Shown in pieces: positions 1 through 64,000 of a DNA stretch of 64,000 nucleotides. Every line of letters begins with the position of its first letter. Positions within the stretch are counted from its first letter, which is position 1. The notes under the pieces were generated by a model. It did no database searches. It was not told where the DNA came from and saw only the letters and a list, made by a program, of their open reading frames with translations. Position numbers and translations under genes: made by a program. Origin of the DNA: an uncultured Tateyamaria sp. (GTDB lineage: Bacteria > Pseudomonadota > Alphaproteobacteria > Rhodobacterales > Rhodobacteraceae); NCBI RefSeq assembly GCF_947503385.1, contig NZ_CANNDO010000002.1, forward strand, positions 744,001 to 808,000, given 5' to 3'.

Positions 1-1
1 G

Positions 2-1486
2 GCAGCGACGCCGTTCAACCTGATGCTTGCGCTGGTGGGCGTCGTGCTGGGCACCGTCATCGGCGCGTTGCCGGGGCTGTCGGCCACCATGGCCGTCGCG
101 GTGCTGGTGCCGTTTACCTTCACGATGGACCCTGCCTCGGGGCTGATCGCGCTGGGTGCGGTCTATACCGGCGCGATTTATGGTGGGGCCTATGCCGCCA
201 TCCTCGTGAACACGCCCGGCACGCCTGCGGCCATTGCCACGGCGCTTGACGGCTTTCCCATGGCGAAACGGGGCGACGGGGATCTTGCGGTCACGATTTC
301 CTGCTTTGCCTCTGCCTTTGGCGGCATGGTGGGGGCGCTGGCCCTGCTGGTGGTTGCACCACCACTGGCGACCATCGCGCTCAAATTCGGGCCGGTGGAG
401 TATTTCTGGCTCGCCATCTTTGGCCTGTCGCTGATCGCGGTGCTGTCCAAGGGCGCGACGCTCAAAGGGTTGATCGGCGGCTGTCTGGGCCTTGGCCTGT
501 CGACCATCGGATCGGCTGTGGTGGGCGGCGACGTCCGCTTTACCTTTGGCAACCCGGTGTTGCTGGGCGGCATCCACATCATCCCCGCGCTCATCGGCCT
601 GTATTGCGTGCCGGTCCTGCTGAACATGGTGGCCACCGACGACCCCCATATCGAGCGGGCGGCCACCGGGCGCGGCACCCGCATTGCCGAAGCGTTGGGC
701 CTCATGTGGCGCTCCAAGGTCAACCTCGTGCGCAGTTCTGTGGTGGGGACGGTTGTGGGTATTCTGCCTGCGGCGGGCGGTGCCGTCGCGGGCCTTGTCG
801 CCTATTCCGAGGCGCGGCGCACCTCGCGCCACAAGGACCAGTTCGGCAAAGGGGCCGCCGATGGCGTGATCGCGTCGGAATCGGCCAATTCCGCGACCGT
901 GGGCGGTGGGTTTGTGCCGACGCTGGTGCTGGGCATCCCCGGCACCCCGCCCGACGCGATCATCCTTGGCGCGCTGATGGTGCAGGGCATCCGCGTCGGT
1001 CCGCAGCTTTTTGTCGAACAGGCCAGCACCGTCTACACGTTTATCTTTGGGCTGCTCTTTGCGACGGTGCTGATGATCCCCGTGGGGCTGATGATCGGGC
1101 GGACGGCGTTCCGCACCATCTCATCGATCCCCAAGGCCGTGCTGGCCCCGGCCATCGGCGTGCTGATTATGATCGGTGCCTTCGCCGTGGAACAGAACCC
1201 CACCCACGTGGTGATGATGGTCGCCCTCGGGGCCATGGCGTGGGTGCTGCTCAAGTTTGGGTTCGAAGCCTCCCCCATCGTGCTGGGTCTCATCCTCGGA
1301 CCCATCGCGGAACAGGGGTTTGTGCAGGGCTACCTGATCGGCAACGCCTCGGGCAACATCTGGGGCGAGTTCTTTGGCCGCCCCATATCCATCGCCATCA
1401 TCGGGTTCACCCTGCTTACCCTGCTCTGGCCGCTCTGGTCCGACCGCAAGGCGCGCGCCACGCAAAAGGGGTCGCTCTATGAATAG
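2..1486 (+). CDS. tctA: Tripartite tricarboxylate transporter, large permease TctA (5'-truncated)
   Basis: Large membrane subunit of a TctABC-type secondary importer for carboxylates; it moves substrate delivered by a periplasmic TctC protein across the inner membrane. The visible protein is strongly hydrophobic throughout and has the family's two glycine/proline-rich signatures: GALPGLSATMAVAVLVPFTF near the start, and PTLVLGIPGTPPDAIILGAL in the second half. The frame is open to the left edge (the residues before the first ATG at 23 fit the family N-terminus), so the real start lies outside the window. The stop overlaps tctB by 8 bases. The binding protein gene tctC is not visible and probably lies just upstream. 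The substrate cannot be read from this gene alone; the linked LeuCD-like and DmlA-like enzymes point to a hydroxylated C4-C7 dicarboxylate (inference). Confidence 0.93.
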   Translation, partial: AATPFNLMLALVGVVLGTVIGALPGLSATMAVAVLVPFTFTMDPASGLIALGAVYTGAIYGGAYAAILVNTPGTPAAIATALDGFPMAKRGDGDLAVTISCFASAFGGMVGALALLVVAPPLATIALKFGPVEYFWLAIFGLSLIAVLSKGATLKGLIGGCLGLGLSTIGSAVVGGDVRFTFGNPVLLGGIHIIPALIGLYCVPVLLNMVATDDPHIERAATGRGTRIAEALGLMWRSKVNLVRSSVVGTVVGILPAAGGAVAGLVAYSEARRTSRHKDQFGKGAADGVIASESANSATVGGGFVPTLVLGIPGTPPDAIILGALMVQGIRVGPQLFVEQASTVYTFIFGLLFATVLMIPVGLMIGRTAFRTISSIPKAVLAPAIGVLIMIGAFAVEQNPTHVVMMVALGAMAWVLLKFGFEASPIVLGLILGPIAEQGFVQGYLIGNASGNIWGEFFGRPISIAIIGFTLLTLLWPLWSDRKARATQKGSLYE

Positions 1487-1910
1487 GTTCCTGCACCGCG
1501 ACATCGCCGCCGCCGCCGGGTTGCTGGCCTTGGGCGGCTACGCCCTGTGGGAGGCACAGTCGATGTCCGTCTTTGGCGCGATCTTTCCGCAACTGGCGGG
1601 CGCAGGCATGGTGCTGGGCGCGATCCTGCTGGCGCTGCGCGCCCTGATCTGGTCCCCCGCCCTGCCCACAAATACCGGCACCGTTCTGCGCCCTCTTCTG
1701 ATGCTGGCGGCGCTGGCCGCTTGGGCGATCCTGCTGCCTGTCACGGGCTTTGTCGCAACCTCTGTCGTGGGGGCCGGTGTCTGCATGATCATCGCGCAGC
1801 AACATGCCGTGCCGTTCCGCACCCTCGCTCTGCAAGGCGCGGGCCTCACAGCCCTTGTCCTGCTGGTGGCACTGCTCTTTGGCCGCCTGCTCAACGTCCC
1901 TTTGCCCTGA
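1479..1910 (+). CDS. tctB: Tripartite tricarboxylate transporter, small permease TctB
   Basis: Small membrane subunit of the same importer. The protein is 143 residues, the usual TctB size, with about four hydrophobic segments: roughly residues 8-25, 28-50, 68-90 and 110-140. The ATG at 1479 lies inside the end of tctA (8-base overlap), which suggests translational coupling; the longer upstream reading has no membrane character and is rejected. Sequence identity within the TctB family is always low, so the call rests on size, topology and position directly after tctA. Confidence 0.85.
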   Translation: MNRFLHRDIAAAAGLLALGGYALWEAQSMSVFGAIFPQLAGAGMVLGAILLALRALIWSPALPTNTGTVLRPLLMLAALAAWAILLPVTGFVATSVVGAGVCMIIAQQHAVPFRTLALQGAGLTALVLLVALLFGRLLNVPLP

Positions 1911-1917
1911 GGCCGCC

Positions 1918-3315
1918 ATGCCCCGCACGCTTTACGAAAAACTCGTGGACCAACACGTGGTCGCCACCATCGACGACAGCCACGTGCTCCTCTACGTCGA
2001 TTTCCACGTGATGAACGAATACACCAGCCCACAGGCCTTTGCCGGGCTGCACAGCGCGCACCGCCCCGTGCGGCGGCCCCGCGCACACCTCGCCGTGGTG
2101 GACCACGTGAACCCGACGCGGCCCATCACCGACCTGTCTCAGATTGAGGACGCAGGTGGGCGACTGCAAATCGAAACGCTCAGCGCCAATTGCGCGCGCC
2201 ACGGCATCCAGCTCTTTGACCTCTTTGACCCGCGTCAGGGGATCGAACATGTCGTGGTGCCCGAAAACGGCTTTGCCTGGCCCGGCATGGTGATTGCCTG
2301 CGGCGACAGCCACACAACCACCTACGGTGCCTTCGGCGCACTGGCCTTTGGCATCGGCACGTCCGAGATCGAACATGTGCTGGCCACCCAGACCCTCGTC
2401 TACAAGGTGCTCAAGCCAATGCAGGTGCGCATCGACGGCGCGCTGCCCACGGGCACATCGGCCAAGGATATCGTCATGGCCTTTGTCGAACGGGTCGGCG
2501 CGGCAGGTGCCTCCGGCTTTGCCGTCGAATTCACCGGCACCACCATCGACGCGCTCAGCGTCGAGGCGCGCATGACCCTGTGCAATATGGCGGTCGAGGC
2601 CGGTGCCCGCGCCGCCCTGATCGCCCCCGATCAAAAGGTGTTCGACGACCTTGCCGGGCGGCCACAGGCACCCAAGGGCGCAGCACTGGCCGACGCCCTG
2701 CGCGACTGGCAGGACCTGCGATCCGATCCCGACGCCGCCTTTGCCCGCGTGGTCGAGATCGACACACGCGCCATCGCCCCGCTGGTGACATGGGGCACCA
2801 GCCCCGACCAATCCGCCCCGATCACCGCCCGCATCCCCGCACCGCAAGGCGCAGGCGACCAGCGCGCGCTTGACTATATGGGGCTCGACGCGGGCCAACC
2901 GCTCGACAGCATCGCCATCGACCGCGCCTTTATCGGGTCCTGCACCAACGCCCGGATCGAGGATTTGCGCCGTGCCGCCGCCATCCTCGACGGGCGCACC
3001 GTGGCCGATGGCGTGACCGCCATCGTGGTGCCGGGATCGAAACAGGTGCGCGCCATGGCCGAGGCCGAAGGGCTCGACGCGATCTTCAAAGCCGCAGGCT
3101 TTGACTGGCGCGGCGCGGGCTGTTCCATGTGCCTTGCGATGAATGACGACGTCGCGGCAAGCGGCGAACGCTGCGCGTCCTCCACCAACCGCAACTTCGA
3201 GGGGCGGCAGGGGCGCGGCGCGCGCACCCACCTGATGAGCCCCGAAATGGTCGCCGCCGCCGCTGTCACCGGCACCCTCACGGATGTGCGCACCCTGATG
3301 AAAGCCACGCCATGA
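1918..3315 (+). CDS. LeuC-type aconitase-family dehydratase, large subunit
   Basis: Large [4Fe-4S] subunit of an isopropylmalate-isomerase-type hydro-lyase, 465 residues, the usual bacterial LeuC length. The cluster ligands are present: Cys342 in GSCTNAR and Cys402/Cys405 in GAGCSMC. The substrate-site region ACGDSHTTTYGAFGALAFGIG is also intact (residues ~125-145). The ATG at 1918 is 7 bases after the tctB stop, and the gene ends overlapping the small subunit by 4 bases. Position between a carboxylate importer and a D-malate-type dehydrogenase, rather than beside leuB/leuA, suggests a catabolic paralogue acting on a related hydroxyacid such as citramalate or a methylmalate (inference), although leucine synthesis is not excluded by the residues visible here. 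Confidence 0.85.
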   Translation: MPRTLYEKLVDQHVVATIDDSHVLLYVDFHVMNEYTSPQAFAGLHSAHRPVRRPRAHLAVVDHVNPTRPITDLSQIEDAGGRLQIETLSANCARHGIQLFDLFDPRQGIEHVVVPENGFAWPGMVIACGDSHTTTYGAFGALAFGIGTSEIEHVLATQTLVYKVLKPMQVRIDGALPTGTSAKDIVMAFVERVGAAGASGFAVEFTGTTIDALSVEARMTLCNMAVEAGARAALIAPDQKVFDDLAGRPQAPKGAALADALRDWQDLRSDPDAAFARVVEIDTRAIAPLVTWGTSPDQSAPITARIPAPQGAGDQRALDYMGLDAGQPLDSIAIDRAFIGSCTNARIEDLRRAAAILDGRTVADGVTAIVVPGSKQVRAMAEAEGLDAIFKAAGFDWRGAGCSMCLAMNDDVAASGERCASSTNRNFEGRQGRGARTHLMSPEMVAAAAVTGTLTDVRTLMKATP

Positions 3316-3926
3316 CCCCGTTCACCACTGTCACCGGCGTCGCCGCCGCGCTGCCCACGCCCAACATCGACACCGATGTGATCATGCCCAAACAGTTCCT
3401 CAAGCGGATCGACCGCGCCGGGCTGGCCATCGGTGCCTTTCACGACCTGCGCTTTGACACAGACGGGCAGACCCGCCCCGATTTCGTGCTGAACCGCGCG
3501 CCCTACAATCAGGCCAAATTCCTGATCTGCGGCGATAATTTCGGCTGCGGCTCCAGCCGTGAATACGCCGTGTGGGGGCTGCAACAGCTGGGTATCCGCG
3601 CGATCATCGCGCCGTCCATCTCGGGCATCTTCTTTGGCAATTGCGAGAAAAACGGGCTGCTTGCCATCACCCTGCCCCCGGGCGATGTGGACCTGCTCAT
3701 GGCCCACGCGGATACGCCCCGCACCGCCTTGATGACCATCGACCTTGACGCCCAGACCATCACCGCCGGGCCGCTGCGGATCGGATTTGACATTCCGGCT
3801 GCGCGCAAGGCGCTGCTTCTGTCCGGCGCCGACCACATCCAACAAACGCTGGACCGCGCTGCAACAATCACCGAGTTTGAGGCCAAACAGGCCGCAACGC
3901 GCCACTGGCTCTGGGCACGCGGCTGA
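3312..3926 (+). CDS. LeuD-type aconitase-family dehydratase, small subunit
   Basis: Small swivel-domain subunit that completes the active site of the LeuC-like protein. It is 204 residues, normal for bacterial LeuD. The signature GCGSSRE is at residues 78-84 (family consensus usually continues HA; here YA), and NIDTDVIMPKQFLK near the N-terminus is characteristic. The start ATG overlaps the large-subunit stop (ATGA), so the two chains are probably made in equal amounts. The substrate loop cannot be assigned with confidence by eye; see the large subunit for the inferred substrate range. Confidence 0.86.
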   Translation: MTPFTTVTGVAAALPTPNIDTDVIMPKQFLKRIDRAGLAIGAFHDLRFDTDGQTRPDFVLNRAPYNQAKFLICGDNFGCGSSREYAVWGLQQLGIRAIIAPSISGIFFGNCEKNGLLAITLPPGDVDLLMAHADTPRTALMTIDLDAQTITAGPLRIGFDIPAARKALLLSGADHIQQTLDRAATITEFEAKQAATRHWLWARG

Positions 3927-3958
3927 CCCGGAAACACCAACCCCAACAGGACAGACAC

Positions 3959-5020
3959 ATGACCAAGACCTACCGCATCGCCAGCATCCCCGGCGACGGC
4001 ATCGGAACCGAAGTGATCCCGCACGGACAGGCCGTCGCGGATGCAGCGGCGGCCAAGCACGGCTTTGCCATCGACTGGACCGTCTTTGACTGGTCCTGCG
4101 AACGCTATCTTGAGACCGGGCAGATGATGCCCGATGACGGGATTGAACAGCTCAAGGCCTTTGACGCGATCTATCTCGGGGCGGTGGGCTGGCCCAGCGT
4201 GCCCGATCACGTATCGCTCTGGGGGCTTTTGCTGCCGATCCGGCGCGAGATGCACCAATATGCCAATGTGCGCCACGTGCGCCTGCTGGATGGGATCACA
4301 TCGCCACTGGCGGGGCGGACATCGGCGGATATCGACTTTGTCGTCGTGCGCGAGAACGTGGAGGGTGAATATTCCGAACTGGGCGGGCGCATGTATGCCG
4401 GGACCGAGGACGAATTTGCCGTGCAAGAGGCGGTGTTCACCCGCCGCGGCACTGACCGCATCATGCGCTACGCTTTCGAACTGGCACAAGGCCGCGCCCG
4501 CAAACATGTGACCTCGGCCACCAAGTCCAACGGTATCAAGCATTCCATGCCCTTCTGGGACGAACGCTTTGCCGACATGTCCAAAGCCTATCCGAACGTG
4601 ACCACGGACCAGTTCCACATCGACATTCTGACCGCGCATTTCGTGCAGCACCCGGACTGGTTCGACGTTGTGGTGGCCTCGAACCTCTTTGGCGACATCC
4701 TGTCCGATCTGGGGCCCGCGATTGCAGGCTCCATCGGCATTGCGCCCTCGGCAAATATCAACCCTGAACGCGACTACCCGTCGATGTTCGAACCGGTGCA
4801 CGGCTCAGCGCCCGACATCGCGGGCAAAGGGGTGGCCAATCCGATTGCCGCCGTCTGGACCGTGGCGACCATGCTGCGCCATCTGGGCGAGGATGCCGCA
4901 GCCGATGATGTTGAGGCGGCGATGCAGGCATCGCTGCTTGACGCGGCGACCCGCACTGCCGATCTGGGCGGGACGGCGGACACGCAGCAATGTGCAGCGG
5001 CGGTGCTGGCAGCCCTGTGA
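3959..5020 (+). CDS. Decarboxylating D-malate/tartrate-type dehydrogenase (DmlA/TtuC-like)
   Basis: NAD-dependent beta-decarboxylating hydroxyacid dehydrogenase of the isopropylmalate/isocitrate dehydrogenase family, 353 residues. Visible features are the N-terminal IPGDGIGTEV nucleotide-fold motif, the substrate arginines in LLLPIRREMHQYANVR, the metal-binding NLFGDILSDLGPAIAGSIG, and the NAD loop GSAPDIAGKGVANP. The WGLLLPIRR segment resembles D-malate/tartrate dehydrogenases rather than LeuB. It follows the dehydratase small subunit by 32 bases. In the simplest reading the dehydratase isomerises an imported hydroxyacid and this enzyme oxidises and decarboxylates the product to a 2-oxoacid; that pathway is inferred from gene order. 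Confidence 0.86.
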   Translation: MTKTYRIASIPGDGIGTEVIPHGQAVADAAAAKHGFAIDWTVFDWSCERYLETGQMMPDDGIEQLKAFDAIYLGAVGWPSVPDHVSLWGLLLPIRREMHQYANVRHVRLLDGITSPLAGRTSADIDFVVVRENVEGEYSELGGRMYAGTEDEFAVQEAVFTRRGTDRIMRYAFELAQGRARKHVTSATKSNGIKHSMPFWDERFADMSKAYPNVTTDQFHIDILTAHFVQHPDWFDVVVASNLFGDILSDLGPAIAGSIGIAPSANINPERDYPSMFEPVHGSAPDIAGKGVANPIAAVWTVATMLRHLGEDAAADDVEAAMQASLLDAATRTADLGGTADTQQCAAAVLAAL

Positions 5021-5067
5021 TCTGCGCCGTCGGACGCTGGGGGGTATCTGCGCCGCGTCAGCCCCGC

Positions 5068-5180
5068 AGGATGGGCGATCTGCCCATCCTCTCCCGGCCC
5101 AAAGTGTATCCAAAAGGTTAATTTGCCTCTGTAACCCCTTGATTTTTGGTGTGCCCCACGGTGTCCCACGCTGGGACACC
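5068..5180. repeat. Composite two-hairpin intergenic element, copy A
   Basis: This gap between convergent genes holds a perfect 9-bp hairpin (AGGATGGGC / GCCCATCCT, 5068-5090), then the tract TCTGTAACCCCTTGA (5128-5142), then a second perfect 9-bp hairpin (GGTGTCCCA / TGGGACACC, 5160-5180). The latter sits 9 bases beyond the stop codon of the minus-strand SLC13 gene. The same three parts in the same order occur at 41946-42052, also just beyond the stop of an unrelated minus-strand gene. It could act as a transcription end or mRNA 3' stabiliser; no long U-tract follows either hairpin. Confidence 0.7.
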
Positions 5181-5189
5181 CGAAAAGTT

Positions 5190-6968
5190 TTACAGCGGCC
5201 AGATAAACGGGATCACCGCCGAGGCGAGCAGGCCCACGCTGAGATTGAGCGGGATGCCCACCCGCATGAAATCCGTGAACCTGTAGCCCCCCGGCCCATA
5301 GACCAGCATGTTGGTCTGGTACCCGATGGGCGTCGCAAACGAGGCCGAGGCCGCCACCATGACCGCCACCACCAAAGGCCGAGGATCAACCCCCAGCGCC
5401 CCGGCCAGCCCGATCGCAATGGGCGTGACCACAACCGCGACGGCGTTGTTGCTGACCAATTCCGTCAGGACCGAGGTGAGCAGATAAATCGCCCACACGA
5501 TCAAAAAGGGCGGCAACATCGCGAGCCCCGGCGCGACCGCATCCACGATCAGCGCCACAGCACCCGAGGCCTCCAGCGCCGCCCCGATCCCCAGCATCGC
5601 AAAGATCAGCGCGAGCAAGCGCCCGTCCACGAATGAAAACGCCTCGTCCGCGTCGATGCAGCGCGTGACCAGCACCAGCGCCACCGCCAGAACCGACAGC
5701 ATCAGGATGGGCGCGACGCCCAAGGCGGCCAGCACCACGATCCCCAGCAGCGCCAGCAGCACAATCGGCGCGTGGCTGCGCCGGAACGCGCGGCCCGTGG
5801 GCTGCGAGACGTCCACCATCTCCATGTCGGCGGCCAGCCGCTGAATGTCCTCGGGCGCGCCCTCCAGCAGGAGGGTGTCACCCACCTTGACCACAAGATC
5901 GTCCAACTGCCGCCCGATGTTCTGGTTCCGCCGATGCACCGCCAGCGGATAGACCCCATAGCGCCGCCGCAGCCGCATCGCACCAAGGCTGCGGCCCACC
6001 ATTTTGCAGCCCGGCGTGATCAGCACCTCGACCGTGGTTGTCTCCACCGCGCCCACCTGATCAAGGCGTTTGAGTTCCTTGTTCCGCTGCAAGCTCAGCA
6101 GTTCGGTCATCTGGGTCCGAAGCACCACCCGGTCGCCCACCTGCAACTCCACCGATGCCAGATCCCGGCGCAAGGATGCGTCGCCCCGGATCACGTCGAT
6201 CAACCGCACACCGTCCCTTTTGAACAGCTGCACGCTCAGCACCTCGCGCCCGATCAGGTTGGAATCCGGAGGGATCACCGCTTCGGTAAAGAACTTCATC
6301 TTGCTCCGGTCGCTCAGCAACCCCGCCAGACTGTCCCGGTCCGGCAGCAGCAGCGGCCCGACAAACCGCAAATAGATCATGCCCCAGATCACAAGGATCA
6401 CCCCCAGCGGCGTCACCTCGAAAATCGTGAATGGTTCCAGTCCCTGCGTCCGCGCAACACCATCCACCAGCAGGTTGGTCGACGTCCCGATCAACGTCAG
6501 CGTGCCTCCCAGAATGGCCGCATAGCTCAGCGGGATCAGCAGGCGCGACGGCGCCAGCCCCATGGTCTTGGCCAGTTGGATGAACACCGGGATCATCACC
6601 ACCACGACGGGTGTGTTCGACACGATGGCCGAACTGACGATCACAAACGCCATAAGCAGTGCAATGGCCACCACCGGATTGCTGCGCGCCTGCCGGTCGG
6701 CAAGGCCGGTGAATGCCTCCAGCGCACCGGTGCGCACCAGCGCCCCCATGATGATGAACATCGCCGCAATGGTCCACGGCGCGGGGTTCGACAACACCGC
6801 AAGTCCCGCCTCATACGGCAGCGCGCCTGACAGCAGCATCAGCGCCACGCCCCCAATGGCCACAACTTCTGCCGGCAGGCTTTCGCGCAGAAACAGCACG
6901 AACATGATGGCCACAACCGTGAGGGTCAGCACAGCATTGCCCGTCTGCGATAGCTCGATCAGCCCCAT
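5190..6968 (-). CDS. SLC13/DASS-family permease with two TrkA-C domains
   Basis: Inner-membrane transporter of the divalent-anion/sodium symporter (ArsB/NhaD-like) superfamily. About 12 hydrophobic helices are split by a soluble middle region (~residues 190-400) that contains two RCK_C/TrkA-C-like stretches, recognisable from GREVLSVQLFKRDGVRLIDVIRG and the later GRSLGAMRLRRRYGVYPLAVHR. The C-terminal half has the family SNNAVAVVVTPIAIGLA segment. Length is 592 residues from the ATG at 6968, preceded by AAGGG with 6-base spacing; earlier ATG/TTG codons would overlap the next gene. Family members carry sulfate, dicarboxylates or other anions; the substrate is unknown here. Confidence 0.85.
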   Translation of the reverse strand: MGLIELSQTGNAVLTLTVVAIMFVLFLRESLPAEVVAIGGVALMLLSGALPYEAGLAVLSNPAPWTIAAMFIIMGALVRTGALEAFTGLADRQARSNPVVAIALLMAFVIVSSAIVSNTPVVVVMIPVFIQLAKTMGLAPSRLLIPLSYAAILGGTLTLIGTSTNLLVDGVARTQGLEPFTIFEVTPLGVILVIWGMIYLRFVGPLLLPDRDSLAGLLSDRSKMKFFTEAVIPPDSNLIGREVLSVQLFKRDGVRLIDVIRGDASLRRDLASVELQVGDRVVLRTQMTELLSLQRNKELKRLDQVGAVETTTVEVLITPGCKMVGRSLGAMRLRRRYGVYPLAVHRRNQNIGRQLDDLVVKVGDTLLLEGAPEDIQRLAADMEMVDVSQPTGRAFRRSHAPIVLLALLGIVVLAALGVAPILMLSVLAVALVLVTRCIDADEAFSFVDGRLLALIFAMLGIGAALEASGAVALIVDAVAPGLAMLPPFLIVWAIYLLTSVLTELVSNNAVAVVVTPIAIGLAGALGVDPRPLVVAVMVAASASFATPIGYQTNMLVYGPGGYRFTDFMRVGIPLNLSVGLLASAVIPFIWPL

Positions 6969-6993
6969 GCGATACCCTTGGTCGTGAAAAAGG

Positions 6994-7920
6994 TCAGCGC
7001 CCAGTGTCCCCGATTGGACCGGGCGCATCAAGATGCGCTTTGCGCGGCTGCACCAGATACATGCCCAGCAGCATCAGGGCCAGCGCCAGCCAGACCGCTG
7101 GCGGATAGGCCTCCGCCAAGATGGCGCGCGCCCAGAACACGCCAAACAGCGTCACAAGAAAGCTGACCTGCACTGCAAAGACCGGCCCCGCCTGCCCCAC
7201 CAACCACACATAGCCGGTGTAGACCAGTACATGCGTCATCGACGCCATGATGTGCGCGATCTGCGGATCTCCGTATGGCGGGCGTGGGTCGATCCATTGC
7301 CCGGTCGACAGCGCCAACGGCAAGGCGATCAGCATCCCCACCAGTGATGCGCCCCACAGCACCTGCACAGGACCCATCCCCGCAGTGCCCCAACGCGCGA
7401 CGTAATTGCCTTCGAACGCATAGAACAGGCCTGAAATCAGACCGATCAGCACCCAGACCACCGGGATGGTGCCTGCGAATTCGGACCCCGGCAACACTAT
7501 CAGCATCACCGCTGTCAGCCCTGCCACAAGCCCGGCAAAGCGTCGCCAGTCAAATCGGTCCAGCGCCAGTATCAACGCGATGGGAAAGGCCCAGATGGGC
7601 ACCATGCTCAGCAGGATCGACATGACGCCCGATGGCAGATGTACCGCCGCCTGATAGCTGACCGTGTTGGGCAGCACCGACCCCACCAGTGCAATGATCA
7701 CATAGACCCGCAACTGCGCCGCTCCGCAAGGCAGGCGCAGCCCTTGCGGCAGAGCGATGGCGCTCATCACCACGAACCCAATTGCCAATTGCCAGAACAG
7801 CAGACCAAAATGCTTGAACCCTGAACTGACTGCAATCTTGGTCAGCGGCATGGTCAGGCCCCAGCCCGCACCCAGTCCCAGCAAAACAAGGGCAAGCCAC
7901 AGCCGCCGGTGGCCCGTCAT
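6994..7920 (-). CDS. EamA/DMT-family transporter
   Basis: Integral membrane protein of 308 residues with ten predicted helices arranged as two EamA repeats: the first from LALVLLGLGAGWGLTMPLTK to ~residue 140, the second from ~residue 155. This is the drug/metabolite transporter superfamily, mostly exporters of amino acids or metabolites. It starts at ATG 7920, overlapping the stop of the upstream phosphoesterase gene (ATGA), so the two are co-translated. It is followed after 25 bases by the SLC13 permease. Substrate not predictable. Confidence 0.88.
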   Translation of the reverse strand: MTGHRRLWLALVLLGLGAGWGLTMPLTKIAVSSGFKHFGLLFWQLAIGFVVMSAIALPQGLRLPCGAAQLRVYVIIALVGSVLPNTVSYQAAVHLPSGVMSILLSMVPIWAFPIALILALDRFDWRRFAGLVAGLTAVMLIVLPGSEFAGTIPVVWVLIGLISGLFYAFEGNYVARWGTAGMGPVQVLWGASLVGMLIALPLALSTGQWIDPRPPYGDPQIAHIMASMTHVLVYTGYVWLVGQAGPVFAVQVSFLVTLFGVFWARAILAEAYPPAVWLALALMLLGMYLVQPRKAHLDAPGPIGDTGR

Positions 7921-8723
7921 GGACCCGCTGACGGCAGGTGCCCCCCCTGACGCACCATCTCGATCCGCGTGGTGCGGCCATCCGCGCCCACTTCGACATA
8001 GACACCGGACAGCGTCACCTCACCCAAGGCGGGCGAAAACCGCTCCTTGGGCATCCCGGTGATGAACCGGCGCAACGGCTCGTCCCGCTGCATCCCGATC
8101 ACGGAATGATAATCGCCACACATGCCTGCATCCGTCAGATAGGCGCATCCCTTGGGCAGGATCATGGCATCGCTGGTGGGCACATGGGTGTGCGTGCCCA
8201 CCATCAGGCTGGCCCGCCCGTCGCACCAATGGCCCATGGCCATCTTTTCCGACGTCGCCTCGCAGTGAAAATCCACTAGGATGACTTCCACTGCGCCACC
8301 CAACGGGTGGGTCCGAAACACCGTCTCAAGCGCCGAAAACGGATCGTCAAAGGCGCGCTTCATGAACACCTGCCCCAGCGCCTGCACCACCAGCACGCGG
8401 CGCCCGCCAACGGAAAAGACCCGCGCGCCCTTGCCCGGTGCCGCCTTCGAGAAATTCAGCGGGCGCAACACGCGCGGCTCATTTTCGATGAATTGCAGCA
8501 TGTCCTTCTGATCAAAGGCGTGATCGCCCAGCGTCACGCAATCCGCGCCCGCCTCCAGCAGCGCCTTGGCATGGCTCCCCGACAGGCCCATGCCCGAGGT
8601 CGCATTCTCGCCATTCACCACAACAAAATCGAGGTTCCAGTCCGCCCGCAACCGCGGCAAATGATCGGTCACAGCCTGCCGTCCGGCCCGGCCCATGACA
8701 TCGCCCAGAAAAAGAATATTCAT
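7917..8723 (-). CDS. YmdB-type metallophosphoesterase (TIGR00282 family)
   Basis: Cytoplasmic binuclear metallophosphoesterase, 268 residues. The metal-binding GDVMGRAGR at residues 7-15, NGENATSGMG, LGDHAFDQKD and the C-terminal THTHVPTSDA motifs match the YmdB family; B. subtilis YmdB is a 2',3'-cAMP phosphodiesterase that affects biofilm genes. The start was set at ATG 8723 because the family begins MNILFLGDV; a longer reading adds 12 non-conserved residues. It heads an apparent operon with the EamA transporter (4-base overlap). No signal peptide. Confidence 0.88.
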   Translation of the reverse strand: MNILFLGDVMGRAGRQAVTDHLPRLRADWNLDFVVVNGENATSGMGLSGSHAKALLEAGADCVTLGDHAFDQKDMLQFIENEPRVLRPLNFSKAAPGKGARVFSVGGRRVLVVQALGQVFMKRAFDDPFSALETVFRTHPLGGAVEVILVDFHCEATSEKMAMGHWCDGRASLMVGTHTHVPTSDAMILPKGCAYLTDAGMCGDYHSVIGMQRDEPLRRFITGMPKERFSPALGEVTLSGVYVEVGADGRTTRIEMVRQGGHLPSAGP

Positions 8724-8767
8724 ACCGACCCCATATGCCGCGCCAACAGGCCACGGCAAGCGCCCTG

Positions 8768-8825
8768 TCTTCTTCTGACCAAAAATACCACGGGGGGAGG
8801 CCGCAGGCCGGGGGGCAGCGCCCCC
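8768..8825 (-). repeat. GC-hairpin/T-rich intergenic repeat, copy 1
   Basis: Read on the minus strand, this begins 1 base after the cyclo-ligase stop codon with the hairpin GGGGGCGCTGCCCCC. It continues through CCTGCGGCC and CCGTGGTATTTTTGG and ends in CAGAAGAAGA. It shares the same order of parts with copies at 51513-51569 and 57205-57254, and more loosely with the pair at 20977-21021 and 25073-25117. Confidence 0.75.
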
Positions 8826-8826
8826 A

Positions 8827-9381
8827 TCACAACGCGATCACATCGCGCTCCGTCACGATCATGTCGAGTGTCTGGTCCGTCGGCTCCAGCGGCAGCGCAT
8901 CCACCTGCTGCGCACCGTAGGCAAATCCAATGGCAAGCGTGGCACGCGCCGCGCGCAACATCTCCAGCGTGCGGTCGTAAAATCCACCGCCATAGCCCAA
9001 TCGCCCGCCCGCTCTGGTAAAGGCCACCAGCGGCACAATCACAATCTCCGGCACCATGAACGCATCGACCAACGGCACCCGGGCCCCGTAGGCCCCGTCA
9101 CGCATCGGCCCGTCCGGAACCCAGCGCGAGAATGCCAAAGGTTGCCCCGCACCCTGAATGACCGGCACCGCGACGGGGCCATGGGCCGCGGCCTCCGCCA
9201 TGGCGGGCAAGGGATCAATTTCCGTGCGGATCGGCATGTATCCGGCCAGCGGGACGCCGCGATAGCCCGCCAAAACCGATGACAAAACCCCTGAGGCATC
9301 GCCCCTATCCGCGTCATGCGCGCGCTTGCGGGCGGCAAAAGCCTCCTTGCGCACCGCCGCCTTTTGCGCGGCCAAATCCAT
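8827..9381 (-). CDS. 5-formyltetrahydrofolate cyclo-ligase
   Basis: ATP-dependent enzyme that converts 5-formyl-THF to 5,10-methenyl-THF, returning the storage folate to the one-carbon pool. Length is 184 residues from ATG 9381, typical for the family. The diagnostic C-terminal motif LGYGGGFYDRTL is present, as are YMPIRTEIDPLP and the basic N-terminal helix AAVRKEAFAARK that contacts ATP. Upstream in-frame codons give a non-conserved Cys/Trp-rich extension and are rejected. The MgtE gene ends 70 bases upstream on the same strand. Confidence 0.92.
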   Translation of the reverse strand: MDLAAQKAAVRKEAFAARKRAHDADRGDASGVLSSVLAGYRGVPLAGYMPIRTEIDPLPAMAEAAAHGPVAVPVIQGAGQPLAFSRWVPDGPMRDGAYGARVPLVDAFMVPEIVIVPLVAFTRAGGRLGYGGGFYDRTLEMLRAARATLAIGFAYGAQQVDALPLEPTDQTLDMIVTERDVIAL

Positions 9382-9451
9382 CAGGCGCACCCTGTGGGAC
9401 GGCGGGTGGGGCGCCTTTGCGCGCACGCGCAAACAGCGTCCACCCGGCGTT

Positions 9452-10846
9452 TCACAGCAACACCACCGCAGCCAGCCCCAAAAAGGCAAAGAACCCGACC
9501 ACATCCGTCACGGTTGTCACAAAGGCACCCGAGGCAAGTGCAGGATCAATTCCGATACGGTCAAGGATCACCGGGATCGCCGTACCGGCAAGGCCCGCCA
9601 CAACCATGTTGATCACCATCGCCGCCGCAATCACATATCCCAGCGCGGGCGAGCCGAACCATACGATGCCCACAATGCCCATCACCACCGCAAAAACGAC
9701 GCCGTTGATCAACCCCACCAGCACCTCGCGCCGAATCACCCGCCACACATTCGCGCCGGTCAGGTCCTTGGTGGCAAGCGCCCGCACGGCCACGGTCAGC
9801 GATTGCGTGCCCGCATTGCCGCCCATCGACGCCACAATCGGCATCAGCACGGCCAGTGCCACGATCTGCGCAATGGCCGCGTCAAACTGCGCAATCACCA
9901 GCGACGCAAGGATCGACGTCACCAGATTGACCGCAAGCCACGGCAGGCGCTGCCGCGTGGTGCTGGCCACGTTGTCCGACAGAGCCGATTCCTCGCCCAC
10001 CCCCGCCAAACGCAGAATGTCCTCTTCGTGCTCTTCGTCCAGCACCGCCATCGCGTCATCAATGGTGATCGCACCGATCAACCGCCCCTCGTCGTCCACG
10101 ACCGGTGCAGAAATCAGGTGGTACTGATTGAATGCATAGGCCACGTCGCTCTCTTCCTGCGTGGCAGGAATAATCTGGAACGTCTCCTCCACCAGATCGC
10201 GCAGCGGCACATTCCGACCCGACCGCATCAGTTTGCCCAAGGTGACATTGCCCACCGGGTGCAACCGCGGGTCCACCAGCACAATATGATAGAACTGGCG
10301 CGGCAACTCCTCTTCGGAGGCGTCCCGCATCCGGTCAATCGCCTCGCCCACGGTCCAGTGTTCCGGGGCCATGACGACTTCGCGCTGCATCAGGCGCCCG
10401 GCGGAGTATTCCGGAAAGGCCAGCGACTGTTCGACCATCGCCCGGTCGCTGTCTTCGAGCGCATCAAGGATCTGTTCCTGCTGGGTGGTGTCCAGATCTT
10501 CGATCAGGTCGACAACATCATCACTGTCGAGCTCACGCACCGCCTCTGCCAGCACGTGCGGCTTGAGCACCGCAATCACCTCTTCGCGGATCGCCTCGTC
10601 CAGCTCTGACAGGATTTCACCGTCAAACTCACGATCATAGAGACGGATCAGCCGCGACCGGTCAAAGGCGTTGATCTGTTCCAAAAGGTCAGCGATGTCA
10701 GCCGCGTGCAGCGGGTCCATGAGCGCTGTCAACTGCGCCCGGTCCTCAATATCCACCGCATAGAGAATGGCCGAAACGTCCTTGCGTCCCAGCACGTAAC
10801 CGCTGTCATCCTGGACCGGGTCGTTCGCCTCAGATGGCTCTGTCAT
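9452..10846 (-). CDS. mgtE: Magnesium transporter MgtE
   Basis: Homodimeric Mg2+ channel, 464 residues. Domains in order: N-terminal superhelical MgtE_N domain (~30-135, rich in DLLEQ and LLDDLD-like acidic repeats), tandem CBS domains (~140-265, including SAPVVDDEGRLIGAITIDDAM), a plug helix, and five transmembrane helices from ~290 to the end. The pore signature MPIVASMGGNAGTQSLTV and the later VTTVTDVVGFFAF are intact. ATG 10846 is preceded by GGAGGG at good spacing. It is divergent from guaD across 122 bases; no Mg2+ riboswitch was recognised in that gap. Confidence 0.95.
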   Translation of the reverse strand: MTEPSEANDPVQDDSGYVLGRKDVSAILYAVDIEDRAQLTALMDPLHAADIADLLEQINAFDRSRLIRLYDREFDGEILSELDEAIREEVIAVLKPHVLAEAVRELDSDDVVDLIEDLDTTQQEQILDALEDSDRAMVEQSLAFPEYSAGRLMQREVVMAPEHWTVGEAIDRMRDASEEELPRQFYHIVLVDPRLHPVGNVTLGKLMRSGRNVPLRDLVEETFQIIPATQEESDVAYAFNQYHLISAPVVDDEGRLIGAITIDDAMAVLDEEHEEDILRLAGVGEESALSDNVASTTRQRLPWLAVNLVTSILASLVIAQFDAAIAQIVALAVLMPIVASMGGNAGTQSLTVAVRALATKDLTGANVWRVIRREVLVGLINGVVFAVVMGIVGIVWFGSPALGYVIAAAMVINMVVAGLAGTAIPVILDRIGIDPALASGAFVTTVTDVVGFFAFLGLAAVVLL

Positions 10847-10968
10847 GGCGCCCTCCCCGGTGGTGCTCTGGCTGTTCCGGACCGACCATAAGCGGCGCGG
10901 CAAACCGAGACAATGGGGCCCGCGCGCGCCATTGCCATTGTCTGTTGCAGCACGGCATAATGGGCCTC

Positions 10969-12258
10969 ATGTCTCAACCTCACCGCTTGCGCGGCCATAT
11001 CCTGACCTATTCCGGCAACCCCTTTGTGCAAGGGTGGGAGAGCACAGTTCACGTCCGCGAAAACAGCGCCGTGCTGATCGCGGATGGCAAGATCACCGCC
11101 ACAGGCCCCGATGCTGAGGCTGCGGACGCGCCAGAGACGCGCTATGACGATCATCTGATCTGCCCGGGCTTTGTCGATGCCCATGTGCACTATCCCCAGA
11201 CGGCGATCATCGCGTCTTGGGGCAAGCGTCTGATCGACTGGCTGAACACCTACACATTTCCCGAGGAAATGCGGTTTGGCGACCCGGAATATGCCGCGAG
11301 CGTTGCGGCGCGCTATCTTGACCTTGCTCTGGCACACGGCACCACCAGCCTTGCAAGCTATTGCACCGTTCACCCTCTGAGTGTCGACGCGGTGTTCGAG
11401 GCGGCCGCCGCGCGCGGCATGGCTGTCGTCGCGGGCAAGACATGCATGGACCGCAACGCGCCGGACGGTTTGCGCGACACCGCACAAAGCGCCTATGACG
11501 ACAGCAAGGCGTTGCTCGAACGGTGGCATGGTCAAGGGCGCGCGCAATACGCCATCACACCCCGCTTTGCCCCCACATCCACCGCCGACCAACTGCACGC
11601 GTTGGGCGCGCTTTGGTCAGAACACCCGGACGTCTTGATGCAAACGCATCTGAGCGAGCAGGTGGACGAGATTGCATGGGTGCGCACCCTGTTTCCGCAG
11701 GCACGGGATTATCTCGATATCTACGAGGCGCACGGATTGCTGGGCGCGCGCGGGCTTTATGGTCACGCGATCCACCTTGAGCCGCGCGAACGCGACCGCC
11801 TGGCCGAAATGGGGGCCGGGCTGGCGCATTGTCCCACATCCAACACATTCATCGGCTCGGGCCTCTTTGACCTCTCGGGGCTGGCCGGATCGGGCCAACC
11901 CACAGGGTTGGCAACCGACACAGGCGGCGGATCGAGTTTTTCGATGTTGCGCACCATGGCCGCAGCCTACGAGGTCGCGCAGTTGCGCGGCACCGCCGTG
12001 CATCCGGCGGCGTTGCTCTGGCTTGCGACGCAAGGCTCCGCAGAGGTACTGCACCGCGCCGACGAGATTGGACAGATTGCACCCGGTTGCGCCGCCGACC
12101 TGACCGTGCTCAACCTCGCCTCGACACCCGCCATTGCCCAGCGGCACGCCCGTGCCGATGACATCTGGGACGCGATCTTTCCGACCATCATGCTGGGGGA
12201 CGACCGCGCCATCGCGGATGTCTGGGTCGCCGGGCAGTCCCGGCACAGCGGGACCTGA
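10969..12258 (+). CDS. guaD: Guanine deaminase
   Basis: Zinc amidohydrolase converting guanine to xanthine plus ammonia in purine salvage/catabolism; 429 residues. Metal ligands are visible in the order expected for the COG0402 group: DAHVHYPQ, MQTHLSEQ (His plus substrate Glu), GHAIHL, and TDTGGGSSFSMLRTM, where Asp is the catalytic residue. The KRLIDWLNTYTFPEE segment is specific to guanine deaminases. The ATG at 10969 is chosen because the family starts close to the LRG strand; ATG 10960 would add three residues and neither has a strong ribosome-binding site. It converges on an 8-oxoguanine deaminase. Confidence 0.92.
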   Translation: MSQPHRLRGHILTYSGNPFVQGWESTVHVRENSAVLIADGKITATGPDAEAADAPETRYDDHLICPGFVDAHVHYPQTAIIASWGKRLIDWLNTYTFPEEMRFGDPEYAASVAARYLDLALAHGTTSLASYCTVHPLSVDAVFEAAAARGMAVVAGKTCMDRNAPDGLRDTAQSAYDDSKALLERWHGQGRAQYAITPRFAPTSTADQLHALGALWSEHPDVLMQTHLSEQVDEIAWVRTLFPQARDYLDIYEAHGLLGARGLYGHAIHLEPRERDRLAEMGAGLAHCPTSNTFIGSGLFDLSGLAGSGQPTGLATDTGGGSSFSMLRTMAAAYEVAQLRGTAVHPAALLWLATQGSAEVLHRADEIGQIAPGCAADLTVLNLASTPAIAQRHARADDIWDAIFPTIMLGDDRAIADVWVAGQSRHSGT

Positions 12259-12299
12259 TACTGGGCCCTTGCCGTTGCGCGCGCCGCATCAGCCGCGCT

Positions 12300-13646
12300 T
12301 CAGACCGTTTCGGCCAACGCCTGCGCCAAGCTGTTCTGACGCGCGATCACGGCGGACAGGTCAATTGTCGTCACCTGACCGTCCCGCACGATCTGTCGGC
12401 CTTGGACAAAGAGATCCCGCACGCTCATCGGACCGGCAAGCACGAGTGCAGCCGGGTCCCAACTGCCTGCGCTGTGTACGCCGCTCACATCCCAGATGGC
12501 GACGTCCGCGCGCGCACCGGGCTGTAGCACGCCACATTCGGGCCGTCCGAGTATGCGCGCCCCGCCGCGCGTCGCCAGCCGCAGCGCCTCGCGCGGGCTT
12601 AACGCATCGGCCCCATAGGCGACCCGTTGCAGCAACATCGCCTGCCGCGCCTCGGCCAGCATGTGCCCCGCGTCGTTGCTGGCCGACCCATCAACGCCCA
12701 GACCCACAGGCACGCCACCGTCCAGCATCATCCGCACCGGCGCGATGCCCGAGCCAAGGCGGCAGTTCGAACATGGGCAATGGGATATGCCGGTTCCGGT
12801 CTTGGCAAACATGCGCAACTCGGAATGTTCCAGCTTGACGCAATGGGCGTGCCAGACATCCTGCCCGACCCAGCCCAATTCCAGCGCGTATTGCCCCGGA
12901 CGACAGCCGAAATTGGCCAGCGAATAGGCCACGTCTTCCCTGTTTTCCGCCAGATGCGTGTGCAGCCGCACCCCCTTGTCCCGCGCCAGATGCGCTGCGT
13001 CCTGCATCAGATCACGGCTGACGGAAAAGGGCGAACAGGGTGCCACGCCGATCTGGCACATCGACGCCTCGGACGGGTCGTGAAAGGCGTCGATCACGCG
13101 GATGCAGTCCTCGAGGATTGCCGCTTCGTCCTCGACCAATGTGTCGGGGGGGAGACCGCCTGCGCTTTCGCCGATGCTCATCGACCCGCGCGTGGGCGAA
13201 AAGCGCAACCCAACCTCGGCAGCAGCGGCAATCGTGTCGTCCAGCCGCGCCCCGTTCGGATAAAGATAAAGGTGATCAGAGGTCAGCGTGCAGCCCGACA
13301 GCGCCAGTTCCGCCAACCCAACTTGGGTCGAGACGTACATATGGTCCGGCCCAAAGCGGGCCCAGATCGGATACAGCGCCTTGAGCCACCCAAACAGAAG
13401 CGCGTCCTGCGCTCCGGGCACCGCGCGTGTCAGTGTCTGGTACAGGTGGTGATGTGTGTTCACGAGGCCCGGTGTCACCACGCACCCCGCCGCGTCGACC
13501 ACCTCAGCCCCCGCGCCGGGCTCAAGCCCGTGGCCAATTTCGGCCACCGCGCCCTCCCGCAGACGCAGGTCCGCGCCCTGCAATTCCGTCCCGGCATCGT
13601 CCATGGTGACCAGATGTACCGCACCCCGGATCAGGACTTCGGTCAT
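12300..13646 (-). CDS. 8-oxoguanine deaminase-type amidohydrolase
   Basis: COG0402 amidohydrolase of 448 residues. The metal and substrate motifs are NTHHHLYQTLTRAVPGAQ, LHTHLAENREDVAY, WHAHCVKL and GVDGSASNDAGHMLAEARQ. The NTHHH-LYQTLTR form and VDGSASND match enzymes characterised as 8-oxoguanine deaminases and the closely related triazine/hydroxyatrazine hydrolases; placement beside guanine deaminase favours the first. It would convert oxidised guanine to urate. ATG 13646 overlaps the hisN stop (ATGA). Exact substrate is a family-level inference. Confidence 0.82.
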   Translation of the reverse strand: MTEVLIRGAVHLVTMDDAGTELQGADLRLREGAVAEIGHGLEPGAGAEVVDAAGCVVTPGLVNTHHHLYQTLTRAVPGAQDALLFGWLKALYPIWARFGPDHMYVSTQVGLAELALSGCTLTSDHLYLYPNGARLDDTIAAAAEVGLRFSPTRGSMSIGESAGGLPPDTLVEDEAAILEDCIRVIDAFHDPSEASMCQIGVAPCSPFSVSRDLMQDAAHLARDKGVRLHTHLAENREDVAYSLANFGCRPGQYALELGWVGQDVWHAHCVKLEHSELRMFAKTGTGISHCPCSNCRLGSGIAPVRMMLDGGVPVGLGVDGSASNDAGHMLAEARQAMLLQRVAYGADALSPREALRLATRGGARILGRPECGVLQPGARADVAIWDVSGVHSAGSWDPAALVLAGPMSVRDLFVQGRQIVRDGQVTTIDLSAVIARQNSLAQALAETV

Positions 13647-14437
13647 GGGGCGTCCTGCAAAAGGGCCAGCGCCTGTGCGTGAATTTCCCGGTTTGCCGCC
13701 GCCAGCGCGCGTCCGCCCGCATGGGCGGGACCACCTTCCCAATCGGTGACAACACCACCCGCCGCTTCGATCAGCGCGATGGGGGCCTGAATGTCATAGG
13801 CGTTCAAACCGGCTTCGATCACCAGATCGGCCTGCCCTGCGGCCACCAGCGCATAGGCGTAACAGTCCATGCCGTAGCGGGTCAGTTGCACTTGGGACGA
13901 GACCCGCTCAAAGGCCGCCCTGTCCATGGGCGTTCCAACCTCGGGGAACGTCGTGAACAAAGTGGCCTCAGACAGATCGCGCACCGGCCGGGTCGCCAAG
14001 CGGGTTTGCCCCATCGGCCCGTGCACTTCGGCCTGCCCGTCAAACCCGACAAACCGTTCGCCGATATACGGTTGATCGATCAGACCCAGCCCCGGCCCCG
14101 CCTCTGGCCCCACAGCGATCAGAACACCCCACGTGGGCGTGCCGGACACAAAACCGCGCGTGCCGTCGATGGGGTCCAGCACCCATGTCAGACCGCTGGT
14201 CCCGGACTGTGCGCCATATTCCTCTCCGAGAATGCCGTCCTTGGGGCGCCGTAGCGCCAACACGTCCCGCATGGCCCGTTCTGCGGCGCGATCCGCGACC
14301 GTGACGGGGTCGAACCCACCAGCGTCCTTGTTGTCAGAGATCAGCGAAGCTGAGCGAAAATGCGGCAGGATTGCCTGCCGCGCCGCATCCGCCATGTCAT
14401 GCGCGACAAGCGCAAGCGAAGTGTAGTCTATCGTCAT
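13643..14437 (-). CDS. hisN: HisN-type histidinol-phosphatase / inositol-monophosphatase family protein
   Basis: Mg2+-dependent phosphatase of the IMPase fold, 264 residues. Metal ligands lie in DPVTVADRAAE, LGEEYG, DPIDGTRGFVSG and the C-terminal YDIQAPIALIEAAGG. The YDIQAP form with the following GGVVTDW is characteristic of the alphaproteobacterial HisN group, which removes phosphate from histidinol-phosphate. General inositol or 3'-phosphoadenosine phosphatase activity is the alternative. It overlaps the 8-oxoguanine deaminase by 4 bases, so it may be co-expressed for reasons unrelated to histidine. Confidence 0.83.
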   Translation of the reverse strand: MTIDYTSLALVAHDMADAARQAILPHFRSASLISDNKDAGGFDPVTVADRAAERAMRDVLALRRPKDGILGEEYGAQSGTSGLTWVLDPIDGTRGFVSGTPTWGVLIAVGPEAGPGLGLIDQPYIGERFVGFDGQAEVHGPMGQTRLATRPVRDLSEATLFTTFPEVGTPMDRAAFERVSSQVQLTRYGMDCYAYALVAAGQADLVIEAGLNAYDIQAPIALIEAAGGVVTDWEGGPAHAGGRALAAANREIHAQALALLQDAP

Positions 14438-14490
14438 GAAAACGGACTGCCAGAGCCACGTGCGCGTTGCAAGCGCGGATCAGCCTGTGG

Positions 14491-14865
14491 TCAGGCGACG
14501 TCGCTCAGCACGCGCGCCAGTTCGAAAAGGCGACGCCGCTGGTTTTCGGGAATGGCGTAATAGGTGCGCACCAGATCCATCGCCTCTTTGTCCGAGAGCA
14601 TGTCTTGCGGCACGTCACCGCGTGTTTGAGCTGCCGCGCCATCTTCGCCCTGCAAGCCTTCGAAGAAAAAGGCAACCGGAACACCCATTGCCTCACCAAT
14701 GTCCCAAAGCCGGGATGCGCTGACACGATTTGCGCCGGTTTCGTATTTCTGGATTTGCTGGAATTTGATGCCAACCATATCCGCCAGCTTTTGCTGGGTC
14801 ATCCCGATAAGCCAGCGCCGCTGGCGAATGCGTTTTCCTACGTGAACGTCGACCAGATGTGCCAT
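14491..14865 (-). CDS. XRE-family transcriptional regulator
   Basis: DNA-binding protein of 124 residues. A Cro/CI helix-turn-helix occupies residues ~10-65 (KRIRQRRWLIGMTQQKLADM, FQQIQKYETGANRVSASRLW), followed by a short acidic and then arginine-rich helical tail ending RRRLFELARVL. This IKFQQIQKYETGANR version is a conserved chromosomal XRE family in Rhizobiales and Rhodobacterales, not a phage repressor. ATG 14865 is preceded by AGGAG with 7-base spacing; an upstream ATG is not supported. Target genes unknown. Confidence 0.9.
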   Translation of the reverse strand: MAHLVDVHVGKRIRQRRWLIGMTQQKLADMVGIKFQQIQKYETGANRVSASRLWDIGEAMGVPVAFFFEGLQGEDGAAAQTRGDVPQDMLSDKEAMDLVRTYYAIPENQRRRLFELARVLSDVA

Positions 14866-15311
14866 CCGAGCACTCCTATTCTTGTTGCCGCCCAAGCGGA
14901 TACGTATGGGTTACGCCGTTCGAAAAGGTGAACGATGCGGGACGCGCGTCTCGCGACGCCGCCGGTTTTTCGAAACTAGCGCGAGCGGAGCCGTTTTTCA
15001 ACGCAAACCACCCGGTATGGGCGAGTATTGCGAAAAAGCTCGCCTTGTCTCATCACCGGTTGCTATGTCAAAAATTTGCCAATTATCAGTTGGTTGCTTG
15101 CCAGGTCCTACTCAGGTGCGTCGGCGATGTCATAGCCCGATCAACGGCTTAGCAATCTAAACGTGTAGCGTTAACCATAATTGCACTTTGTAAATTATAC
15201 CCCCGCAGATGCGACAATTTCGCACAAAATCGCTCCGAATTGCCGCGCCTGAAATGCCGCCGATTTAACACAGGTTCGATCAATTCTGCCCGAATCAGAG
15301 CGTAATTCCGC
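14866..15311. other. Long non-coding gap upstream of the XRE gene
   Basis: This 446-base region lies between the LysR 3' end and the XRE start and is visibly more A/T-rich than the surrounding genes, especially 15040-15250. It must contain the XRE promoter. No convincing gene, RNA fold or long repeat was seen. A TTAACCAT sequence at 15171-15178 resembles a CtrA half-site, but one half-site is weak evidence. The short open frames here lack ribosome-binding sites and conserved character. Confidence 0.5.
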
Positions 15312-16187
15312 TCATACGGCCCGCAGCGCGACCGCGTCACTGCCACCAAAGGCGTGGCGCAGAAAGCCGATCAGCGCGTCCTGAATTTCGTTTGCAGCGC
15401 CGGTTGCACCATAAAGGTTAATACGCTGCACGGGCAATTCGGGCAGCGCGCCACCGTGGTCAATCTTGTCCAGATGCGGCGGCTCTGTTCCTTCGATCAT
15501 GGCATGAACGGCAAGGTCCGCACTTACGGTCGCCTCGATGGTGCGGTCGCTTTCGGTTTCCACCACAACTTCCCACGGGATGCCCGCAGAATCGAGCCGT
15601 TCGACAACCCGCGGGCGGAACGTACATTGCCGTCCGAACGCCATCTTGAGCGGTCGTTGCCGCCATGCCGACCCACCCGGCGCCCCGATCCAAACCAGTG
15701 GTTTGACGCAAAGCTCCTCTCCCCCCGCATCCATGCCTGTCTCGGTGGTCAGAATGATATCGCAGGCCCCTTTGCCAAACTCGGATTTCAGTCTGCGTGT
15801 GTATGAACTGTCAAGCTGCACCTTGACCCGTGGAAACGCCGCGTGGAACTGCTTCAGTACCCGTGGGATCGCCGGGTAAACGATGTCATGCGGCACACCC
15901 AGTGTGATTTCCCCCTCATAAGCCTGATCGGTCAGCCGCGTCATCACCTCGTCATTCAGCGCCACCATCCGCCGCGCATAGACCAACAATTGTTCGCCCG
16001 ACGCGGTCAGCGCGATGCTGCGCCCGGAACGGTCAAACAGATCAAGGCCCAGCAATTCTTCGAGCCGCTTAAGCTGCATCGACACTGCCGATTGCGTGAG
16101 GTGCAGAAAACCCGCCGCCCGCGTGACACCGCCGCTTTCGGCCACAGCGACAAAGGACCGTAGCGTGGTGATGTCCAAGTTTCTCAT
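15312..16187 (-). CDS. LysR-family transcriptional regulator
   Basis: LysR activator/repressor of 291 residues. The N-terminal winged helix-turn-helix covers residues 1-60 (MRNLDITTLRSFVAVAESGG, TQSAVSMQLKRLEELLG), and a periplasmic-binding-like effector domain from ~90 (GEITLGVPHDIVYPAIPRVL) to the end. ATG 16187 has GGAGAG upstream; a longer reading of 11 residues is not needed. It is divergent from a DUF1127 mini-gene, with a palindrome between them at 16254-16270, the usual arrangement for a LysR protein and its target. Effector unknown. Confidence 0.92.
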   Translation of the reverse strand: MRNLDITTLRSFVAVAESGGVTRAAGFLHLTQSAVSMQLKRLEELLGLDLFDRSGRSIALTASGEQLLVYARRMVALNDEVMTRLTDQAYEGEITLGVPHDIVYPAIPRVLKQFHAAFPRVKVQLDSSYTRRLKSEFGKGACDIILTTETGMDAGGEELCVKPLVWIGAPGGSAWRQRPLKMAFGRQCTFRPRVVERLDSAGIPWEVVVETESDRTIEATVSADLAVHAMIEGTEPPHLDKIDHGGALPELPVQRINLYGATGAANEIQDALIGFLRHAFGGSDAVALRAV

Positions 16188-16253
16188 ATCACTCTCCGTG
16201 ATGCTTCGGGTCACAAACATTCGTTTTCAAAATATGCCACCCTGCGCCATATA

Positions 16254-16270
16254 CATCAAGAGCTTTGATG
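16254..16270. promoter_or_regulatory. Candidate LysR operator
   Basis: The perfect interrupted palindrome CATCAA-GAGCT-TTGATG contains a T-N11-A LysR box (TCAAGAGCTTTGA). It lies about 67 bases upstream of the lysR start and 44 bases upstream of the DUF1127 start, a place from which a LysR protein could control both. Confidence 0.55.
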
Positions 16271-16313
16271 CAAAGCGCCCCATACATCACGCCGACGCAA
16301 GGAGTTGCCCCCA

Positions 16314-16529
16314 ATGGCCCTGATCGACTTCAACACCCGCACCCGCCCTGCTGCTGCCCCGGCACGTTCGACATTCTCGCTGTTCACCGCCCTTGCAGTC
16401 TGGCGGTCGCGCCGCGCCTTGGCGCGCCTTGACGCGGCACAGCTTGATGACATCGGCCTAAGCCCGAAACGCGCAGCGCACGAAGCGGCCAAGCCCGTCT
16501 GGGACGTGCCCGCCACGTGGCGGCGCTGA
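16314..16529 (+). CDS. DUF1127 mini-protein
   Basis: Basic 71-residue protein with the DUF1127 pattern in its C-terminal half: arginine-rich WRSRRALARL, then LDDIGLSPKRAAHEAAKPVWD. Short DUF1127 proteins in alphaproteobacteria have been linked to RNA turnover and to phosphate/carbon metabolism; the role of this one is unknown. ATG 16314 follows AAGGAG with 8-base spacing. It is divergent from the LysR gene and may be its target. Nothing else convincing is encoded between it and the next gene at 16725; that gap should contain the promoter of the Bax-inhibitor gene. Confidence 0.85.
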   Translation: MALIDFNTRTRPAAAPARSTFSLFTALAVWRSRRALARLDAAQLDDIGLSPKRAAHEAAKPVWDVPATWRR

Positions 16530-16724
16530 CCGAGACGCCGAAAACGGCTGCGATGCGCGGCATTTATGACAAAAACAGTCAGAATGTCGCGCTATCGTCG
16601 CTGATCACGACCGAAAAGACCTTGAAAGCTGGGCCGCGCGCACTGATATTCAGCGGTGACGCGGGCGGAAATCCGCGACGGGCGGTTTCGGCTGCCTGCT
16701 TTGCAATATTCTTGGAGGTCTCAC

Positions 16725-17498
16725 ATGGCTGAGTTGAATACGATCCGGTCGGCGGCCGGAACACGCGCCGCCCAGATTGACGAGGGCCTTCGCGCCCACA
16801 TGAACAAAGTCTACGGCACTATGTCCGTGGGCATGTTGATCACCGCCCTTGCCGCATGGGCCATTTCGGGGCTGTCGATCACGTCGACACCGACAGAATA
16901 CCCGCTTGGTAACGGTGAATTCCTGACGGGCCTGGGCTACACGCTCTATGTTTCGCCCCTCAAATGGGTGCTGATGTTCGCACCGCTGGCGTTCATCTTC
17001 TTTGGCTGGGGCGCTCTGATGCGCCGCGGGTCTGCTGCGGCTGTGCAGTTGGGCTTTTTCGTCTTCGCCGCCGTCATCGGCGTGTCGATGGGGACGATCT
17101 TTATGATCTACACGCCCTACTCGATTGCACAGACCTTCATCGTGACCGCGATCGCCTTCGCGGGCCTGAGCCTCTACGGCTACACCACGAAGAAAGACCT
17201 GAGCGGCATGGGCACATTCCTGATCATGGGTGTGATCGGCCTGATCGTTGCAATGGTCATCAACATCTTCCTGCAGTCGCCTGCAATGATGTTCGCCATC
17301 TCGATCATCGGCATCCTGATTTTTGCCGGTCTGACCGCGTTCTACACGCAGGACATCAAGAACACCTACGTGGCGCACGCCTCGCATGGTGACCAGGAAT
17401 GGCTGGACAAGGCCGCCTATGACGGCGCGCTGAGCCTCTACATCAGCTTCCTGAACATGTTCCAGTTCCTGCTGATGTTCATGGGCCAGCAAGAATAA
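16725..17498 (+). CDS. Bax inhibitor-1/YccA family membrane protein
   Basis: Inner-membrane protein of 257 residues with seven hydrophobic helices and the family C-terminus, in which acidic residues sit within or next to the last helices (YTQDIKN, DGALSLYISFLNMF). E. coli YccA modulates the FtsH protease and BsYetJ is a pH-sensitive Ca2+ leak channel; either type of role is possible. The ATG at 16725 follows GGAGG. The gene is monocistronic: a strong terminator begins 22 bases past the stop. Confidence 0.93.
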   Translation: MAELNTIRSAAGTRAAQIDEGLRAHMNKVYGTMSVGMLITALAAWAISGLSITSTPTEYPLGNGEFLTGLGYTLYVSPLKWVLMFAPLAFIFFGWGALMRRGSAAAVQLGFFVFAAVIGVSMGTIFMIYTPYSIAQTFIVTAIAFAGLSLYGYTTKKDLSGMGTFLIMGVIGLIVAMVINIFLQSPAMMFAISIIGILIFAGLTAFYTQDIKNTYVAHASHGDQEWLDKAAYDGALSLYISFLNMFQFLLMFMGQQE

Positions 17499-17520
17499 TC
17501 GGGCGCACTTTCCCTAAGCA

Positions 17521-17548
17521 AAGGCCGGTCCTCGTGACCGGCCTTTTT
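17521..17548 (+). terminator. Intrinsic terminator after the Bax-inhibitor gene
   Basis: A perfect 10-bp stem (AAGGCCGGTC / GACCGGCCTT) with a 5-base loop is followed by a run of five T residues. It lies 22 bases after the stop codon and before the cupin gene. Confidence 0.92.
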
Positions 17549-17567
17549 CGTTTCAGAGAGAGAGCAC

Positions 17568-18023
17568 ATGACAGTTGTGAGACGTGGCACGGCGCGGATC
17601 GACGCGGGCGGTGCCGGTTCAGCACAGGGCCCCTACCGCGCGGAGTTGATCAGCGACACAGCCGGACTGACCCAGTTCGGCGCCTTTATCGAGGAACTGC
17701 CTCCCGGATCGCGGTCGTCGTTCAGCCATTGGCACGCAACCGAGGACGAGATGGTGCTGATCCTCGACGGCACCCTCACCGAAAACGGCGTTGAGACGAT
17801 CCTGTCGCCCGGGGATGCCGCCTGTTGGCGCGCGGGCGATCCCGTGGCGCACAGCATGTACAACCATGCCGACACAGTCGTCCGCTATGTGGTGATCGGC
17901 ACCCGCGTGACGCATGACACCGTCACCTATCCTGACCACGACCGCGTTCTGCGCTACGACCGCACGACGAACACCCGACGCTACACCACCCTCGATGGAC
18001 AGCCTGCCGACAAACCCGGCTAA
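17568..18023 (+). CDS. Cupin-domain protein
   Basis: Small soluble protein, 151 residues, with a single cupin barrel. Cupin motif 1 is SFSHWHATEDEMVLILDG (metal His, His, Glu) and motif 2 is around PGDAACWRAGDPVAHSMYN. The architecture resembles the oxalate-decarboxylase-like or sugar-isomerase-like single cupins for which no activity is established. ATG 17568 follows GAGAGAG. It sits between a terminator and a convergent acetyltransferase gene, so it is probably transcribed alone. Function cannot be assigned. Confidence 0.85.
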   Translation: MTVVRRGTARIDAGGAGSAQGPYRAELISDTAGLTQFGAFIEELPPGSRSSFSHWHATEDEMVLILDGTLTENGVETILSPGDAACWRAGDPVAHSMYNHADTVVRYVVIGTRVTHDTVTYPDHDRVLRYDRTTNTRRYTTLDGQPADKPG

Positions 18024-18105
18024 GGCCGTGTCTTGGCGCGCCCGACACGGGCCCAATAAAACATGTCGTGCGCGCGTATGCGCGCTCAATGTGGTCACAG
18101 CCCGG

Positions 18106-18582
18106 TCACAGAACGCGCGTCATCCGCAGGGACGGAAACGAAATTCCACCTTCAAGCGTCACGTCCATCGGTCCCACGGTCTCAAAGCCGCAGGCCTGAT
18201 AAAACGGCTCTGCCGTCACGGTGGCCCAGCATTCCATGCGCACCACACCTGCCGCCCGCGCCGTGTCAAAACAATGGGTCATCAATGCCCGTCCCACACC
18301 GCGCCGCAGCGCGCGGTCGTCCGTGACGACGTGGCGTATGTGACCAAGCCGCTCGTCCTTGCGATCCCGCGTCCAGCCGCCCGCCCCCAGCACGCGGCCC
18401 TCATCTTCGACAACGTAATAGGTGCCGCAAGCCAGCAATCTGGGCTGGGCGCGCGCAATGATCGGCAACGCCGTGACCAAGACCGAAGGCGCATAGTCCG
18501 CCTTGAGCAGTTTCGGATAGCTGCGCGCCAGCAGCATATCGACAGCTGCAAGATCATCGCGGGTTGTGGGGCGGATCATCAT
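18106..18582 (-). CDS. GNAT-family N-acetyltransferase
   Basis: Predicted acetyl-CoA-dependent acetyltransferase, 158 residues. It starts IRPTTRDDLAAVDMLL (beta1-alpha1 of the fold), has the acetyl-CoA pyrophosphate loop in RRGVGRALM, and ends with the ACGFETVGP beta-bulge motif. The start is ATG 18582, which overlaps the stop of the upstream 97-residue gene (ATGA); a longer reading would run through that gene in another frame. Substrate unknown. Confidence 0.9.
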   Translation of the reverse strand: MMIRPTTRDDLAAVDMLLARSYPKLLKADYAPSVLVTALPIIARAQPRLLACGTYYVVEDEGRVLGAGGWTRDRKDERLGHIRHVVTDDRALRRGVGRALMTHCFDTARAAGVVRMECWATVTAEPFYQACGFETVGPMDVTLEGGISFPSLRMTRVL

Positions 18583-18872
18583 GCCGGGACCTCTGGGCGC
18601 AGACGCACCAGATCGTAGACATAGCTGCGCGCGCCCTTGCACGACACCCAGCGGCCTTCGGGCGGGTGCGCGCCCTGCTCCGCCGCAGGCACGTCCCAGA
18701 GCCGCCCGGCCAGCGCGCCTGTGTCCGGGTCCAAAGCGACCCAGCCAAACACCGCGTCCCTGCAAATGGTCATGCGACGCTGATCGGTTCTGCGATAGAC
18801 ATCGGGGGCGGCCTGTACGAACCGGTACACCCGTCCGTCCACCCGTCTGCGCAATTCAAATCTGTCCGTCAT
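18579..18872 (-). CDS. Conserved-looking 97-residue protein, function unknown
   Basis: Short soluble protein starting MTDRFELRRRVDGRVYRFVQ. It is rich in Arg and aromatic residues, with no membrane segment or known motif. Its reality is supported by GGAGG upstream of ATG 18872 and by the exact ATGA overlap of its stop with the acetyltransferase start. The rpmG terminator lies immediately upstream, so transcription must come from read-through or from a promoter overlapping that terminator. I do not recognise the family. Confidence 0.7.
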   Translation of the reverse strand: MTDRFELRRRVDGRVYRFVQAAPDVYRRTDQRRMTICRDAVFGWVALDPDTGALAGRLWDVPAAEQGAHPPEGRWVSCKGARSYVYDLVRLRPEVPA

Positions 18873-18886
18873 AGGCCTCAGACCTC

Positions 18887-18926
18887 CAAAAACGACAAAG
18901 GCCGCGTCCTTGCGGCGCGGCCTTTG
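18887..18926 (-). terminator. Intrinsic terminator of rpmG
   Basis: On the minus strand an 11-bp stem (CAAAGGCCGCG / CGCGGCCTTTG) with a 9-base loop is followed by TCGTTTTT. It begins 24 bases past the L33 stop codon. Confidence 0.88.
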
Positions 18927-18949
18927 GAAAAACGAAAAAGGGGGCGATC

Positions 18950-19117
18950 TTACTTGATCTTGCCTTCCTTGTATTCCACGTGCTTGCGCGCAACGGGATC
19001 GTATTTCCGTACCACCATCTTTTCGGTCATGGTGCGTGCGTTTTTCTTGGTCACATAGAAGTGGCCGGTGCCTGCACTCGAGTTCAGGCGGATCTTGATC
19101 GTGGTTGGCTTGGCCAT
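18950..19117 (-). CDS. rpmG: 50S ribosomal protein L33
   Basis: Large-subunit ribosomal protein of 55 residues, translating as [20 protein letters not shown] with the lysine-rich tail [17 protein letters not shown]. The zinc-binding cysteines of the C+ form are absent, as in most proteobacterial L33 proteins (C- form). ATG 19117 follows AGGAG with good spacing, and a strong terminator follows. It is a stand-alone gene here. Confidence 0.95.
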
Positions 19118-19263
19118 CTGGTCTCTCCTGCACCGCGGGGCGCACTGCTGGCCTGCGGGAAATTCTGTCTGAGCGCGCCTTTTACCGCGTGGCCCCCCCG
19201 AGTCAACCCATCAGCGCATGAGTTTCAGGCCGGAGCGACAGTTTCACCGCTCCGGCCCAGGCG

Positions 19264-19680
19264 TCACGCAAAAAGCACGCGGATCAACGGCCAACCGGTG
19301 ACCACCGTGGCCGCGACACCGGCCAGCCAGAAACCGCTGCGGATATAGGTGATGCCCAGCGCATAGGTGAGCGCGTGGCCGGCACGCAAGGCCAGAAACA
19401 CCAGCGCCGCCACAGCTGTCACGCCGGTGTTCAATCCCGCCATCACCAAAACCAGTGCGACAGGGGCAAACATCACGGCGTTTTCCACGTGGTTGGCGGT
19501 CGCCCGCGCCAAACGCCGCGATGTGGCAGGCATGTCCTGATCATCGCGATTGCCCAGCGCCCAAGCCGCACCCTTGGCCTTGTCGTTGTAAAGCTGCTGG
19601 CCAAAGACCAGCAGCAGCCATACCGCTGTCAGACCGGCCACGGCCCACAGTTCCGGCACCATCCCCTCACCCAACGACAT
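19264..19680 (-). CDS. MAPEG-family membrane protein
   Basis: Integral membrane protein of 138 residues with four hydrophobic helices. The family signature ARATANHVENAVMFAPVALV in the first cytoplasmic loop and RAGHALTYALG before the last helix place it in MAPEG (eicosanoid and glutathione metabolism-like proteins). Bacterial members mostly lack a known reaction. Its start at ATG 19680 lies 14 bases inside the end of the tautomerase gene, so the two form one transcription unit. Confidence 0.88.
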   Translation of the reverse strand: MSLGEGMVPELWAVAGLTAVWLLLVFGQQLYNDKAKGAAWALGNRDDQDMPATSRRLARATANHVENAVMFAPVALVLVMAGLNTGVTAVAALVFLALRAGHALTYALGITYIRSGFWLAGVAATVVTGWPLIRVLFA

Positions 19681-19864
19681 TGCCTCCGATCGCATAGCCG
19701 CCGGTCGCGGTCTCCATGATCTGCACGTTGATGTATTGGCGAATGTCGCCTTTCCCCGCGTCCAAAGCGACCGCCGCAAGACCGCCCGTCAGGGATTCGG
19801 CGATCTTGGTCTTTTCATCTGTGCTCCACGCGCCCGCAGGCACCGTTACCTTGATTGTCGGCAT
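19667..19864 (-). CDS. 4-oxalocrotonate tautomerase-family protein
   Basis: Small tautomerase of 65 residues; the catalytic amino-terminal proline (Pro1 after Met removal) is in place: M-PTIKVTVPAG. Members interconvert keto and enol acids or act on small unsaturated compounds as hexamers. The chain ends GGYAIGGNVVG. ATG 19864 follows AAGGAA. It overlaps the MAPEG gene by 14 bases and is divergent from a TetR-type regulator with a palindrome in the 89-base gap, so it is likely controlled by that regulator. Confidence 0.88.
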   Translation of the reverse strand: MPTIKVTVPAGAWSTDEKTKIAESLTGGLAAVALDAGKGDIRQYINVQIMETATGGYAIGGNVVG

Positions 19865-19888
19865 TGGTTTTTCCTTTCGTCGATGTTA

Positions 19889-19904
19889 TGCATCACACGA
19901 TGCA
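19889..19904. promoter_or_regulatory. Candidate TetR operator between tautomerase and tetR
   Basis: The palindrome TGCATC-ACAC-GATGCA sits in the short gap between the divergent tautomerase and TetR genes, 25 bases upstream of the tautomerase start. It is the only clear dyad in the gap and the natural place for repressor binding. Confidence 0.55.
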
Positions 19905-19953
19905 AAATCTGGCATAAAGGATAGGCGTTTGTTTTGCAACGCTTGATGTAAAA

Positions 19954-20517
19954 TTGGCGAGACCGCGTAAATTCGACGACGACGCCGTGCTGAATGCGGC
20001 CATGATGACCTTCTGGCGACATGGGTATGAGGCGACGACAACCCGGATGCTGGAAGAGGCGACCGGCGTGGGCATTCGCGGTCTTTTCAACGCGTTCGGC
20101 AACAAGGAAAAGTTGTTTCACACTGTACTTGCGCGCTATTTCGACACCGTGCACGCACAGCTTGCGCAGGTGTTTGCAATGCCAGGTCGTGACGCCATTG
20201 ACGCGGTGTTTGCCGGGTTTTCCGCCCCGGACCCCCCGGATGCGATCAGCCACGCAGGCTGTCTGATGGTGAACACGGTGTTTGAGCTGGAGCGCACCGA
20301 CGAGACGGTGCGCGCGCAGGTGGCGGCCTACCGCGCGCTCTGGAAGACGTCCTTTGCGGATGCGTTGGCCCGGGATGGGATCAGCGATGCGGACACGCGG
20401 GCCGAGTTTCTGGTCGGCGCATTGTGGGGGGCCTTGGGTCAGATCAAGCTGGCCGGTGACAAGGCCGCAGCAGTCCCCATGGCCGAGGTTATACGGTCGA
20501 CCGTACGGACATGGTGA
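19954..20517 (+). CDS. TetR/AcrR-family regulator
   Basis: DNA-binding protein of 187 residues with the TetR helix-turn-helix at residues ~8-55 (RKFDDDAVLNAAMMTFWRHG, GIRGLFNAFGNKEKLF), followed by an all-helical ligand domain with a C-terminal TetR_C-type region. The start appears to be TTG 19954: an in-frame stop is only 6 bases upstream and the next ATG would cut away the first helix. No good ribosome-binding site precedes it, so expression may be low. It is divergent from the tautomerase-MAPEG unit, which it probably represses. Confidence 0.87.
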   Translation: MARPRKFDDDAVLNAAMMTFWRHGYEATTTRMLEEATGVGIRGLFNAFGNKEKLFHTVLARYFDTVHAQLAQVFAMPGRDAIDAVFAGFSAPDPPDAISHAGCLMVNTVFELERTDETVRAQVAAYRALWKTSFADALARDGISDADTRAEFLVGALWGALGQIKLAGDKAAAVPMAEVIRSTVRTW

Positions 20518-20520
20518 TAT

Positions 20521-20916
20521 GCGCGGAGGGGCTGTAAGCCGGATTCTGTCTAGGGTGGTTGCCCACCCCGAGATGACCATTCCTCTTGGGATGCCGTTAC
20601 CGGCACCCCTCTAGCTGCCAACCCGGACCTGCTGGGGCAGAAGCAGCCCCGCCGGTTGCCCGGCGCGCGGTCCCTATTTGGCATTGCTCCCGGTGGGGCT
20701 TGCCATGCCCGGTCTGTTGCCAGCCCGGCGGTGGGCTCTTACCCCACCGTTTCACCCTTGCTGCGGCGGACCGCAGCGGTTTCATTTCTGTGGCGCTTTC
20801 CGTCGGGTTGCCCCGCCCGGGTGTTACCCGGCACCGTTGCCTCTGGGAGTCCGGACTTTCCTCCAAGGACGCTGGCGCAAACCAGTGCCCGTTGGCGGCC
20901 ATCCGCCCCTCCGCGC
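20521..20916 (-). ncRNA. rnpB: RNase P RNA (type A)
   Basis: Catalytic RNA of RNase P, which trims tRNA 5' ends. On the minus strand the conserved P4 region GGAGGAAAGTCCGGACTCC is near the 5' end, and the matching 3' universal segment ACAGAATCCGGCTTACAG near the 3' end. P1 pairs GCGCGGAGGGGC at the 5' end (down to 20905) with GCCCCTCCGCGC at the 3' end (20521 upward), which fixes both ends. Length is about 396 nt, normal for alphaproteobacteria. The 3' end is 3 bases from the stop codon of the convergent tetR gene. Confidence 0.97.
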
Positions 20917-20922
20917 CCGCTG

Positions 20923-20952
20923 CCCTTACGTGGGCGGGCGGGGGCACGTCAA
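20923..20952 (-). promoter_or_regulatory. Predicted sigma-70 promoter of rnpB
   Basis: On the minus strand TTGACG (20952-20947) is separated by 18 bases from TAAGGG (20928-20923). The expected start, 7 bases downstream, falls at 20916, which is exactly the 5' end given by the P1 helix of the RNA. Confidence 0.7.
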
Positions 20953-20976
20953 TGGCGACCGTTCGGGCAAGCGGAA

Positions 20977-21021
20977 CCTGCGGGAGCCTCCGGCGGGGAT
21001 TTTTTGGGGACAGAGACGGGG
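20977..21021 (+). repeat. 45-base repeat, copy 4 of the GC/T-rich intergenic family
   Basis: The element runs from CCTGCGGGAGCCTCCGGCGG through a T-tract to GACAGAGACGGGG. It is identical at 44 of 45 positions to the complement of 25073-25117, about 4 kb away, and is inverted relative to it. It lies between the rnpB promoter and the 3' end of the amidase gene. Confidence 0.85.
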
Positions 21022-21044
21022 ACAGTCGCACCCCATCTGCGCCG

Positions 21045-21695
21045 TCAGCGGCGGCTGAGCGCGTCGAAATCGGCTTGGGTCAGCGGTCCGCGCGCCTCTG
21101 GCCGATGCCGCAACCGCACCGCATCCAAGAGCGCTTGGGCATCCGCTTGGGCCGTATAGCCTGCGGTGCGGGCCAGTCGCATGAAATCCGCCGCAGTGCG
21201 TCCGTCCACGGACGGCACCAATGTCGGCGCCGCCAACCCCTTGGCTTCGAGCCTTTGCCAGTCGAAATGCGGGCCGGGGTCGAACTTGCGACCCGGGGCC
21301 ATGTCGGAATGGCCAATGACGTTTTCCGCTGGGATCGCCCATCCCATTAGGATGCGGTGCAGCAGGGCCTCAAGGCTTTGCATCAACGGTTCGGCAAATG
21401 GCTCTTGCCCATCATTGTCGAGTTCGATGCCAATGGAGCGCGAGTTAATGTCGTCCAAGCCATGCCACGCACCCGCACCGGCGTGCCATGCCCGCATCCC
21501 CTCGCCCACCAATTGGGTCACAGGGCCTGACTTGCAGATAACGTAATGCGCAGACACTTCCGCCGCCGGGTCGCAGAGCCGCTCAATTGCCGCCTCCGCC
21601 GATGCCATCGCGGTGTAATGCAGCACCACAAGCTGCGGCGTCAGACCGTCACGGCGCGGGCCACAATTGGGAGACGGACAGTGGTGGATGTCCAC
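21045..21695 (-). CDS. AmpD-like N-acetylmuramoyl-L-alanine amidase
   Basis: Zinc amidase of the amidase_2 (PGRP-like) fold, 216 residues; it cleaves the lactyl-amide bond in peptidoglycan or recycled anhydro-muropeptides. Zinc ligands are visible in VVLHYTAM, GHSDMAPGRKFDPGP and the intervening IGIELDN with its catalytic context; WHAG occurs in the substrate groove. No signal peptide is evident, favouring cytoplasmic recycling. The start is taken as GTG 21695 because the family begins a few residues before SPSPNCGPRRDG; GTG 21746 would overlap the upstream lipoprotein gene. Neither start has a clear Shine-Dalgarno sequence. Confidence 0.85.
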   Translation of the reverse strand: MDIHHCPSPNCGPRRDGLTPQLVVLHYTAMASAEAAIERLCDPAAEVSAHYVICKSGPVTQLVGEGMRAWHAGAGAWHGLDDINSRSIGIELDNDGQEPFAEPLMQSLEALLHRILMGWAIPAENVIGHSDMAPGRKFDPGPHFDWQRLEAKGLAAPTLVPSVDGRTAADFMRLARTAGYTAQADAQALLDAVRLRHRPEARGPLTQADFDALSRR

Positions 21696-21706
21696 CGGGG
21701 GCAGGC

Positions 21707-22540
21707 TCAGTTGCCAGCGGCGCGCCGGAAGGGCGCCGGGTCCCACGTGCAGGCAAATCCGTCCCCGTCCGGGTCAAGCCCCTTGCGGTCCCGCTGCGGA
21801 CCACCTGCGGCGAGAAAGGCGATCTGCGCCTCGTCCGCTGAATTGTAGACGGCGCAGTTGCGCTGGTGCTTTGCCGCGGATGCGATGCTGATCCGGCGGT
21901 GGACCCGCGTGCCCTTGGCGTGAGACGTGCGCAACGCATATTGCACCACGTTGGGTTGCCCGTTTCCAGCGCGCGAGGGCAGCGCTGTGGGCTGGACCAC
22001 GGTGTATTGCTGCTGGCGCTGTTGCAGACGCGCGGCATCGCCTTCGATCGACCGGCGCGAGGCAACCGCGTCAAAGTCGTTTTCGTCCGAAATGCCGGGG
22101 TTGTTCAGGATCACCGGTGCCGCGTTGGACGGGCTGGCGTTCACGACGTTCTCGCCCGAATTGGCGACGGCGGCGGCGGCGTCGTTCTGCTGCGCGATCT
22201 GGGCCAGTTCGGCGTCCAGCCCGGCGGGGTCGGTGACCGCGCGGGCCGTCTGGGTCGCGGGCTGTGGCTGGGCGACCTGCCGCGTCTGCACCAGCGCGTT
22301 TTGCTGATTGGCGGAAGCCGCTGGCGGCAGCGCCTGTGCCGCCACACCCGGCGCAGGCGGCACACGGGTGCCGGTTTGCAATTGCTGGGCACGCGCCTCG
22401 CGGGCGGCAAGTGTGGACGGATCGTCGAACCCCACACCGCGACCGGGGTTCACGACCCCTGCACCACTGTCGGGAATAGCTGGCTGACACGCGGCCAATG
22501 CGGCAAGCGCGCCCACAATCAATACACTACGGAATACCAT
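21707..22540 (-). CDS. Lipoprotein with C-terminal Excalibur-like DxDxDG motif
   Basis: Exported lipoprotein of 277 residues. The signal peptide ends in a lipobox (LAALAAC, Cys18). A long low-complexity Ala/Gln/Pro linker (~residues 40-180) leads to a compact C-terminal domain with NCAVYNSADEAQIAFLAAGG and DPDGDGFACTWDPAPFR. The latter resembles the calcium-binding Excalibur motif, where DxDxDGxxC is typical. It precedes the amidase on the same strand by 11 bases, so a role at the cell wall is plausible but unproven. Confidence 0.8.
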   Translation of the reverse strand: MVFRSVLIVGALAALAACQPAIPDSGAGVVNPGRGVGFDDPSTLAAREARAQQLQTGTRVPPAPGVAAQALPPAASANQQNALVQTRQVAQPQPATQTARAVTDPAGLDAELAQIAQQNDAAAAVANSGENVVNASPSNAAPVILNNPGISDENDFDAVASRRSIEGDAARLQQRQQQYTVVQPTALPSRAGNGQPNVVQYALRTSHAKGTRVHRRISIASAAKHQRNCAVYNSADEAQIAFLAAGGPQRDRKGLDPDGDGFACTWDPAPFRRAAGN

Positions 22541-22578
22541 TTCTGCTCACCCTTTGCCGGGATCTGTTTCGGCGTGGT

Positions 22579-24057
22579 CTACCACCATTTGCCGGGCTTG
22601 GCCACAAAACCCGCCCGCGCCTCAAGCGCGTAGGCGGTGTTCAGCAAATCACCTTCTTCCCACGGGCGGCCAATCAGCTGTAGCCCCAGCGGCAGGCCCT
22701 GCGCATCCAGACCGGCAGGCACAGAGATGCCCGGCAGCCCCGCCATGTTCACGGTCACGGTGAACACGTCGTTCAGGTACATTTGCACCGGATCATCCCA
22801 TGCCTCGCCCAGACCAAAGGCCGCCGACGGCGTCGCAGGCGTCAGGATCGCGTCGATCCCCGCCGCAAACACATCCTCAAAGTCCTTTTTGATCAGCGTC
22901 CGCACCTTGCGCGCGCGGTTGTAATAGGCGTCGTAAAAGCCCGCCGACAGCACATAGGTGCCGATCATCACGCGGCGCTTGACCTCGTCGCCGAACCCCT
23001 CGGCGCGGGTCTTTTCGTACATCTCGGTGATGCCGTCACCCTGATCCAGCTTGGCGCGGTGGCCGTAGCGCACGCCGTCGTAGCGCGCGAGGTTGCTGGA
23101 CGCCTCCGCAGGGGCGATCACGTAGTAAGCGGGCAGCGCGTATTTGGTGTGCGGCAGCGCGATATCGACAATCTCGGCCCCCGCATCACGCAGCATGTCT
23201 GCCCCGCGCGTCCACAGCGTCTCGATCTCGCCGGGCATCCCATCCATGCGGTATTCAGCCGGAATGCCGATCTTCTTGCCCTTGATATCGCCGGTCAGCA
23301 TCGCCTCGAAATTCGGCACAGGCAGGTCCGCACTGGTCGAATCCTTAGGGTCATGGCTGCACATCGCCTCAAGCATGATGGCCGCATCGCGCACCGATTT
23401 GGTCATCGGCCCCGCCTGATCCAGAGACGAGGCAAAGGCCACGATGCCCCAGCGCGAACAGCGCCCATAGGTGGGCTTGATGCCCGTGATGCCGGTAAAG
23501 GCCGCAGGCTGGCGGATAGAGCCACCCGTGTCGGTGCCCGTGGCCGCCAGACACAAATCAGCCGCAACCGCAGATGCCGACCCACCCGACGACCCCCCCG
23601 GGGTCAGCGCCCGGTCGTCCACCTTCCACGGGTTTACCGCGTTGCCGTAAACGGACGTCTCGTTGGACGAGCCCATGGCAAATTCGTCCATGTTCAGCTT
23701 GCCCAGCATCACCGCACCGGCCTCCAGCAGGTTGCCGCTGACCGTGCTTTCATATTCCGGCAGGAATCCTTCGAGGATGCGGGAGCCCGCTTGGCTCGGC
23801 ACGCCCTTGGTGCAGAACAGGTCCTTGATCCCGATGGGCAGGCCGCACATGGCAGGCGCGTCGCCGGCCTTGATGCGCGCGTCCGCGGCCTTGGCCTGCG
23901 CGGTCGCAATCTCGGGCGTGTGGTGGACAAAGGCGTTCAGCGCCCCGGCCCCGTCGATGGCCGTCAGGCAGGCGGCGGTCAGTTCCGCGCTTGTCGTGTC
24001 GCCCTTGCGCAGCGCGTCGCGCGCTTCGGCCAGACCCAGCTTGTTCAGATCGCTCAT
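22579..24057 (-). CDS. gatA: Asp-tRNA(Asn)/Glu-tRNA(Gln) amidotransferase subunit A
   Basis: Glutaminase subunit of GatCAB, which supplies ammonia to convert Glu-tRNA(Gln) and/or Asp-tRNA(Asn). It is 492 residues with the amidase-signature catalytic triad: Lys78 in GIKDLF, Ser156 in GGSSGGS and Ser180 in DTGGSIR. ATG 24057 overlaps the gatC stop by 4 bases. gatB is not in the window, which is common in this group where gatB lies elsewhere. Confidence 0.97.
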
Positions 24058-24341
24058 TCCACCACCTTCGGCACAGCAAAGAACCCCTCGCGCGCATCCG
24101 GCGCATTGGCCAGAACAGCACCCTGCTGATTCCCATCGGTCACCTCATCCACACGCCGTTTCAGGCGCTGCGGCGTGACAGATGTCATGGGGTCCACCCC
24201 GTCGACATCCACCTCGCCCAGTTGTTCGATAAAGCCGAGGATCGTGTTGAACTCGGAGGCCAGCGCAGGCAATTGCTCCGGCTCGACCTTGATCCGCGCC
24301 AATTTGGCAACCCGCGCCGCGGTGCTTTCGTCAATGGACAT
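24054..24341 (-). CDS. gatC: Asp-tRNA(Asn)/Glu-tRNA(Gln) amidotransferase subunit C
   Basis: Small 95-residue subunit that wraps around and stabilises the GatA-GatB interface. It has the family's [18 protein letters not shown] start and the [14 protein letters not shown] segment followed by a basic C-terminal half. The gene overlaps gatA by ATGA and is its upstream partner. Start ATG 24341. Confidence 0.96.
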
Positions 24342-24373
24342 GTCAGGGACCTCGTTTCGCTCTTCCCGCGGCT

Positions 24374-25030
24374 TTACCGTGCAGCCTGCGCACCTTCAAG
24401 GGCGTGACGGCGATAGACCTCGATCATCCAGCCCAACATGATGCCGTTGAGGATATGCCATGCAAAATGCGTGCCCAGTGGCCACGCGGCGCACAGCGTC
24501 TCGTCCAGACTGCGTGCAAGCAGCGACACCAGCAGGATCGCAGCCCCAATCGCAAAGCCGCGCGCCACCTGCGGCGCGCGGCGCTGCAAGAGCACCGCAT
24601 AGATCAGGATCAGCGTGGGCACCGGCATATAGCCCGCCGACACGCCAAAAATCGGCATATTCTGCCACAGCGGCACCGTCAGCGCAGCATAGGGCAGAAA
24701 CAGCACCACCCCCAACAGCGCGGCCCATAGCGGCATCCCCCACACGTCACGGTTCACTGCAAAAAGGTACAGCAGGATGAACAGTGCAATTGGCACCACA
24801 TCCGCAATCGCCGCCCAGACCTGCGCGTGGGTGTGAAACAGGTAACTGCCCAACCCGATCACAAACAGCACCGCCGCAAGCGCCCGCGCCAAGGGCACCC
24901 GGGCAGACCGCCGCCACATCCAGATCGCAACCAGCACAAAGGCCGCATTGGTCACCGCATTGACCGGTTCGGCCCAATAGGCCGGACCCAACCGCTCGCA
25001 ATACCCGTCTATCTCGCGCAACAAATCCAT
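24374..25030 (-). CDS. Alkaline ceramidase-family (PF05875-like) membrane protein
   Basis: Seven-helix membrane hydrolase-like protein, 218 residues. The residues expected for zinc are visible in LGSYLFHTHAQVWAAIAD (His and Ser/Asp context) and in GTHFAWHILNGIMLGW (two further His), as in the CREST/ceramidase superfamily. The N-terminal CERLGPAYWAEPVNAVTNA is also typical. Whether it acts on ceramide is unknown; many bacteria carrying it are not known to make sphingolipids. It lies 32 bases downstream of nothing related; gatC follows on the same strand. Confidence 0.85.
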   Translation of the reverse strand: MDLLREIDGYCERLGPAYWAEPVNAVTNAAFVLVAIWMWRRSARVPLARALAAVLFVIGLGSYLFHTHAQVWAAIADVVPIALFILLYLFAVNRDVWGMPLWAALLGVVLFLPYAALTVPLWQNMPIFGVSAGYMPVPTLILIYAVLLQRRAPQVARGFAIGAAILLVSLLARSLDETLCAAWPLGTHFAWHILNGIMLGWMIEVYRRHALEGAQAAR

Positions 25031-25072
25031 GCGCCCCAGCTAACCCCGCGCCCGCCCATGTCAAAGCGCCTT

Positions 25073-25117
25073 CCCCGTCTCTGTCCCAAAAAAATCCCCG
25101 CCGGAGGCTCCCGCAGG
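25073..25117 (-). repeat. 45-base repeat, copy 5 of the GC/T-rich intergenic family
   Basis: The complement matches 20977-21021 at 44 of 45 positions, differing only inside the T-tract. It lies in the 128-base gap between the divergent ceramidase-like and UPF0173 genes, upstream of both. Confidence 0.85.
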
Positions 25118-25158
25118 CCCGCCTCCCGCGCTACGCTTGGCAAAAGGGGAGGAACGAT

Positions 25159-25851
25159 ATGAATATCATCTGGCTCGGCCACGGCAGCTTCCGCATCGAA
25201 ATCGGCGATCAGGTCCTGCTGATCGACCCCTGGCTCAGCGGCAATCCGATGCTGCCCGAGGATCAGCACGGGCCCGCGACCCAAGGGGCCACGCATATCC
25301 TTGTGACCCATGGCCATTCCGACCACACCGACGGCGTCGCGGAGCTGAGCAAGGCCAAGGGGATACCCCTGTCTGCAACCTACGAACTTGGCCGCTACCT
25401 GCATGGCAAGGGCGCGGTCGAGGGGCACGCCTTCCACCGCGGTGGCACCATCACGCTCGGCACTGCGAGCGCAACGCTCGTGCCTGCGTCCCACTCGTCA
25501 TCCGTGCCGACCGAGGCGGGCGATGTCTATACCGGCGTGCCCTGCGGCTACATCATCCGCGGCGAGGGCAAGGTGATCTATTTCTCCGGCGACACCGATA
25601 TCATGGCCGACATGCAGTGGATGGGGGATTTCTACAAACCCGATATCGGCATCCTGTCGGCGGGCGGGTATTTTACCATGGACATGGAGGGGGCGGCCTT
25701 TGCCGCACGGCATTTTTTCCACTTTGGCACGGTGATCCCATGCCACTACCGGACATTCCCCCTGCTGGAACAGAACGCCTCGGCCCTTCGGCGCGGCCTG
25801 CCGGGCGTGGATGTCATCGAACCGCAGATCATGCAGCCGATCCCGCTCTGA
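25159..25851 (+). CDS. UPF0173 metallo-beta-lactamase-fold hydrolase
   Basis: Metal-dependent hydrolase, 230 residues, of the YtkL/UPF0173 group. The zinc site motif THGHSDHTDG (HxHxDH) is at residues ~53-60, with further ligands in VPASHSSS, FSGDTDIMAD and CHYRTFP. ATG 25159 follows AGGGGAGGA. Biochemical function of the family is not settled. It is convergent with tadA. Confidence 0.9.
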   Translation: MNIIWLGHGSFRIEIGDQVLLIDPWLSGNPMLPEDQHGPATQGATHILVTHGHSDHTDGVAELSKAKGIPLSATYELGRYLHGKGAVEGHAFHRGGTITLGTASATLVPASHSSSVPTEAGDVYTGVPCGYIIRGEGKVIYFSGDTDIMADMQWMGDFYKPDIGILSAGGYFTMDMEGAAFAARHFFHFGTVIPCHYRTFPLLEQNASALRRGLPGVDVIEPQIMQPIPL

Positions 25852-25889
25852 GCACGGGCGGGTGGGGGGGGTGTGGTGGCGCACCGCCG

Positions 25890-26339
25890 CTAGCGCCGTG
25901 CCGAGAAGAACCGCACCAGCAGGTCCTCCGCCTCCGCCGCGGCCAGTCCGTCATATACTTCCGGCACGTGATGCGCCTGGGGGTGTGCAAACACGCGCGC
26001 CCCGTGGGCAACGCCTCCCGATTTGGGATCGGAGGCGCCGTAATACAGCCGTGCAATCCGCGCCGCCGCGATAGCAGCGGCACACATGGCACAGGGCTCC
26101 AGCGTCACATAAAGATCATGCCCCACCAGCCGTTCGGACCCCACCGCCGCGCAGGCCGCACGGATCGCCAGCATCTCGGCATGGGCGGTTGGGTCGTTCA
26201 GCGCGCGCGTCCGGTTGCCCGCCGCCGCAACAACCGCACCACCTGGCGATACAACAACGGCACCCACCGGCACCTCGCCGCGGTCGGCGGCGGCACGGGC
26301 CTGCGCCAACGCCTCATCCATGAAACTGCGAAACACCAT
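25890..26339 (-). CDS. tadA: tRNA-specific adenosine deaminase TadA
   Basis: Zinc deaminase that converts A34 to inosine in tRNA-Arg(ACG), 149 residues. The motif HAEM supplies the zinc His and the proton-shuttle Glu, and PCAMCAAAI supplies the two zinc cysteines; the downstream GASDPKSGG loop is typical. The start at ATG 26339 ([11 protein letters not shown]) was chosen; ATG 26321 is possible, while the longer reading has no conserved content. It is divergent from the pseudouridine synthase gene, with 52 bases between the starts. Confidence 0.93.
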
Positions 26340-26391
26340 CGCGGCCCCCTGCCCCTTTCCCCGCGCCTTCGCAACCGCTAAAGGCCACCCT

Positions 26392-27195
26392 ATGACCACC
26401 GACACCCCAAAAGGCGACCGCATCGCCAAGGTTCTGGCCCGCGCGGGCATCGCCTCGCGTCGCGGGGCCGAAGCCATGATCACCGCAGGCCGCGTGTCCG
26501 TCAACGGCAAGCAAATTGACAGCCCTGCCCTGAACGTGACCGAAGCGGACGCAATCACCGTGGACGGCAAACCGCTCAGCCCGCCGGAACCGGCACGGCT
26601 GTGGCTCTATCACAAACCGCCCGGCCTCGTGACCACCACCAGCGACGAACAGGGCCGCCAGACGATCTTTGACGCGCTGCCCGACGACCTGCCCCGCGTG
26701 CTCAGCGTGGGCCGGCTCGACATCAATTCCGAAGGGCTGCTGCTGCTGACCAATGATGGCGGCATCAAACGCAAGCTCGAATTGCCGTCCACCGGCTGGA
26801 TGCGACGCTACCGCGTGCGCATCAAGGGCCAGCCCAGCGATACCGCCTTCGACACATTGCGCAAGGGCGCAACCGTCGAAGGCCAGCGCTACCAGCCAAT
26901 GCAAATCACCCTCGACCGGCAACAAGGGGCGAACGCATGGCTCACCATCGGCCTGCGCGAGGGCAAAAACCGCGAAATTCGCCGCGCGATGGAGCATCTG
27001 GGCCTCATCGTCAACCGCCTCATCCGCATCAGCTACGGTCCGTTCCAACTGGGCGAGCTGAAACAGGGCGATGTGGAAGAAGTGCGCCGCAAGATCATGC
27101 GCGACCAATTGGGTCTCGACGACGGGCCGGACGGCCATGCCAAGGCCAAACCGCGCCCCCAGCCCCGGCGCAATCGCCCGAAAAAGTCGCGCTGA
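26392..27195 (+). CDS. RluB/RsuA-type ribosomal pseudouridine synthase
   Basis: rRNA-modifying enzyme of 267 residues. An S4 RNA-binding domain spans ~10-58 ([20 protein letters not shown]), and the catalytic core holds the aspartate in [17 protein letters not shown]. The [17 protein letters not shown] motif is typical for RluB/RluE/RsuA. The C-terminus is a basic tail ([17 protein letters not shown]), consistent with rRNA binding. ATG 26392 follows AAAGG; the longer reading overlaps tadA. Most similar in layout to RluB (23S U2605), by inference. Confidence 0.92.
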
Positions 27196-27234
27196 GGCCA
27201 TATCCGCGCCAGATTGCCGGGTCATCCACATGGC

Positions 27235-27438
27235 ATGGTTATGGTGACACTCATTGGCGTTCTCGTCCTGTTGCTCATTGTGCTGGCAGGTCTCATCTGG
27301 CAGGCGCGCAACATCCTGCGCTTTCTGACGGCGGTGGTGAAATTCAACATCGCGGGCGATGGCCCCATGCAGCGCCTGTTTCCCAACCTCGCCTTTGTCG
27401 GGCTTTTCATCCTCATTCTGACACTGACGTGGTACTGA
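27235..27438 (+). CDS. Small single-/double-pass membrane protein upstream of XpaC
   Basis: Protein of about 67 residues. Residues ~1-25 are a strong transmembrane segment (TLIGVLVLLLIVLAGLIW), a short charged loop with IAGDGPMQRLFPN follows, and a second hydrophobic stretch (LAFVGLFILILTLTWY) ends the chain. ATG 27235 or 27241 could be the start. The stop is 3 bases before the XpaC start, indicating coupling. Its layout parallels the 29-residue membrane peptide before the second XpaC gene. No known family was recognised. Confidence 0.7.
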   Translation: MVMVTLIGVLVLLLIVLAGLIWQARNILRFLTAVVKFNIAGDGPMQRLFPNLAFVGLFILILTLTWY

Positions 27439-27441
27439 CTG

Positions 27442-28305
27442 ATGCGCGTGCCTCACGTTCCGCCGCGGTACACCCCGCCTGATTATGCGCAGTTGAAATT
27501 GCCGTCTGACCCGCGCAATCAGCAGGCGGTTGGGCTGTTGTTTCTGGCAACCCTGCCGCTGGCCTTTTCGATGCTGCACGACCCGACTTGGCAAAGGCTG
27601 CTGACCTGCGGCGGCCTGCTGGGCCTGTTTGGCGGGTCGCTCTATTCCATTTCGCTCGGGCTCAAGGACGCACAGCGCTATGACGGCCAGACCGTGGCCC
27701 GCGCCGCCCGTCTCAAGGGGCGCATCATCGGGTCTGCGGGCATGGGCGTGGCGTCGGGCCTGACGGTCCTGACCCGTGGCGGCGACATCGGGCAGGTCAT
27801 CATGGTGGGCCTCATTGCCGCCGCCCTGTCGGTGGTTGCCTTTGGCCTCGACCCGCTCCGGCACAAGGGGCTCGAGACCGCCGCGCAACGCCAGACCCAC
27901 AAGCTCGATAAAACCCGCAGCCGCGTCGCAGCGCGGATGGCGCGGATCAAAAGCCATGTCACCCCGCTTGCCTGCGCCGAAATCATGCCCCTTCTGAAGC
28001 GTTTCGAGGACGCGGTCGAACAGATGGTGCAGGCCGTCGAACATGACCCCGAGCGGGCGCGGTCCCTGCAAAAGTACCTCGGCGTCTATCTCGACGGCGC
28101 CGAAGAGGCCTCCGCCCGGTTCATCGCAATCTATCGGGGCACCGGGGACATTACGGCGCACCGCCGCTATGTCACCCTGTTGCGCGATCTGGGCGATGCC
28201 TTTGCGAAGCGTGCATATGACTACGCCGAAGAAGGCCGCGCCCGGCTTGACGTGCAAATCGACGTGCTGAGCGAAAGCCTCGCCCGTGAGGCCACGCGGA
28301 GCTAA
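27442..28305 (+). CDS. XpaC-family protein (first copy)
   Basis: Protein of 287 residues from the family named after B. subtilis XpaC (5-bromo-4-chloroindolyl-phosphate hydrolysis). An N-terminal part carries three to four hydrophobic segments (~30-50, 53-75, 95-130). A cytoplasmic helical domain contains the shared KYLGVYLDGAEEAS motif (~residues 212-225) and an IDVLSESLARE ending. The same two motifs occur in the second XpaC copy at 29389. XpaC proteins are genetically linked to TelA (xpaC-yaaN in B. subtilis), as here. Molecular function is not established. Confidence 0.83.
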   Translation: MRVPHVPPRYTPPDYAQLKLPSDPRNQQAVGLLFLATLPLAFSMLHDPTWQRLLTCGGLLGLFGGSLYSISLGLKDAQRYDGQTVARAARLKGRIIGSAGMGVASGLTVLTRGGDIGQVIMVGLIAAALSVVAFGLDPLRHKGLETAAQRQTHKLDKTRSRVAARMARIKSHVTPLACAEIMPLLKRFEDAVEQMVQAVEHDPERARSLQKYLGVYLDGAEEASARFIAIYRGTGDITAHRRYVTLLRDLGDAFAKRAYDYAEEGRARLDVQIDVLSESLAREATRS

Positions 28306-28421
28306 GCCGCACCTGTGCTGACGGGCGCGGAAATTTCCCCCTTGCGCCTGCGCCCCCCTGTCTCAATCTTGGCCTCCAGAAAAAACGAGGCGCGCAACAG
28401 CGCCACCGGGGGGACTACGAC

Positions 28422-29240
28422 ATGGCCGAACTTCTGACGCTCGAAAACGTGGGCAATTTGCTCATGCTGTGCTTTTTGCAGGCGGTTCTGGGTTTCGACA
28501 ACCTTCTCTACATCTCGATCGAAAGCCAGCGCGCGCCGGTGGCGCAACAGGCCGCCGTACGGCGCTGGGGGATTATCCTTGCCGTGGTATTGCGCGTCGT
28601 GCTGCTGTTCACGATGATCCAGCTGATTGATGCCATGGCCGAGCCCTTTGTTGTGCTGGACTGGCAGGGCGTGCTGACCGGAGGCGTGAACTTTGCCACG
28701 GTTGTGTTCATCTTTGGCGGCATCTTCATCATGTACACGGCTGTCAAGGAAATCGGCCACATGCTGACCATCCATGACCTCAGCACCGATGTTGAGGCGA
28801 AATCCGGCAAAACCGCCACACAGGTGGTGCTGCTGATCGTACTGATGAACCTGATCTTTTCCTTCGACAGCGTTTTGTCGGCGCTGGCCATCACGGATGT
28901 GTTCTTTATTCTCGCCACCGCGATCCTGTTGTCGGGCCTTGCGATGCTGCTGCTTGCGGATGGTGTGACGCGCTTTTTGGAAAAGAACCGCATGTACGAG
29001 GTCCTTGGCCTGTTTATCCTGCTGATTGTCGGTGTGGTGCTTCTGGGCGAAGCCGGTCAGGCGGCGGCCCACGCGATGCATGACGACAGCCTCGCCTTGC
29101 GTGTTTTTGGCTACGAGATCATTCCGATGTCCAAAACCACCTTCTACTTCAGCGTCCTGGTTCTGGTCGCCGTGGAGGTGATCCAGTCGGGCTACACACG
29201 CAAACTCAACGCCGAACGCAGAACCGGTGCGCGCCACTAG
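28422..29240 (+). CDS. TerC-family integral membrane protein
   Basis: Seven-helix membrane protein, 272 residues. It has the conserved membrane acidic residues of the family, in VLGFDNLLYISI (helix 1) and LIFSFDSVLSALAIT (helix 4). TerC-type proteins are linked to tellurite resistance and, in other bacteria, to manganese export and metal loading of exported proteins. ATG 28422 lies 116 bases after the XpaC stop. Its place between two XpaC genes and next to TelA ties it to the stress cluster. Confidence 0.92.
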   Translation: MAELLTLENVGNLLMLCFLQAVLGFDNLLYISIESQRAPVAQQAAVRRWGIILAVVLRVVLLFTMIQLIDAMAEPFVVLDWQGVLTGGVNFATVVFIFGGIFIMYTAVKEIGHMLTIHDLSTDVEAKSGKTATQVVLLIVLMNLIFSFDSVLSALAITDVFFILATAILLSGLAMLLLADGVTRFLEKNRMYEVLGLFILLIVGVVLLGEAGQAAAHAMHDDSLALRVFGYEIIPMSKTTFYFSVLVLVAVEVIQSGYTRKLNAERRTGARH

Positions 29241-29295
29241 TTCTGCACGTGCAATGTGCCTATAGTCCGGCGTAGCCAAAGAGGTGGGGACCGAC

Positions 29296-29385
29296 ATGCA
29301 ACCAACAGCTTTTCAGAAGATCGCCTTTGTTGTGCTGATCGCGCTGATGTTCGGCGTGACCACCGGTCTGATAGGAGGGCTCTGA
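29296..29385 (+). CDS. 29-residue membrane peptide preceding the second XpaC gene
   Basis: The reading MQPTAFQKIAFVVLIALMFG, continuing VTTGLIGGL, is one transmembrane helix with a short polar N-terminus. AGAGGTGGGG lies before ATG 29296, and the stop is 3 bases before the XpaC start, so translation of the two is probably coupled. It is too short for normal gene finders. Similar placement of a small hydrophobic protein before the first XpaC copy supports it as a real component. Confidence 0.65.
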   Translation: MQPTAFQKIAFVVLIALMFGVTTGLIGGL

Positions 29386-29388
29386 GCG

Positions 29389-30285
29389 ATGGCCAAACGC
29401 TTTGGCGGCAAATACAGCCCCGACGGTGAGACGCCCGAGGTCGAGGCCCGCCCGGCCTTTGACCGCGCCCGTGTGGACCCGGTCGGCGCGCGCGCCAACC
29501 TGATGTTCCTGCCAGCCGTGCCGATGGTGTTTCTGGCGCTGAACGACGGGGCGGTCGGGCTGGTGCTGGCGCTGGTGGCGGCCGGTGTCCTGACGCTGGG
29601 TGCATGGCTTTTGCGCGAGGGGATGCGGGCCGAGGCCGCTTATCATGAACGCAAGGTGGCGCGCCGCCCTGCCTTGCCACGCAAGCTCGTCGCTGCGCTC
29701 CTCGCTGGTATTGGCATCGGTCTGGCCGCCTACCGGGTTGAACCGGGCCTCATCGCGCCCGCGCTCTTCGGCATTGCAACCGCTGGTCTGCATCTGGCTG
29801 CCTTTGGCTTTGATCCGATGACCGACAAGGGCATGGAGGGGATCGACACCTTTCAGCAAGACCGCGTGGCCCGCGTTGTGGACGAGGCCGAAAGCCATCT
29901 CAACGCCATGACCGACGCCATGAAACGCGCTGAGGACCGGCAGATGGCGACCCGGCTGGAACAGTTCCAGACCACTGCCCGCGACCTGATCCGCACCGTC
30001 GAAGAAGACCCCCGCGACCTCACCGCGGCCCGCAAATATCTGGGCGTCTACCTGCTGGGCGCACGCGATGCGACCATCAAGTTCGCCGACATCTACAGCC
30101 GCACCCGCGACGCACAGGCCAAGGCCGACTACGCGCAGTTGCTGGACGATCTGTCGGAAAACTTTGCCGCCCGCACGCAAAAGCTGCTGAACGATGACCG
30201 CAGCGACCTCAACATCGAAATCGACGTGCTGCGGGACCGGCTGCAGCGCGAAGGCGTGCGTATCGCACCCCAGGACAACAGCTAA
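29389..30285 (+). CDS. XpaC-family protein (second copy)
   Basis: A 298-residue paralogue of the protein at 27442. A charged N-terminus of ~35 residues precedes hydrophobic hairpins at ~40-75 and ~100-140. The cytoplasmic helical domain has ARKYLGVYLLGARDATIKF and the IEIDVLRDRLQREG ending. The two copies are clearly related in the C-terminal half but diverged N-terminally. It is followed 15 bases later by TelA with AAAAGGGAACATC before its start, so XpaC2 and TelA form one operon, as in B. subtilis xpaC-yaaN. Confidence 0.86.
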   Translation: MAKRFGGKYSPDGETPEVEARPAFDRARVDPVGARANLMFLPAVPMVFLALNDGAVGLVLALVAAGVLTLGAWLLREGMRAEAAYHERKVARRPALPRKLVAALLAGIGIGLAAYRVEPGLIAPALFGIATAGLHLAAFGFDPMTDKGMEGIDTFQQDRVARVVDEAESHLNAMTDAMKRAEDRQMATRLEQFQTTARDLIRTVEEDPRDLTAARKYLGVYLLGARDATIKFADIYSRTRDAQAKADYAQLLDDLSENFAARTQKLLNDDRSDLNIEIDVLRDRLQREGVRIAPQDNS

Positions 30286-30300
30286 GTAAAAGGGAACATC

Positions 30301-31506
30301 ATGTCAGAAACAGTTCGTCAAAAGGCTGAAAGCGCCGCCGCACAGGTCGAAGAGGTCACCGCCGTCGTTCTGGCCGAACCCAGTGACGCCAACGCCATCG
30401 TGCCGCTGGCCGAAGCGGACGCGCCCGTGGGTGCCGAAATCCGGTCGCGCATGGGCGAGATCGACATGGGCGACACCAATTCCATCGTGTCCTTCGGCTC
30501 CGCCGCGCAGGCGGAATTGCAGGAAATCAGCCAAGCGATGCTGTCGGACGTGCGCAACAAGGATCTCGGGCCTGCGGGCGACGGCCTGCGCGACATCGTC
30601 ACCACGATCCGCGGCTTTTCCGTGTCCGAACTGGACGTGCGCCGCGAGCGGACATTCTGGGAAAAGCTCTTTGGCCGGGCCGCCCCCTTTGCCAAGTTCA
30701 CCGCCAAGTTCGAGACCGTACAATCCCAGATCGACAAGATCACCGACAACCTGCTGAGCCACGAGCACACGCTGCTCAAGGACATCAAATCGCTCGACCT
30801 GCTCTACGAAAAGACGCTGCAATTCTACGATGAACTGGCGCTCTATATCGCTGCGGGCGAGGAAAAGATCAAAGAGCTGGACGAAACCACCATCCCCGCG
30901 ATGGAAGCCGCCGTCGAGGCCGCCCCCGAAGACCAGCAGGTGATGAAAGCGCAGGAACTGCGCGACATGCGCGCCGCGCGCGACGATCTGGAACGCCGGG
31001 TGCACGACCTGAAACTGACACGGCAGGTGACGATGCAGTCCCTGCCCTCGATCCGTCTGGTGCAGGAAAACGACAAAAGCCTTGTGACCAAGATCAACTC
31101 GACCCTCGTCAACACCGTGCCGCTTTGGGAAACCCAACTGGCGCAGGCCGTCACCATCCAACGTTCGGCCGAGGCCGCCGCCGCCGTGCGCGATGCCAAT
31201 GACCTGACCAATGAACTGCTCACAGCCAACGCCGAAAACCTGCGCGACAGCAACAAGATGATCCGCCAAGAAATGGAGCGCGGCGTATTCGACATCGAAG
31301 CGGTCAAGCAGGCCAATGCGGACCTCATCGGCACCATTCAGGACAGCTTGCAGATTGCCGACGAAGGCAAGGCACGCCGCGCCGCCGCCGAAGAAGAGCT
31401 CAAAAAGATGGAGGCCGAACTGCGCGACACGCTGGCCGCCGCCAAGGCGCGCAAGGATGGTGTTGGCGACAACGCCGCTACCTCCGTGCCCCAAGGGGCC
31501 AACTGA
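30301..31506 (+). CDS. TelA/YaaN-family toxic-anion resistance protein
   Basis: Cytosolic coiled-coil protein, 401 residues, of the TelA (PF05816) family. After a ~95-residue variable N-terminus the conserved core runs from GFSVSELDVRRERTFWEKLFG to the end, almost wholly helical, with heptad-rich stretches (AQELRDMRAARDDLERRVHD; EEELKKMEAELRDTLAAA). Family members protect against tellurite and cell-wall-active compounds by an unknown mechanism. ATG 30301, 15 bases after XpaC2. Confidence 0.94.
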   Translation: MSETVRQKAESAAAQVEEVTAVVLAEPSDANAIVPLAEADAPVGAEIRSRMGEIDMGDTNSIVSFGSAAQAELQEISQAMLSDVRNKDLGPAGDGLRDIVTTIRGFSVSELDVRRERTFWEKLFGRAAPFAKFTAKFETVQSQIDKITDNLLSHEHTLLKDIKSLDLLYEKTLQFYDELALYIAAGEEKIKELDETTIPAMEAAVEAAPEDQQVMKAQELRDMRAARDDLERRVHDLKLTRQVTMQSLPSIRLVQENDKSLVTKINSTLVNTVPLWETQLAQAVTIQRSAEAAAAVRDANDLTNELLTANAENLRDSNKMIRQEMERGVFDIEAVKQANADLIGTIQDSLQIADEGKARRAAAEEELKKMEAELRDTLAAAKARKDGVGDNAATSVPQGAN

Positions 31507-31511
31507 GGCCC

Positions 31512-32465
31512 ATGATCCGCAGGCCGCGTCTCTGGAAAGCGCTGGGTGGCGTTGCCGCCCTCGTCTTTCTTGCGGCCTGCGATATGCCGCCTGTGACCAC
31601 CGATCCGGTGCTCACACCGCGGGCGCGCCCGGACCCTGCGGCAGTCGCACCACCGCCGCCCGTGCGCGCCACCTCAGAACGCAGTGCCGCGTTGCGCAGC
31701 TATCTGGGCGCCGTGCAATCCAGCCAGTTGACCCAAGGTCTGTTGCGGCAGGATGGTGGCGGGCCGGACACCCCGTTTACCGCAACCATGCTGGCGCGCA
31801 ATTTCGAACAGATCGCGTTTTTTGACGAATTCACGCCCACCGGGGAACCCGGCGGCGGCGAGGCCGTGCTGCGCCGCTGGGACATGCCGGTGCGCATTGC
31901 AGTCGCCTTTGGCGCGTCTGTTCCGCCCAGTCAGCGCACGCGCGACACCGCAAACACGCGCAGCTATGCGCGACGGCTGGCGCGGGCGACGGGGCACCCG
32001 ATTGCCATCGCGCCAAACCCGAATTTCTACGTGATTTTCGCCTCCGAGGATGACCGGGGCGATGTGCTGGACGAGGTGGCCGCCCGGCTTGGCAATCCGC
32101 TGACACAATTGCGCAGCCTGTCGCGTGACACCTATTGCGCCGTGGTCGCCTTTGGTGGTGGCACGGGGCGCGCGACGACCACGGCCGCCGTGGCCGTGGT
32201 GCGTGCCGAAAATCCCGATCTTCTGCGGCTCAGTTGCATCCACGAAGAGATTGCCCAAGGGCTTGGCCTGCCCAATGACAGCCCCGCCGCGCGGCCCAGC
32301 ATCTTTAATGATGATGACGAATTTGCCCTGCTCACCGACCATGACGAGGCGCTGCTGGGCATGTTGTATGACGCCCGTCTGACAACCGGCATGGACCGGG
32401 CCGAGGCCCGGCCCATCGTGCGGCAACTGGCCGCCGAACGGACGGGCGAGGCGCTCACAAACTGA
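31512..32465 (+). CDS. DUF2927 lipoprotein
   Basis: Exported lipoprotein of 317 residues. The signal peptide (KALGGVAALVFLAAC) ends with lipobox Cys23, then a proline-rich linker follows. The DUF2927 domain covers ~85-295 with the signature CIHEEIAQGLGLPNDSPAA, a possible metallopeptidase-like HEExxxxLG segment. It follows TelA by 5 bases and is probably co-transcribed. DUF2927 has no assigned function. Confidence 0.85.
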   Translation: MIRRPRLWKALGGVAALVFLAACDMPPVTTDPVLTPRARPDPAAVAPPPPVRATSERSAALRSYLGAVQSSQLTQGLLRQDGGGPDTPFTATMLARNFEQIAFFDEFTPTGEPGGGEAVLRRWDMPVRIAVAFGASVPPSQRTRDTANTRSYARRLARATGHPIAIAPNPNFYVIFASEDDRGDVLDEVAARLGNPLTQLRSLSRDTYCAVVAFGGGTGRATTTAAVAVVRAENPDLLRLSCIHEEIAQGLGLPNDSPAARPSIFNDDDEFALLTDHDEALLGMLYDARLTTGMDRAEARPIVRQLAAERTGEALTN

Positions 32466-32550
32466 TCCGCCCGCAGGGGCGTAAACCAAATATCCACCAT
32501 GACCCGCTTAGAACGACCCGCAAACAAGCAGCGCAGGTTCAGGAGCGTCC

Positions 32551-33756
32551 ATGGTCGCGTCTCTCAACGGCATCATCTTTGACCAGGTCTATGGTGACAA
32601 TACCGGCGGGGCCGAGTTTGACACCGACGGCGACGGCACCGCCACGCAGGAGGACGAATTTGTCTCGTTCACCAACACAACCGGCGCGCCCATTGACGTG
32701 TCCGGCTGGCAGATTTGGTCCGATGCGTCCGGCGCGGGGGCACCGGATGGTCCGCAGGACGGACTCTATCACACCTTTCCGCCGGGCACTGTGATCGCGC
32801 CGGGTGAAACCCTCTACATTATCAACGAAATTAGCGGCACGCCCCCCGCATGGGCACAAGAGGCGTCCGAAGGCGGGACCGAATCCGGTGCTGGCGGGAC
32901 CAACACCAACTTTTTGAGCGAAGGCGACGCCAGCAACTCGGAATCCGTGGCACTGGTTGATCCAAGCACTGGCGATTTTCTGGTGTTCAATATGGAAAGC
33001 AGCTCCAGCGACTTTTCCGAATTTGACGGTGGCAGCACCGGCAGCAATCCGGGGCTTGCAGGCTTTCCCGGCTCAAACATGATTGCCGAGATCGGTGGCG
33101 CGTCAGTGCGCGAGGATCAGGACGCGGGGTTCTCCTATCAGTACAACGCCACCACCGACAGCTACGAATACAACACCGTCTACGTGGCCTGTTTCGCCGC
33201 TGACACATGGATCGACACCCCCGATGGCCGCCGCCAGATCACCCATCTGCGTCCCGGTGATCTGGTTCTGACACAGGACAACGGCCCACAGCCGGTGTCG
33301 TTGCTGCTGCACTACTGCCTGCGGCTCGATCAGCCCGCGACCGCGCACCTGCGCCCCATCGCGATCAAACCCGGCAGTCTCGGGTCCTCCCTGCCGGACC
33401 GCCCATTGACCCTGTCGCCACAGCACCGCGTCCTGCGCACTCTGCCCGGCGGCCAAGAGGTTCTGTGCCCCGCCAAAGGGCTGCTGGACCACCCCGGCAT
33501 CCGCGTCAAACGTGGCTTGAAGCGGATTGGATATTTCCACCTGCTCCTGCCCCGGCACGAGGTGATCTTTGCCAACGGATTGCCGGTAGAAAGCCTGTTT
33601 CTGGGGGATTACGGCCTGCGCCGCGTGCACCCCGGCCTGCGCATCGCGCTGGAACAGATTTGGCAACCGGACGCGACACACGCGCCCGCGCGCCCCTTTG
33701 TCGGCGCCAGCGCGATGAGGCGGATCGCCGCGACTTCCCCTTTTCCCGCCTTGTGA
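32551..33756 (+). CDS. LTD-Hint domain protein, probable self-processing secreted protein
   Basis: A 401-residue protein without a classical signal peptide. Residues 1-~175 form an acidic, Gly/Ser/Asp-rich lamin-tail-type (LTD) beta domain: GIIFDQVYGDN, then FVSFTNTTGAPIDVSGWQIW. Residues ~212-370 are an Hint_2 domain starting at CFAADTWIDTPDG, with the splicing-type nucleophile Cys and the LSPQHRVLRT block containing the histidine. This combination suggests cleavage at the Cys to release the LTD part, and Ca-rich type I-like export; both are inferred. There is no C-terminal extein Asn/Cys pair, so cleavage rather than splicing is expected. Confidence 0.82.
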   Translation: MVASLNGIIFDQVYGDNTGGAEFDTDGDGTATQEDEFVSFTNTTGAPIDVSGWQIWSDASGAGAPDGPQDGLYHTFPPGTVIAPGETLYIINEISGTPPAWAQEASEGGTESGAGGTNTNFLSEGDASNSESVALVDPSTGDFLVFNMESSSSDFSEFDGGSTGSNPGLAGFPGSNMIAEIGGASVREDQDAGFSYQYNATTDSYEYNTVYVACFAADTWIDTPDGRRQITHLRPGDLVLTQDNGPQPVSLLLHYCLRLDQPATAHLRPIAIKPGSLGSSLPDRPLTLSPQHRVLRTLPGGQEVLCPAKGLLDHPGIRVKRGLKRIGYFHLLLPRHEVIFANGLPVESLFLGDYGLRRVHPGLRIALEQIWQPDATHAPARPFVGASAMRRIAATSPFPAL

Positions 33757-33816
33757 TCCATGTATTAATCGCCGCCGCAACAGGCCGCGCGTCGCGCGGA
33801 CAGAATGGGGGCCAAT

Positions 33817-34914
33817 ATGGGCATTTTCGACTTCCTCTCCGGCGAGTTTATCGACGTCATCCACTGGGTCGACGACAGTCGCGACACCATGGTCTGGCGG
33901 TTCGAACGTGAGGACCACGAGATCAAGTATGGTGCCAAGCTGACCGTGCGCGAAGGTCAGGCCGCCGTGTTCGTGCACGAAGGGCAACTGGCCGATGTGT
34001 TCACCCCCGGTCTCTATATGCTCGAGACCAACAACATGCCGATCATGACGACCCTGCAACACTGGGATCACGGCTTCAAAAGCCCGTTCAAGTCCGAGAT
34101 CTACTTCGTCAACACCACCCGGTTCAACGGTCTGAAATGGGGCACCAAGAACCCGATCATCTGTCGCGACCCCGAATTTGGCCCCGTGCGCCTGCGCGCC
34201 TTTGGCACCTATTCGGTCCGGGTCACCGATCCGGCCAAATTCCTCGTCGAAATCGTCGGCACCGACGGCGAATTCACCATGGACGAGATCAGCTTTCAGA
34301 TCCGCAACATCATCGTGCAGGAGTTTTCGCGCACCTTGGCCCAATCTGGCATCCCCGTGCTCGACATGGCCGCGAACACCCGCGAACTTGGCCAGCTTGT
34401 CGCCAAGGAAATCTCCGACCAGATCGCTGAGTACGGGCTGATGCTGCCGGAACTCTATATCGAAAACATCTCGCTCCCCCCCGCCGTCGAAGAGGTGATG
34501 GACAAACGGTCCTCCATGGGCGTGATCGGCAATCTGAACGAATACACCCAGTTTCAGGCCGCCGAGGCTTTGGGCCGCGGTGGTGCTGCCGCCGCCACGA
34601 TGGAGGCCGGGCTGGGTGCCGGGCTTGGGATGCAAATGGGGCAGGCCATGGCCGCCGGGGCCGCCGCGCCGCAACCCAGACGCGCCGCCCCACCGCCCCC
34701 GCCAGTCGAACATGTCTGGCACGTCGCCGAAAACGGCGAGACCAAGGGACCGTTTTCCAAGGCGCAACTGGGCCGCATGGCAGGCGCGGGCGAACTGGGG
34801 CGCGACACCTATGTCTGGACCGCCGGTCAGGACGGCTGGATGAAGGCCGAGGACGTCACCGAACTGGCCCAGCTTTTTACCATCCTGCCGCCGCCCCCGC
34901 CCCCCGGCATCTGA
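33817..34914 (+). CDS. SPFH-domain protein with C-terminal GYF_2 domain
   Basis: Protein of 365 residues. The SPFH/band-7-like core occupies ~30-235 (MVWRFEREDHEIKYGAKLTV, EGQLADVFTPGLYMLETNN, FGTYSVRVTDPAKFLVEIVG). A Gly/Ala linker with a PPPPP tract follows, and then a GYF_2 domain at ~300-350 (WHVAENGETKGPFSKAQLGR, WTAGQDGWMKAEDV). The family is annotated as virion core-like but is chromosomal; its B. subtilis relative YdjI is in the pspA-ydjGHI membrane-stress operon. The start is ATG 33817 with GGGGG before it; ATG 33805 would add four residues. Confidence 0.88.
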   Translation: MGIFDFLSGEFIDVIHWVDDSRDTMVWRFEREDHEIKYGAKLTVREGQAAVFVHEGQLADVFTPGLYMLETNNMPIMTTLQHWDHGFKSPFKSEIYFVNTTRFNGLKWGTKNPIICRDPEFGPVRLRAFGTYSVRVTDPAKFLVEIVGTDGEFTMDEISFQIRNIIVQEFSRTLAQSGIPVLDMAANTRELGQLVAKEISDQIAEYGLMLPELYIENISLPPAVEEVMDKRSSMGVIGNLNEYTQFQAAEALGRGGAAAATMEAGLGAGLGMQMGQAMAAGAAAPQPRRAAPPPPPVEHVWHVAENGETKGPFSKAQLGRMAGAGELGRDTYVWTAGQDGWMKAEDVTELAQLFTILPPPPPPGI

Positions 34915-34936
34915 ACCACATACAATCTGCACCACC

Positions 34937-34968
34937 AACGGCCGCGCCCTGACACAGGCGCGGCCGTT
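34937..34968 (+). terminator. GC hairpin after the SPFH gene
   Basis: A perfect 12-bp stem (AACGGCCGCGCC / GGCGCGGCCGTT) with an 8-base loop begins 23 bases after the stop codon. There is no U-tract, so it may act as an mRNA end or a weak terminator separating the SPFH gene from the ArsR unit. Confidence 0.6.
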
Positions 34969-34998
34969 GCACATTCGGCTGCACCCATTGACTCCGTC

Positions 34999-35030
34999 GT
35001 AAATATGTAAAAAGGTAATTACATGTTTAC
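34999..35030. promoter_or_regulatory. Probable ArsR operator overlapping its own start codon
   Basis: This is an inverted repeat with 12-base arms, GTAAATATGTAA and TTACATGTTTAC (one mismatch), separated by the 8 bases AAAGGTAA. The ArsR start codon (35023) lies inside the right arm and its ribosome-binding AAGG in the central loop. The dyad is AT-rich in a GC-rich neighbourhood. Bound repressor would block both transcription and translation start. Confidence 0.75.
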
Positions 35031-35379
35031 AGATTCGGAAATGGACCGCGTGTTCGCGGCCTTGTCCCATACCAACCGGCGCGACATGCTGGACCTGCTG
35101 CGCGACACGCCGGGGATGAGCGTCGGACAGCTTGCCGCGCATTTCGACGTGACGCGCATCGCGGTGATGAACCACCTCAAGGTTCTGGAACAGGCCCAGC
35201 TGATCATCAGCGAACAGGACGGGCGCACGCGCCGCCTCTACCTCAACGCGGTTCCCATTCAGGCGATTTACGAACGCTGGACCGACACATTCTCCGCTCA
35301 CTGGCTGGATCGGATGAGCCTCATCAAATCCGTGGCCGAAGCCGCGGCGCGCAAAATCGACAAGGACCCGGACGCATGA
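35023..35379 (+). CDS. ArsR-family regulator
   Basis: Winged-helix repressor of 118 residues (VFAALSHTNRRDMLDLLRDT, FDVTRIAVMNHLKVLEQAQL, QDGRTRRLYLNAVPI). No metal-binding ELCVCDL-type cysteines are present, so it belongs to the ArsR group that partners SRPBCC (AHSA1) proteins rather than to metal sensors. It is preceded by, and starts inside, a large palindrome that is its probable operator. Its last 4 bases overlap the SRPBCC start. Confidence 0.92.
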   Translation: MFTDSEMDRVFAALSHTNRRDMLDLLRDTPGMSVGQLAAHFDVTRIAVMNHLKVLEQAQLIISEQDGRTRRLYLNAVPIQAIYERWTDTFSAHWLDRMSLIKSVAEAAARKIDKDPDA

Positions 35380-35891
35380 CCAACCCAACCACCAACATCA
35401 ATCGCGTTCTGATCAACGCCCCCGTGGAAACCGTCTGGAACACTTTGGTCAAAACGGACGAGGCGCTGCCGTTCTTCTTTGGCGGTGTCTGCCAAACGCA
35501 GGACGGCCTGAAACCCGGCGCGCGCTACCGCATGGTCAGCGCCAACCGCAAGGTTGCGATGGTCGTGGGCGAGGTCCTGCGGTTCGAGCCGCCACATGTC
35601 TACGCCCACACCTTTACCATGACGAATATCGACGAACCGCCCGTCACCGTGACCTACACGCTGGTGGAAAAGGACGGCGGCACCGAATTTGAACTGCGGA
35701 TCGACAATTTGATCCCCGGCAGCAAGCTGGCCAAGGAAATGGTGTCCGCCCAAGGGTTCATCGCCAGCAACCTCAAGGCCCTGTGCGAAACCGGGCGCCC
35801 CGCCTTTACCGGGCGCATGGTCGGCCTGCTCGGTCCGGTCTTTGCCCGCCTCGCCAAACCCGCCCAAGCCGTTGAACACTGGCCCCTCTGA
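35376..35891 (+). CDS. SRPBCC (AHSA1-like) ligand-binding protein
   Basis: Soluble 171-residue protein of the START-like fold: INRVLINAPVETVWNTLVKT at the N-terminus, then KPGARYRMVSANRKVAMVVGEVLRFEPP and the C-terminal helix. The ArsR-AHSA1 gene pair is a widespread arrangement in bacteria, thought to sense or bind hydrophobic ligands. The ATGA overlap with arsR shows co-translation. Ligand unknown. Confidence 0.88.
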   Translation: MTNPTTNINRVLINAPVETVWNTLVKTDEALPFFFGGVCQTQDGLKPGARYRMVSANRKVAMVVGEVLRFEPPHVYAHTFTMTNIDEPPVTVTYTLVEKDGGTEFELRIDNLIPGSKLAKEMVSAQGFIASNLKALCETGRPAFTGRMVGLLGPVFARLAKPAQAVEHWPL

Positions 35892-35920
35892 CCCCTTTTC
35901 CAACCGCAAACAAAGGAGAC

Positions 35921-36283
35921 ATGATGATGACAACCCAAACCCTGCCCCGCTGGCCCGGCATCGTGGCCCCGGTCGCAGCCCTCTGGTACGCCTTTGGCCT
36001 GTCACAGGCCATCATCAGCTACGTCGCCGGTCCGGGCGCCGCCCCGGTGTTGATCTGGCTGGCCTACGGTCTGGCGTGCAGTGCGGGCCTTGTCGGCGCG
36101 GCGGCCCTGTTCATTGCGCCCGCGCGCGCCGCCGCCGCCTTTGCCGTGTCGCTGGTGTGTGCGGTGATCTATTTCGGCTGGCTATACGCCTATGGCACGC
36201 CCGCCGCCGAAGACTATGGCATTGGCGCGCTTGTCATGGCCGTGACCCTCACCCTGATGCTGGTCGCACGCCGCCTGCGCTGA
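35921..36283 (+). CDS. Four-helix membrane protein, third gene of the ArsR unit
   Basis: A 120-residue protein with four hydrophobic segments (~10-33, 40-62, 67-90, 95-117). It starts at ATG 35921 right after AAGGAG, 29 bases past the SRPBCC stop, so it probably belongs to the same operon. The layout resembles small DoxX-like or sugar-transporter-like membrane proteins that often accompany ArsR-AHSA1 pairs, but I cannot assign a family. No catalytic motif seen. Confidence 0.75.
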   Translation: MMMTTQTLPRWPGIVAPVAALWYAFGLSQAIISYVAGPGAAPVLIWLAYGLACSAGLVGAAALFIAPARAAAAFAVSLVCAVIYFGWLYAYGTPAAEDYGIGALVMAVTLTLMLVARRLR

Positions 36284-36401
36284 CCCATCCCCGGTCAGGC
36301 CGCCCGCCCGTGCTGCGTGGCCTGACGACAGAAGGGGGCGGGCACGTCCCTGTGATCGCACGGCCCTTGACAGCGCCGCCCCTGACCTCACCATCGCGGG
36401 G

Positions 36402-36938
36402 ATGAGACTTCCGACACGACGCACGGCCCTGAAGTGGCTGCATTGGATCATGGTGCCCCTGTTTGTCTGGTTCCTGATCGTCACACCGGATGTCGTGGTC
36501 CCCTTTGGTCCCACCGCGTTCCAGATCCACTCGACCCTTGCGCTTGTCTTTGTCTCGCTCAGCCTTGCGTGGTTTGCCGACATGCTGCGGCGCGGCCTTG
36601 CCAGCCGCCCCGGCCCCAAGCTGACGGGCCGTCTGCGCACGCTCCACCGGGTCATGCACCTGACCCTGATCTGGGGATTGTTCTTTGTGGCGCTGACCGG
36701 GTTCCTGCTTGGGCTGACCTCGCCCATTCTGCTCAAGGCCGGTGGGTTCCTGCCCATTGCCCCGCCGCTGGGTCTGCGCGCGGCGAACGAGATTGTGGGC
36801 CTTGTGCATATCGTCGAATTCTACGCGCTTGGCGTGGTGGCGGGCGGGCACGCGGCCTTTCACATCTGGCGCCACTACCGGTTGCGTGACAACGCTTTGC
36901 GCATCATGGCACCGAAAAAGCTGCATAAATTCCTGTGA
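36402..36938 (+). CDS. Cytochrome b561-like membrane protein, paralogue 1
   Basis: Four-helix membrane protein of 178 residues with the bacterial cytochrome b561 layout. Candidate heme histidines are His14 (KWLHW), FQIHSTL, RTLHRVMH, VHIVEFY and the AFHIWRH cluster. Shared marks with the two genes that follow are RTALKWLHW at the start, GLASRPGPKLTG between helices 2 and 3, and a C-terminus DNALRIMAPKKLHKFL. Expected to pass electrons in the inner membrane; partners unknown. The gap before it (36284-36401) shows no gene. Confidence 0.85.
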   Translation: MRLPTRRTALKWLHWIMVPLFVWFLIVTPDVVVPFGPTAFQIHSTLALVFVSLSLAWFADMLRRGLASRPGPKLTGRLRTLHRVMHLTLIWGLFFVALTGFLLGLTSPILLKAGGFLPIAPPLGLRAANEIVGLVHIVEFYALGVVAGGHAAFHIWRHYRLRDNALRIMAPKKLHKFL

Positions 36939-36990
36939 CGACAGGCGTTTAGGCCAAAGGATTATGGCAAATTGCGGCTGCGATCCCCAT

Positions 36991-37015
36991 CCCTTGGGAA
37001 CACCAAACCCAAGGG
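36991..37015 (+). other. Hairpin just before the second b561-like gene
   Basis: The inverted repeat CCCTTGGG - 9 bases - CCCAAGGG lies 12 bases upstream of ATG 37028. Its 3' arm contains the AAGGG that would be the nearest ribosome-binding sequence, so folding could reduce translation of paralogue 2. Confidence 0.4.
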
Positions 37016-37027
37016 AACACATCGCTG

Positions 37028-37555
37028 ATGACACGTCGTACCGCACTCAAATGGCTCCACTGGATCGCCTTTGGCCTGATGGCCTATTTCTTCTTTGTCG
37101 AGCCCGAGAATGTGCGCCAGCTTGGCGGTGCGGCACTGGCCACCCATGCGGGCATGGGCACGATCCTTGCCATTGTCGTGGCGCTCTGGATGACCATGTA
37201 TCTGCGCAAGGGGCTGGCCAGCCGGGCTGGTCCCAAGCTGCCCGGATGGGCGCGCGCGACGCATGGGGTGATGCACCGCGCGATGATGTGGGGCAGCTTT
37301 GCCGTGGTGCTGTCGGGTGCGCTGGCGGGTTTCGCGGCCCCCTATGCAATCGCGCTGTTTGGGGTGATCCCGCTGTTTCCGGGGCGCGGCGGCAAGGGCG
37401 TGCACGACACGCTCACGGAACTGCACGAGCTGACCTTTGATGTCATGCTGATCGGCATCGCGGTGCATGTGGTCTTTCACCTCTGGCGGCATTATGCTGT
37501 GCGCGACAACGCATTGCGCATTATGGCACCCAAGGTGCTTCACAAATATCTTTGA
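37028..37555 (+). CDS. Cytochrome b561-like membrane protein, paralogue 2
   Basis: A 175-residue paralogue of the preceding protein: TRRTALKWLHWIAFG at the N-terminus, His in LATHAGM, GLASRAGPKLPG, RATHGVMHRAMMWG, TELHELTF, AVHVVFHLWRH and the ending DNALRIMAPKVLHKYL. All His positions of paralogue 1 are kept. The ATG at 37028 is 89 bases after paralogue 1. Tandem placement and the near-identical C-terminus show local duplication. Confidence 0.85.
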   Translation: MTRRTALKWLHWIAFGLMAYFFFVEPENVRQLGGAALATHAGMGTILAIVVALWMTMYLRKGLASRAGPKLPGWARATHGVMHRAMMWGSFAVVLSGALAGFAAPYAIALFGVIPLFPGRGGKGVHDTLTELHELTFDVMLIGIAVHVVFHLWRHYAVRDNALRIMAPKVLHKYL

Positions 37556-37567
37556 GGACAGCGTGCC

Positions 37568-37981
37568 ATGCGCCGCACCGCCACCATCACACTGCACTGG
37601 CTCAGCCTCATGGCTCTGGTTCTGCTGGTGGCCGGTGGGCCGGTGCCTGTGCTGGCTTGGGCCTTTGGGCTGACGGGTCTTGGCTTGTGCGCCATTGCGG
37701 CGGCGCGGGGGCTGAAGAACGGCCCCGGCCCCAAGCTGACGGGCGCGTTGCGGGTGGCCCACCCATGGCTCAGCCGGGCGATGTACGCCGCGCTTGCGGC
37801 CACGGCGGCGGCGACGCTGTGGCACGTGGCGGTTGGTCCCGTGGCGGGCCTCCAGCGGCTGCACTTTTATCTGATGTCCGCCGCCAGCCTGCACGCCATC
37901 TTTCATCTGTGGCGGCACACCGCCCTTGGCGACGGCGCGCTGCGGCGCATCACCCCCACCTCCATGCATGGTGTATTATGA
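37568..37981 (+). CDS. Cytochrome b561-like membrane protein, shortened paralogue 3
   Basis: A 137-residue third copy. It keeps the start RRTATITLHW, the GLKNGPGPKLTG loop, RVAHPWLSRAMY and the IFHLWRHTALGDGALRRITP ending. It has lost about 40 residues, including the second-helix histidine, and the second histidine of the MH pair has become a different residue. It may have lost one heme or act only as a partner. It overlaps the zinc-ribbon gene by 4 bases (ATGA). Confidence 0.8.
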   Translation: MRRTATITLHWLSLMALVLLVAGGPVPVLAWAFGLTGLGLCAIAAARGLKNGPGPKLTGALRVAHPWLSRAMYAALAATAAATLWHVAVGPVAGLQRLHFYLMSAASLHAIFHLWRHTALGDGALRRITPTSMHGVL

Positions 37982-39099
37982 GCGATCTGCCCCCCCTGTC
38001 TCCCGCAGACCCCACCAGCGAGCACCGCTTTCCCTGCAACAATTGCGGGGCCGATTTCCGCTATGATCCCGCCAGCCGCAGCCTGACCTGCGACCACTGC
38101 GGCAACACCGGCCTGATCGAAGGGACGGGCACCGGCGGCCCCGCCGCCCTGACCGAACTGGACTACCGCACCGCCCTGACCGCCGATCTGCCCTATGCGG
38201 AGATCGAGGAAACCCGCGTCTCCAAATGCCCCAATTGTGCCGCACAAGTGGAATTCGACGCCGACATCCACGCCACCGAATGCCCGTTCTGCGCCACGCC
38301 CGTCGTGACCGACACCGGCGCGCACCGGCACATCAAACCCAAGGGCGTGCTGCCCTTTGCGCTGTCCGAACGCGAGGCGCGCGCGGCGATGACCACATGG
38401 CTGGGCCGCCTCTGGTTCGCACCCTCTGGCCTGCAGGACTACGCCCGCAAGGGCCGCGCGATGCAGGGCATCTACGTGCCCTACTGGACCTTCGACGCAG
38501 ACACCCGCAGCGCCTATACCGGCGAGCGCGGCACCGTCTATTACGAGACGCAGACCGTGGTGCGCGACGGAAAGCGCGAACAGGTCCGCGTGGCCAAGGT
38601 CCGCTGGCAACGCACCCGTGGCAAGGTCGCGCGCTTTTTCGACGACGTGCTGGTGCTGGCCTCCAAATCCCTGCCCAAACGCTACACCGACGCGCTTGAG
38701 CCGTGGGACCTGTCCGAAATGGAACCCTACGCGCCCGAATTCCTTGCCGGGTTCCGCGCCGAAGGCTACGCGGTCGAACTCGAAGAAGGGTTCGAACACG
38801 CCCGCGGCTACATGGACCGGATCATCGCCCGCGATATCAAATTCGACATCGGCGGCGACCGCCAGCGCATCCACTCGGTCGACACGAAACTGGGCAAGAT
38901 CACCTTCAAACACGTGCTGCTGCCGGTCTGGCTGGCCGCCTACAAGTACCGCGGCGAAACCTACCGCTTTGTGGTCAACGGACGCACTGGCAGGGTGCAG
39001 GGCGAACGCCCGTGGTCAGCATGGAAAATCGCCGTCGCCGTCATCATCGGCCTGATCGTGGCCGCTGGCATCGGCTTTGCCGTGGCGGCAAACCAATGA
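37978..39099 (+). CDS. Double zinc-ribbon membrane-anchored protein (TFIIB-zinc-finger-like)
   Basis: A 373-residue protein. Two zinc ribbons lie at the N-terminus: Cys20/23/38/41 (FPCNNCG...CDHCG) and Cys84/87/102/105 (CPNCAAQ...CPFCATP). A beta-rich central domain (~115-340; YVPYWTFDADTRSAYTGERG and HVLLPVWLAAYKYRGE) is followed by one C-terminal membrane helix (~346-370). The same layout is seen in YdjG-like zinc-ribbon proteins found next to SPFH proteins, and an SPFH gene is 3 kb upstream here. It overlaps both neighbours by ATGA. Confidence 0.85.
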   Translation: MSDLPPLSPADPTSEHRFPCNNCGADFRYDPASRSLTCDHCGNTGLIEGTGTGGPAALTELDYRTALTADLPYAEIEETRVSKCPNCAAQVEFDADIHATECPFCATPVVTDTGAHRHIKPKGVLPFALSEREARAAMTTWLGRLWFAPSGLQDYARKGRAMQGIYVPYWTFDADTRSAYTGERGTVYYETQTVVRDGKREQVRVAKVRWQRTRGKVARFFDDVLVLASKSLPKRYTDALEPWDLSEMEPYAPEFLAGFRAEGYAVELEEGFEHARGYMDRIIARDIKFDIGGDRQRIHSVDTKLGKITFKHVLLPVWLAAYKYRGETYRFVVNGRTGRVQGERPWSAWKIAVAVIIGLIVAAGIGFAVAANQ

Positions 39100-39758
39100 C
39101 CCTCGACGAGGCGCTGGCGCAGCGCTTTTCCTGCCGTGCTTTCCGCGCCGATCCCGTGCCCGACGCCACGATCAACGCCTTCGTGCGCGCCGCGCAACAG
39201 GCCCCAAGCTGGTGCAACGCCCAGCCCTGGCAACTGATCATCACGCGCGGCGACGGCACCGAACGCTTCCGTACGGGCCTCTATGCGGCGGCGCAGTCCA
39301 CCGCGCCCGCCCCCGATCTGCCATGGCCCGAAGGATACCCCGGCATCTATGGCGACCGCCGCCGCGCCTGCGGCTTTCAGCTTTATGACGCCGTGGGCAT
39401 CGAAAAGGGGGACCGGGCCGCCTCTGCCGCGCAGATGATGGAAAACTACCGCCTCTTCGGCGCGCCGCACGTGGCCATCGTCACCTCTGCCCGCGCTTTG
39501 GGCGCCTATGGTGCCATGGACACAGGCGGCTTTGTCACCGCCTTTTGCCTTGCCGCCACGGCCCATGGCATTGCCACCATCCCACAGGCCGCCATCGCAG
39601 CGCAGGCCCCCTTTGTCCGGAACCATTTCGGCATCCCCGACGACCGCATGATCCTGTGTGCGATTTCGTTTGGCCATGCCGACACCGACCATCCCGCCAA
39701 TCGCTTTCGCACCGACCGGGCCGACCCGGCAGACGTCATCGACTGGAAAGACGCATGA
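39096..39758 (+). CDS. Nitroreductase-family flavoprotein
   Basis: FMN-dependent NAD(P)H oxidoreductase, 220 residues. The N-terminal FMN-binding arginine block is [16 protein letters not shown], followed by [15 protein letters not shown]; the second FMN region is [20 protein letters not shown], and the chain ends with the [19 protein letters not shown] segment. Its substrate (nitro compounds, quinones or a specific metabolite) is not predictable. The start overlaps the zinc-ribbon stop by 4 bases, and its own stop overlaps dtd, making a tight operon. Confidence 0.9.
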
Positions 39759-40201
39759 GGGCGGTGCTCCAGCGCGTCAGCCAAGCTGCGGTGACCGTGG
39801 GCGGTGACGTGGTGGGCCAATGCGGCCCGGGCCTGCTGATCCTGATCTGTGCAATGCCGGGCGACACCAAGGATACGGTCAGCGCCCTTGCCCAAAAGAT
39901 CGCCAAGATGCGGCTTTTCAAGGATGCGGAGGGAAAGATGAACCTGTCGTTGCTGCAAACCGGCGGCGGTGCGCTTGTGGTCAGCCAATTCACGCTGGCC
40001 GCCGACACGTCGCGCGGCAACCGCCCCGGCTTTTCCGGCGCGGCCAAACCGGTGGAGGCCGAAAACCTCTACCTCGACTTTGCAGAATCGCTTGCGGGGC
40101 TGGGCATCGGCACCGACACCGGTCAATTCGGGGCCGATATGTCCGTGTCGCTCGTCAATGACGGCCCCGTGACGATCTGGCTGGACACCGACGCGCCTTA
40201 A
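39755..40201 (+). CDS. dtd: D-aminoacyl-tRNA deacylase
   Basis: Proofreading enzyme that removes D-amino acids from mischarged tRNA, 148 residues. Diagnostic motifs are [17 protein letters not shown] at the start, [17 protein letters not shown], which carries the catalytic threonine, and the cross-subunit Gly-cisPro motif [10 protein letters not shown] near the end. ATG 39755 overlaps the nitroreductase stop (ATGA). Its 3' end overlaps the convergent GH18 gene by 4 bases. Confidence 0.95.
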
Positions 40202-41058
40202 TCACCGTCATGCATCAGCGCCCACATCTCCAGACCGGTGGCGAATGTGGGATAGCCCGTTGCCCGGTCCACGGAATCATTGTCCAGCCGCCACGCCAGA
40301 ACGCCCGGTGCCCCGTGCGCCTTGGCCCCTGCGGCGCGCGGTTTGGGATCGTCGGACTGGCCGATATACCCTTCGGAATTCAGCCCGAACAGGATCGTGT
40401 CATAGGACCCCAGCATGTCGGCATAAGGTGCCACCTGCGTGCCATTGCCGCCGTGATCATAGGCCTGCGGCGTGGTGAAGGTGAAACAGTCCAGCACCTC
40501 TTTGCTCAGCCCGCTCAGCTGTGCGGGCGTGATGGTCATGATCATCTGGCGCGATGATCCCAGACCGTCCAGCGCACGGCGCAGATGCTGGGCCAGCTCC
40601 AGCATCGCCTCCGGCGTCACATAGGTGCTTTCATAGTCGATATCGATGCCGTCCAGATCATGCGCGCGCACGATATTGGCCACGCTTTGCGCAAAGGCGG
40701 CGGGGGTTTCGGCGGCATTGCCCGCATCATTGTTGCCCCATCCCAGCGAAATCAGGATTTTGATATCCGGGTTCTTGGCCCGCGCGGCCTCCACCAAACG
40801 GGTCAGCCGGTCGGTGTCCATATCGCCGGGCTTGGCCGGATACCGCCCGTCCCCGTCGCGCCAATTGGTGAACGCGGCCACGTAATCCGCCGAACCGTGA
40901 TTTTGCACCGCATGAACAAAGGCGGTGATCAGCAGGTTGCATTTGTCAAAGGGCGCTGTCGCGACAATCTCGTCGTAATGCGCCTTGGGCACGCCGTTGA
41001 ACAGGCCGAAATACTGCGCGACGACGGGTCCCGAAATCGGGTTCGATGCGTTGGTCAT
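40198..41058 (-). CDS. GH18 (chitinase-fold) protein lacking a signal peptide
   Basis: Glycoside-hydrolase family 18 barrel, 286 residues. The catalytic DxxDxDxE motif is intact as D136-GI-D139-I-D141-Y-E143, preceded by [10 protein letters not shown] on strand 3 and followed by TPQAYDH. No signal peptide or binding module is seen with ATG 41058 (GGAGA at 7 bases), so it appears cytoplasmic unless exported by another route. Substrates of the family include chitin and peptidoglycan-type glycans. Confidence 0.85.
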
Positions 41059-41198
41059 TGAAATCTCCATTTGAAAATGCGGCGGTCCGAAACCGGATTG
41101 CCTGCGGCCATGGTGCACCCATAGCGTGTGATCTGGCAAGGAATGGATCGTGCCCGCCCTGTGCGGGTGGGGGTGGTTGCGATTGCAACTGCGGGGCG

Positions 41199-41897
41199 TC
41201 AGCCCCGGCGCACGGTCCTGTCGCTGGCCAGCATGTCCGCGACCCAGTCCGGCACTTTCAGCCCATCCGCGACCTTGGCATCGAGCGCCGTTTCCAACGC
41301 CGTGATATGCGCAAGTTTGCCGATCACCGCGTCGATACGGTCAAAGGGGACAACAACAACCCCGTCCCGGTCGCCCACAATCATATCGCCCGTCTCGACC
41401 TGTTGCCCGCCGATCTGCACCGCGCATCCCACCGTGCCGGGGCCCGACATTTGCGGCGAGGCGGGCGTGATCCCGGCGCACCACACCGGCAGGCCCACGG
41501 GCACAATCCCGTCATAGTCGCGGACCGGCCCGTCGGTGACAAAACCTGCCGCACCGGCATTTTTCATCATCCCCACCAACCGGTCGCCCGCCGCGGCACA
41601 ACCCTGATGTCCGGCAAAGGCCGACACGACGATATCGCCTTGCGTGATGAAATTGAGCGCGGCAAAGGTGGCCAGCACGTCGCCCGGCCCGCAATCGGCG
41701 GTCAGCGCGGGGCCTGCGGCAACGCAGGCAAGGTCGCGCCCCGCCCCCAGCGGCTGGATCGTGGACGCAAGCGCGCCACCCCCGCCCAACGCATCCGCGA
41801 CAAAACCCGTGGGCACGTCTTGAAAGGCCGCAATCTGCGCATCCGTCGGACGCCGCATCTGAGCGGCGATGGTCAGCAGAGGCGGGGCTTCGATCAT
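41199..41897 (-). CDS. RraA-like / 4-hydroxy-4-methyl-2-oxoglutarate aldolase-family protein
   Basis: A 232-residue protein of the RraA/HMG-aldolase (DlpA) fold: ALGGGGALASTIQPLG, GPGDVLATFAALN, GFVTDGPVRDYDGI and GDMIVGDRDGVVVVPF. The last block has the Asp/Arg pair typical of the metal-dependent aldolases and of the RNase E inhibitor RraA; the DGPVRD sequence is shared by both. ATG 41897 follows GGAG at 7 bases. It is not clearly part of an operon with either neighbour. Confidence 0.85.
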   Translation of the reverse strand: MIEAPPLLTIAAQMRRPTDAQIAAFQDVPTGFVADALGGGGALASTIQPLGAGRDLACVAAGPALTADCGPGDVLATFAALNFITQGDIVVSAFAGHQGCAAAGDRLVGMMKNAGAAGFVTDGPVRDYDGIVPVGLPVWCAGITPASPQMSGPGTVGCAVQIGGQQVETGDMIVGDRDGVVVVPFDRIDAVIGKLAHITALETALDAKVADGLKVPDWVADMLASDRTVRRG

Positions 41898-41945
41898 GGT
41901 GTGTCTCCGGGTCGTGGTTTTGTGGGGCGATGCGGCCAGGTGTAG

Positions 41946-42052
41946 GGTGGGCATTTTGCCCACCATCCGTCAACCAACCCTTACCAGATCGTTAAACCGT
42001 CTCTGTAACCCATTGAAAAGGCGTGGCGCGCGCCCTGTCCCAGCATGGGACA
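41946..42052. repeat. Composite two-hairpin intergenic element, copy B
   Basis: The same three parts as 5068-5180, in the same order: hairpin GGTGGGC-ATTTT-GCCCACC (41946-41964), tract TCTGTAACCCATTGA (42002-42016), hairpin TGTCCCA-GCA-TGGGACA (42036-42052). The last hairpin is 2 bases beyond the HlyD stop codon. It sits between the divergent-side RraA gene and the 3' end of the secretion operon. Confidence 0.7.
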
Positions 42053-42054
42053 CC

Positions 42055-43230
42055 TCACGGCTCCCGAAAAGCCTCGCGGGATTTATAGAGCGGTTTGAGC
42101 AAGTATTGCAGCACCGTTTTTGACCCCGTGTGCAGCTCCACCTCGGCCTGCATTCCGGGCCGCATCGCGATGCTTTTCTGCCGCTCCGTGAGGGCCGAAA
42201 GATCGACCGCGACGGTCACCTTGTAATGGGGATCGCCCCCCTCTTTCCGCTCGTCTTTGAACGTGTCCGCCGAGACCAGCGTGACCGCCCCCTTGAGCGC
42301 CCCATAGATCGTGTAATCATAGGCCGACAGCTTGACCGTGGCCTCCTGCCCCTCGCGGACGCCTGCGATATTCTTGGGCGGAATCTGCGCCTCCACGAAC
42401 AGCTCTTCATCCAGCGGGATGATCTGAAGGATTTCTTCTCCGGGCCGGACCACACCACCGATCGTGGTGACGGCAAGCCCGTTCACGATGCCGCGCACCG
42501 GGCTGGTCAGGACGGTGCGATTGAGCTGGTCCTGCGCCGCCTTGAGGGTCTGGCCCAGCGTGTTCAGTTCCTTGAGCGTGTCGGAATAGGTCTGGGCGCG
42601 GTCCAGTTCTGTCTGGGTGATGATCTCGTCCAGCTTGATCCGCGCGTCAGCCCATGCCTTGCGGGCGCGGGTCACCTCGATCAGGGCGACGATCTGCCGG
42701 TCCAAGAGCCGCTCGAGCAGCTCCTTTTCCTGCGCCGCCTGATCCAGCACCCGCTCCGCCCCCTCGCGGCGGCTCACGAAATCAGTCTGGCGCGCCATCA
42801 GCAGTGCCCGTTCGCTGGCCACAACGCCGGGCATCCGCGCCTCCAGTTCCAGCGGCACGGTGAAATCGAACTGTCCGGCCAGTTCTGCCTCCAGCCGAAG
42901 CTGGCGCACGGTCAGTGCCGTGATCTGGTCCGACAGGTCATCAGCCTGACTTTGAAACTGGGTCGACTGGAGCCGCGCCAGCACGTCGCCGCGCTCGACC
43001 ACGTCACCTTCGGCCACGGCCAGTTCGGCCAGAATGCCGCCCTCTAGGTTCTGGATGATCTGCGGACGCGAGGACGAGATCATCTCGCCCTGCCCGCGCA
43101 CAATCTCGTCGACCCAAGCCAGCGCAGCCCAGATGACAAAGACCAGTACCGCCGCCGCCACCAACCAGATCAGGCGCGAGGGACCGCGCATCTGATCTTC
43201 CAACTGCCCATCCAGCGACACCACGCTCAT
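42055..43230 (-). CDS. Type I secretion membrane-fusion protein (HlyD family)
   Basis: Periplasmic adaptor of a type I secretion system, 391 residues. One N-terminal membrane helix lies at ~20-40, then a biotinyl-lipoyl-like domain beginning RGQGEMISSSRPQIIQNLEG, a long helical hairpin (~85-240), and a C-terminal beta-barrel (ERQKSIAMRPGMQAEVELHTG). It bridges the ABC transporter and the TolC-like channel. ATG 43230 overlaps the ABC stop by 4 bases. Last gene of the unit, followed by the two-hairpin element. Confidence 0.93.
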   Translation of the reverse strand: MSVVSLDGQLEDQMRGPSRLIWLVAAAVLVFVIWAALAWVDEIVRGQGEMISSSRPQIIQNLEGGILAELAVAEGDVVERGDVLARLQSTQFQSQADDLSDQITALTVRQLRLEAELAGQFDFTVPLELEARMPGVVASERALLMARQTDFVSRREGAERVLDQAAQEKELLERLLDRQIVALIEVTRARKAWADARIKLDEIITQTELDRAQTYSDTLKELNTLGQTLKAAQDQLNRTVLTSPVRGIVNGLAVTTIGGVVRPGEEILQIIPLDEELFVEAQIPPKNIAGVREGQEATVKLSAYDYTIYGALKGAVTLVSADTFKDERKEGGDPHYKVTVAVDLSALTERQKSIAMRPGMQAEVELHTGSKTVLQYLLKPLYKSREAFREP

Positions 43231-45533
43231 GCGATTTTCCCCCGCACCTGCACCGGCGCGCCGGAGCCTGCGATATGGGCCAACACCTCGTCACGCGGCC
43301 CGTCCACGGTCATCCGCCCGCCATGCAGGATCAGCGTGCGCGTCGTCAGCGACAGGATCGGCATCCGGTGCGTGGCGATCACCGCCGTCCGCCCCTTGAG
43401 CCACGTTTCCAGACGGCTGACCAACGTCGCCTCCAGCCGCTGATCAAGCGCAGCCGTGGGTTCGTCCAGCAGGCAGATCTTGGGGTCCTGCAACCACAGA
43501 CGCGCCCAGCCGATGGACTGGCGCTGCCCGATGCTGAGCCCCTGCCCGCCGTCGAGGATTTCCAGATCGAGGCCTTTGTGATGGTTGCGCACAAACTCGC
43601 CCAGACCCGCGAAATCCAGCGCCTCCATCAGGCGATTGTCGTCGCGTTCCAGCATTGTCAGGTTCAGGTTATCGCGCAGCGTGCCGGTGAACAGACGCAC
43701 GTCCTGACCCAGATAGCCGATCAGGCGGCGCAGGTCGCGCGGTTCGATCTGGCTCATCTCGGTGCCGTCGATCAACACCCGCCCCCGCGTGGGCGCATAG
43801 AGGCCCGACATCAGCTTGAGCAGCGACGACTTGCCTGCCCCGTTGGGGCCCAGCACCGCGACGCGCTGACCCGGCAGGATTTGCACGCCCGGAATGTCCA
43901 GCGTCGGCGCGCCATCTTCTTCGTACTGGAACTGCACTTCGCGCATCTCGAAATGCCCGTTCAGCGTATCGCGCCGCAAAAAGGTGCGCGCGGGGTCTGC
44001 GTCCTGCGCGGCACCTGCAACCTGTTCCAGCCCGTCCAGCGCCGCCTTGACGTTGCCCCAGCGGGCCATGGTGTTGGCCAACTGCGTGAGCGGCGCCAGC
44101 GTGCGGGACGTCAGGATGCCCACGGCGATGATCGACCCCACGGTGAACTGCCCGGCAAAGACAAGATACGTCCCGGCGATGACAGCCGCCACATAGGTCA
44201 ATTGCTGCATCCCCTGCGACCAGAAGGTCAGCACCGACGCCAGCCGCCGCTGTTCCGAAGATTTCAGCGCACTCAGCGTTGTCAGTTCCGCCCAAAGCCG
44301 CGCCACGCGATCTTCGGCGCGCAGCGTCTTGACCGTGTCGGCCTCGAATATGGTTTCGTGAAGCAGCCGTGTAGATTTGGCCGATGCACCTTGGGTCTCT
44401 TGCGTGAGACGCAGCATCCGTTTTTGCATCAGGAAGCCGGGGATCAACATCAGAACACCGCCTGCGATCAGCACCCAGACCACCGGCCCCGCGATGGACG
44501 CCACCAACAGCAGAAACACAAAGATGAACGGGATATCGGCAATCGTGCCGATGGTCGAGGCGGTGAAAAACTCGCGCACCGATCCAAACTCGCGCATGGC
44601 CGAGAATGTCATCGACGGTGGCTGACCCCGCGTGTCGGACCGCATCCCCATGATCCGGTCCATCAGCAGGCGCAGCACCCGCAATTCGATCTGCCGCCCG
44701 GCCCCGTCCATCAAACGCGCGCGCGCAATTTTGAGCAATGCCTCAAGTGTCAGGGCAAGGCCCGCACCGATGGCCAGAACCCACAAGGTCGCGTGGCTTT
44801 GATGCGGGATCACACGGTCGTAGACCTGTAATGAAAACAGCGCAACGGCCACAGCCAACAGGTTCGCAACAAAGGATCCAAGGGCAATTTCACCCAGCGC
44901 CCCTTTGAAGGTCAGGAATTCACCCCAGAACCAGTGCGGAGCACGACTGTCCGTTTTGTGGGTGGCGGCAATCTGCGCCAACGGGGCTTCGGCCTTGATC
45001 ACGCGGCCTGCGAAATGCGGGGCAAATTCGGCCAGTGGTATGTCCGCTCGATTGTCAGGGCATGTCTGGTCATAAAGCGTCACGGCACCGCGCGCCTGTG
45101 CCAGAACAAGGACAAGCTGGCCGCTTTTCATATAGGCCAGCGCAGGCCAGAGGGACGGGTCCGGCGCTTGCACATGGCGCGCCGTGGCCACGAGGCCTGT
45201 CGCCTTGAGGCAGGCCGCCAATGCGGTTGCTTCTGCGTCGTCGGTGGTCTGAGTGTTCAGCCGTCCGCGCAGATCATCGACCAGATCGGTGCGCGCCGTC
45301 TGCACGCCCAACAGGCCGGCATAGATCCCGGCCAGTTCCACCCGACGTTCGAGCCGGTCCATCAGCGCGTTGGTGTTGTCCGCCTTAGGCGGGGCGGGCC
45401 GTTTTATCAAACCCGCGGTGAGGGGTTTGCGCGCGGGCGCCGGTGTTTTGAGTTCGGCGGTGAGGCGCGTGCGCTTGCCATTGGAGACTGTCATGGACAG
45501 CGGGCGGCGGTCCGTTGGATCAGAGGTCGTCAA
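43227..45533 (-). CDS. Type I secretion ABC transporter (LapB-like)
   Basis: Fused permease-ATPase of 768 residues. A degenerate C39-peptidase-like N-terminal domain (~60-210) lacks an obvious catalytic Cys. The membrane domain spans ~230-500, and the ATPase has Walker A GPNGAGKSS from 562, an unusual signature GLSIGQRQS at 665-673 in place of LSGGQ, and Walker B ICLLDE at 686. The start is TTG 45533, with GGAG 7 bases upstream, overlapping the tolC stop as TTGA; ATG 45494 has no ribosome-binding site. LapB-like proteins export large adhesins, matching the adjacent Bap-like gene. Confidence 0.92.
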   Translation of the reverse strand: MTTSDPTDRRPLSMTVSNGKRTRLTAELKTPAPARKPLTAGLIKRPAPPKADNTNALMDRLERRVELAGIYAGLLGVQTARTDLVDDLRGRLNTQTTDDAEATALAACLKATGLVATARHVQAPDPSLWPALAYMKSGQLVLVLAQARGAVTLYDQTCPDNRADIPLAEFAPHFAGRVIKAEAPLAQIAATHKTDSRAPHWFWGEFLTFKGALGEIALGSFVANLLAVAVALFSLQVYDRVIPHQSHATLWVLAIGAGLALTLEALLKIARARLMDGAGRQIELRVLRLLMDRIMGMRSDTRGQPPSMTFSAMREFGSVREFFTASTIGTIADIPFIFVFLLLVASIAGPVVWVLIAGGVLMLIPGFLMQKRMLRLTQETQGASAKSTRLLHETIFEADTVKTLRAEDRVARLWAELTTLSALKSSEQRRLASVLTFWSQGMQQLTYVAAVIAGTYLVFAGQFTVGSIIAVGILTSRTLAPLTQLANTMARWGNVKAALDGLEQVAGAAQDADPARTFLRRDTLNGHFEMREVQFQYEEDGAPTLDIPGVQILPGQRVAVLGPNGAGKSSLLKLMSGLYAPTRGRVLIDGTEMSQIEPRDLRRLIGYLGQDVRLFTGTLRDNLNLTMLERDDNRLMEALDFAGLGEFVRNHHKGLDLEILDGGQGLSIGQRQSIGWARLWLQDPKICLLDEPTAALDQRLEATLVSRLETWLKGRTAVIATHRMPILSLTTRTLILHGGRMTVDGPRDEVLAHIAGSGAPVQVRGKIA

Positions 45534-46879
45534 ATCTGGTCTCCGTCCGCCAACACGCCTTGCACGCGCGCCAGTTCGATCTGCAAGCGCAGAGCTTCGT
45601 ATTTCAGGGCCAGTTCCGCCTCTTGTCGTGCCGCAAAAGTCTCGTAGACGCCGACGACGTCCATGACTTGACGCTGGCCGCCCTGATATTGCGCCTGAAA
45701 CAGGTCGAGGTTGGTCTTGGCCCCTGCGGTGAGAGTGCGCGCCTCGCCTGCTTGCCGTGCAGCGGCGGCCACGTCGCCTTCGAGGCGGCGCAGGGCGCGG
45801 TTTGCATCTTCGTTGGCCTGAGCCACCTGACGGCCTGCGGCCTCTTGTGCGGCCTCAATGGCGCGCAGCCGGGCGGGTGTGCCAAGGCCAAGGCCCGGAC
45901 CACCCACCGTGATCCCTGCCCCGCCGTTTTCACCGATGGTCGCCTGCGCGCCCACACCGGGCAATTGGCTGGCGCGGTCGATGCGGGCCTGTGCGATGCT
46001 GCGGCTTTTCTCCGCTTCGGCACGGATGACGGAGAGCGGTTGTGCTTCGGTGCCGCGCACGGCGAGGGTTTGCAGCCCGCGCACATCGTCAAGCGGCGCG
46101 ATGGCCATGGCGTTCAGTTCGGCCAGCGCGGTTGCCTCGGCCTCTTGTGCTGCGGCGGCAGCGGCACGGATTTCGGACAGCTTGGCGCGGATGACGTTGA
46201 GGTCGGACATGTCGGACACACCGCCCTTGACCCGTTCCCCCATAACCCATTCGAAATGCGCCATTTCGTCCAGTGTGGTGCGGTGCAGGCCAGCGGCCTC
46301 ACGCGCTTGCGCTGCATCAAGATAAAGGCCCAATGCCGTGGCCACCCGATCATTGGTGTCCTCGGCCAAGGCCACGGCGGCAACTTCGACGTCCGCCTTG
46401 GCAAAGGCACGCTCGCCTTTCTTGCGGCCATTGTCGAACAGCACGGCGTCCACGACAATCTGGCTGATCAGATCCCCAAGCGAATTCAACGAGATGCTGG
46501 GGCCGATCGTGGGCAGCCAATTCTTAGAGGCCGCCGCAGCGCGCAGCCGGGCGGCTCGCAATTCCGTTTCGGCGGCACGGGCATTGGCGGCCAGCACTGC
46601 GGTGCTCACACGGTCATAGGCACTGCCTGATGGCAGCACCGACTGGCGCGCCAGCAGGTTCTGCAACACGATGCTTTCGGCGTTCAATGTCTGGTCGTGT
46701 TTGGTGGGCGTCTGCCGAAGGGCCGCCACCTGTGTGCCGTCGGCCTTTGGCGCGACGCTCGCATCCATGCCCGCGCTCAGCTTGGCCACGACCGGATTGT
46801 CGGTCAGCGCCTCGTCACACCCTGCCTGAAGGGTCAGTGCGGCGCACAGTGCCGCTGCCTTGATACTACCTTGCCCCAT
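45530..46879 (-). CDS. TolC-family outer-membrane channel, lipoprotein form
   Basis: Outer-membrane channel subunit of 449 residues. The N-terminus has a lipobox LQAGC (Cys21). The rest is helix-rich with the family's repeated coiled coils and conserved LLRQSVLPSG, KNWLPTIGPSIS, GERVKGGVSDMSDLNVIRAK, and LFQAQYQGGQRQVMDVVG near the second repeat. ATG 46879. The C-terminal stop overlaps the TTG start of the ABC gene, so the three secretion genes are translationally coupled. Confidence 0.9.
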   Translation of the reverse strand: MGQGSIKAAALCAALTLQAGCDEALTDNPVVAKLSAGMDASVAPKADGTQVAALRQTPTKHDQTLNAESIVLQNLLARQSVLPSGSAYDRVSTAVLAANARAAETELRAARLRAAAASKNWLPTIGPSISLNSLGDLISQIVVDAVLFDNGRKKGERAFAKADVEVAAVALAEDTNDRVATALGLYLDAAQAREAAGLHRTTLDEMAHFEWVMGERVKGGVSDMSDLNVIRAKLSEIRAAAAAAQEAEATALAELNAMAIAPLDDVRGLQTLAVRGTEAQPLSVIRAEAEKSRSIAQARIDRASQLPGVGAQATIGENGGAGITVGGPGLGLGTPARLRAIEAAQEAAGRQVAQANEDANRALRRLEGDVAAAARQAGEARTLTAGAKTNLDLFQAQYQGGQRQVMDVVGVYETFAARQEAELALKYEALRLQIELARVQGVLADGDQI

Positions 46880-47014
46880 AGCGTCCCCGTTTCGGGTTGT
46901 CTTTTTTGAGGTGGGCGCGGTTGCGGTGTCCGGTCCGCGCCTCTTGTCTTGCTGGAAAGCTCGATATTGTTTTTATTGGTCTTGCCCAGTGAAAATTCGT
47001 TTTTGATCAGCCTG

Positions 47015-50000
47015 TTAGACGACACCTGTGTTCACGTTGATCTCGTCATCAAGGATCACCGTGCCGCTACCGAGGCTGTAGACATCATAGGTCTGACCCT
47101 CGAGGGAGGTGGTGCCCGTGCGGGTGGCCCCCGCGATGGTCACGGTGTCGTCGCTGCCGCCATGCACCACAAGCGCGTCGGAATTGTCCGACAAGGCGAC
47201 AAGCTGTGCCTCGGTGATGGTCAGGTTGGCTTCTTCGGCGAATTGCAGGTCCACCTGTTCGATCTGGTAGTTGCCCAATGCGGGGCTGCCCAGCGATATG
47301 GTCGAGCCTGCGCTTTCATCGTCAAAGGCGACATAGGTGCCGGTGCTGTTGCCTGCCGCATCGGTCGACGTCACCACCAGATCGGAGCCATCGGGCACGT
47401 TCTGATTGAACCGGAATTCGGTTTCGCCAAAGGCGTTGTTGGCCTGAACCGCCGCCACATCCGTGATCGCGCCGCTGTCGCTGACCTGCGCCACGGCGAG
47501 GTCGCCGTCGCTGAGTTCGGTCGAGATGCCGCGGATACCATCGCCGTCGCGGGTAAAGCTGGCGATGACAGGACCATCGGGGGCCTCGGTGTCGATTTGC
47601 AGCATATCGGTGATGGTTTCGGTGTTGCCGACGGCATCTGTGGCCATCACGACCACTTCGGCCGCATAGGTTCCGCCCGGAATGGCCGATGGCGGTATCT
47701 CAAGCGACCAGTTGCCCGCTGCATCCACCACTGCCGCCAGAACTGTGCCGTTGAAGTCGACCATGACGGTCGATCCTGCCTCCACCTGACCACCGAGGTT
47801 GATGCCGTCACGCGCCTCGGGGCCGCTGATGATATCGTCAGCGGTCACTTGGTCCTGAATGTCGAGCTGGTTGACCAGCGTATCGACACGCACCGTGTCG
47901 GACACGCTGGCGACGTTGCCCGCAAGATCCGTGGCTGTCACGTTCACAGCGGCGGTGTATTCACCCGTCGGAATCTGTGATGCGGCAAACGGTGCCGTCC
48001 AGTTCCCGTTCACGTCGACGATGGCCTGCACCGTCTGGCCGCCAAGGCTGACCATCACGGTCGAGCCGGGTTCGGTCGTGCCAGTCAGTACAACGCCGTC
48101 GGCCCGTTCGGCTTCGTTGATGATATTGTCACCTTCGATCACGTCCGCCGCAACCGACAGGTTGTCGACATTGGTGTCGACCTGCACCGTATCCTGCGCT
48201 GTTGCGGTGTTTCCCGCGGCGTCGGTGGTTGTTGCGGTGATCTGCGCCTCGTAGGTGCCGGGGGCGACCTCGCTCGCGGCAAAGAAGGCCTGCCAGACGC
48301 CCGCCTGATTGGCCACAGCCTGATGGGTCACACCCTGCATCGTCACGCTGACAAGCGCGCCGGGGTCGGCGTTGCCCGACAGCAGCACGCCGTCGCTGGC
48401 CTCGGCCCCGTTGATCACGTCGTCGGTCTCGATCGGACCTGCGATGGTCAGCACGCTGGCTTCTGTGTCCACGTTTACGGCCTGCGTCGTGGAGGAGATG
48501 TTGCCCGCCGCATCCGTGGCCGTCGCGGTCATCTGTGCTGTATATGTGCCGGTCGGAATCTGGTCGCTGGACAGGTTTGCCGTCCATGTGCCGTCGGCTG
48601 CGACAACCGCATTCACCGTCGCCCCGCCAAGCGTCACAATAACGCTCGAGCCCGGTTCGACCATGCCGGAGACAACCATGCCGTTGGTGTGTTCAGCGGC
48701 GTTGATCACGCCGTCGCTACCCCCGGATGTGGATGTAATGCCAAGGCTGTTGACCAGCGTGTCGACTTGGACCGTGCCGGTCGCGGTCGAGCTGTTGCCG
48801 TTGGCGTCGGTTGCCACGGCCGTCACTGTCGCCTCATATTCGCCCGACGGGATCGCGGAAGCCGCGAAATTGGCCGTCCAGTTGCCGTTTGCATCGACCG
48901 TCGCGGATTGCGTCGTGGTGCCAAACGTCACTTCAACCGTCGATCCGGGCTGTGCCGTTCCGGTCAGGACCACACCATCGCTGGCCTCATCCGCGTTGAT
49001 GATGCCGTCACCCTCAACAGTGGATGTCTCAATCGAGACATTCGCAACCGTATCGACAACCAACGTGTCCGTGATCGTAGTGGAGTTGCCAAAGCTGTCC
49101 GTGGCCACGATGGTCACGCCTGCCTCATATTCGCCCTCGGCCAACGTGCCAGCCTGCCACGTTGCCTGCCATGTGCCTGCGTCACTGACCGTCACGGTGC
49201 GCGTCACATCACCAATGGTGATTTCCAGCGTTGCACCAGCCTCGCCGGTGCCTTCGAGCGTGACGCCGCCAGCGATTTCTTCGCCGTTGACCACGTGGTT
49301 GACGCTTTGTGTGCCAGCGGTGATCGCAACGTCGGGTGCGGTCGTGTCAATCACAAATCCGGGGCCGTCCAGCGTCGTGGTGTCGCCTGTTGTCACATGG
49401 GTTACAACCACTGACGTCTCAAGCGTGCCGTCCTCCGGAAAATCGTCACCCACAAACGTCACCGACCACGTGCCGTCATCGGCAATTGTGGTGTCCAGCA
49501 CGGATGTGCCTGCGGTCACTTCGACCGTGTCGCCGGGTTCGCCCGTGCCGGTCACGGTAAATGTATGGGTTGTGGTGTCGTCGCCGCCGATATCGGTGGA
49601 GGTGTCCGCGTCATCGACCGTTGGTGTCGCAGGACCGGTGCCGCCGCCCCCGCCACCGCCGCCATCATCGTCGCCCACGATGACCGCCGTCCCGACCACC
49701 GCGGCCCCGGCTGCGCCAAGACCCAGCAGGTTTGCACCGCCCAGTACGGCGGCTCCGAGCATCGACACTTCTTCGTCAGCGGCAGCACCCGCATGGGCCA
49801 CTTCGGTGCGCCCGAGATAGATCAGATCATCCGACGGGCTCCACTTGCCCCACTGTTCGGTTGGTCCGAACTGCGCAAACAGCTCTCCATCCGTCGTTTC
49901 GACAAACCCGACTTCGTTCAGAAAACCGTCTGCCGACACGAAGAGCCGGTTCGTTTCGCCCACATCGTTGAAATAGTTTTCCAGCGTGATGGTGCGCCCA

Positions 50001-50182
50001 TCCACCAGCGTCAGGATCAGGTCATCGCCGACCCGCTGCTGGCTCGCCATATCCGTCTGCCGGAGATTAAAGGAGACTTCCTGACCACTTGTCAGGGCGA
50101 CAGACGTGTTGCCGTCCGCCGGAACCTCACCACGTTGCAAAGCGCCCGCATTATCGCGGACGACGAAATCAATCGCCTTCAT
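47015..50182 (-). CDS. Bap-like adhesin with seven Ig-like repeats
   Basis: Likely cargo of the adjacent type I system, 1055 residues. The N-terminal ~125 residues match the BapA prefix-like beta domain (KAIDFVVRDNAGALQRGEVP, TLVDGRTITLENYF). A hydrophobic stretch lies at ~140-170, and a GDDDGGGGGGGG linker follows. Seven Ig-like modules run from ~183 to 865 with boundary motif VDT at 280, 378, 475, 573, 670, 768 and 865. A degenerate module and a C-terminal region ending YDVYSLGSGTVILDDEINV, typical of secreted repeat adhesins, complete it. ATG 50182 is chosen; it is acidic overall with no signal peptide, as expected for type I export. Confidence 0.9.
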   Translation of the reverse strand: MKAIDFVVRDNAGALQRGEVPADGNTSVALTSGQEVSFNLRQTDMASQQRVGDDLILTLVDGRTITLENYFNDVGETNRLFVSADGFLNEVGFVETTDGELFAQFGPTEQWGKWSPSDDLIYLGRTEVAHAGAAADEEVSMLGAAVLGGANLLGLGAAGAAVVGTAVIVGDDDGGGGGGGGTGPATPTVDDADTSTDIGGDDTTTHTFTVTGTGEPGDTVEVTAGTSVLDTTIADDGTWSVTFVGDDFPEDGTLETSVVVTHVTTGDTTTLDGPGFVIDTTAPDVAITAGTQSVNHVVNGEEIAGGVTLEGTGEAGATLEITIGDVTRTVTVSDAGTWQATWQAGTLAEGEYEAGVTIVATDSFGNSTTITDTLVVDTVANVSIETSTVEGDGIINADEASDGVVLTGTAQPGSTVEVTFGTTTQSATVDANGNWTANFAASAIPSGEYEATVTAVATDANGNSSTATGTVQVDTLVNSLGITSTSGGSDGVINAAEHTNGMVVSGMVEPGSSVIVTLGGATVNAVVAADGTWTANLSSDQIPTGTYTAQMTATATDAAGNISSTTQAVNVDTEASVLTIAGPIETDDVINGAEASDGVLLSGNADPGALVSVTMQGVTHQAVANQAGVWQAFFAASEVAPGTYEAQITATTTDAAGNTATAQDTVQVDTNVDNLSVAADVIEGDNIINEAERADGVVLTGTTEPGSTVMVSLGGQTVQAIVDVNGNWTAPFAASQIPTGEYTAAVNVTATDLAGNVASVSDTVRVDTLVNQLDIQDQVTADDIISGPEARDGINLGGQVEAGSTVMVDFNGTVLAAVVDAAGNWSLEIPPSAIPGGTYAAEVVVMATDAVGNTETITDMLQIDTEAPDGPVIASFTRDGDGIRGISTELSDGDLAVAQVSDSGAITDVAAVQANNAFGETEFRFNQNVPDGSDLVVTSTDAAGNSTGTYVAFDDESAGSTISLGSPALGNYQIEQVDLQFAEEANLTITEAQLVALSDNSDALVVHGGSDDTVTIAGATRTGTTSLEGQTYDVYSLGSGTVILDDEINVNTGVV
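47588..49636 (-). repeat. Tandem Ig-like repeat region of the adhesin
   Basis: Seven protein modules with spacings of 98, 97, 98, 97, 98 and 97 residues (about 292 bases) are each marked by AxVxVDT-type boundaries, GSTV-type turns and EYxAxVxxxATDxxGN. DNA identity between modules is lower than protein similarity, so they are old or constrained repeats rather than recent copies. Confidence 0.8.
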
Positions 50183-50409
50183 GACACCACCACTCTTGCC
50201 TCTGAGCGGCTTACCCAACCGCCCCTTTCAGTATTACGCGCCGCCGGCTTGTTCGCCGTGCTGACCATTCTTATGCGTAGAGTGATACGCGAATCGCGAA
50301 TCAAGGGCTAGAGTCTTTTTTGCGGAGAGTCACAATTTCCTGAGTTTAGGGGCAGGTCTTGTGGCTATTTCGACTCAGGTTTGGCCAAACAACGCACAGG
50401 CAGCAGCAT

Positions 50410-51504
50410 ATGAAACCAGATCTTCTGACTTTGTGGCAAGCGGGCGTGGACGCCGTTCGGGGCGATGTCGCAGTGCGCGCGGCTTTGGACAGTATGGCCA
50501 TTCCTGCGCCCGACAGGATCATTGCCGTCGGCAAGGCCGCGGTCGCGATGGCCCGGCCTGCCTGTGATCACTGGCCCGATTGCCCGACACTGATCGTCAC
50601 GAAGTACAACCATGTGGATGACGCCCCGGCGCAGGCGACTGTCATGGAAGCCGCCCATCCGGTGCCCGATGCTGCATCACTGGCAGCGGGGGCTGCGGTG
50701 CAGGAAGCGGTTGCAGGGTGCGGGCCAGAGGCACATCTGCTGCTGCTTGTGTCCGGCGGGGCCTCATCGCTGTGCGAAGCGTTGCCCGGTGGCGTGACAC
50801 TGGACATGTTGCAGATGCAAACGCAGGCGCAACTGGCCTCAGGTGCGACCATCGCGGAAATGAATGCGCGCCGCCGCACCCTGTCGCTGATCAAGGGCGG
50901 CAAGCTGTTGGCCGGATTTGCCGGGACCCGCGTGACCACGTTGGCCCTGTCGGATGTCGAAGGTGACAGTATTAACGTCATCGGCTCCGGCATTGGCGCT
51001 GTTCCGGCCGAGGCCCCATTCGAAACCGTATCCCGGATCGTGGCCAGCAATGCCATTGCGCGCACCGCTATTGCCGCAAACAGCCCTTGGTCTGTCGTCG
51101 TCAATGACGAAACCCTCTATGACAACGTATTGGCACTTGCGCCTGCCCTTGGACAGACGCTGCGAGAGGGCGCGCCCGGTCTATATATCTTTGGTGGAGA
51201 GCCGGTTGTGACCCTGCCAGACACACCGGGGCGGGGGGGGCGCAACATGGCACTTGGCCTCGCACTGGCCCGCGAAATCGCCGGGGTGTCAAATCTACGA
51301 ATTCTCGTGGCAGGCACCGACGGCTCCGACGGCCCGACCGATGCCGCAGGCGCGCTGGTTGACGGAGGCACGTGGGACGAAACGGGCCACGCCGCACTGG
51401 ACGCCGCCAATGCCTACCCGTGGCTTGCCGCACGTGGCGCATTGGTCAAGACCGGCCCCACGGGCACCAATGTCATGGACATCGCCATCGCCCTCAAATC
51501 CTGA
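50410..51504 (+). CDS. Glycerate 2-kinase / hydroxypyruvate-reductase-type (MOFRL) protein
   Basis: A 364-residue protein with a GckA-type N-terminal domain (RIIAVGKAAVAMARPA, LLLVSGGASSLCEALPGG, ALSDVEGDSINVIGSG) and a C-terminal MOFRL domain (IFGGEPVVTLPDTPGRGGRN, VAGTDGSDGPTDAAGALVDG). It phosphorylates D-glycerate to 2-phosphoglycerate in glyoxylate/serine metabolism; older annotation calls it TtuD hydroxypyruvate reductase. ATG 50410. The 227-base gap upstream contains the divergent adhesin and kinase promoters; I see no gene there. Confidence 0.88.
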   Translation: MKPDLLTLWQAGVDAVRGDVAVRAALDSMAIPAPDRIIAVGKAAVAMARPACDHWPDCPTLIVTKYNHVDDAPAQATVMEAAHPVPDAASLAAGAAVQEAVAGCGPEAHLLLLVSGGASSLCEALPGGVTLDMLQMQTQAQLASGATIAEMNARRRTLSLIKGGKLLAGFAGTRVTTLALSDVEGDSINVIGSGIGAVPAEAPFETVSRIVASNAIARTAIAANSPWSVVVNDETLYDNVLALAPALGQTLREGAPGLYIFGGEPVVTLPDTPGRGGRNMALGLALAREIAGVSNLRILVAGTDGSDGPTDAAGALVDGGTWDETGHAALDAANAYPWLAARGALVKTGPTGTNVMDIAIALKS

Positions 51505-51512
51505 CCCCCCTG

Positions 51513-51569
51513 CCTTCTTCTCTTTGACAAATACTCCGGGGGGCCCGCAGGGCGGGGGCAGCGCCCCCT
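51513..51569 (-). repeat. GC-hairpin/T-rich intergenic repeat, copy 2
   Basis: On the plus strand CTTCTTCTCTTTGACAAATA is followed by CTCCGGGGGGCCCGCAGG and the hairpin GGGGGCAGCGCCCCC. It lies 9 bases after the kinase stop. The same element occurs at 57205-57254 and, more diverged, at 8768-8825. Confidence 0.8.
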
Positions 51570-51611
51570 CCGACGCTTGACAGGCTGCGCCACCGCTGGT
51601 CCGGTGCGCCC

Positions 51612-53564
51612 ATGCAAAACACATTGCGCAAGACCGAAGAACACGCCGATATCGGCATCCCGCTGTCGGACGGTACGCGCCTGTCTGCGCGCCTGTGGAA
51701 GCCGGTGGATGCCACGGACGACCCCGTGCCGCTGATCCTCGAATACCTGCCCTACCGCAAGCGCGACGGCACGTGCGCGCGTGATGCGCTGACCCATCCC
51801 TATTTTGCCCAACGTGGCTATGCCTGTCTGCGGGTCGATATGCGTGGCAACGGCGACAGCCAAGGGATCATGGAAGACGAATACACCCAGCAAGAGCTTG
51901 ACGATGCGGTGGAGGTCATTCACTGGGCCGCCGCACAGGATTGGTGCACGGGCGCAGTTGGCATGATGGGGATCAGTTGGGGCGGGTTCAACGGCCTACA
52001 GGTCGCGGCAATGGCCCCGAAGCCGCTCAAGGCTGTGATCACACTATGCTCGACCGTGGACCGCTTTGCGGACGACATTCACTTCAAGGGTGGCTGTCTG
52101 CTCAATGAAAACCTTGGGTGGGGCGCCACAATGTGGAGCTATTCGTCCCGCGCGCCCGATCCGGCCTTGCGCGACGACTGGCGCGCAATGTGGCTTGAGC
52201 GGCTGGAGGCAGAGCCCTTTTTGCCCAGCACATGGCTGCGCCATCAACGCCGTGACGCCTATTGGCAACACGGCTCCGTCTGCGAGGATTACGCCGCGAT
52301 ACAGGCCAAGGTGCTTGCCGTGGGCGGCTGGGGCGATGCCTACAAGAACGCAGTCCCGCAAATCGTCGAAAACATCCCCGGCGCCAAAGGCATTCTTGGG
52401 CCGTGGGTGCACAAATACCCCCATTTTGCCGTACCCGAACCGCGCATCGGTTTTTTGCAGGAGGCCCTGCGATGGTGGGACCGCTGGCTCAAAGACGTGG
52501 GCAACGGGGCCGAGGATGATCCAGACCTGCGGACCTACCTGATGGACGGCGTGCGCCCCGCCACATGGTACACGGACCGTCCTGGACGTTGGTTGGCCGA
52601 CGCACAGAGCGACACGCGCCACTGGTATCTCAGCGACACCGGGCTGACCCCTGAACCCGGCACGGTGCTGCGCACCGTAACCTCGCCACAGGACACAGGT
52701 GCCGATGCGGGCGAATACTGTGCGATCTGGCTTGGCCCGGAACTGCCGGGTGACCAGCGGCGTGATGACGCGCTCAGCGCCACATTCGACACAGCACCGC
52801 TGACCGAGGCGCTGCAGATCACTGGCGCGCCCACGATCCATCTGACGCTCAGCGCGGACAGGCCCGTTGCGCATATCGCGGTGCGCCTGAACCATGTGCA
52901 CCCGGACGGCGCCAGCACCCGGATCACCTACGGCGTGCTGAACCTCGCGGCCCATCTGGGCCGCCCCCTGATCCCCGGCCAACGCAAAGAGATTGCCCTC
53001 GCGCTTGATCACATCGCCTACGCAGTGCCCGCCGGGCACCGGCTGCGCGTGGCTGTTTCGACCAGCTACTGGCCCCTGATCTGGCCTGCGCCAGAGGCCG
53101 GCATGGTGACAGTGCACGCAGGATCACTGGCCGTAGCCGCCTTGCGCGACGCAGGCGGCTGGACCTTCCCGCCCCCGGACGCAGCCGCGCCATGGCAGAC
53201 AGAGGCGTTGCGCCCCGAACGTCACACCCGCCACCGGTCCGAAGATATGGTCACGGGCATCACCTCGCTGATCATCGAAGACGATTTTGGCAAGCTGCGC
53301 GATCTGGACCACGGCCTGATCACCGGATCGGTGGCGCGTGAACGCTGGGACATCCATCCCGACGACCCGCTCAGCGCACGCGGAAGCTGCCACTGGACGG
53401 ACGAACTGGAGCGGGATGGCATCGCCCTGCGCACCGAGGCAACCTGCGCCATGCACAGCGATGCCACGCATTTCCACCTTGTCGCGCGGATCGAGGCCTA
53501 TGAAAACGGCGTTCAAATCTATGCCCGCGATGTGACCGACACCATTCCTCGCGATCTGCTTTAG
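51612..53564 (+). CDS. CocE/NonD-family serine hydrolase (X-Pro dipeptidyl-peptidase-like)
   Basis: A 650-residue esterase/peptidase with an alpha/beta-hydrolase domain containing the nucleophile elbow GISWGGFN (Ser ~123) and VDMRGNGDS. A helical cap follows, then a C-terminal jelly-roll domain (LALDHIAYAVPAGHRLRVAVS) characteristic of CocE, glutaryl acylases and X-Pro dipeptidyl peptidases. No signal peptide, so probably cytoplasmic. The adjacent peptide importer suggests cleavage of imported acyl-peptides or amides (inference). ATG 51612. Confidence 0.88.
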   Translation: MQNTLRKTEEHADIGIPLSDGTRLSARLWKPVDATDDPVPLILEYLPYRKRDGTCARDALTHPYFAQRGYACLRVDMRGNGDSQGIMEDEYTQQELDDAVEVIHWAAAQDWCTGAVGMMGISWGGFNGLQVAAMAPKPLKAVITLCSTVDRFADDIHFKGGCLLNENLGWGATMWSYSSRAPDPALRDDWRAMWLERLEAEPFLPSTWLRHQRRDAYWQHGSVCEDYAAIQAKVLAVGGWGDAYKNAVPQIVENIPGAKGILGPWVHKYPHFAVPEPRIGFLQEALRWWDRWLKDVGNGAEDDPDLRTYLMDGVRPATWYTDRPGRWLADAQSDTRHWYLSDTGLTPEPGTVLRTVTSPQDTGADAGEYCAIWLGPELPGDQRRDDALSATFDTAPLTEALQITGAPTIHLTLSADRPVAHIAVRLNHVHPDGASTRITYGVLNLAAHLGRPLIPGQRKEIALALDHIAYAVPAGHRLRVAVSTSYWPLIWPAPEAGMVTVHAGSLAVAALRDAGGWTFPPPDAAAPWQTEALRPERHTRHRSEDMVTGITSLIIEDDFGKLRDLDHGLITGSVARERWDIHPDDPLSARGSCHWTDELERDGIALRTEATCAMHSDATHFHLVARIEAYENGVQIYARDVTDTIPRDLL

Positions 53565-53687
53565 GCGTCACCATCCTGTCACCTGATGGCATTAACCCTT
53601 GCGGGCCGGGGTCAAATCCTTACCCTTGCCCACGGGAACCAAGGCCGTCCACAAACGAGGCGGCCAAAGATCAACCGGGAGAAATCA

Positions 53688-55280
53688 ATGTCGAAACAAC
53701 TCGAAACCCTGTCCGCACGCGTTGTGGCCGGGACCATGTCGCGTCGCGAATTCATGAGCCGCGCGGCAGCCCTTGGCGTGTCCGCCGCCGTGGCCAGCAC
53801 ATTCCTCGCGCAACCTGCCAAGGCAGCCCCCGTTGCGGGCGGCACCTTCAAAATGGGTGTGCAGGGTGGCGAATCCACCAACAGCCAAGACCCTGCCACA
53901 TGGGCCTCCGATGTGCCCTTGGCCGGTGGCTTTCTCTGGGGTGAACCGCTTGTGGAACTGAACGCGGACGGCAGCCTGAAGGGCCTGATCGCGGAAAGCT
54001 GGGAAGCCTCCGCCGATGCGACCGTCTGGCGTTTCAAGATCCGCAGCGGAGTCAACTTCTCCAATGGCGCGGCCGTGACAGCCGACGACGTGATGAAAAC
54101 AATGGAGCGCCACTCGAACGAGGAATCGAAATCTGGTGCGCTTGGCATTGTTCAGGGTATCGAGAGTATGCGCACCGATGGTGACGTGTTCGAGGTCACA
54201 CTGGGTGTGGGCAATGCAGACCTGCCCTATCTGATGGCCGACTACCATCTGATTATCCAGCCCGGCGGCGGCTTTGACGATCCCGCCGCAGCCATCGGCA
54301 CCGGCCCCTACACACTGGAAACGGACGAGCCGGGCGTGCGCATGACCTTTGCCCGCAAGGCAGACTACTGGGGCGGCGACCAGACCGAAGTCGCACATTA
54401 CGACGCCGTCGAAATCATCGTGCTGAACGACGCAACCGCCCGGACTGCGGCGCTGCAATCGGGTCAGGTCGATGCGATCAACCGGGTCGAACCCAAAATT
54501 GCCAAGCTCCTCGACCGGGCCCCCACGATCAACGTGCTGTCAACCCAAGGCCGCGGCCACTACGTGTTCATCATGCACACCGACACCGCACCGTTTGACG
54601 AAAACGAACTGCGTCTGGCGCTGAAACATGCGCTCAACCGCGAGGAAATGGTCGAAAAGATCCTTCAGGGCTATGGCTCCGTCGGGAACGACATGCCGAT
54701 CAACGCGGCTTACCCGCTGTTTGACGAGACCATTCCGCAGCGCGAGTTCGATCTGGAAAAGGCCGCCGAGCACTACAAGAAATCCGGCCACGATGGTTCG
54801 CCCATCATCCTGCGCACGGCCGACGGCGCATTTCCCGGTGCTGTCGATGCGGCGGCCCTGTTCCAACAGTCCTGCCAGGCGGCAGGCATCCCGCTGGAGA
54901 TCAAACGCGAGCCGAACGACGGCTACTGGTCCGAAGTGTGGAACGTGCAGCCCTTCTGCTGTTCCTACTGGGGCGGTCGTCCGGTGCAGGACCAGATGTA
55001 CACCACGGCCTATCTGTCCACGGCAGACTGGAACGACACGCGCTGGAAACGGCCCGAATTCGACGCCATGCTGCTTGAGGCTCGCGCCGAAATCGACGAA
55101 GCCAAGCGTAAAGAGATCTACTCCAAAATGGGCCGCATGATGAACGAAGAGGGCGGCGTCATGGTGCCTATGTTCAACGACTTCGTCGATGCCGTCTCTG
55201 CTTCGGTTCAGGGCTGGGAGGCGAACCCGAACGGCCCACAGATGTACTGGAAGACGGGCAAGTACACCTGGAAAGCCTAA
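53688..55280 (+). CDS. ABC peptide/oligopeptide substrate-binding protein (Tat-exported)
   Basis: Periplasmic SBP_bac_5 protein, 530 residues. The signal peptide has a twin-arginine motif, SRREFMSRAAALG, ending AKA, so it is folded before export. The mature part shows GGTFKMGVQGGES, FKIRSGVNFSNGAAVTADDV, ALKHALNREEMV and the C-terminal KRKEIYSKMGRMMNEEGGVM, as in DppA/OppA proteins. ATG 53688 follows GGGAG. It heads the importer operon and is separated from the permeases by a terminator-like hairpin, which would let it be made in excess. Confidence 0.93.
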   Translation: MSKQLETLSARVVAGTMSRREFMSRAAALGVSAAVASTFLAQPAKAAPVAGGTFKMGVQGGESTNSQDPATWASDVPLAGGFLWGEPLVELNADGSLKGLIAESWEASADATVWRFKIRSGVNFSNGAAVTADDVMKTMERHSNEESKSGALGIVQGIESMRTDGDVFEVTLGVGNADLPYLMADYHLIIQPGGGFDDPAAAIGTGPYTLETDEPGVRMTFARKADYWGGDQTEVAHYDAVEIIVLNDATARTAALQSGQVDAINRVEPKIAKLLDRAPTINVLSTQGRGHYVFIMHTDTAPFDENELRLALKHALNREEMVEKILQGYGSVGNDMPINAAYPLFDETIPQREFDLEKAAEHYKKSGHDGSPIILRTADGAFPGAVDAAALFQQSCQAAGIPLEIKREPNDGYWSEVWNVQPFCCSYWGGRPVQDQMYTTAYLSTADWNDTRWKRPEFDAMLLEARAEIDEAKRKEIYSKMGRMMNEEGGVMVPMFNDFVDAVSASVQGWEANPNGPQMYWKTGKYTWKA

Positions 55281-55293
55281 GGCACATCACACA

Positions 55294-55325
55294 CCGCGCC
55301 CCGAACTCCTTGGGGCGCGGTTTTT
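55294..55325 (+). terminator. Intra-operon terminator between binding protein and permeases
   Basis: A perfect 9-bp stem CCGCGCCCC / GGGGCGCGG with a 9-base loop and TTTTT directly after. It is 13 bases after the binding-protein stop and should allow partial read-through, giving more binding protein than permease. Confidence 0.88.
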
Positions 55326-55406
55326 CATTATGATCTTCGTACATCATAAATCTTCCATCACCGGACGCTGCGTGCCCTTGTGCGCGGCGCGGGCCTGAGC
55401 GCTGAT

Positions 55407-56363
55407 ATGCATCCGATTTTGAAATTGACACTGCAACGACTGGGCCTTGGGGTTTTGTTGCTGTTCGCCGCCTCGGCGCTGATTTTTGGCCTGACCGAGA
55501 TCCTGCCCGGTGACGCGGCACAGGCCATCCTCGGACAGGCCGCCACGCCCGAAAGTCTCGCCAACCTGCGTGAGGAGATGGGGCTGAACCGCCCCGCCCT
55601 GACCCGTTACGTCGAATGGCTGGGCGGCATCCTAACCGGCGATCTGGGCAATGCGCTCACCAACAAGCTGCCGATTGCCGATCAGATCGCCAAACGGATG
55701 AGTGCCACGCTGTTTCTGGCCTTCTGGGCCGCCATCATATCCGTCCCGCTTGCCATTCTGCTGGGGCTGGTCGCTGTGCGCTACCAGAACCGCTGGCCGG
55801 ACAAGCTGATCTCTGGGATCACCCTTGCATCCATCTCCCTGCCGGAGTTCATGATCGCCTATATTTTGGTGTTCTTCTTTGCGGTGCAGCTTTTTTGGGC
55901 ACCGTCCTTTGCTTCGATTTCTCCGGGTATGAGCCTGCTGGAACAACTCCATGCCATCTCGTTGCCCGTGGCCGTTCTGACGCTTGTGGTGCTTGCGCAT
56001 ATGATGCGCATGACCCGTGCTGCCATCCTGAATGTGATGCAGTCGGCCTATATCGAAACAGCCGAACTCAAGGGGCTGACCACCTTTACCGTGATCTACC
56101 GCCACGCCTTTCCAAACGCCATCGCGCCCATTGTGAACGTGGTGATGATCAATCTCGCATATCTGGTTGTGGGTGTCGTCGTGGTCGAGGTCGTGTTCGC
56201 CTATCCCGGCATGGGACAATACCTGGTGGATGCCGTGGTCAAACGCGACGTGCCCGTGGTGCTGGCCTGCGGCGTGATCTTTGCCGCTGTCTACATCATC
56301 CTGAACATCGTGGCCGACGTGGTGTCGATCCTCGCCAATCCTCGCCTCCGCCATCCGAAATAG
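55407..56363 (+). CDS. ABC peptide transporter permease (DppB-like)
   Basis: Inner-membrane channel subunit, 318 residues, six helices. It has the N-terminal LGVLLLFAASALIFGLTEIL, the GDLGNALTNKLPIADQIAKR loop before the second helix, and the EAA-type cytoplasmic motif IETAELKGLTTFTVIYRHAF. ATG 55407, 82 bases past the intra-operon terminator. Confidence 0.94.
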   Translation: MHPILKLTLQRLGLGVLLLFAASALIFGLTEILPGDAAQAILGQAATPESLANLREEMGLNRPALTRYVEWLGGILTGDLGNALTNKLPIADQIAKRMSATLFLAFWAAIISVPLAILLGLVAVRYQNRWPDKLISGITLASISLPEFMIAYILVFFFAVQLFWAPSFASISPGMSLLEQLHAISLPVAVLTLVVLAHMMRMTRAAILNVMQSAYIETAELKGLTTFTVIYRHAFPNAIAPIVNVVMINLAYLVVGVVVVEVVFAYPGMGQYLVDAVVKRDVPVVLACGVIFAAVYIILNIVADVVSILANPRLRHPK

Positions 56364-56373
56364 CGACAGAGAT

Positions 56374-57192
56374 ATGCTCAAAAACATCCCCCTCTCCGCT
56401 GCCATCGGCCTGATCATCACCGGCACATATTTCCTCGCGGCCATTTGCGCGTCCTGGATCGCGCCCTATGGCATGGCCGAAACTGTGGGCGACGTCTGGG
56501 AGCCATCCTCCAGCCAGTTCTGGCTCGGCACCGACCAGATCGGGCGTGACCTGCTGACCCGGATGATCTTTGGGGGTCAGACAACCATCTTCATCGCCAC
56601 TGCCGCCACGATCCTCAGCTTTACCACCGGATCCGTTCTGGGCTTTCTTGCCGCCGTTTCGGGCGGATGGATCGACCAGTTGATGAGCCGACTTGTCGAT
56701 CTGTTCATGTCGATCCCGTCTCTGATCCTGGCGCTCGTCATCCTGTCCAGCATCGAGGCCACGGTGCTTACTCTGATCGTGATCATGGGCCTCTTGGACT
56801 CGACCCGCGTCTACCGTCTGGCGCGCGCCGTTGCTGTGGACATCAGCGTCATGGATTTCGTAGAGGCCGCCCGCCTGCGCGGCGAAAAAATAGGCTGGAT
56901 CATCTTCCGGGAAATCTTGCCCAACGCCCTGTCGCCGCTTGTGGCCGAGATGGGGCTGCGCTTCATCTTCATGGTGCTCTTCATCTCGACACTGTCCTTC
57001 CTTGGCATCGGCGTCCAGCCGCCGCTCGCCGATTGGGGCGGCATCGTGAAGGAGAACAAGGAAGGGATCAATTTCGGCATCGGGGCCGCCCTGTACCCGG
57101 CGGTGGCAATTGCCACGCTCGCGATCAGTGTGAACCTCGTCGCGGACTGGATTCTCAACCGCACCACGTCGCTCAAAGGAGGGCGCGGATGA
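56374..57192 (+). CDS. ABC peptide transporter permease (DppC-like)
   Basis: Second channel subunit, 272 residues, with the DppC-type N-terminus (FLAAICASWIAPYG, SQFWLGTDQIGRDLLTRMI), the EAA motif FVEAARLRGEKIGWIIFREI, and a C-terminal LVADWILNRT. ATG 56374 lies 10 bases after dppB-like stop. The following ATPase gene is separated by an intergenic repeat. Confidence 0.94.
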   Translation: MLKNIPLSAAIGLIITGTYFLAAICASWIAPYGMAETVGDVWEPSSSQFWLGTDQIGRDLLTRMIFGGQTTIFIATAATILSFTTGSVLGFLAAVSGGWIDQLMSRLVDLFMSIPSLILALVILSSIEATVLTLIVIMGLLDSTRVYRLARAVAVDISVMDFVEAARLRGEKIGWIIFREILPNALSPLVAEMGLRFIFMVLFISTLSFLGIGVQPPLADWGGIVKENKEGINFGIGAALYPAVAIATLAISVNLVADWILNRTTSLKGGRG

Positions 57193-57204
57193 TGCACGTA
57201 ACCT

Positions 57205-57254
57205 GCTTCTTCTCTTTCCAAATACTCCGGGGGTCCGGGGGCAGCGCCCCCGGG
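57205..57254 (-). repeat. GC-hairpin/T-rich intergenic repeat, copy 3, inside the transporter operon
   Basis: On the plus strand CTGCTTCTTCTCTTTCCAAA is followed by TACTCCGGGGGTCCGGGGGC and AGCGCCCCCGG. It sits between the second permease stop and the ATPase start, 11 bases from that ATG, so it is transcribed inside the operon and could set ATPase translation or mRNA cleavage. Confidence 0.8.
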
Positions 57255-57265
57255 GATATCCAACC

Positions 57266-58900
57266 ATGACCGAACCGCTGCTCAAGGTGCGTGGCCTCAA
57301 GATCGGTGCCACCGTCTATCCACCCGGTGAAAAACCGCATGATATCGAAATTGTGCACGGCGTCGATTTCGACGTCGATCCGGGCAAGGTACTGGGCCTC
57401 ATCGGCGAATCCGGTGCGGGCAAATCCACCATCGGGCTCGCCAGCATGGCCTATGGGCGCGGCGGCGTCACGCTCACAGGCGGCACGGTCGAGGTAAATG
57501 GCCGTGACGTCCGCAAGGCAGCGCTGAGGGACATTCGCCGGCTGCGCGGGGCAGAGGTCACTTATGTCTCACAATCTGCCGCAGCATCTTTCAACCCGGC
57601 CAAACAGATCATGGAACAGGTGATCGAGGCCGCAGTGGGGCAAGGCAAATTCTCCAAGGCAGACGCACAGAAACGCGCGGTCGAGCTGTTCAAGAAGCTG
57701 GGCCTGCCCGATCCCGAGACCATCGGCAACCGTTATCCGCATCAGGTGTCGGGCGGACAGCTTCAGCGCTGCATGACCGCGCTGGCACTGTGCCCTGAAC
57801 CGGATCTCGTTGTCTTCGATGAACCGACAACCGCGCTCGACGTGACCACGCAGATCGACGTGCTCAAGGCGATCAAGGATGCGATCCGCGACACTGGCGT
57901 CGCGGCGCTCTATATCACCCACGATCTCGCCGTTGTGGCGCAGGTCTCGGACCACATCATGGTGCTGCGCCATGGCGAGATGGTGGAATACGGCACCACC
58001 GATCAGATCATCAACGCCCCGCTCGAGGAATACACCCAAGCGCTCGTGTCCGTCCGTTCCATCCGGCACGAGGAAAAGCAGCCCACCGAACCGGTGCTTC
58101 GGGTTGAAAACATCACCGCCCGCTACAAAGGCACGCATTTCGACGTTCTGCATAATGTCAGCGTCGATGTCAGCCCCGGCCAGACCCTCGCTGTGGTTGG
58201 CGAAAGCGGGTCGGGCAAATCCACACTGGCCCGTGTGATCACCGGGCTTTTGCCACCGCGCGACGGCACCATTACCTTTGCCGGACGCACCCTGACCCCG
58301 GATCAACCCGCGCGCAGCCGCGAGGATTTGCGCGAGTTGCAGATGATCTACCAGATGGCCGACACGGCCATGAACCCGCGCCAGACCGTGGGCACGATCA
58401 TTGGCCGCCCACTGGAGTTCTACTTTGGCCTCAAGGGGGCCGAGAAACAAAAACGCATTCAGGAATTGCTGGACGAGATCGAATTGGGCACCGGTTTTCA
58501 AGACCGCTATCCGGCAGAACTGTCGGGCGGACAAAAACAGCGCGTGTGCATCGCCCGCGCATTGGCCGCCAAGCCCAAGCTGATCATCTGTGACGAAGTC
58601 ACCTCGGCCCTCGACCCACTGGTGGCGGACGGCATCCTCAAACTGCTGCTGGAGCTGCAAAAGGTCGAAGATGTCGCTTATCTTTTCATCACGCACGACC
58701 TTGCCACGGTCAAAGCCATCGCTGACAGCATCGCCGTGATGTATCAGGGCCGGGTTCAGCGATATGGCACAAAATCCGAGGTACTCAGCCCCCCCTTTGA
58801 CGATTACACCGACCTGTTGCTGAGTTCCGTGCCCGAGATGAAGCTGGGCTGGCTCGAGGATGTGATCGCCAACCGCAAGATGGAAAGTGCTGGCAACTAA
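57266..58900 (+). CDS. Fused double-ATPase subunit of peptide ABC transporter (DppD-DppF type)
   Basis: A 544-residue cytoplasmic energiser with two complete cassettes. Cassette 1 has Walker A GESGAGKST (~residue 47), signature VSGGQLQR and Walker B LVVFDEPTTALD. Cassette 2 begins near residue 273 with Walker A GESGSGKST, signature LSGGQKQR and Walker B LIICDEVTSALD. Fusion of the two ATPases is common in opp/dpp-type systems of alphaproteobacteria. ATG 57266 directly follows the intergenic repeat. Confidence 0.94.
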   Translation: MTEPLLKVRGLKIGATVYPPGEKPHDIEIVHGVDFDVDPGKVLGLIGESGAGKSTIGLASMAYGRGGVTLTGGTVEVNGRDVRKAALRDIRRLRGAEVTYVSQSAAASFNPAKQIMEQVIEAAVGQGKFSKADAQKRAVELFKKLGLPDPETIGNRYPHQVSGGQLQRCMTALALCPEPDLVVFDEPTTALDVTTQIDVLKAIKDAIRDTGVAALYITHDLAVVAQVSDHIMVLRHGEMVEYGTTDQIINAPLEEYTQALVSVRSIRHEEKQPTEPVLRVENITARYKGTHFDVLHNVSVDVSPGQTLAVVGESGSGKSTLARVITGLLPPRDGTITFAGRTLTPDQPARSREDLRELQMIYQMADTAMNPRQTVGTIIGRPLEFYFGLKGAEKQKRIQELLDEIELGTGFQDRYPAELSGGQKQRVCIARALAAKPKLIICDEVTSALDPLVADGILKLLLELQKVEDVAYLFITHDLATVKAIADSIAVMYQGRVQRYGTKSEVLSPPFDDYTDLLLSSVPEMKLGWLEDVIANRKMESAGN

Positions 58901-58924
58901 CGGCCCGTCGCGCCCGCCGGGCCG

Positions 58925-59401
58925 TCAGACCTGTGCCGCTTTGTGGGCGGCAAAGACCTCCGCCAGATGCGGACTGTCATGCAGTCCGCGCACGGTGCGT
59001 TTCAGATCACCTGCCCCGTCAAACAGCAGCAGCGTTACATGCGGAACATTAAAGCGGCGTGCGAACGCCGCACCTTCCGGCGTCTTGATGTCCGCAACCA
59101 GATAGGTCAGCCCGCAATCGTCGAAGTCTCGCAGCGCACGGCGCGTCTGTTTCTGCAACGCCGTGCAGGTGGGACATTGCGGATCGTGCACCTGCACGAT
59201 GGCTGGCGCGCCCTGCCCCACGCGGCTCAGGTCATGCTCTGCCGCATAGGTGCGAAATGAGGACAGACCCCATATCCCGCCGCCCAAGACAAGGGTCGAT
59301 GCGACCGCACCGCCACCCAACACGGCCCTGCGTGACACTGCGGCTTTGGGTGTCACACTTGCCTGTGCGACGGAACGGGTACGCTTTCTGGATTTGGGCA
59401 T
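58925..59401 (-). CDS. Thioredoxin-fold membrane-anchored protein
   Basis: A 158-residue protein. A basic N-terminus and an uncleaved or lipoprotein-free membrane helix (~25-48; GGGAVASTLVLGGGIWGL) tether a periplasmic thioredoxin-like domain with the redox motif QCPTC (~73-77) and FNVPHVTLLLFDG. The PQCPTC form (CxxC) and conserved cis-Pro in VPHVTLL support a disulfide redox role. Convergent with the transporter ATPase. No partner gene is evident. Confidence 0.82.
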   Translation of the reverse strand: MPKSRKRTRSVAQASVTPKAAVSRRAVLGGGAVASTLVLGGGIWGLSSFRTYAAEHDLSRVGQGAPAIVQVHDPQCPTCTALQKQTRRALRDFDDCGLTYLVADIKTPEGAAFARRFNVPHVTLLLFDGAGDLKRTVRGLHDSPHLAEVFAAHKAAQV

Positions 59402-59488
59402 GGCGGGTCCTCGGGCCGTGACGTGCCACGCAGCCTAACGCAGCAGGACAGCCGTCCAAGTCACGATCCCGTCAGCCCGGCGCGCAGA

Positions 59489-61387
59489 TCACTCTGCCGC
59501 GACGGCCGCTTCGGCCAATTCCCACGGGCGGACAAAATCGCCCAGCACCGTTTGGATGGCACCTTCGCCCGCGCCGTTCGCGGCCACTTGCGCGACCAGC
59601 CCGCGTTTCTTGTCATCAACAACGGCCACCACGCGCGCCGGGATTTCTGACTTGGTCAGGGCGGCGTTGTAGATACGTGTGATCGCCTCCTTACGGAGAT
59701 CAGGCTTGAACACCTTGCCGACTGCCGTCTTCGGCAATTCGTCCATGATTGTCATGTGCTTGGGTTGGGCCGCGCGTTCGTGCACGTGTTCGTCGCAATG
59801 CGCCATCAACTCGTCCGGGGTCACCGATGCGCCGTCGACCAGTTCCACATAGGCGCAAGGCACTTCGCCTGCGTGTTTGTCGGGCTGGCCAATGGCCCCA
59901 GCAAAAGCGACGGCTTCGTGGCCCAACAGCGCCTCTTCGATCTCGGCGGGGTCGATGTTGTGGCCGCCGCGAATGATAAGGTCCTTGGCGCGTCCCGTGA
60001 TCCAGAGATATCCGTCCGCGTCGAACCGTCCCAGATCGCCGGTGCGCAGGAATTTTTCGTGGTAATAGAGGTCTTTGTTCTTGTCGGCCTCTGTATAGGT
60101 GTTGCCGGGCCAGACGCCCGGATTGCTGACGCAGATTTCGCCCACCTCATCGACGCCCGCCTCGACCGGGCCATCTGCGGTGGCCTTCATGATCTTGACC
60201 TCCGTGTACGGGAACCCGATCCCGACGGAGCCGATTTTCTTTTCACCGTCGGTCGGGTTGCAACTGACGAGGCAAGTGGCCTCGGTCATGCCGTAGCCTT
60301 CGACCAGCGTGACGCCCGTGGCCTTTTCAAACCGTTTGAACAGTTCCTGCGGCAGCGGAGCAGAGCCGGAGAATGCCGTTTTGACCGAGCTGACATCCGC
60401 ATCAATGGCGCGCTGCATCTTGGCTGAAATGGCTGTAGGGACGGTGATGATGAACGTGACCTTCCAGCGCTCCACCAGCTTCCAGAAGTTGTCCATGACC
60501 CCTTCGCCGCGATAGCCCTGCGGCGTCGGGAACACCACATGCGCGCCAGACGCAATCGCACCCATCAGGATCGGATGGCAGGCAAAGACATGGAACAGCG
60601 GCAGCGGGCAGATGATCACGTCTTCTTCGGTGTAAAGCAGAGTGGAAGCGGTCCAACCGTTGTAGACCATGCCCGAATATTTGTGCTGTGCAACCTTTGG
60701 CATACCCGTAGTGCCGCCGGTGTGGAAGTAGCAGGCCACGCGGTCGTCCTGCGCATCCTCGAACTTCAGCTCCGTCGGATATTTCTCGCATTCGGAGTTA
60801 AAGCTCAGATACTTCACACCCGGCGCCTGTTGCAGCTTGGGACGGATCAGCGGGATGATCAGGGATTTGAGGCCCGACACGTGCCCCAGCAAATCGACCT
60901 CAAGCACGGTCTTGACGTTGGGTGCCATTGCGACAGCCTCAGCGGTCTTTTGGGCCACATCCGTTTTGGGAAAGGCGCGCAGGGTCACGACGACCTTGGC
61001 ATTTGTTTCGCGCAGGATTGCGCCAATCTGTTCGGCCTCCAGCAACGGATTGATCGGGTTCACGATCCCGGCAACGGCACCGCCCAACAGCGTGACAACC
61101 GTCTCGGTCGCGTTGGGCAAGACGTAGGCCACAACGTCACTGGGTCCAATCCCCAAGCCGCGAAGCATATTGGCGCATTGCGTGGTGCGGTCCTTGAGTT
61201 GGGCCCATGTAAGCGTTTCCGCCTTGGACTTCGGGTCCGAGAAGATCTGGTAGCTGATCGCCTTGTGGTGCGGGAATGACCGCGTCGTTTCCGACAGCAT
61301 CCCGTAAAGCGTCTTGGGCACGTCACGCTCTTCCCACGGCATCTCGTTCTCAATGGCGTCGCGATCCGCGATCCCGGCAAAGGTCAT
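59489..61387 (-). CDS. Acyl-CoA synthetase (AMP-forming)
   Basis: A 632-residue ANL-superfamily ligase. ATP-binding motif YFHTGGTTGMPKVAQ (~260), GYGMTEATCLVS (~390), the A8 hinge region FLRTGDLGRFDADGYLWITGRAKDLI and the catalytic lysine region KTAVGKVFKP near residue 570 are all intact. The N-terminal EMPWEERDVPKTLYGMLSET fits medium- and long-chain acyl-CoA synthetases of this clade. ATG 61387 follows AGGGAG. Chain-length preference not predictable. Confidence 0.92.
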   Translation of the reverse strand: MTFAGIADRDAIENEMPWEERDVPKTLYGMLSETTRSFPHHKAISYQIFSDPKSKAETLTWAQLKDRTTQCANMLRGLGIGPSDVVAYVLPNATETVVTLLGGAVAGIVNPINPLLEAEQIGAILRETNAKVVVTLRAFPKTDVAQKTAEAVAMAPNVKTVLEVDLLGHVSGLKSLIIPLIRPKLQQAPGVKYLSFNSECEKYPTELKFEDAQDDRVACYFHTGGTTGMPKVAQHKYSGMVYNGWTASTLLYTEEDVIICPLPLFHVFACHPILMGAIASGAHVVFPTPQGYRGEGVMDNFWKLVERWKVTFIITVPTAISAKMQRAIDADVSSVKTAFSGSAPLPQELFKRFEKATGVTLVEGYGMTEATCLVSCNPTDGEKKIGSVGIGFPYTEVKIMKATADGPVEAGVDEVGEICVSNPGVWPGNTYTEADKNKDLYYHEKFLRTGDLGRFDADGYLWITGRAKDLIIRGGHNIDPAEIEEALLGHEAVAFAGAIGQPDKHAGEVPCAYVELVDGASVTPDELMAHCDEHVHERAAQPKHMTIMDELPKTAVGKVFKPDLRKEAITRIYNAALTKSEIPARVVAVVDDKKRGLVAQVAANGAGEGAIQTVLGDFVRPWELAEAAVAAE

Positions 61388-61570
61388 GGCTGTTCTCCCT
61401 GCGGCGCGCCCATCGATTATCGGTTGTGGCGGGGCGCGCATCTTCCCTGCGCCAAAGGATGCGGGTTTATCCCTGCCGGATCAAGCACTGGTCCGATCTC
61501 AGAGCGGTTCGATACGCCGCGTCAATTCCTGTGACCTTGGGTCATATGCGCGCTGTTGACGGTCTGACCG

Positions 61571-63382
61571 TTATTCAGCCGCCATTCCGTCGGTGAATTG
61601 AAGCCGCGCCAGCCGGGCATAAAGCCCGTCTTCGGCCACCAACTGGTCATGCGGGCCTTGGGCCACGATCCGACCCTGATCCAGCACAACGATCCTGTCA
61701 GCCTTTTTCACTGTGGCCAGACGGTGCGCCACGATCAGCGTCGTGCGGTCCTTGGCCATCGCATCCACAGCCTCCTGCACCGCACGTTCGCTTTCGGCGT
61801 CCAGCGCGCTTGTCGCCTCGTCCAACAGCAGCACCGGCGCGTCGCGCAGGATCGCGCGGGCAATGGCGATACGCTGCTTTTGACCGCCTGACAGCATCAC
61901 GCCCCGTTCGCCCAATGGACTGTCATAGCCTTTTGGGAGTTTGGTGATGAAGTCATGCGCGGCAGCCGCCCGCGCGGCGGCCTCCACCTCGGCGGGGCTT
62001 GCGCCGGGGCGGCCAAAGGCGATGTTTTCCGCAGCGGACGCGGCAAAGATCACCGGATCCTGCGGCACCAGCGCGATGTGCTGACGGAACGCCTCTCGCG
62101 CCATATCGGCCACATCGATACCGTCGAGCGTGATGCGACCAGATTGCGGGTCGTAAAAGCGCAAAAGCAGTTGCAGGATCGTCGTCTTGCCCGCACCCGA
62201 AGGTCCGACAAAGGCCACCGTTTCACCCGCCGCGATATCGAGGCTCACACCATCCAGCGCGGGCTGGCCGGGGCGTGAGGGATAGGCAAAATGCACGTCT
62301 TCGAACCCGATACGGCCCTTAACCGGCGCAGTCAGAACAGCTGGTGCGGGCACGTCTCTGACCGCATCTTCGGCTTGCAACAATTCCACCAGCCGTTCGG
62401 TCGCGCCTGCGGCACGCTGCAACTCTCCGATGATTTCGGACAGGGCGGCCACGGCACCCGCAACCATGATCGCATAGATTACGAACTGGATCAGAGTGCC
62501 CACGGTCAGCGCACCCGCGCGAACATCGTTCGCACCGATCCAAAGCACACCCACAATGCCCGAAAACACTAAGAATATGACAATGACGGTCATTGCCGCC
62601 CGTGTGGTGATGCGCCGTTTTGCAGACCCATAGCTGGCCTCGGTCACGTCCGAGAACATCGCCCGGCTGGCCATCTCATGGGTAAAGGCCTGTACGGTCT
62701 GGACTGCGCTCAGCTGTTCCGACGCCCGCCCGGAAGACGCCGCGATCCAGTCCTGATTTTCGCGGCTCAGCACCCGCAGGCGCCGCCCCAAGACCAGAAT
62801 GGGCACAACCACTGCCGGAACGATCAACAGCACAAGGCCGGTCAGCTTGGCCGAGGTCAGCATCATCAGGACCAGACCACCCACAAAGATCAGCACATTG
62901 CGCAGCGCGATCGAAATAGAAGACCCCACCACACTCAGGATCAGGGTGGTGTCGGTGGTGATCCGGCTCAGCACTTCACCGGTCAGAATGTTTTCATAGA
63001 ATCCCGGCGACAGGCCAATCACACGCGCAAAGACGGATTTACGAATGTCTGCGACCACCCGTTCGCCCAAACGTGTCACCAGCGCGTAACGCAGACCCGT
63101 GCCAAGGGCGAGCAGGCCCGCAATCCCAATCGCGGCCAGGAAATACTGGTCCAGAACGGCAATTTCGGCGACTTCGAAATTATCGACGACGCGGCGCACA
63201 GCCAGCGGCAGGGTCAGCGAAATGATTGCAGTGCCGATCAGGGCGGCCAACGCCGCCGCCATCAGCACCTTGTAGGGCAGCAAAAACGGCAACAGCGCCC
63301 GCAAAGAACCGATTTGCTTCGACTTTTCACGCTCGTCCTGCCCAGCATTGGGCGGCGGCGCGGATGCGTTCTGATCGGCCAT
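61571..63382 (-). CDS. MsbA-type ABC exporter half-transporter
   Basis: A 603-residue protein of the MsbA-related exporter group: six membrane helices (~40-330), then a cassette with Walker A GPSGAGKTT (~395), signature LSGGQKQR and Walker B VLLLDEATSALD, followed by the H-loop VAHRLATVKKAD. ATG 63382 follows GGGAG. Likely lipid or hydrophobic-compound export as a homodimer. Confidence 0.92.
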   Translation of the reverse strand: MADQNASAPPPNAGQDEREKSKQIGSLRALLPFLLPYKVLMAAALAALIGTAIISLTLPLAVRRVVDNFEVAEIAVLDQYFLAAIGIAGLLALGTGLRYALVTRLGERVVADIRKSVFARVIGLSPGFYENILTGEVLSRITTDTTLILSVVGSSISIALRNVLIFVGGLVLMMLTSAKLTGLVLLIVPAVVVPILVLGRRLRVLSRENQDWIAASSGRASEQLSAVQTVQAFTHEMASRAMFSDVTEASYGSAKRRITTRAAMTVIVIFLVFSGIVGVLWIGANDVRAGALTVGTLIQFVIYAIMVAGAVAALSEIIGELQRAAGATERLVELLQAEDAVRDVPAPAVLTAPVKGRIGFEDVHFAYPSRPGQPALDGVSLDIAAGETVAFVGPSGAGKTTILQLLLRFYDPQSGRITLDGIDVADMAREAFRQHIALVPQDPVIFAASAAENIAFGRPGASPAEVEAAARAAAAHDFITKLPKGYDSPLGERGVMLSGGQKQRIAIARAILRDAPVLLLDEATSALDAESERAVQEAVDAMAKDRTTLIVAHRLATVKKADRIVVLDQGRIVAQGPHDQLVAEDGLYARLARLQFTDGMAAE

Positions 63383-63465
63383 GCGCACTCCCGGCGTCTC
63401 GTTTTCCGACAGCACATGCCCCTATCAGACCCCCAAGGTCAAGCAGTGCGCAGTTTAGGAAGTGG

Positions 63466-63539
63466 TGGAGCGGGCGGCGGGAATCGAACCCGCGTCATTA
63501 GCTTGGAAGGCTAAGGTCTTACCACTACACAACGCCCGC
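63466..63539 (-). tRNA. tRNA-Gly (anticodon UCC)
   Basis: A full cloverleaf on the minus strand of 74 nt. The acceptor GCGGGCG pairs with CGCCCGC before the encoded TCCA, the anticodon loop is CTTCCAA (UCC) on a TTAGC/GCTAA stem, and the T-arm is CGGGTTCGATTCCCG. The gene encodes its own CCA end. Confidence 0.97.
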
Positions 63540-63576
63540 TTAGCCATAGGTGTGGTATGACACGGTTTCGTCCGGG

Positions 63577-64000
63577 TCAAGTCGGTGCAAGCGCGGTCTC
63601 CTGCGATCCGCCCCCCAACGGGCGGCCACTGCGGTGCAATGTGCCCGTGCGCGCGCCGTCTTCGGTTTCGGCCCATACCTCGATCGTGTCACAGAGGTCG
63701 ATCAGATGGATATTCTCAAGCTGCACCCCGATGTCGAACACCAGATCCTCAAGCGTGCTTTCACGGTCCTTGCCGCGCATTCCCAGCAATTCCTTGACCG
63801 GACCGCTGTCGTTAAAATCCAGCCCCGACATAAAGCTGAGGATAATCCACAAAAACGCAGCACTTTCCTCGCCCGCGCCGTTTTCCTCTGCGATGTCATG
63901 GGCGGCGGCGGCCAGTTCCATGATGTCCTGCGGCGGGATTTTGGTGCATTCGTCTGGAAAGGCCAGCGTGATGAACCGGGTCGCCTCGCGGTGAAAGGCC
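63577..64000 (-). CDS. Conserved protein cut by the window edge
   Basis: A minus-strand gene whose frame stays open to the right edge; the residues upstream of the first internal ATG (FHREATRFITLAFPDECTKI) look protein-like, so the true start lies outside. The visible 141 residues are acidic, with helical FLWIILSFMSGLDF and VFDIGVQLENIHLIDLCDTI. No motif was recognised. It is followed on the other side by tRNA-Gly. Confidence 0.75.
   Translation of the reverse strand, partial: AFHREATRFITLAFPDECTKIPPQDIMELAAAAHDIAEENGAGEESAAFLWIILSFMSGLDFNDSGPVKELLGMRGKDRESTLEDLVFDIGVQLENIHLIDLCDTIEVWAETEDGARTGTLHRSGRPLGGGSQETALAPT

Follow-up and report, generated by a model that had tools for sequence, protein, structure and literature searches.

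What does a run of genes that joins XpaC, TerC and TelA to an SPFH protein and a zinc-ribbon membrane protein encode, one device or a chance collection? Such a run lies in the window, the stretch of 64,000 nucleotides from an uncultured Tateyamaria sp. that was analysed here, and the original prediction had taken all of it, including Hint, ArsR/SRPBCC and b561-like genes, to be a single stress machine spanning the envelope. All annotated genes of the locus (27235..39099) lie on the plus strand, in agreement with the single run that had been proposed, and Pfam backed the families assigned to the xpaC pair (for xpaC1 only weakly), TerC, TelA, DUF2927, the LTD-Hint protein, SPFH-GYF_2 and ArsR/SRPBCC (Table 1). 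Two of the three supposed b561-like proteins have a Pfam match, but the third, a 120-aa ORF, has none, and the zinc-ribbon membrane protein is present, with a predicted C-terminal helix, but starts at about 37978 rather than at 37552. Two ORFs had been overlooked, one hydrophobic and of 137 aa, the other TM-like and of 29 aa (hereafter the microprotein).

Table 1. Features of the locus, in window coordinates
Feature	Position	Strand	Evidence and status
67-aa hydrophobic ORF	27235..27438	+	just 5' of xpaC1; accessory
xpaC1, second divergent XpaC	27442..28305	+	PF10112 weak, 32.2 bits (cut-off 29.8); accessory
terC	28422..29240	+	PF03741, 124.8 bits; accessory
Bipartite promoter-like element, CTAG-N19-CTA	29237..29265	+	overlaps terC stop codon
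29-aa TM-like ORF (microprotein)	29296..29385	+	ends 3 nt before xpaC2; core
xpaC2	29389..30285	+	PF10112, 104.2 bits; core
telA	30301..31506	+	PF05816, 366.8 bits; core
DUF2927, likely lipoprotein	31512..32465	+	Pfam, 197.0 bits; usual neighbour, separable
LTD-Hint_2 protein	32551..33756	+	LTD 43.9 bits, Hint_2 140.4 bits; passenger between DUF2927 and SPFH
SPFH protein	33805..34914	+	Band_7_1 340.6 bits, C-terminal GYF_2 73.1 bits, proline tail; core
ArsR-type HTH regulator	35023..35379	+	Pfam; inserted passenger
AHSA1/SRPBCC protein	35376..35891	+	Pfam; inserted passenger
120-aa hydrophobic ORF	35921..36283	+	no Pfam match; inserted passenger
b561-like membrane protein, first	36402..36938	+	Ni_hydr_CYTB, 44.5 bits; accessory
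b561-like membrane protein, second	37028..37555	+	Ni_hydr_CYTB, 36.2 bits; accessory
137-aa hydrophobic ORF	37568..37981	+	5' of zinc-ribbon gene; accessory
Zinc-ribbon protein (two ribbons, a long beta-strand domain and a C-terminal helix)	37978..39099	+	YdjG-like; core

TelA is present in 142 of 159 Rhodobacteraceae genera, and neighbourhoods were compared in 20-kb stretches around it from 60 of these, chosen non-randomly for large contigs and completeness, with two stretches (L126 and L135) shortened by contig ends. XpaC was found near TelA in 58/60 genera, the SPFH and zinc-ribbon genes in 55/60 each and DUF2927 in 54/60; one xpaC missed in the survey was recovered with a better profile (L119), and another lies 200 kb away from the TelA locus (L142). 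The core genes are nearly always on the same strand, with median gaps of 23, 5.5, 28 and 160 bp, and in the window XpaC and TelA, both over the Pfam cut-off, are likewise encoded by neighbouring genes. TerC (16/60 genera, same strand, upstream of xpaC), one or more b561 genes (13/60) and a second XpaC (4/60) are occasional members by this survey. Homologues of the LTD-Hint, ArsR, SRPBCC and 120-aa proteins, sought by single-sequence phmmer at E 1e-5, were found in 0/60 genera each; those of the 137-aa ORF occur in 29 of the loci of the closest 80 of 292 relatives and in 5/60 genera, and those of the 67-aa ORF in 1 of the same 80 loci and in 0/60 genera. Free variation of the neighbours among related genomes had been set beforehand as grounds for rejecting a common locus: the inserted genes do vary, but the core co-occurs far above chance. 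On this survey, Hint and ArsR/SRPBCC were rejected as members of the unit, and b561 as a member of its core. These comparisons indicate that the real unit comprises the microprotein, XpaC2, TelA, the SPFH-GYF protein and the double-zinc-ribbon protein, with DUF2927 between the two pairs, and that the window represents one genome whose conserved operon was split by insertions.

Genomes that lack TelA provide further evidence. A strong SPFH match was present in 59/60 TelA-positive versus 1/18 TelA-negative genomes (G162; Fisher 5e-15, uncorrected for kinship), and the zinc-ribbon protein in 59/60 versus 3/18 (Fisher 3e-12, likewise uncorrected). The three zinc-ribbon-bearing runs without TelA start 110, 252 and 516 bases from the contig start, so TelA may have been lost with the contig. 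XpaC over the cut-off was found in 0/18 TelA-less genomes, one of which has a partial match below it (G133). A partial Band_7_1 match over the cut-off (27.9 bits, G102) counts against joint loss; a further genome has a Band_7_1 match below the cut-off (G427). DUF2927 was over the cut-off in 11 TelA-less genomes, and neighbourhoods were examined in 6. In five of these (G132, G104, G033, G145 and G427) DUF2927 still stands beside rluA with both flanking pairs absent, although in G145 and G427 the contig ends soon after DUF2927; three of the five also retain TerC, G132 has an xpaC relic, and in the sixth (G152) DUF2927 lies away from rluA. On a quick tree, in which 13 of 49 inner branches are starred and the label is no more clustered than shuffled labels, loss of both pairs around DUF2927 takes five changes, two of them forced. 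The proposal that XpaC-TelA and SPFH/zinc-ribbon form one repeated Rhodobacteraceae locus is thereby upheld, the two pairs being retained or lost jointly. TerC and DUF2927 as core members are overturned by the TelA-less genomes that retain them; DUF2927 is almost constant in the operon, yet some genomes retain it after losing the other genes, and it is therefore a close neighbour, not an obligate part.

Exceptions to this joint behaviour were also observed. One genome keeps xpaC-telA-DUF2927 without SPFH and zinc-ribbon genes (G193), which counts against a single unit. The set telA-DUF2927-SPFH-zinc-ribbon on the pFER4 replicon of Paracoccus ferrooxidans, where it stands among unrelated genes and with no XpaC in the stretch, speaks for such a unit. 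Among 284 genomes outside Rhodobacteraceae, 31 had TelA over the cut-off, 13 a strong zinc-ribbon match and 2 both, on different contigs, indicating that outside the family the two modules occur independently; the TelA stretches from outside the family (29 from 28 genomes) were searched with Rhodobacteraceae profiles, which may miss distant SPFH or zinc-ribbon proteins.

The microprotein, newly recognised here, precedes xpaC in 57/59 genera, compared with 6/690 in a shuffled control over all loci. A hydrophobicity-based filter was passed at 131/138 loci, or 128/136 distinct loci (one of them unscored), three locus pairs being the same genome in both sets. A common core motif is found at 105 of the 131 microprotein loci, and the codon-position entropies (1.43, 1.06 and 1.57) fit a coding sequence, if modestly. 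CTAG occurs upstream of the microprotein at 93/131 loci, and the CTAG-N19-CTA of the window is a weak copy of the TTCCCCCTAGC-N18-YTANNTT of its relatives. This bipartite motif was found at 80/136 distinct loci (20/59 genera) and its strict form at 52/136 (10/59 genera); one of the scans was confined to 20-27 nt for the position of the second half. A scan of 16 whole genomes, 12 of which had been pre-selected as motif-bearing, found no second motif site, and a reversed control pattern gave 2 matches in the same genomes. A similar motif stands before DUF2927 in TelA-less G132. From its distribution, the promoter-like motif marks only part of Rhodobacteraceae, a limited spread that counts against the assembly proposed below. 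A search for plain sigma-70 promoters found 3, compared with a mean of 2.2 in shuffles, none of which is the conserved element.

The zinc-ribbon protein has eight cysteines that are invariant across 38 aligned sequences. As in YdjG-type proteins, two zinc ribbons are followed by a further domain and a TM segment, and a homologue in Enterococcus is encoded beside SPFH and TPM genes, i.e., the YdjGHI set; the comparison was made through this homologue, not YdjG itself. A YpeB/NTF2-like domain is described as a trait of YdjG-type proteins (PMC11237479). In a sequence search of PDB with the body of the protein only the ribbons matched, and Foldseek gave nothing under E 0.001, its hits being mostly pore-forming proteins and secretins. 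The SPFH protein contains the Band_7_1 domain of YdjI-type proteins but not their C-terminal zinc ribbon, in place of which it carries GYF_2; in other pairs the C-terminal domain is GYF_2 (Vibrio and Tsukamurella) or HTH (Comamonas). For TelA, no sequence relative was found in PDB at E 0.01. An anti-phage defence system was considered and rejected, PADLOC yielding for eight locus proteins only one chance-level zinc-ribbon match (E 0.0095).

The DUF2927 protein is likely a lipoprotein: Cys23, in a context judged by eye to be lipobox-like, is kept in 254/255 aligned homologues. Its predicted fold is metzincin-like, of the matrix-metalloprotease type, although no PDB sequence relative was significant (best E 0.35). 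Where matrix metalloproteases and karilysin have the zinc site HExxHxxGxxH, DUF2927 has EExxQxxGxxN, a register fixed by eye on an LGL match, and Ile264 appears, also by eye, at the position of the Met-turn Met. The altered site is near-invariant (E245 and E246 in 254/255, Q249 in 253/255 and N255 in 252/255), and loop 262-269 is poorly modelled.

The two pairs are known separately in Bacillus, as had been stated, and a list of sigma-W genes includes xpaC-yaaN, pspA-ydjGHI and yceCDEFGH (PMC3498285). Like pspA-ydjGHI, the locus places an SPFH gene beside one for a double-zinc-ribbon membrane protein, but it lacks PspA and TPM/YdjH, its SPFH protein ends in GYF_2 rather than a zinc ribbon, and it carries XpaC-TelA, DUF2927 and the microprotein. 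No PspA (PF04012) match was found among the locus proteins scanned; the sole match in the genome is on another contig (C1), beside a TetR gene, and the sole TPM match lies far from the locus (C2:328843). Since a PspA-family gene thus exists elsewhere in the genome, replacement of PspA by TelA is only an analogy. XpaC adjoins TelA as in the Bacillota pairs xpaC-yaaN, llmg_1115-telA1 and lmo1966-lmo1967, but here the pair is joined to SPFH and zinc-ribbon genes and preceded by a small ORF. The sigma-W-controlled yceCDEFGH operon likewise contains TerC (YceF), as well as YceH, which we take to be TelA; in the Rhodobacteraceae locus TerC is only occasional, and no TerD-type match was found among the locus proteins scanned.

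Based on these data, we think it somewhat more probable than otherwise that the Rhodobacteraceae operon microprotein-xpaC-telA-(DUF2927)-SPFH/GYF-zinc-ribbon encodes one inner-membrane maintenance assembly acting under envelope stress, and a membrane-stress scaffold without PspA appears to be the best reading. A C-terminal helix would anchor the zinc-ribbon protein in the membrane and leave the ribbons in the cytosol, and the protein could recruit its SPFH partner in the way that YdjI is recruited by YdjG/YdjH in Bacillus. The SPFH protein may form a scaffold beneath the membrane and draw in partners through its GYF domain and proline tail, while XpaC, in the membrane, and TelA, helical and soluble, might fill the place of Bacillus PspA and work on membrane that has been damaged. 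The microprotein may tune XpaC, DUF2927 would face the periplasm as a lipoprotein with an altered metzincin-like site, and exported proteins would receive Mn from TerC in genomes that have it. The fuller picture, in which a PspA-independent repair machine (microprotein, XpaC, TelA, SPFH-GYF and tail-anchored zinc-ribbon protein) has a private single-site promoter in part of the family and a re-liganded-metzincin lipoprotein as its periplasmic readout, is less likely than not.

Plain synteny, in which slow rearrangement simply holds unrelated neighbours together, has to be weighed against this assembly, as background synteny is high, with rluA in 52/60 and dtd in 39/60 stretches. However, the core persists with changed flanks: a sense-strand rluA is missing from the stretch in 12 genera, and 10 of them still have xpaC, telA, SPFH and zinc-ribbon genes. 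The modules still co-occur in two genomes where they stand apart (G023 and G061), and both pairs have been lost around retained DUF2927 and TerC, all of which makes synteny alone improbable. Hardly better are the prospects of an operon for tellurite or oxyanion resistance with secondary envelope effects, which we regard as unlikely. In its favour are the family names of TelA and TerC, and telA of Rhodobacter sphaeroides, a member of the same family that likewise has a TelA, has been called a tellurite-resistance element of the chromosome (O'Gara 1997, as cited in PMC6955997). Presence in so many genera of the family, however, suits a general function, and the Gram-positive relatives respond to peptides and membrane overload: xpaC-telA of Lactococcus is described as induced by membrane-protein overload, its deletion then partly impairing growth (PMC3139573), and a Listeria TelA mutant is reported to be more sensitive to nisin as well as tellurite (PMC12791056). 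Like the shared sigma-W listing of the Bacillus operons and the Enterococcus YdjGHI set, both findings favour the membrane-maintenance assembly.

In a checkpoint for protein export and metalation, TerC would load Mn, DUF2927 would be client or sensor, and SPFH and TelA would organise the site. Bacillus TerC proteins are reported to co-immunoprecipitate with SecDF, FtsH and flotillins (PMC10550928), and the predicted fold of DUF2927 is metal-site-like, its ligand positions being occupied by Glu, Gln and Asn, but the presence of TerC in just 16 genera, and the persistence of TerC and DUF2927 where the core is lost, leave this more doubtful than either of the preceding alternatives. Least credible by far is the all-inclusive machine, for which the Hint, ArsR/SRPBCC and cytochrome genes speak only in that they lie within the run and share its strand, and which the neighbourhood survey contradicts.

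To our knowledge, no mechanism has been established for TelA, XpaC or DUF2927, although all three families are widespread. A literature search, with most subscription papers outside its scope, found no description of such an operon or of TelA, XpaC and SPFH together, nothing on DUF2927, nothing joining any two of SPFH, TelA, zinc ribbon and DUF2927, and nothing joining Rhodobacteraceae, tellurite and TelA. What appears to be new is the union of XpaC-TelA and SPFH-zinc-ribbon in one conserved operon, where Bacillus has both in separate stress operons. Their joint gain and loss shows which proteins to test together, a set that the microprotein now joins, and some members of the family have a possible reporter in the promoter-like element, which occurs there once per genome. 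An assembly of this kind would connect the families named for 'tellurite resistance' with that branch of membrane repair to which SPFH and PspA belong.

The window derives from a member of the Rhodobacteraceae near Tateyamaria (TelA identity to the named relatives listed reaches 91%), and nearly all of the original gene calls were borne out by Pfam. TelA was found in 142 of 159 Rhodobacteraceae genera (one genome per genus, the window's genome included), and 20-kb stretches centred on TelA from 60 other TelA-positive genera (large contigs favoured; two shortened) were surveyed by profile search, with single-sequence searches for LTD-Hint, ArsR, SRPBCC and the 120-aa ORF. In most of the 60 genera, the core genes lay on the same strand with short gaps, the zinc-ribbon gene being on the opposite strand in two. 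The original prediction had combined these genes with a further XpaC, TerC, LTD-Hint, ArsR/SRPBCC and b561-like proteins in one stress machine. As a whole unit this composite is unsupported, given that single-sequence searches detected LTD-Hint, ArsR, SRPBCC and the 120-aa ORF in 0/60 stretches each and that b561 was present in 13/60. The composite is a conserved operon plus passengers, and the survey counts and core spacing imply that LTD-Hint and ArsR/SRPBCC are insertions into that operon. Other observations were a 67-aa hydrophobic ORF immediately 5' of xpaC1, a layout resembling the microprotein before xpaC2; a further zinc-ribbon gene of the window's genome, a distant paralogue scoring 199 bits; and, in a genome whose TelA stretch gave no DUF2927 match (G034), three tandem weak DUF2927-like ORFs.

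Features, their locations (window positions unless a genome, G, contig, C, or fetched stretch, L, is named), matches among the 60 TelA stretches and median distance to the next core gene
Feature	Location	Stretches of 60	Gap (bp)
67-aa ORF	27235-27438		
Promoter-like element, weaker form	29237-29265		
29-aa microprotein ORF	29296-29385		
XpaC		58	23 (to telA)
TelA		60	5.5 (to DUF2927)
DUF2927		54	28 (to SPFH)
SPFH		55	160 (to zinc-ribbon)
Zinc-ribbon		55	
rluA		52	
dtd		39	
MBL		20	
Ceramidase		16	
TerC		16	
137-aa ORF	37568-37981	5	
Second XpaC		4	
Zinc-ribbon paralogue	G000:C2:280089-281102		
DUF2927-like ORFs, G034	L218 4038-6644		
XpaC, TelA, GYF_2 and lytic transglycosylase gene run, Suttonella sp. 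R2A3	L187 3895-10934		
SPFH-zinc-ribbon pair, Vibrio coralliilyticus plasmid	L205 1980-2849		

Linkage by itself is not decisive, because rluA and dtd are also well conserved nearby. Among 18 TelA-less family genomes (17 from the genus survey, one from a Pseudomonadota draw), XpaC was above cut-off in none, SPFH gave a strong match in one (G162) and a partial match above cut-off in another (G102), and the zinc-ribbon gene was matched in three (G162, G138 and G065). In these three, the gene runs start 110, 516 and 252 bases, respectively, into a contig, which makes it possible that the assemblies simply lack TelA. Of the 60 TelA-positive genomes, 59 carry SPFH somewhere and 59 the zinc-ribbon gene, with G193 lacking both. 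All parts are kept in G061, where xpaC-telA is separated by ~35-40 kb from DUF2927-SPFH-zinc-ribbon, and in G023, where SPFH-zinc-ribbon is on another contig; in a genus beyond the 60 (G379, G403), TelA and the zinc-ribbon gene are both kept, on different contigs or ~750 kb apart. The Pseudomonadota draw comprised 299 genomes, the same in both searches. All 15 family members in it were concordant for TelA and zinc-ribbon (14 both, one neither). Among the 284 others, TelA was above cut-off in 31 and the zinc-ribbon match was strong in 13 and weak in 6 more, with TelA and zinc-ribbon together in 2, on separate contigs. The 29 stretches around non-family TelA genes contained no zinc-ribbon match and one SPFH match, in Suttonella sp. 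R2A3, where a GYF_2 protein follows XpaC-TelA, its SPFH match is weak and does not reach Pfam's cut-off, and the next genes on the same strand are three that encode lytic transglycosylases. Separately, the SPFH-zinc-ribbon pair of a Vibrio coralliilyticus plasmid is divergent from a cluster with a TIR-domain protein. There is strong support for the core operon as genuine and co-inherited.

Eleven of the 18 TelA-less genomes had DUF2927 above cut-off, and stretches were retrieved for six of these. In five (G132, G104, G427, G145 and G033) DUF2927 still adjoins rluA, with terC between them in the first three, and XpaC-TelA is missing from one flank and SPFH-zinc-ribbon from the other; because the contigs of G145 and G427 stop shortly past DUF2927, SPFH/zinc-ribbon absence there comes from whole-genome searches. 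G132 retains an xpaC relic and its dtd. A quick DUF2927 and rluA tree gave five changes for the six genomes, two forced by well-supported branches. A second DUF2927 family (465-553-aa frames) was seen elsewhere in genomes (L210, L211, L212, L213 and L216), with CLHEExxQxxGPxND in 4/5.

Alignment of the DNA upstream of xpaC2 revealed a short ORF ending at the xpaC start, which in the window is TM-like and ends 3 nt before xpaC2. An ORF of 20-45 aa with a TM-like stretch ended within 15 nt of xpaC at 131/138 loci, compared to 6/690 in a shuffled-sequence control, and a TM-like ORF preceded xpaC in 57/59 of the genera set. The ORF typically reads MSxTGLQKLAFfLLV... or MSgTglQKiAYvaLI...; the six TelA-less stretches showed no such ORF before DUF2927. 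Upstream of this ORF, many loci carry the promoter-like element TTCCCCCTAGC-N18-YTANNTT, with identical spacing in 76/78 anchored copies. The relaxed element occurs at 80/136 distinct loci but in only 20/59 genera, and is therefore a trait of a subset of the family near the window's genus; for the strict form the counts are 52/136 loci and 10/59 genera. Within the fetched stretches, the strict form occurred 53 times at this site and nowhere else. Scanning 16 whole genomes, 12 chosen for having the element, with the strict form and one mismatch yielded 13 sites in 13 genomes, each 1157-1217 bp 5' of the TelA match, and no second site; a reversed control pattern gave 2 sites. The window's weaker copy (CTAG-N19-CTA, 29237-29262) overlaps the terC stop codon, so that terC lies on its 5' side and the core genes on its 3' side. 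A similar CTAG-N19-CTA lies ~150 nt before DUF2927 in TelA-less G132 (L220), in the same stretch as the xpaC relic.

Published work bears on function. In B. subtilis, xpaC-yaaN, pspA-ydjGHI and yceCDEFGH all belong to the sigma-W regulon (PMC3498285), so the families joined in this one locus are distributed in Bacillus among three operons that share a membrane-stress regulon. Membrane-protein overload induces Lactococcus xpaC-telA, and its deletion partly impairs growth under that overload (PMC3139573). For a Listeria TelA mutant, sensitivity to nisin was reportedly 4-fold higher and that to tellurite 2-fold higher (cited in PMC12791056). An Enterococcus liaR mutant shows raised xpaC (PMC10269926), and R. 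sphaeroides telA has been named a tellurite element (PMC6955997). TerC proteins are described as metalating exported proteins and co-immunoprecipitating with flotillins (PMC10550928). XpaC-TelA, rather than PspA, would partner the SPFH-zinc-ribbon pair; since the window's genome has one PspA-family gene elsewhere, next to a TetR gene, we do not claim full replacement of PspA. Judging from what is known of these families, an envelope-stress role for the operon is likely, and it may be read as a membrane-maintenance scaffold.
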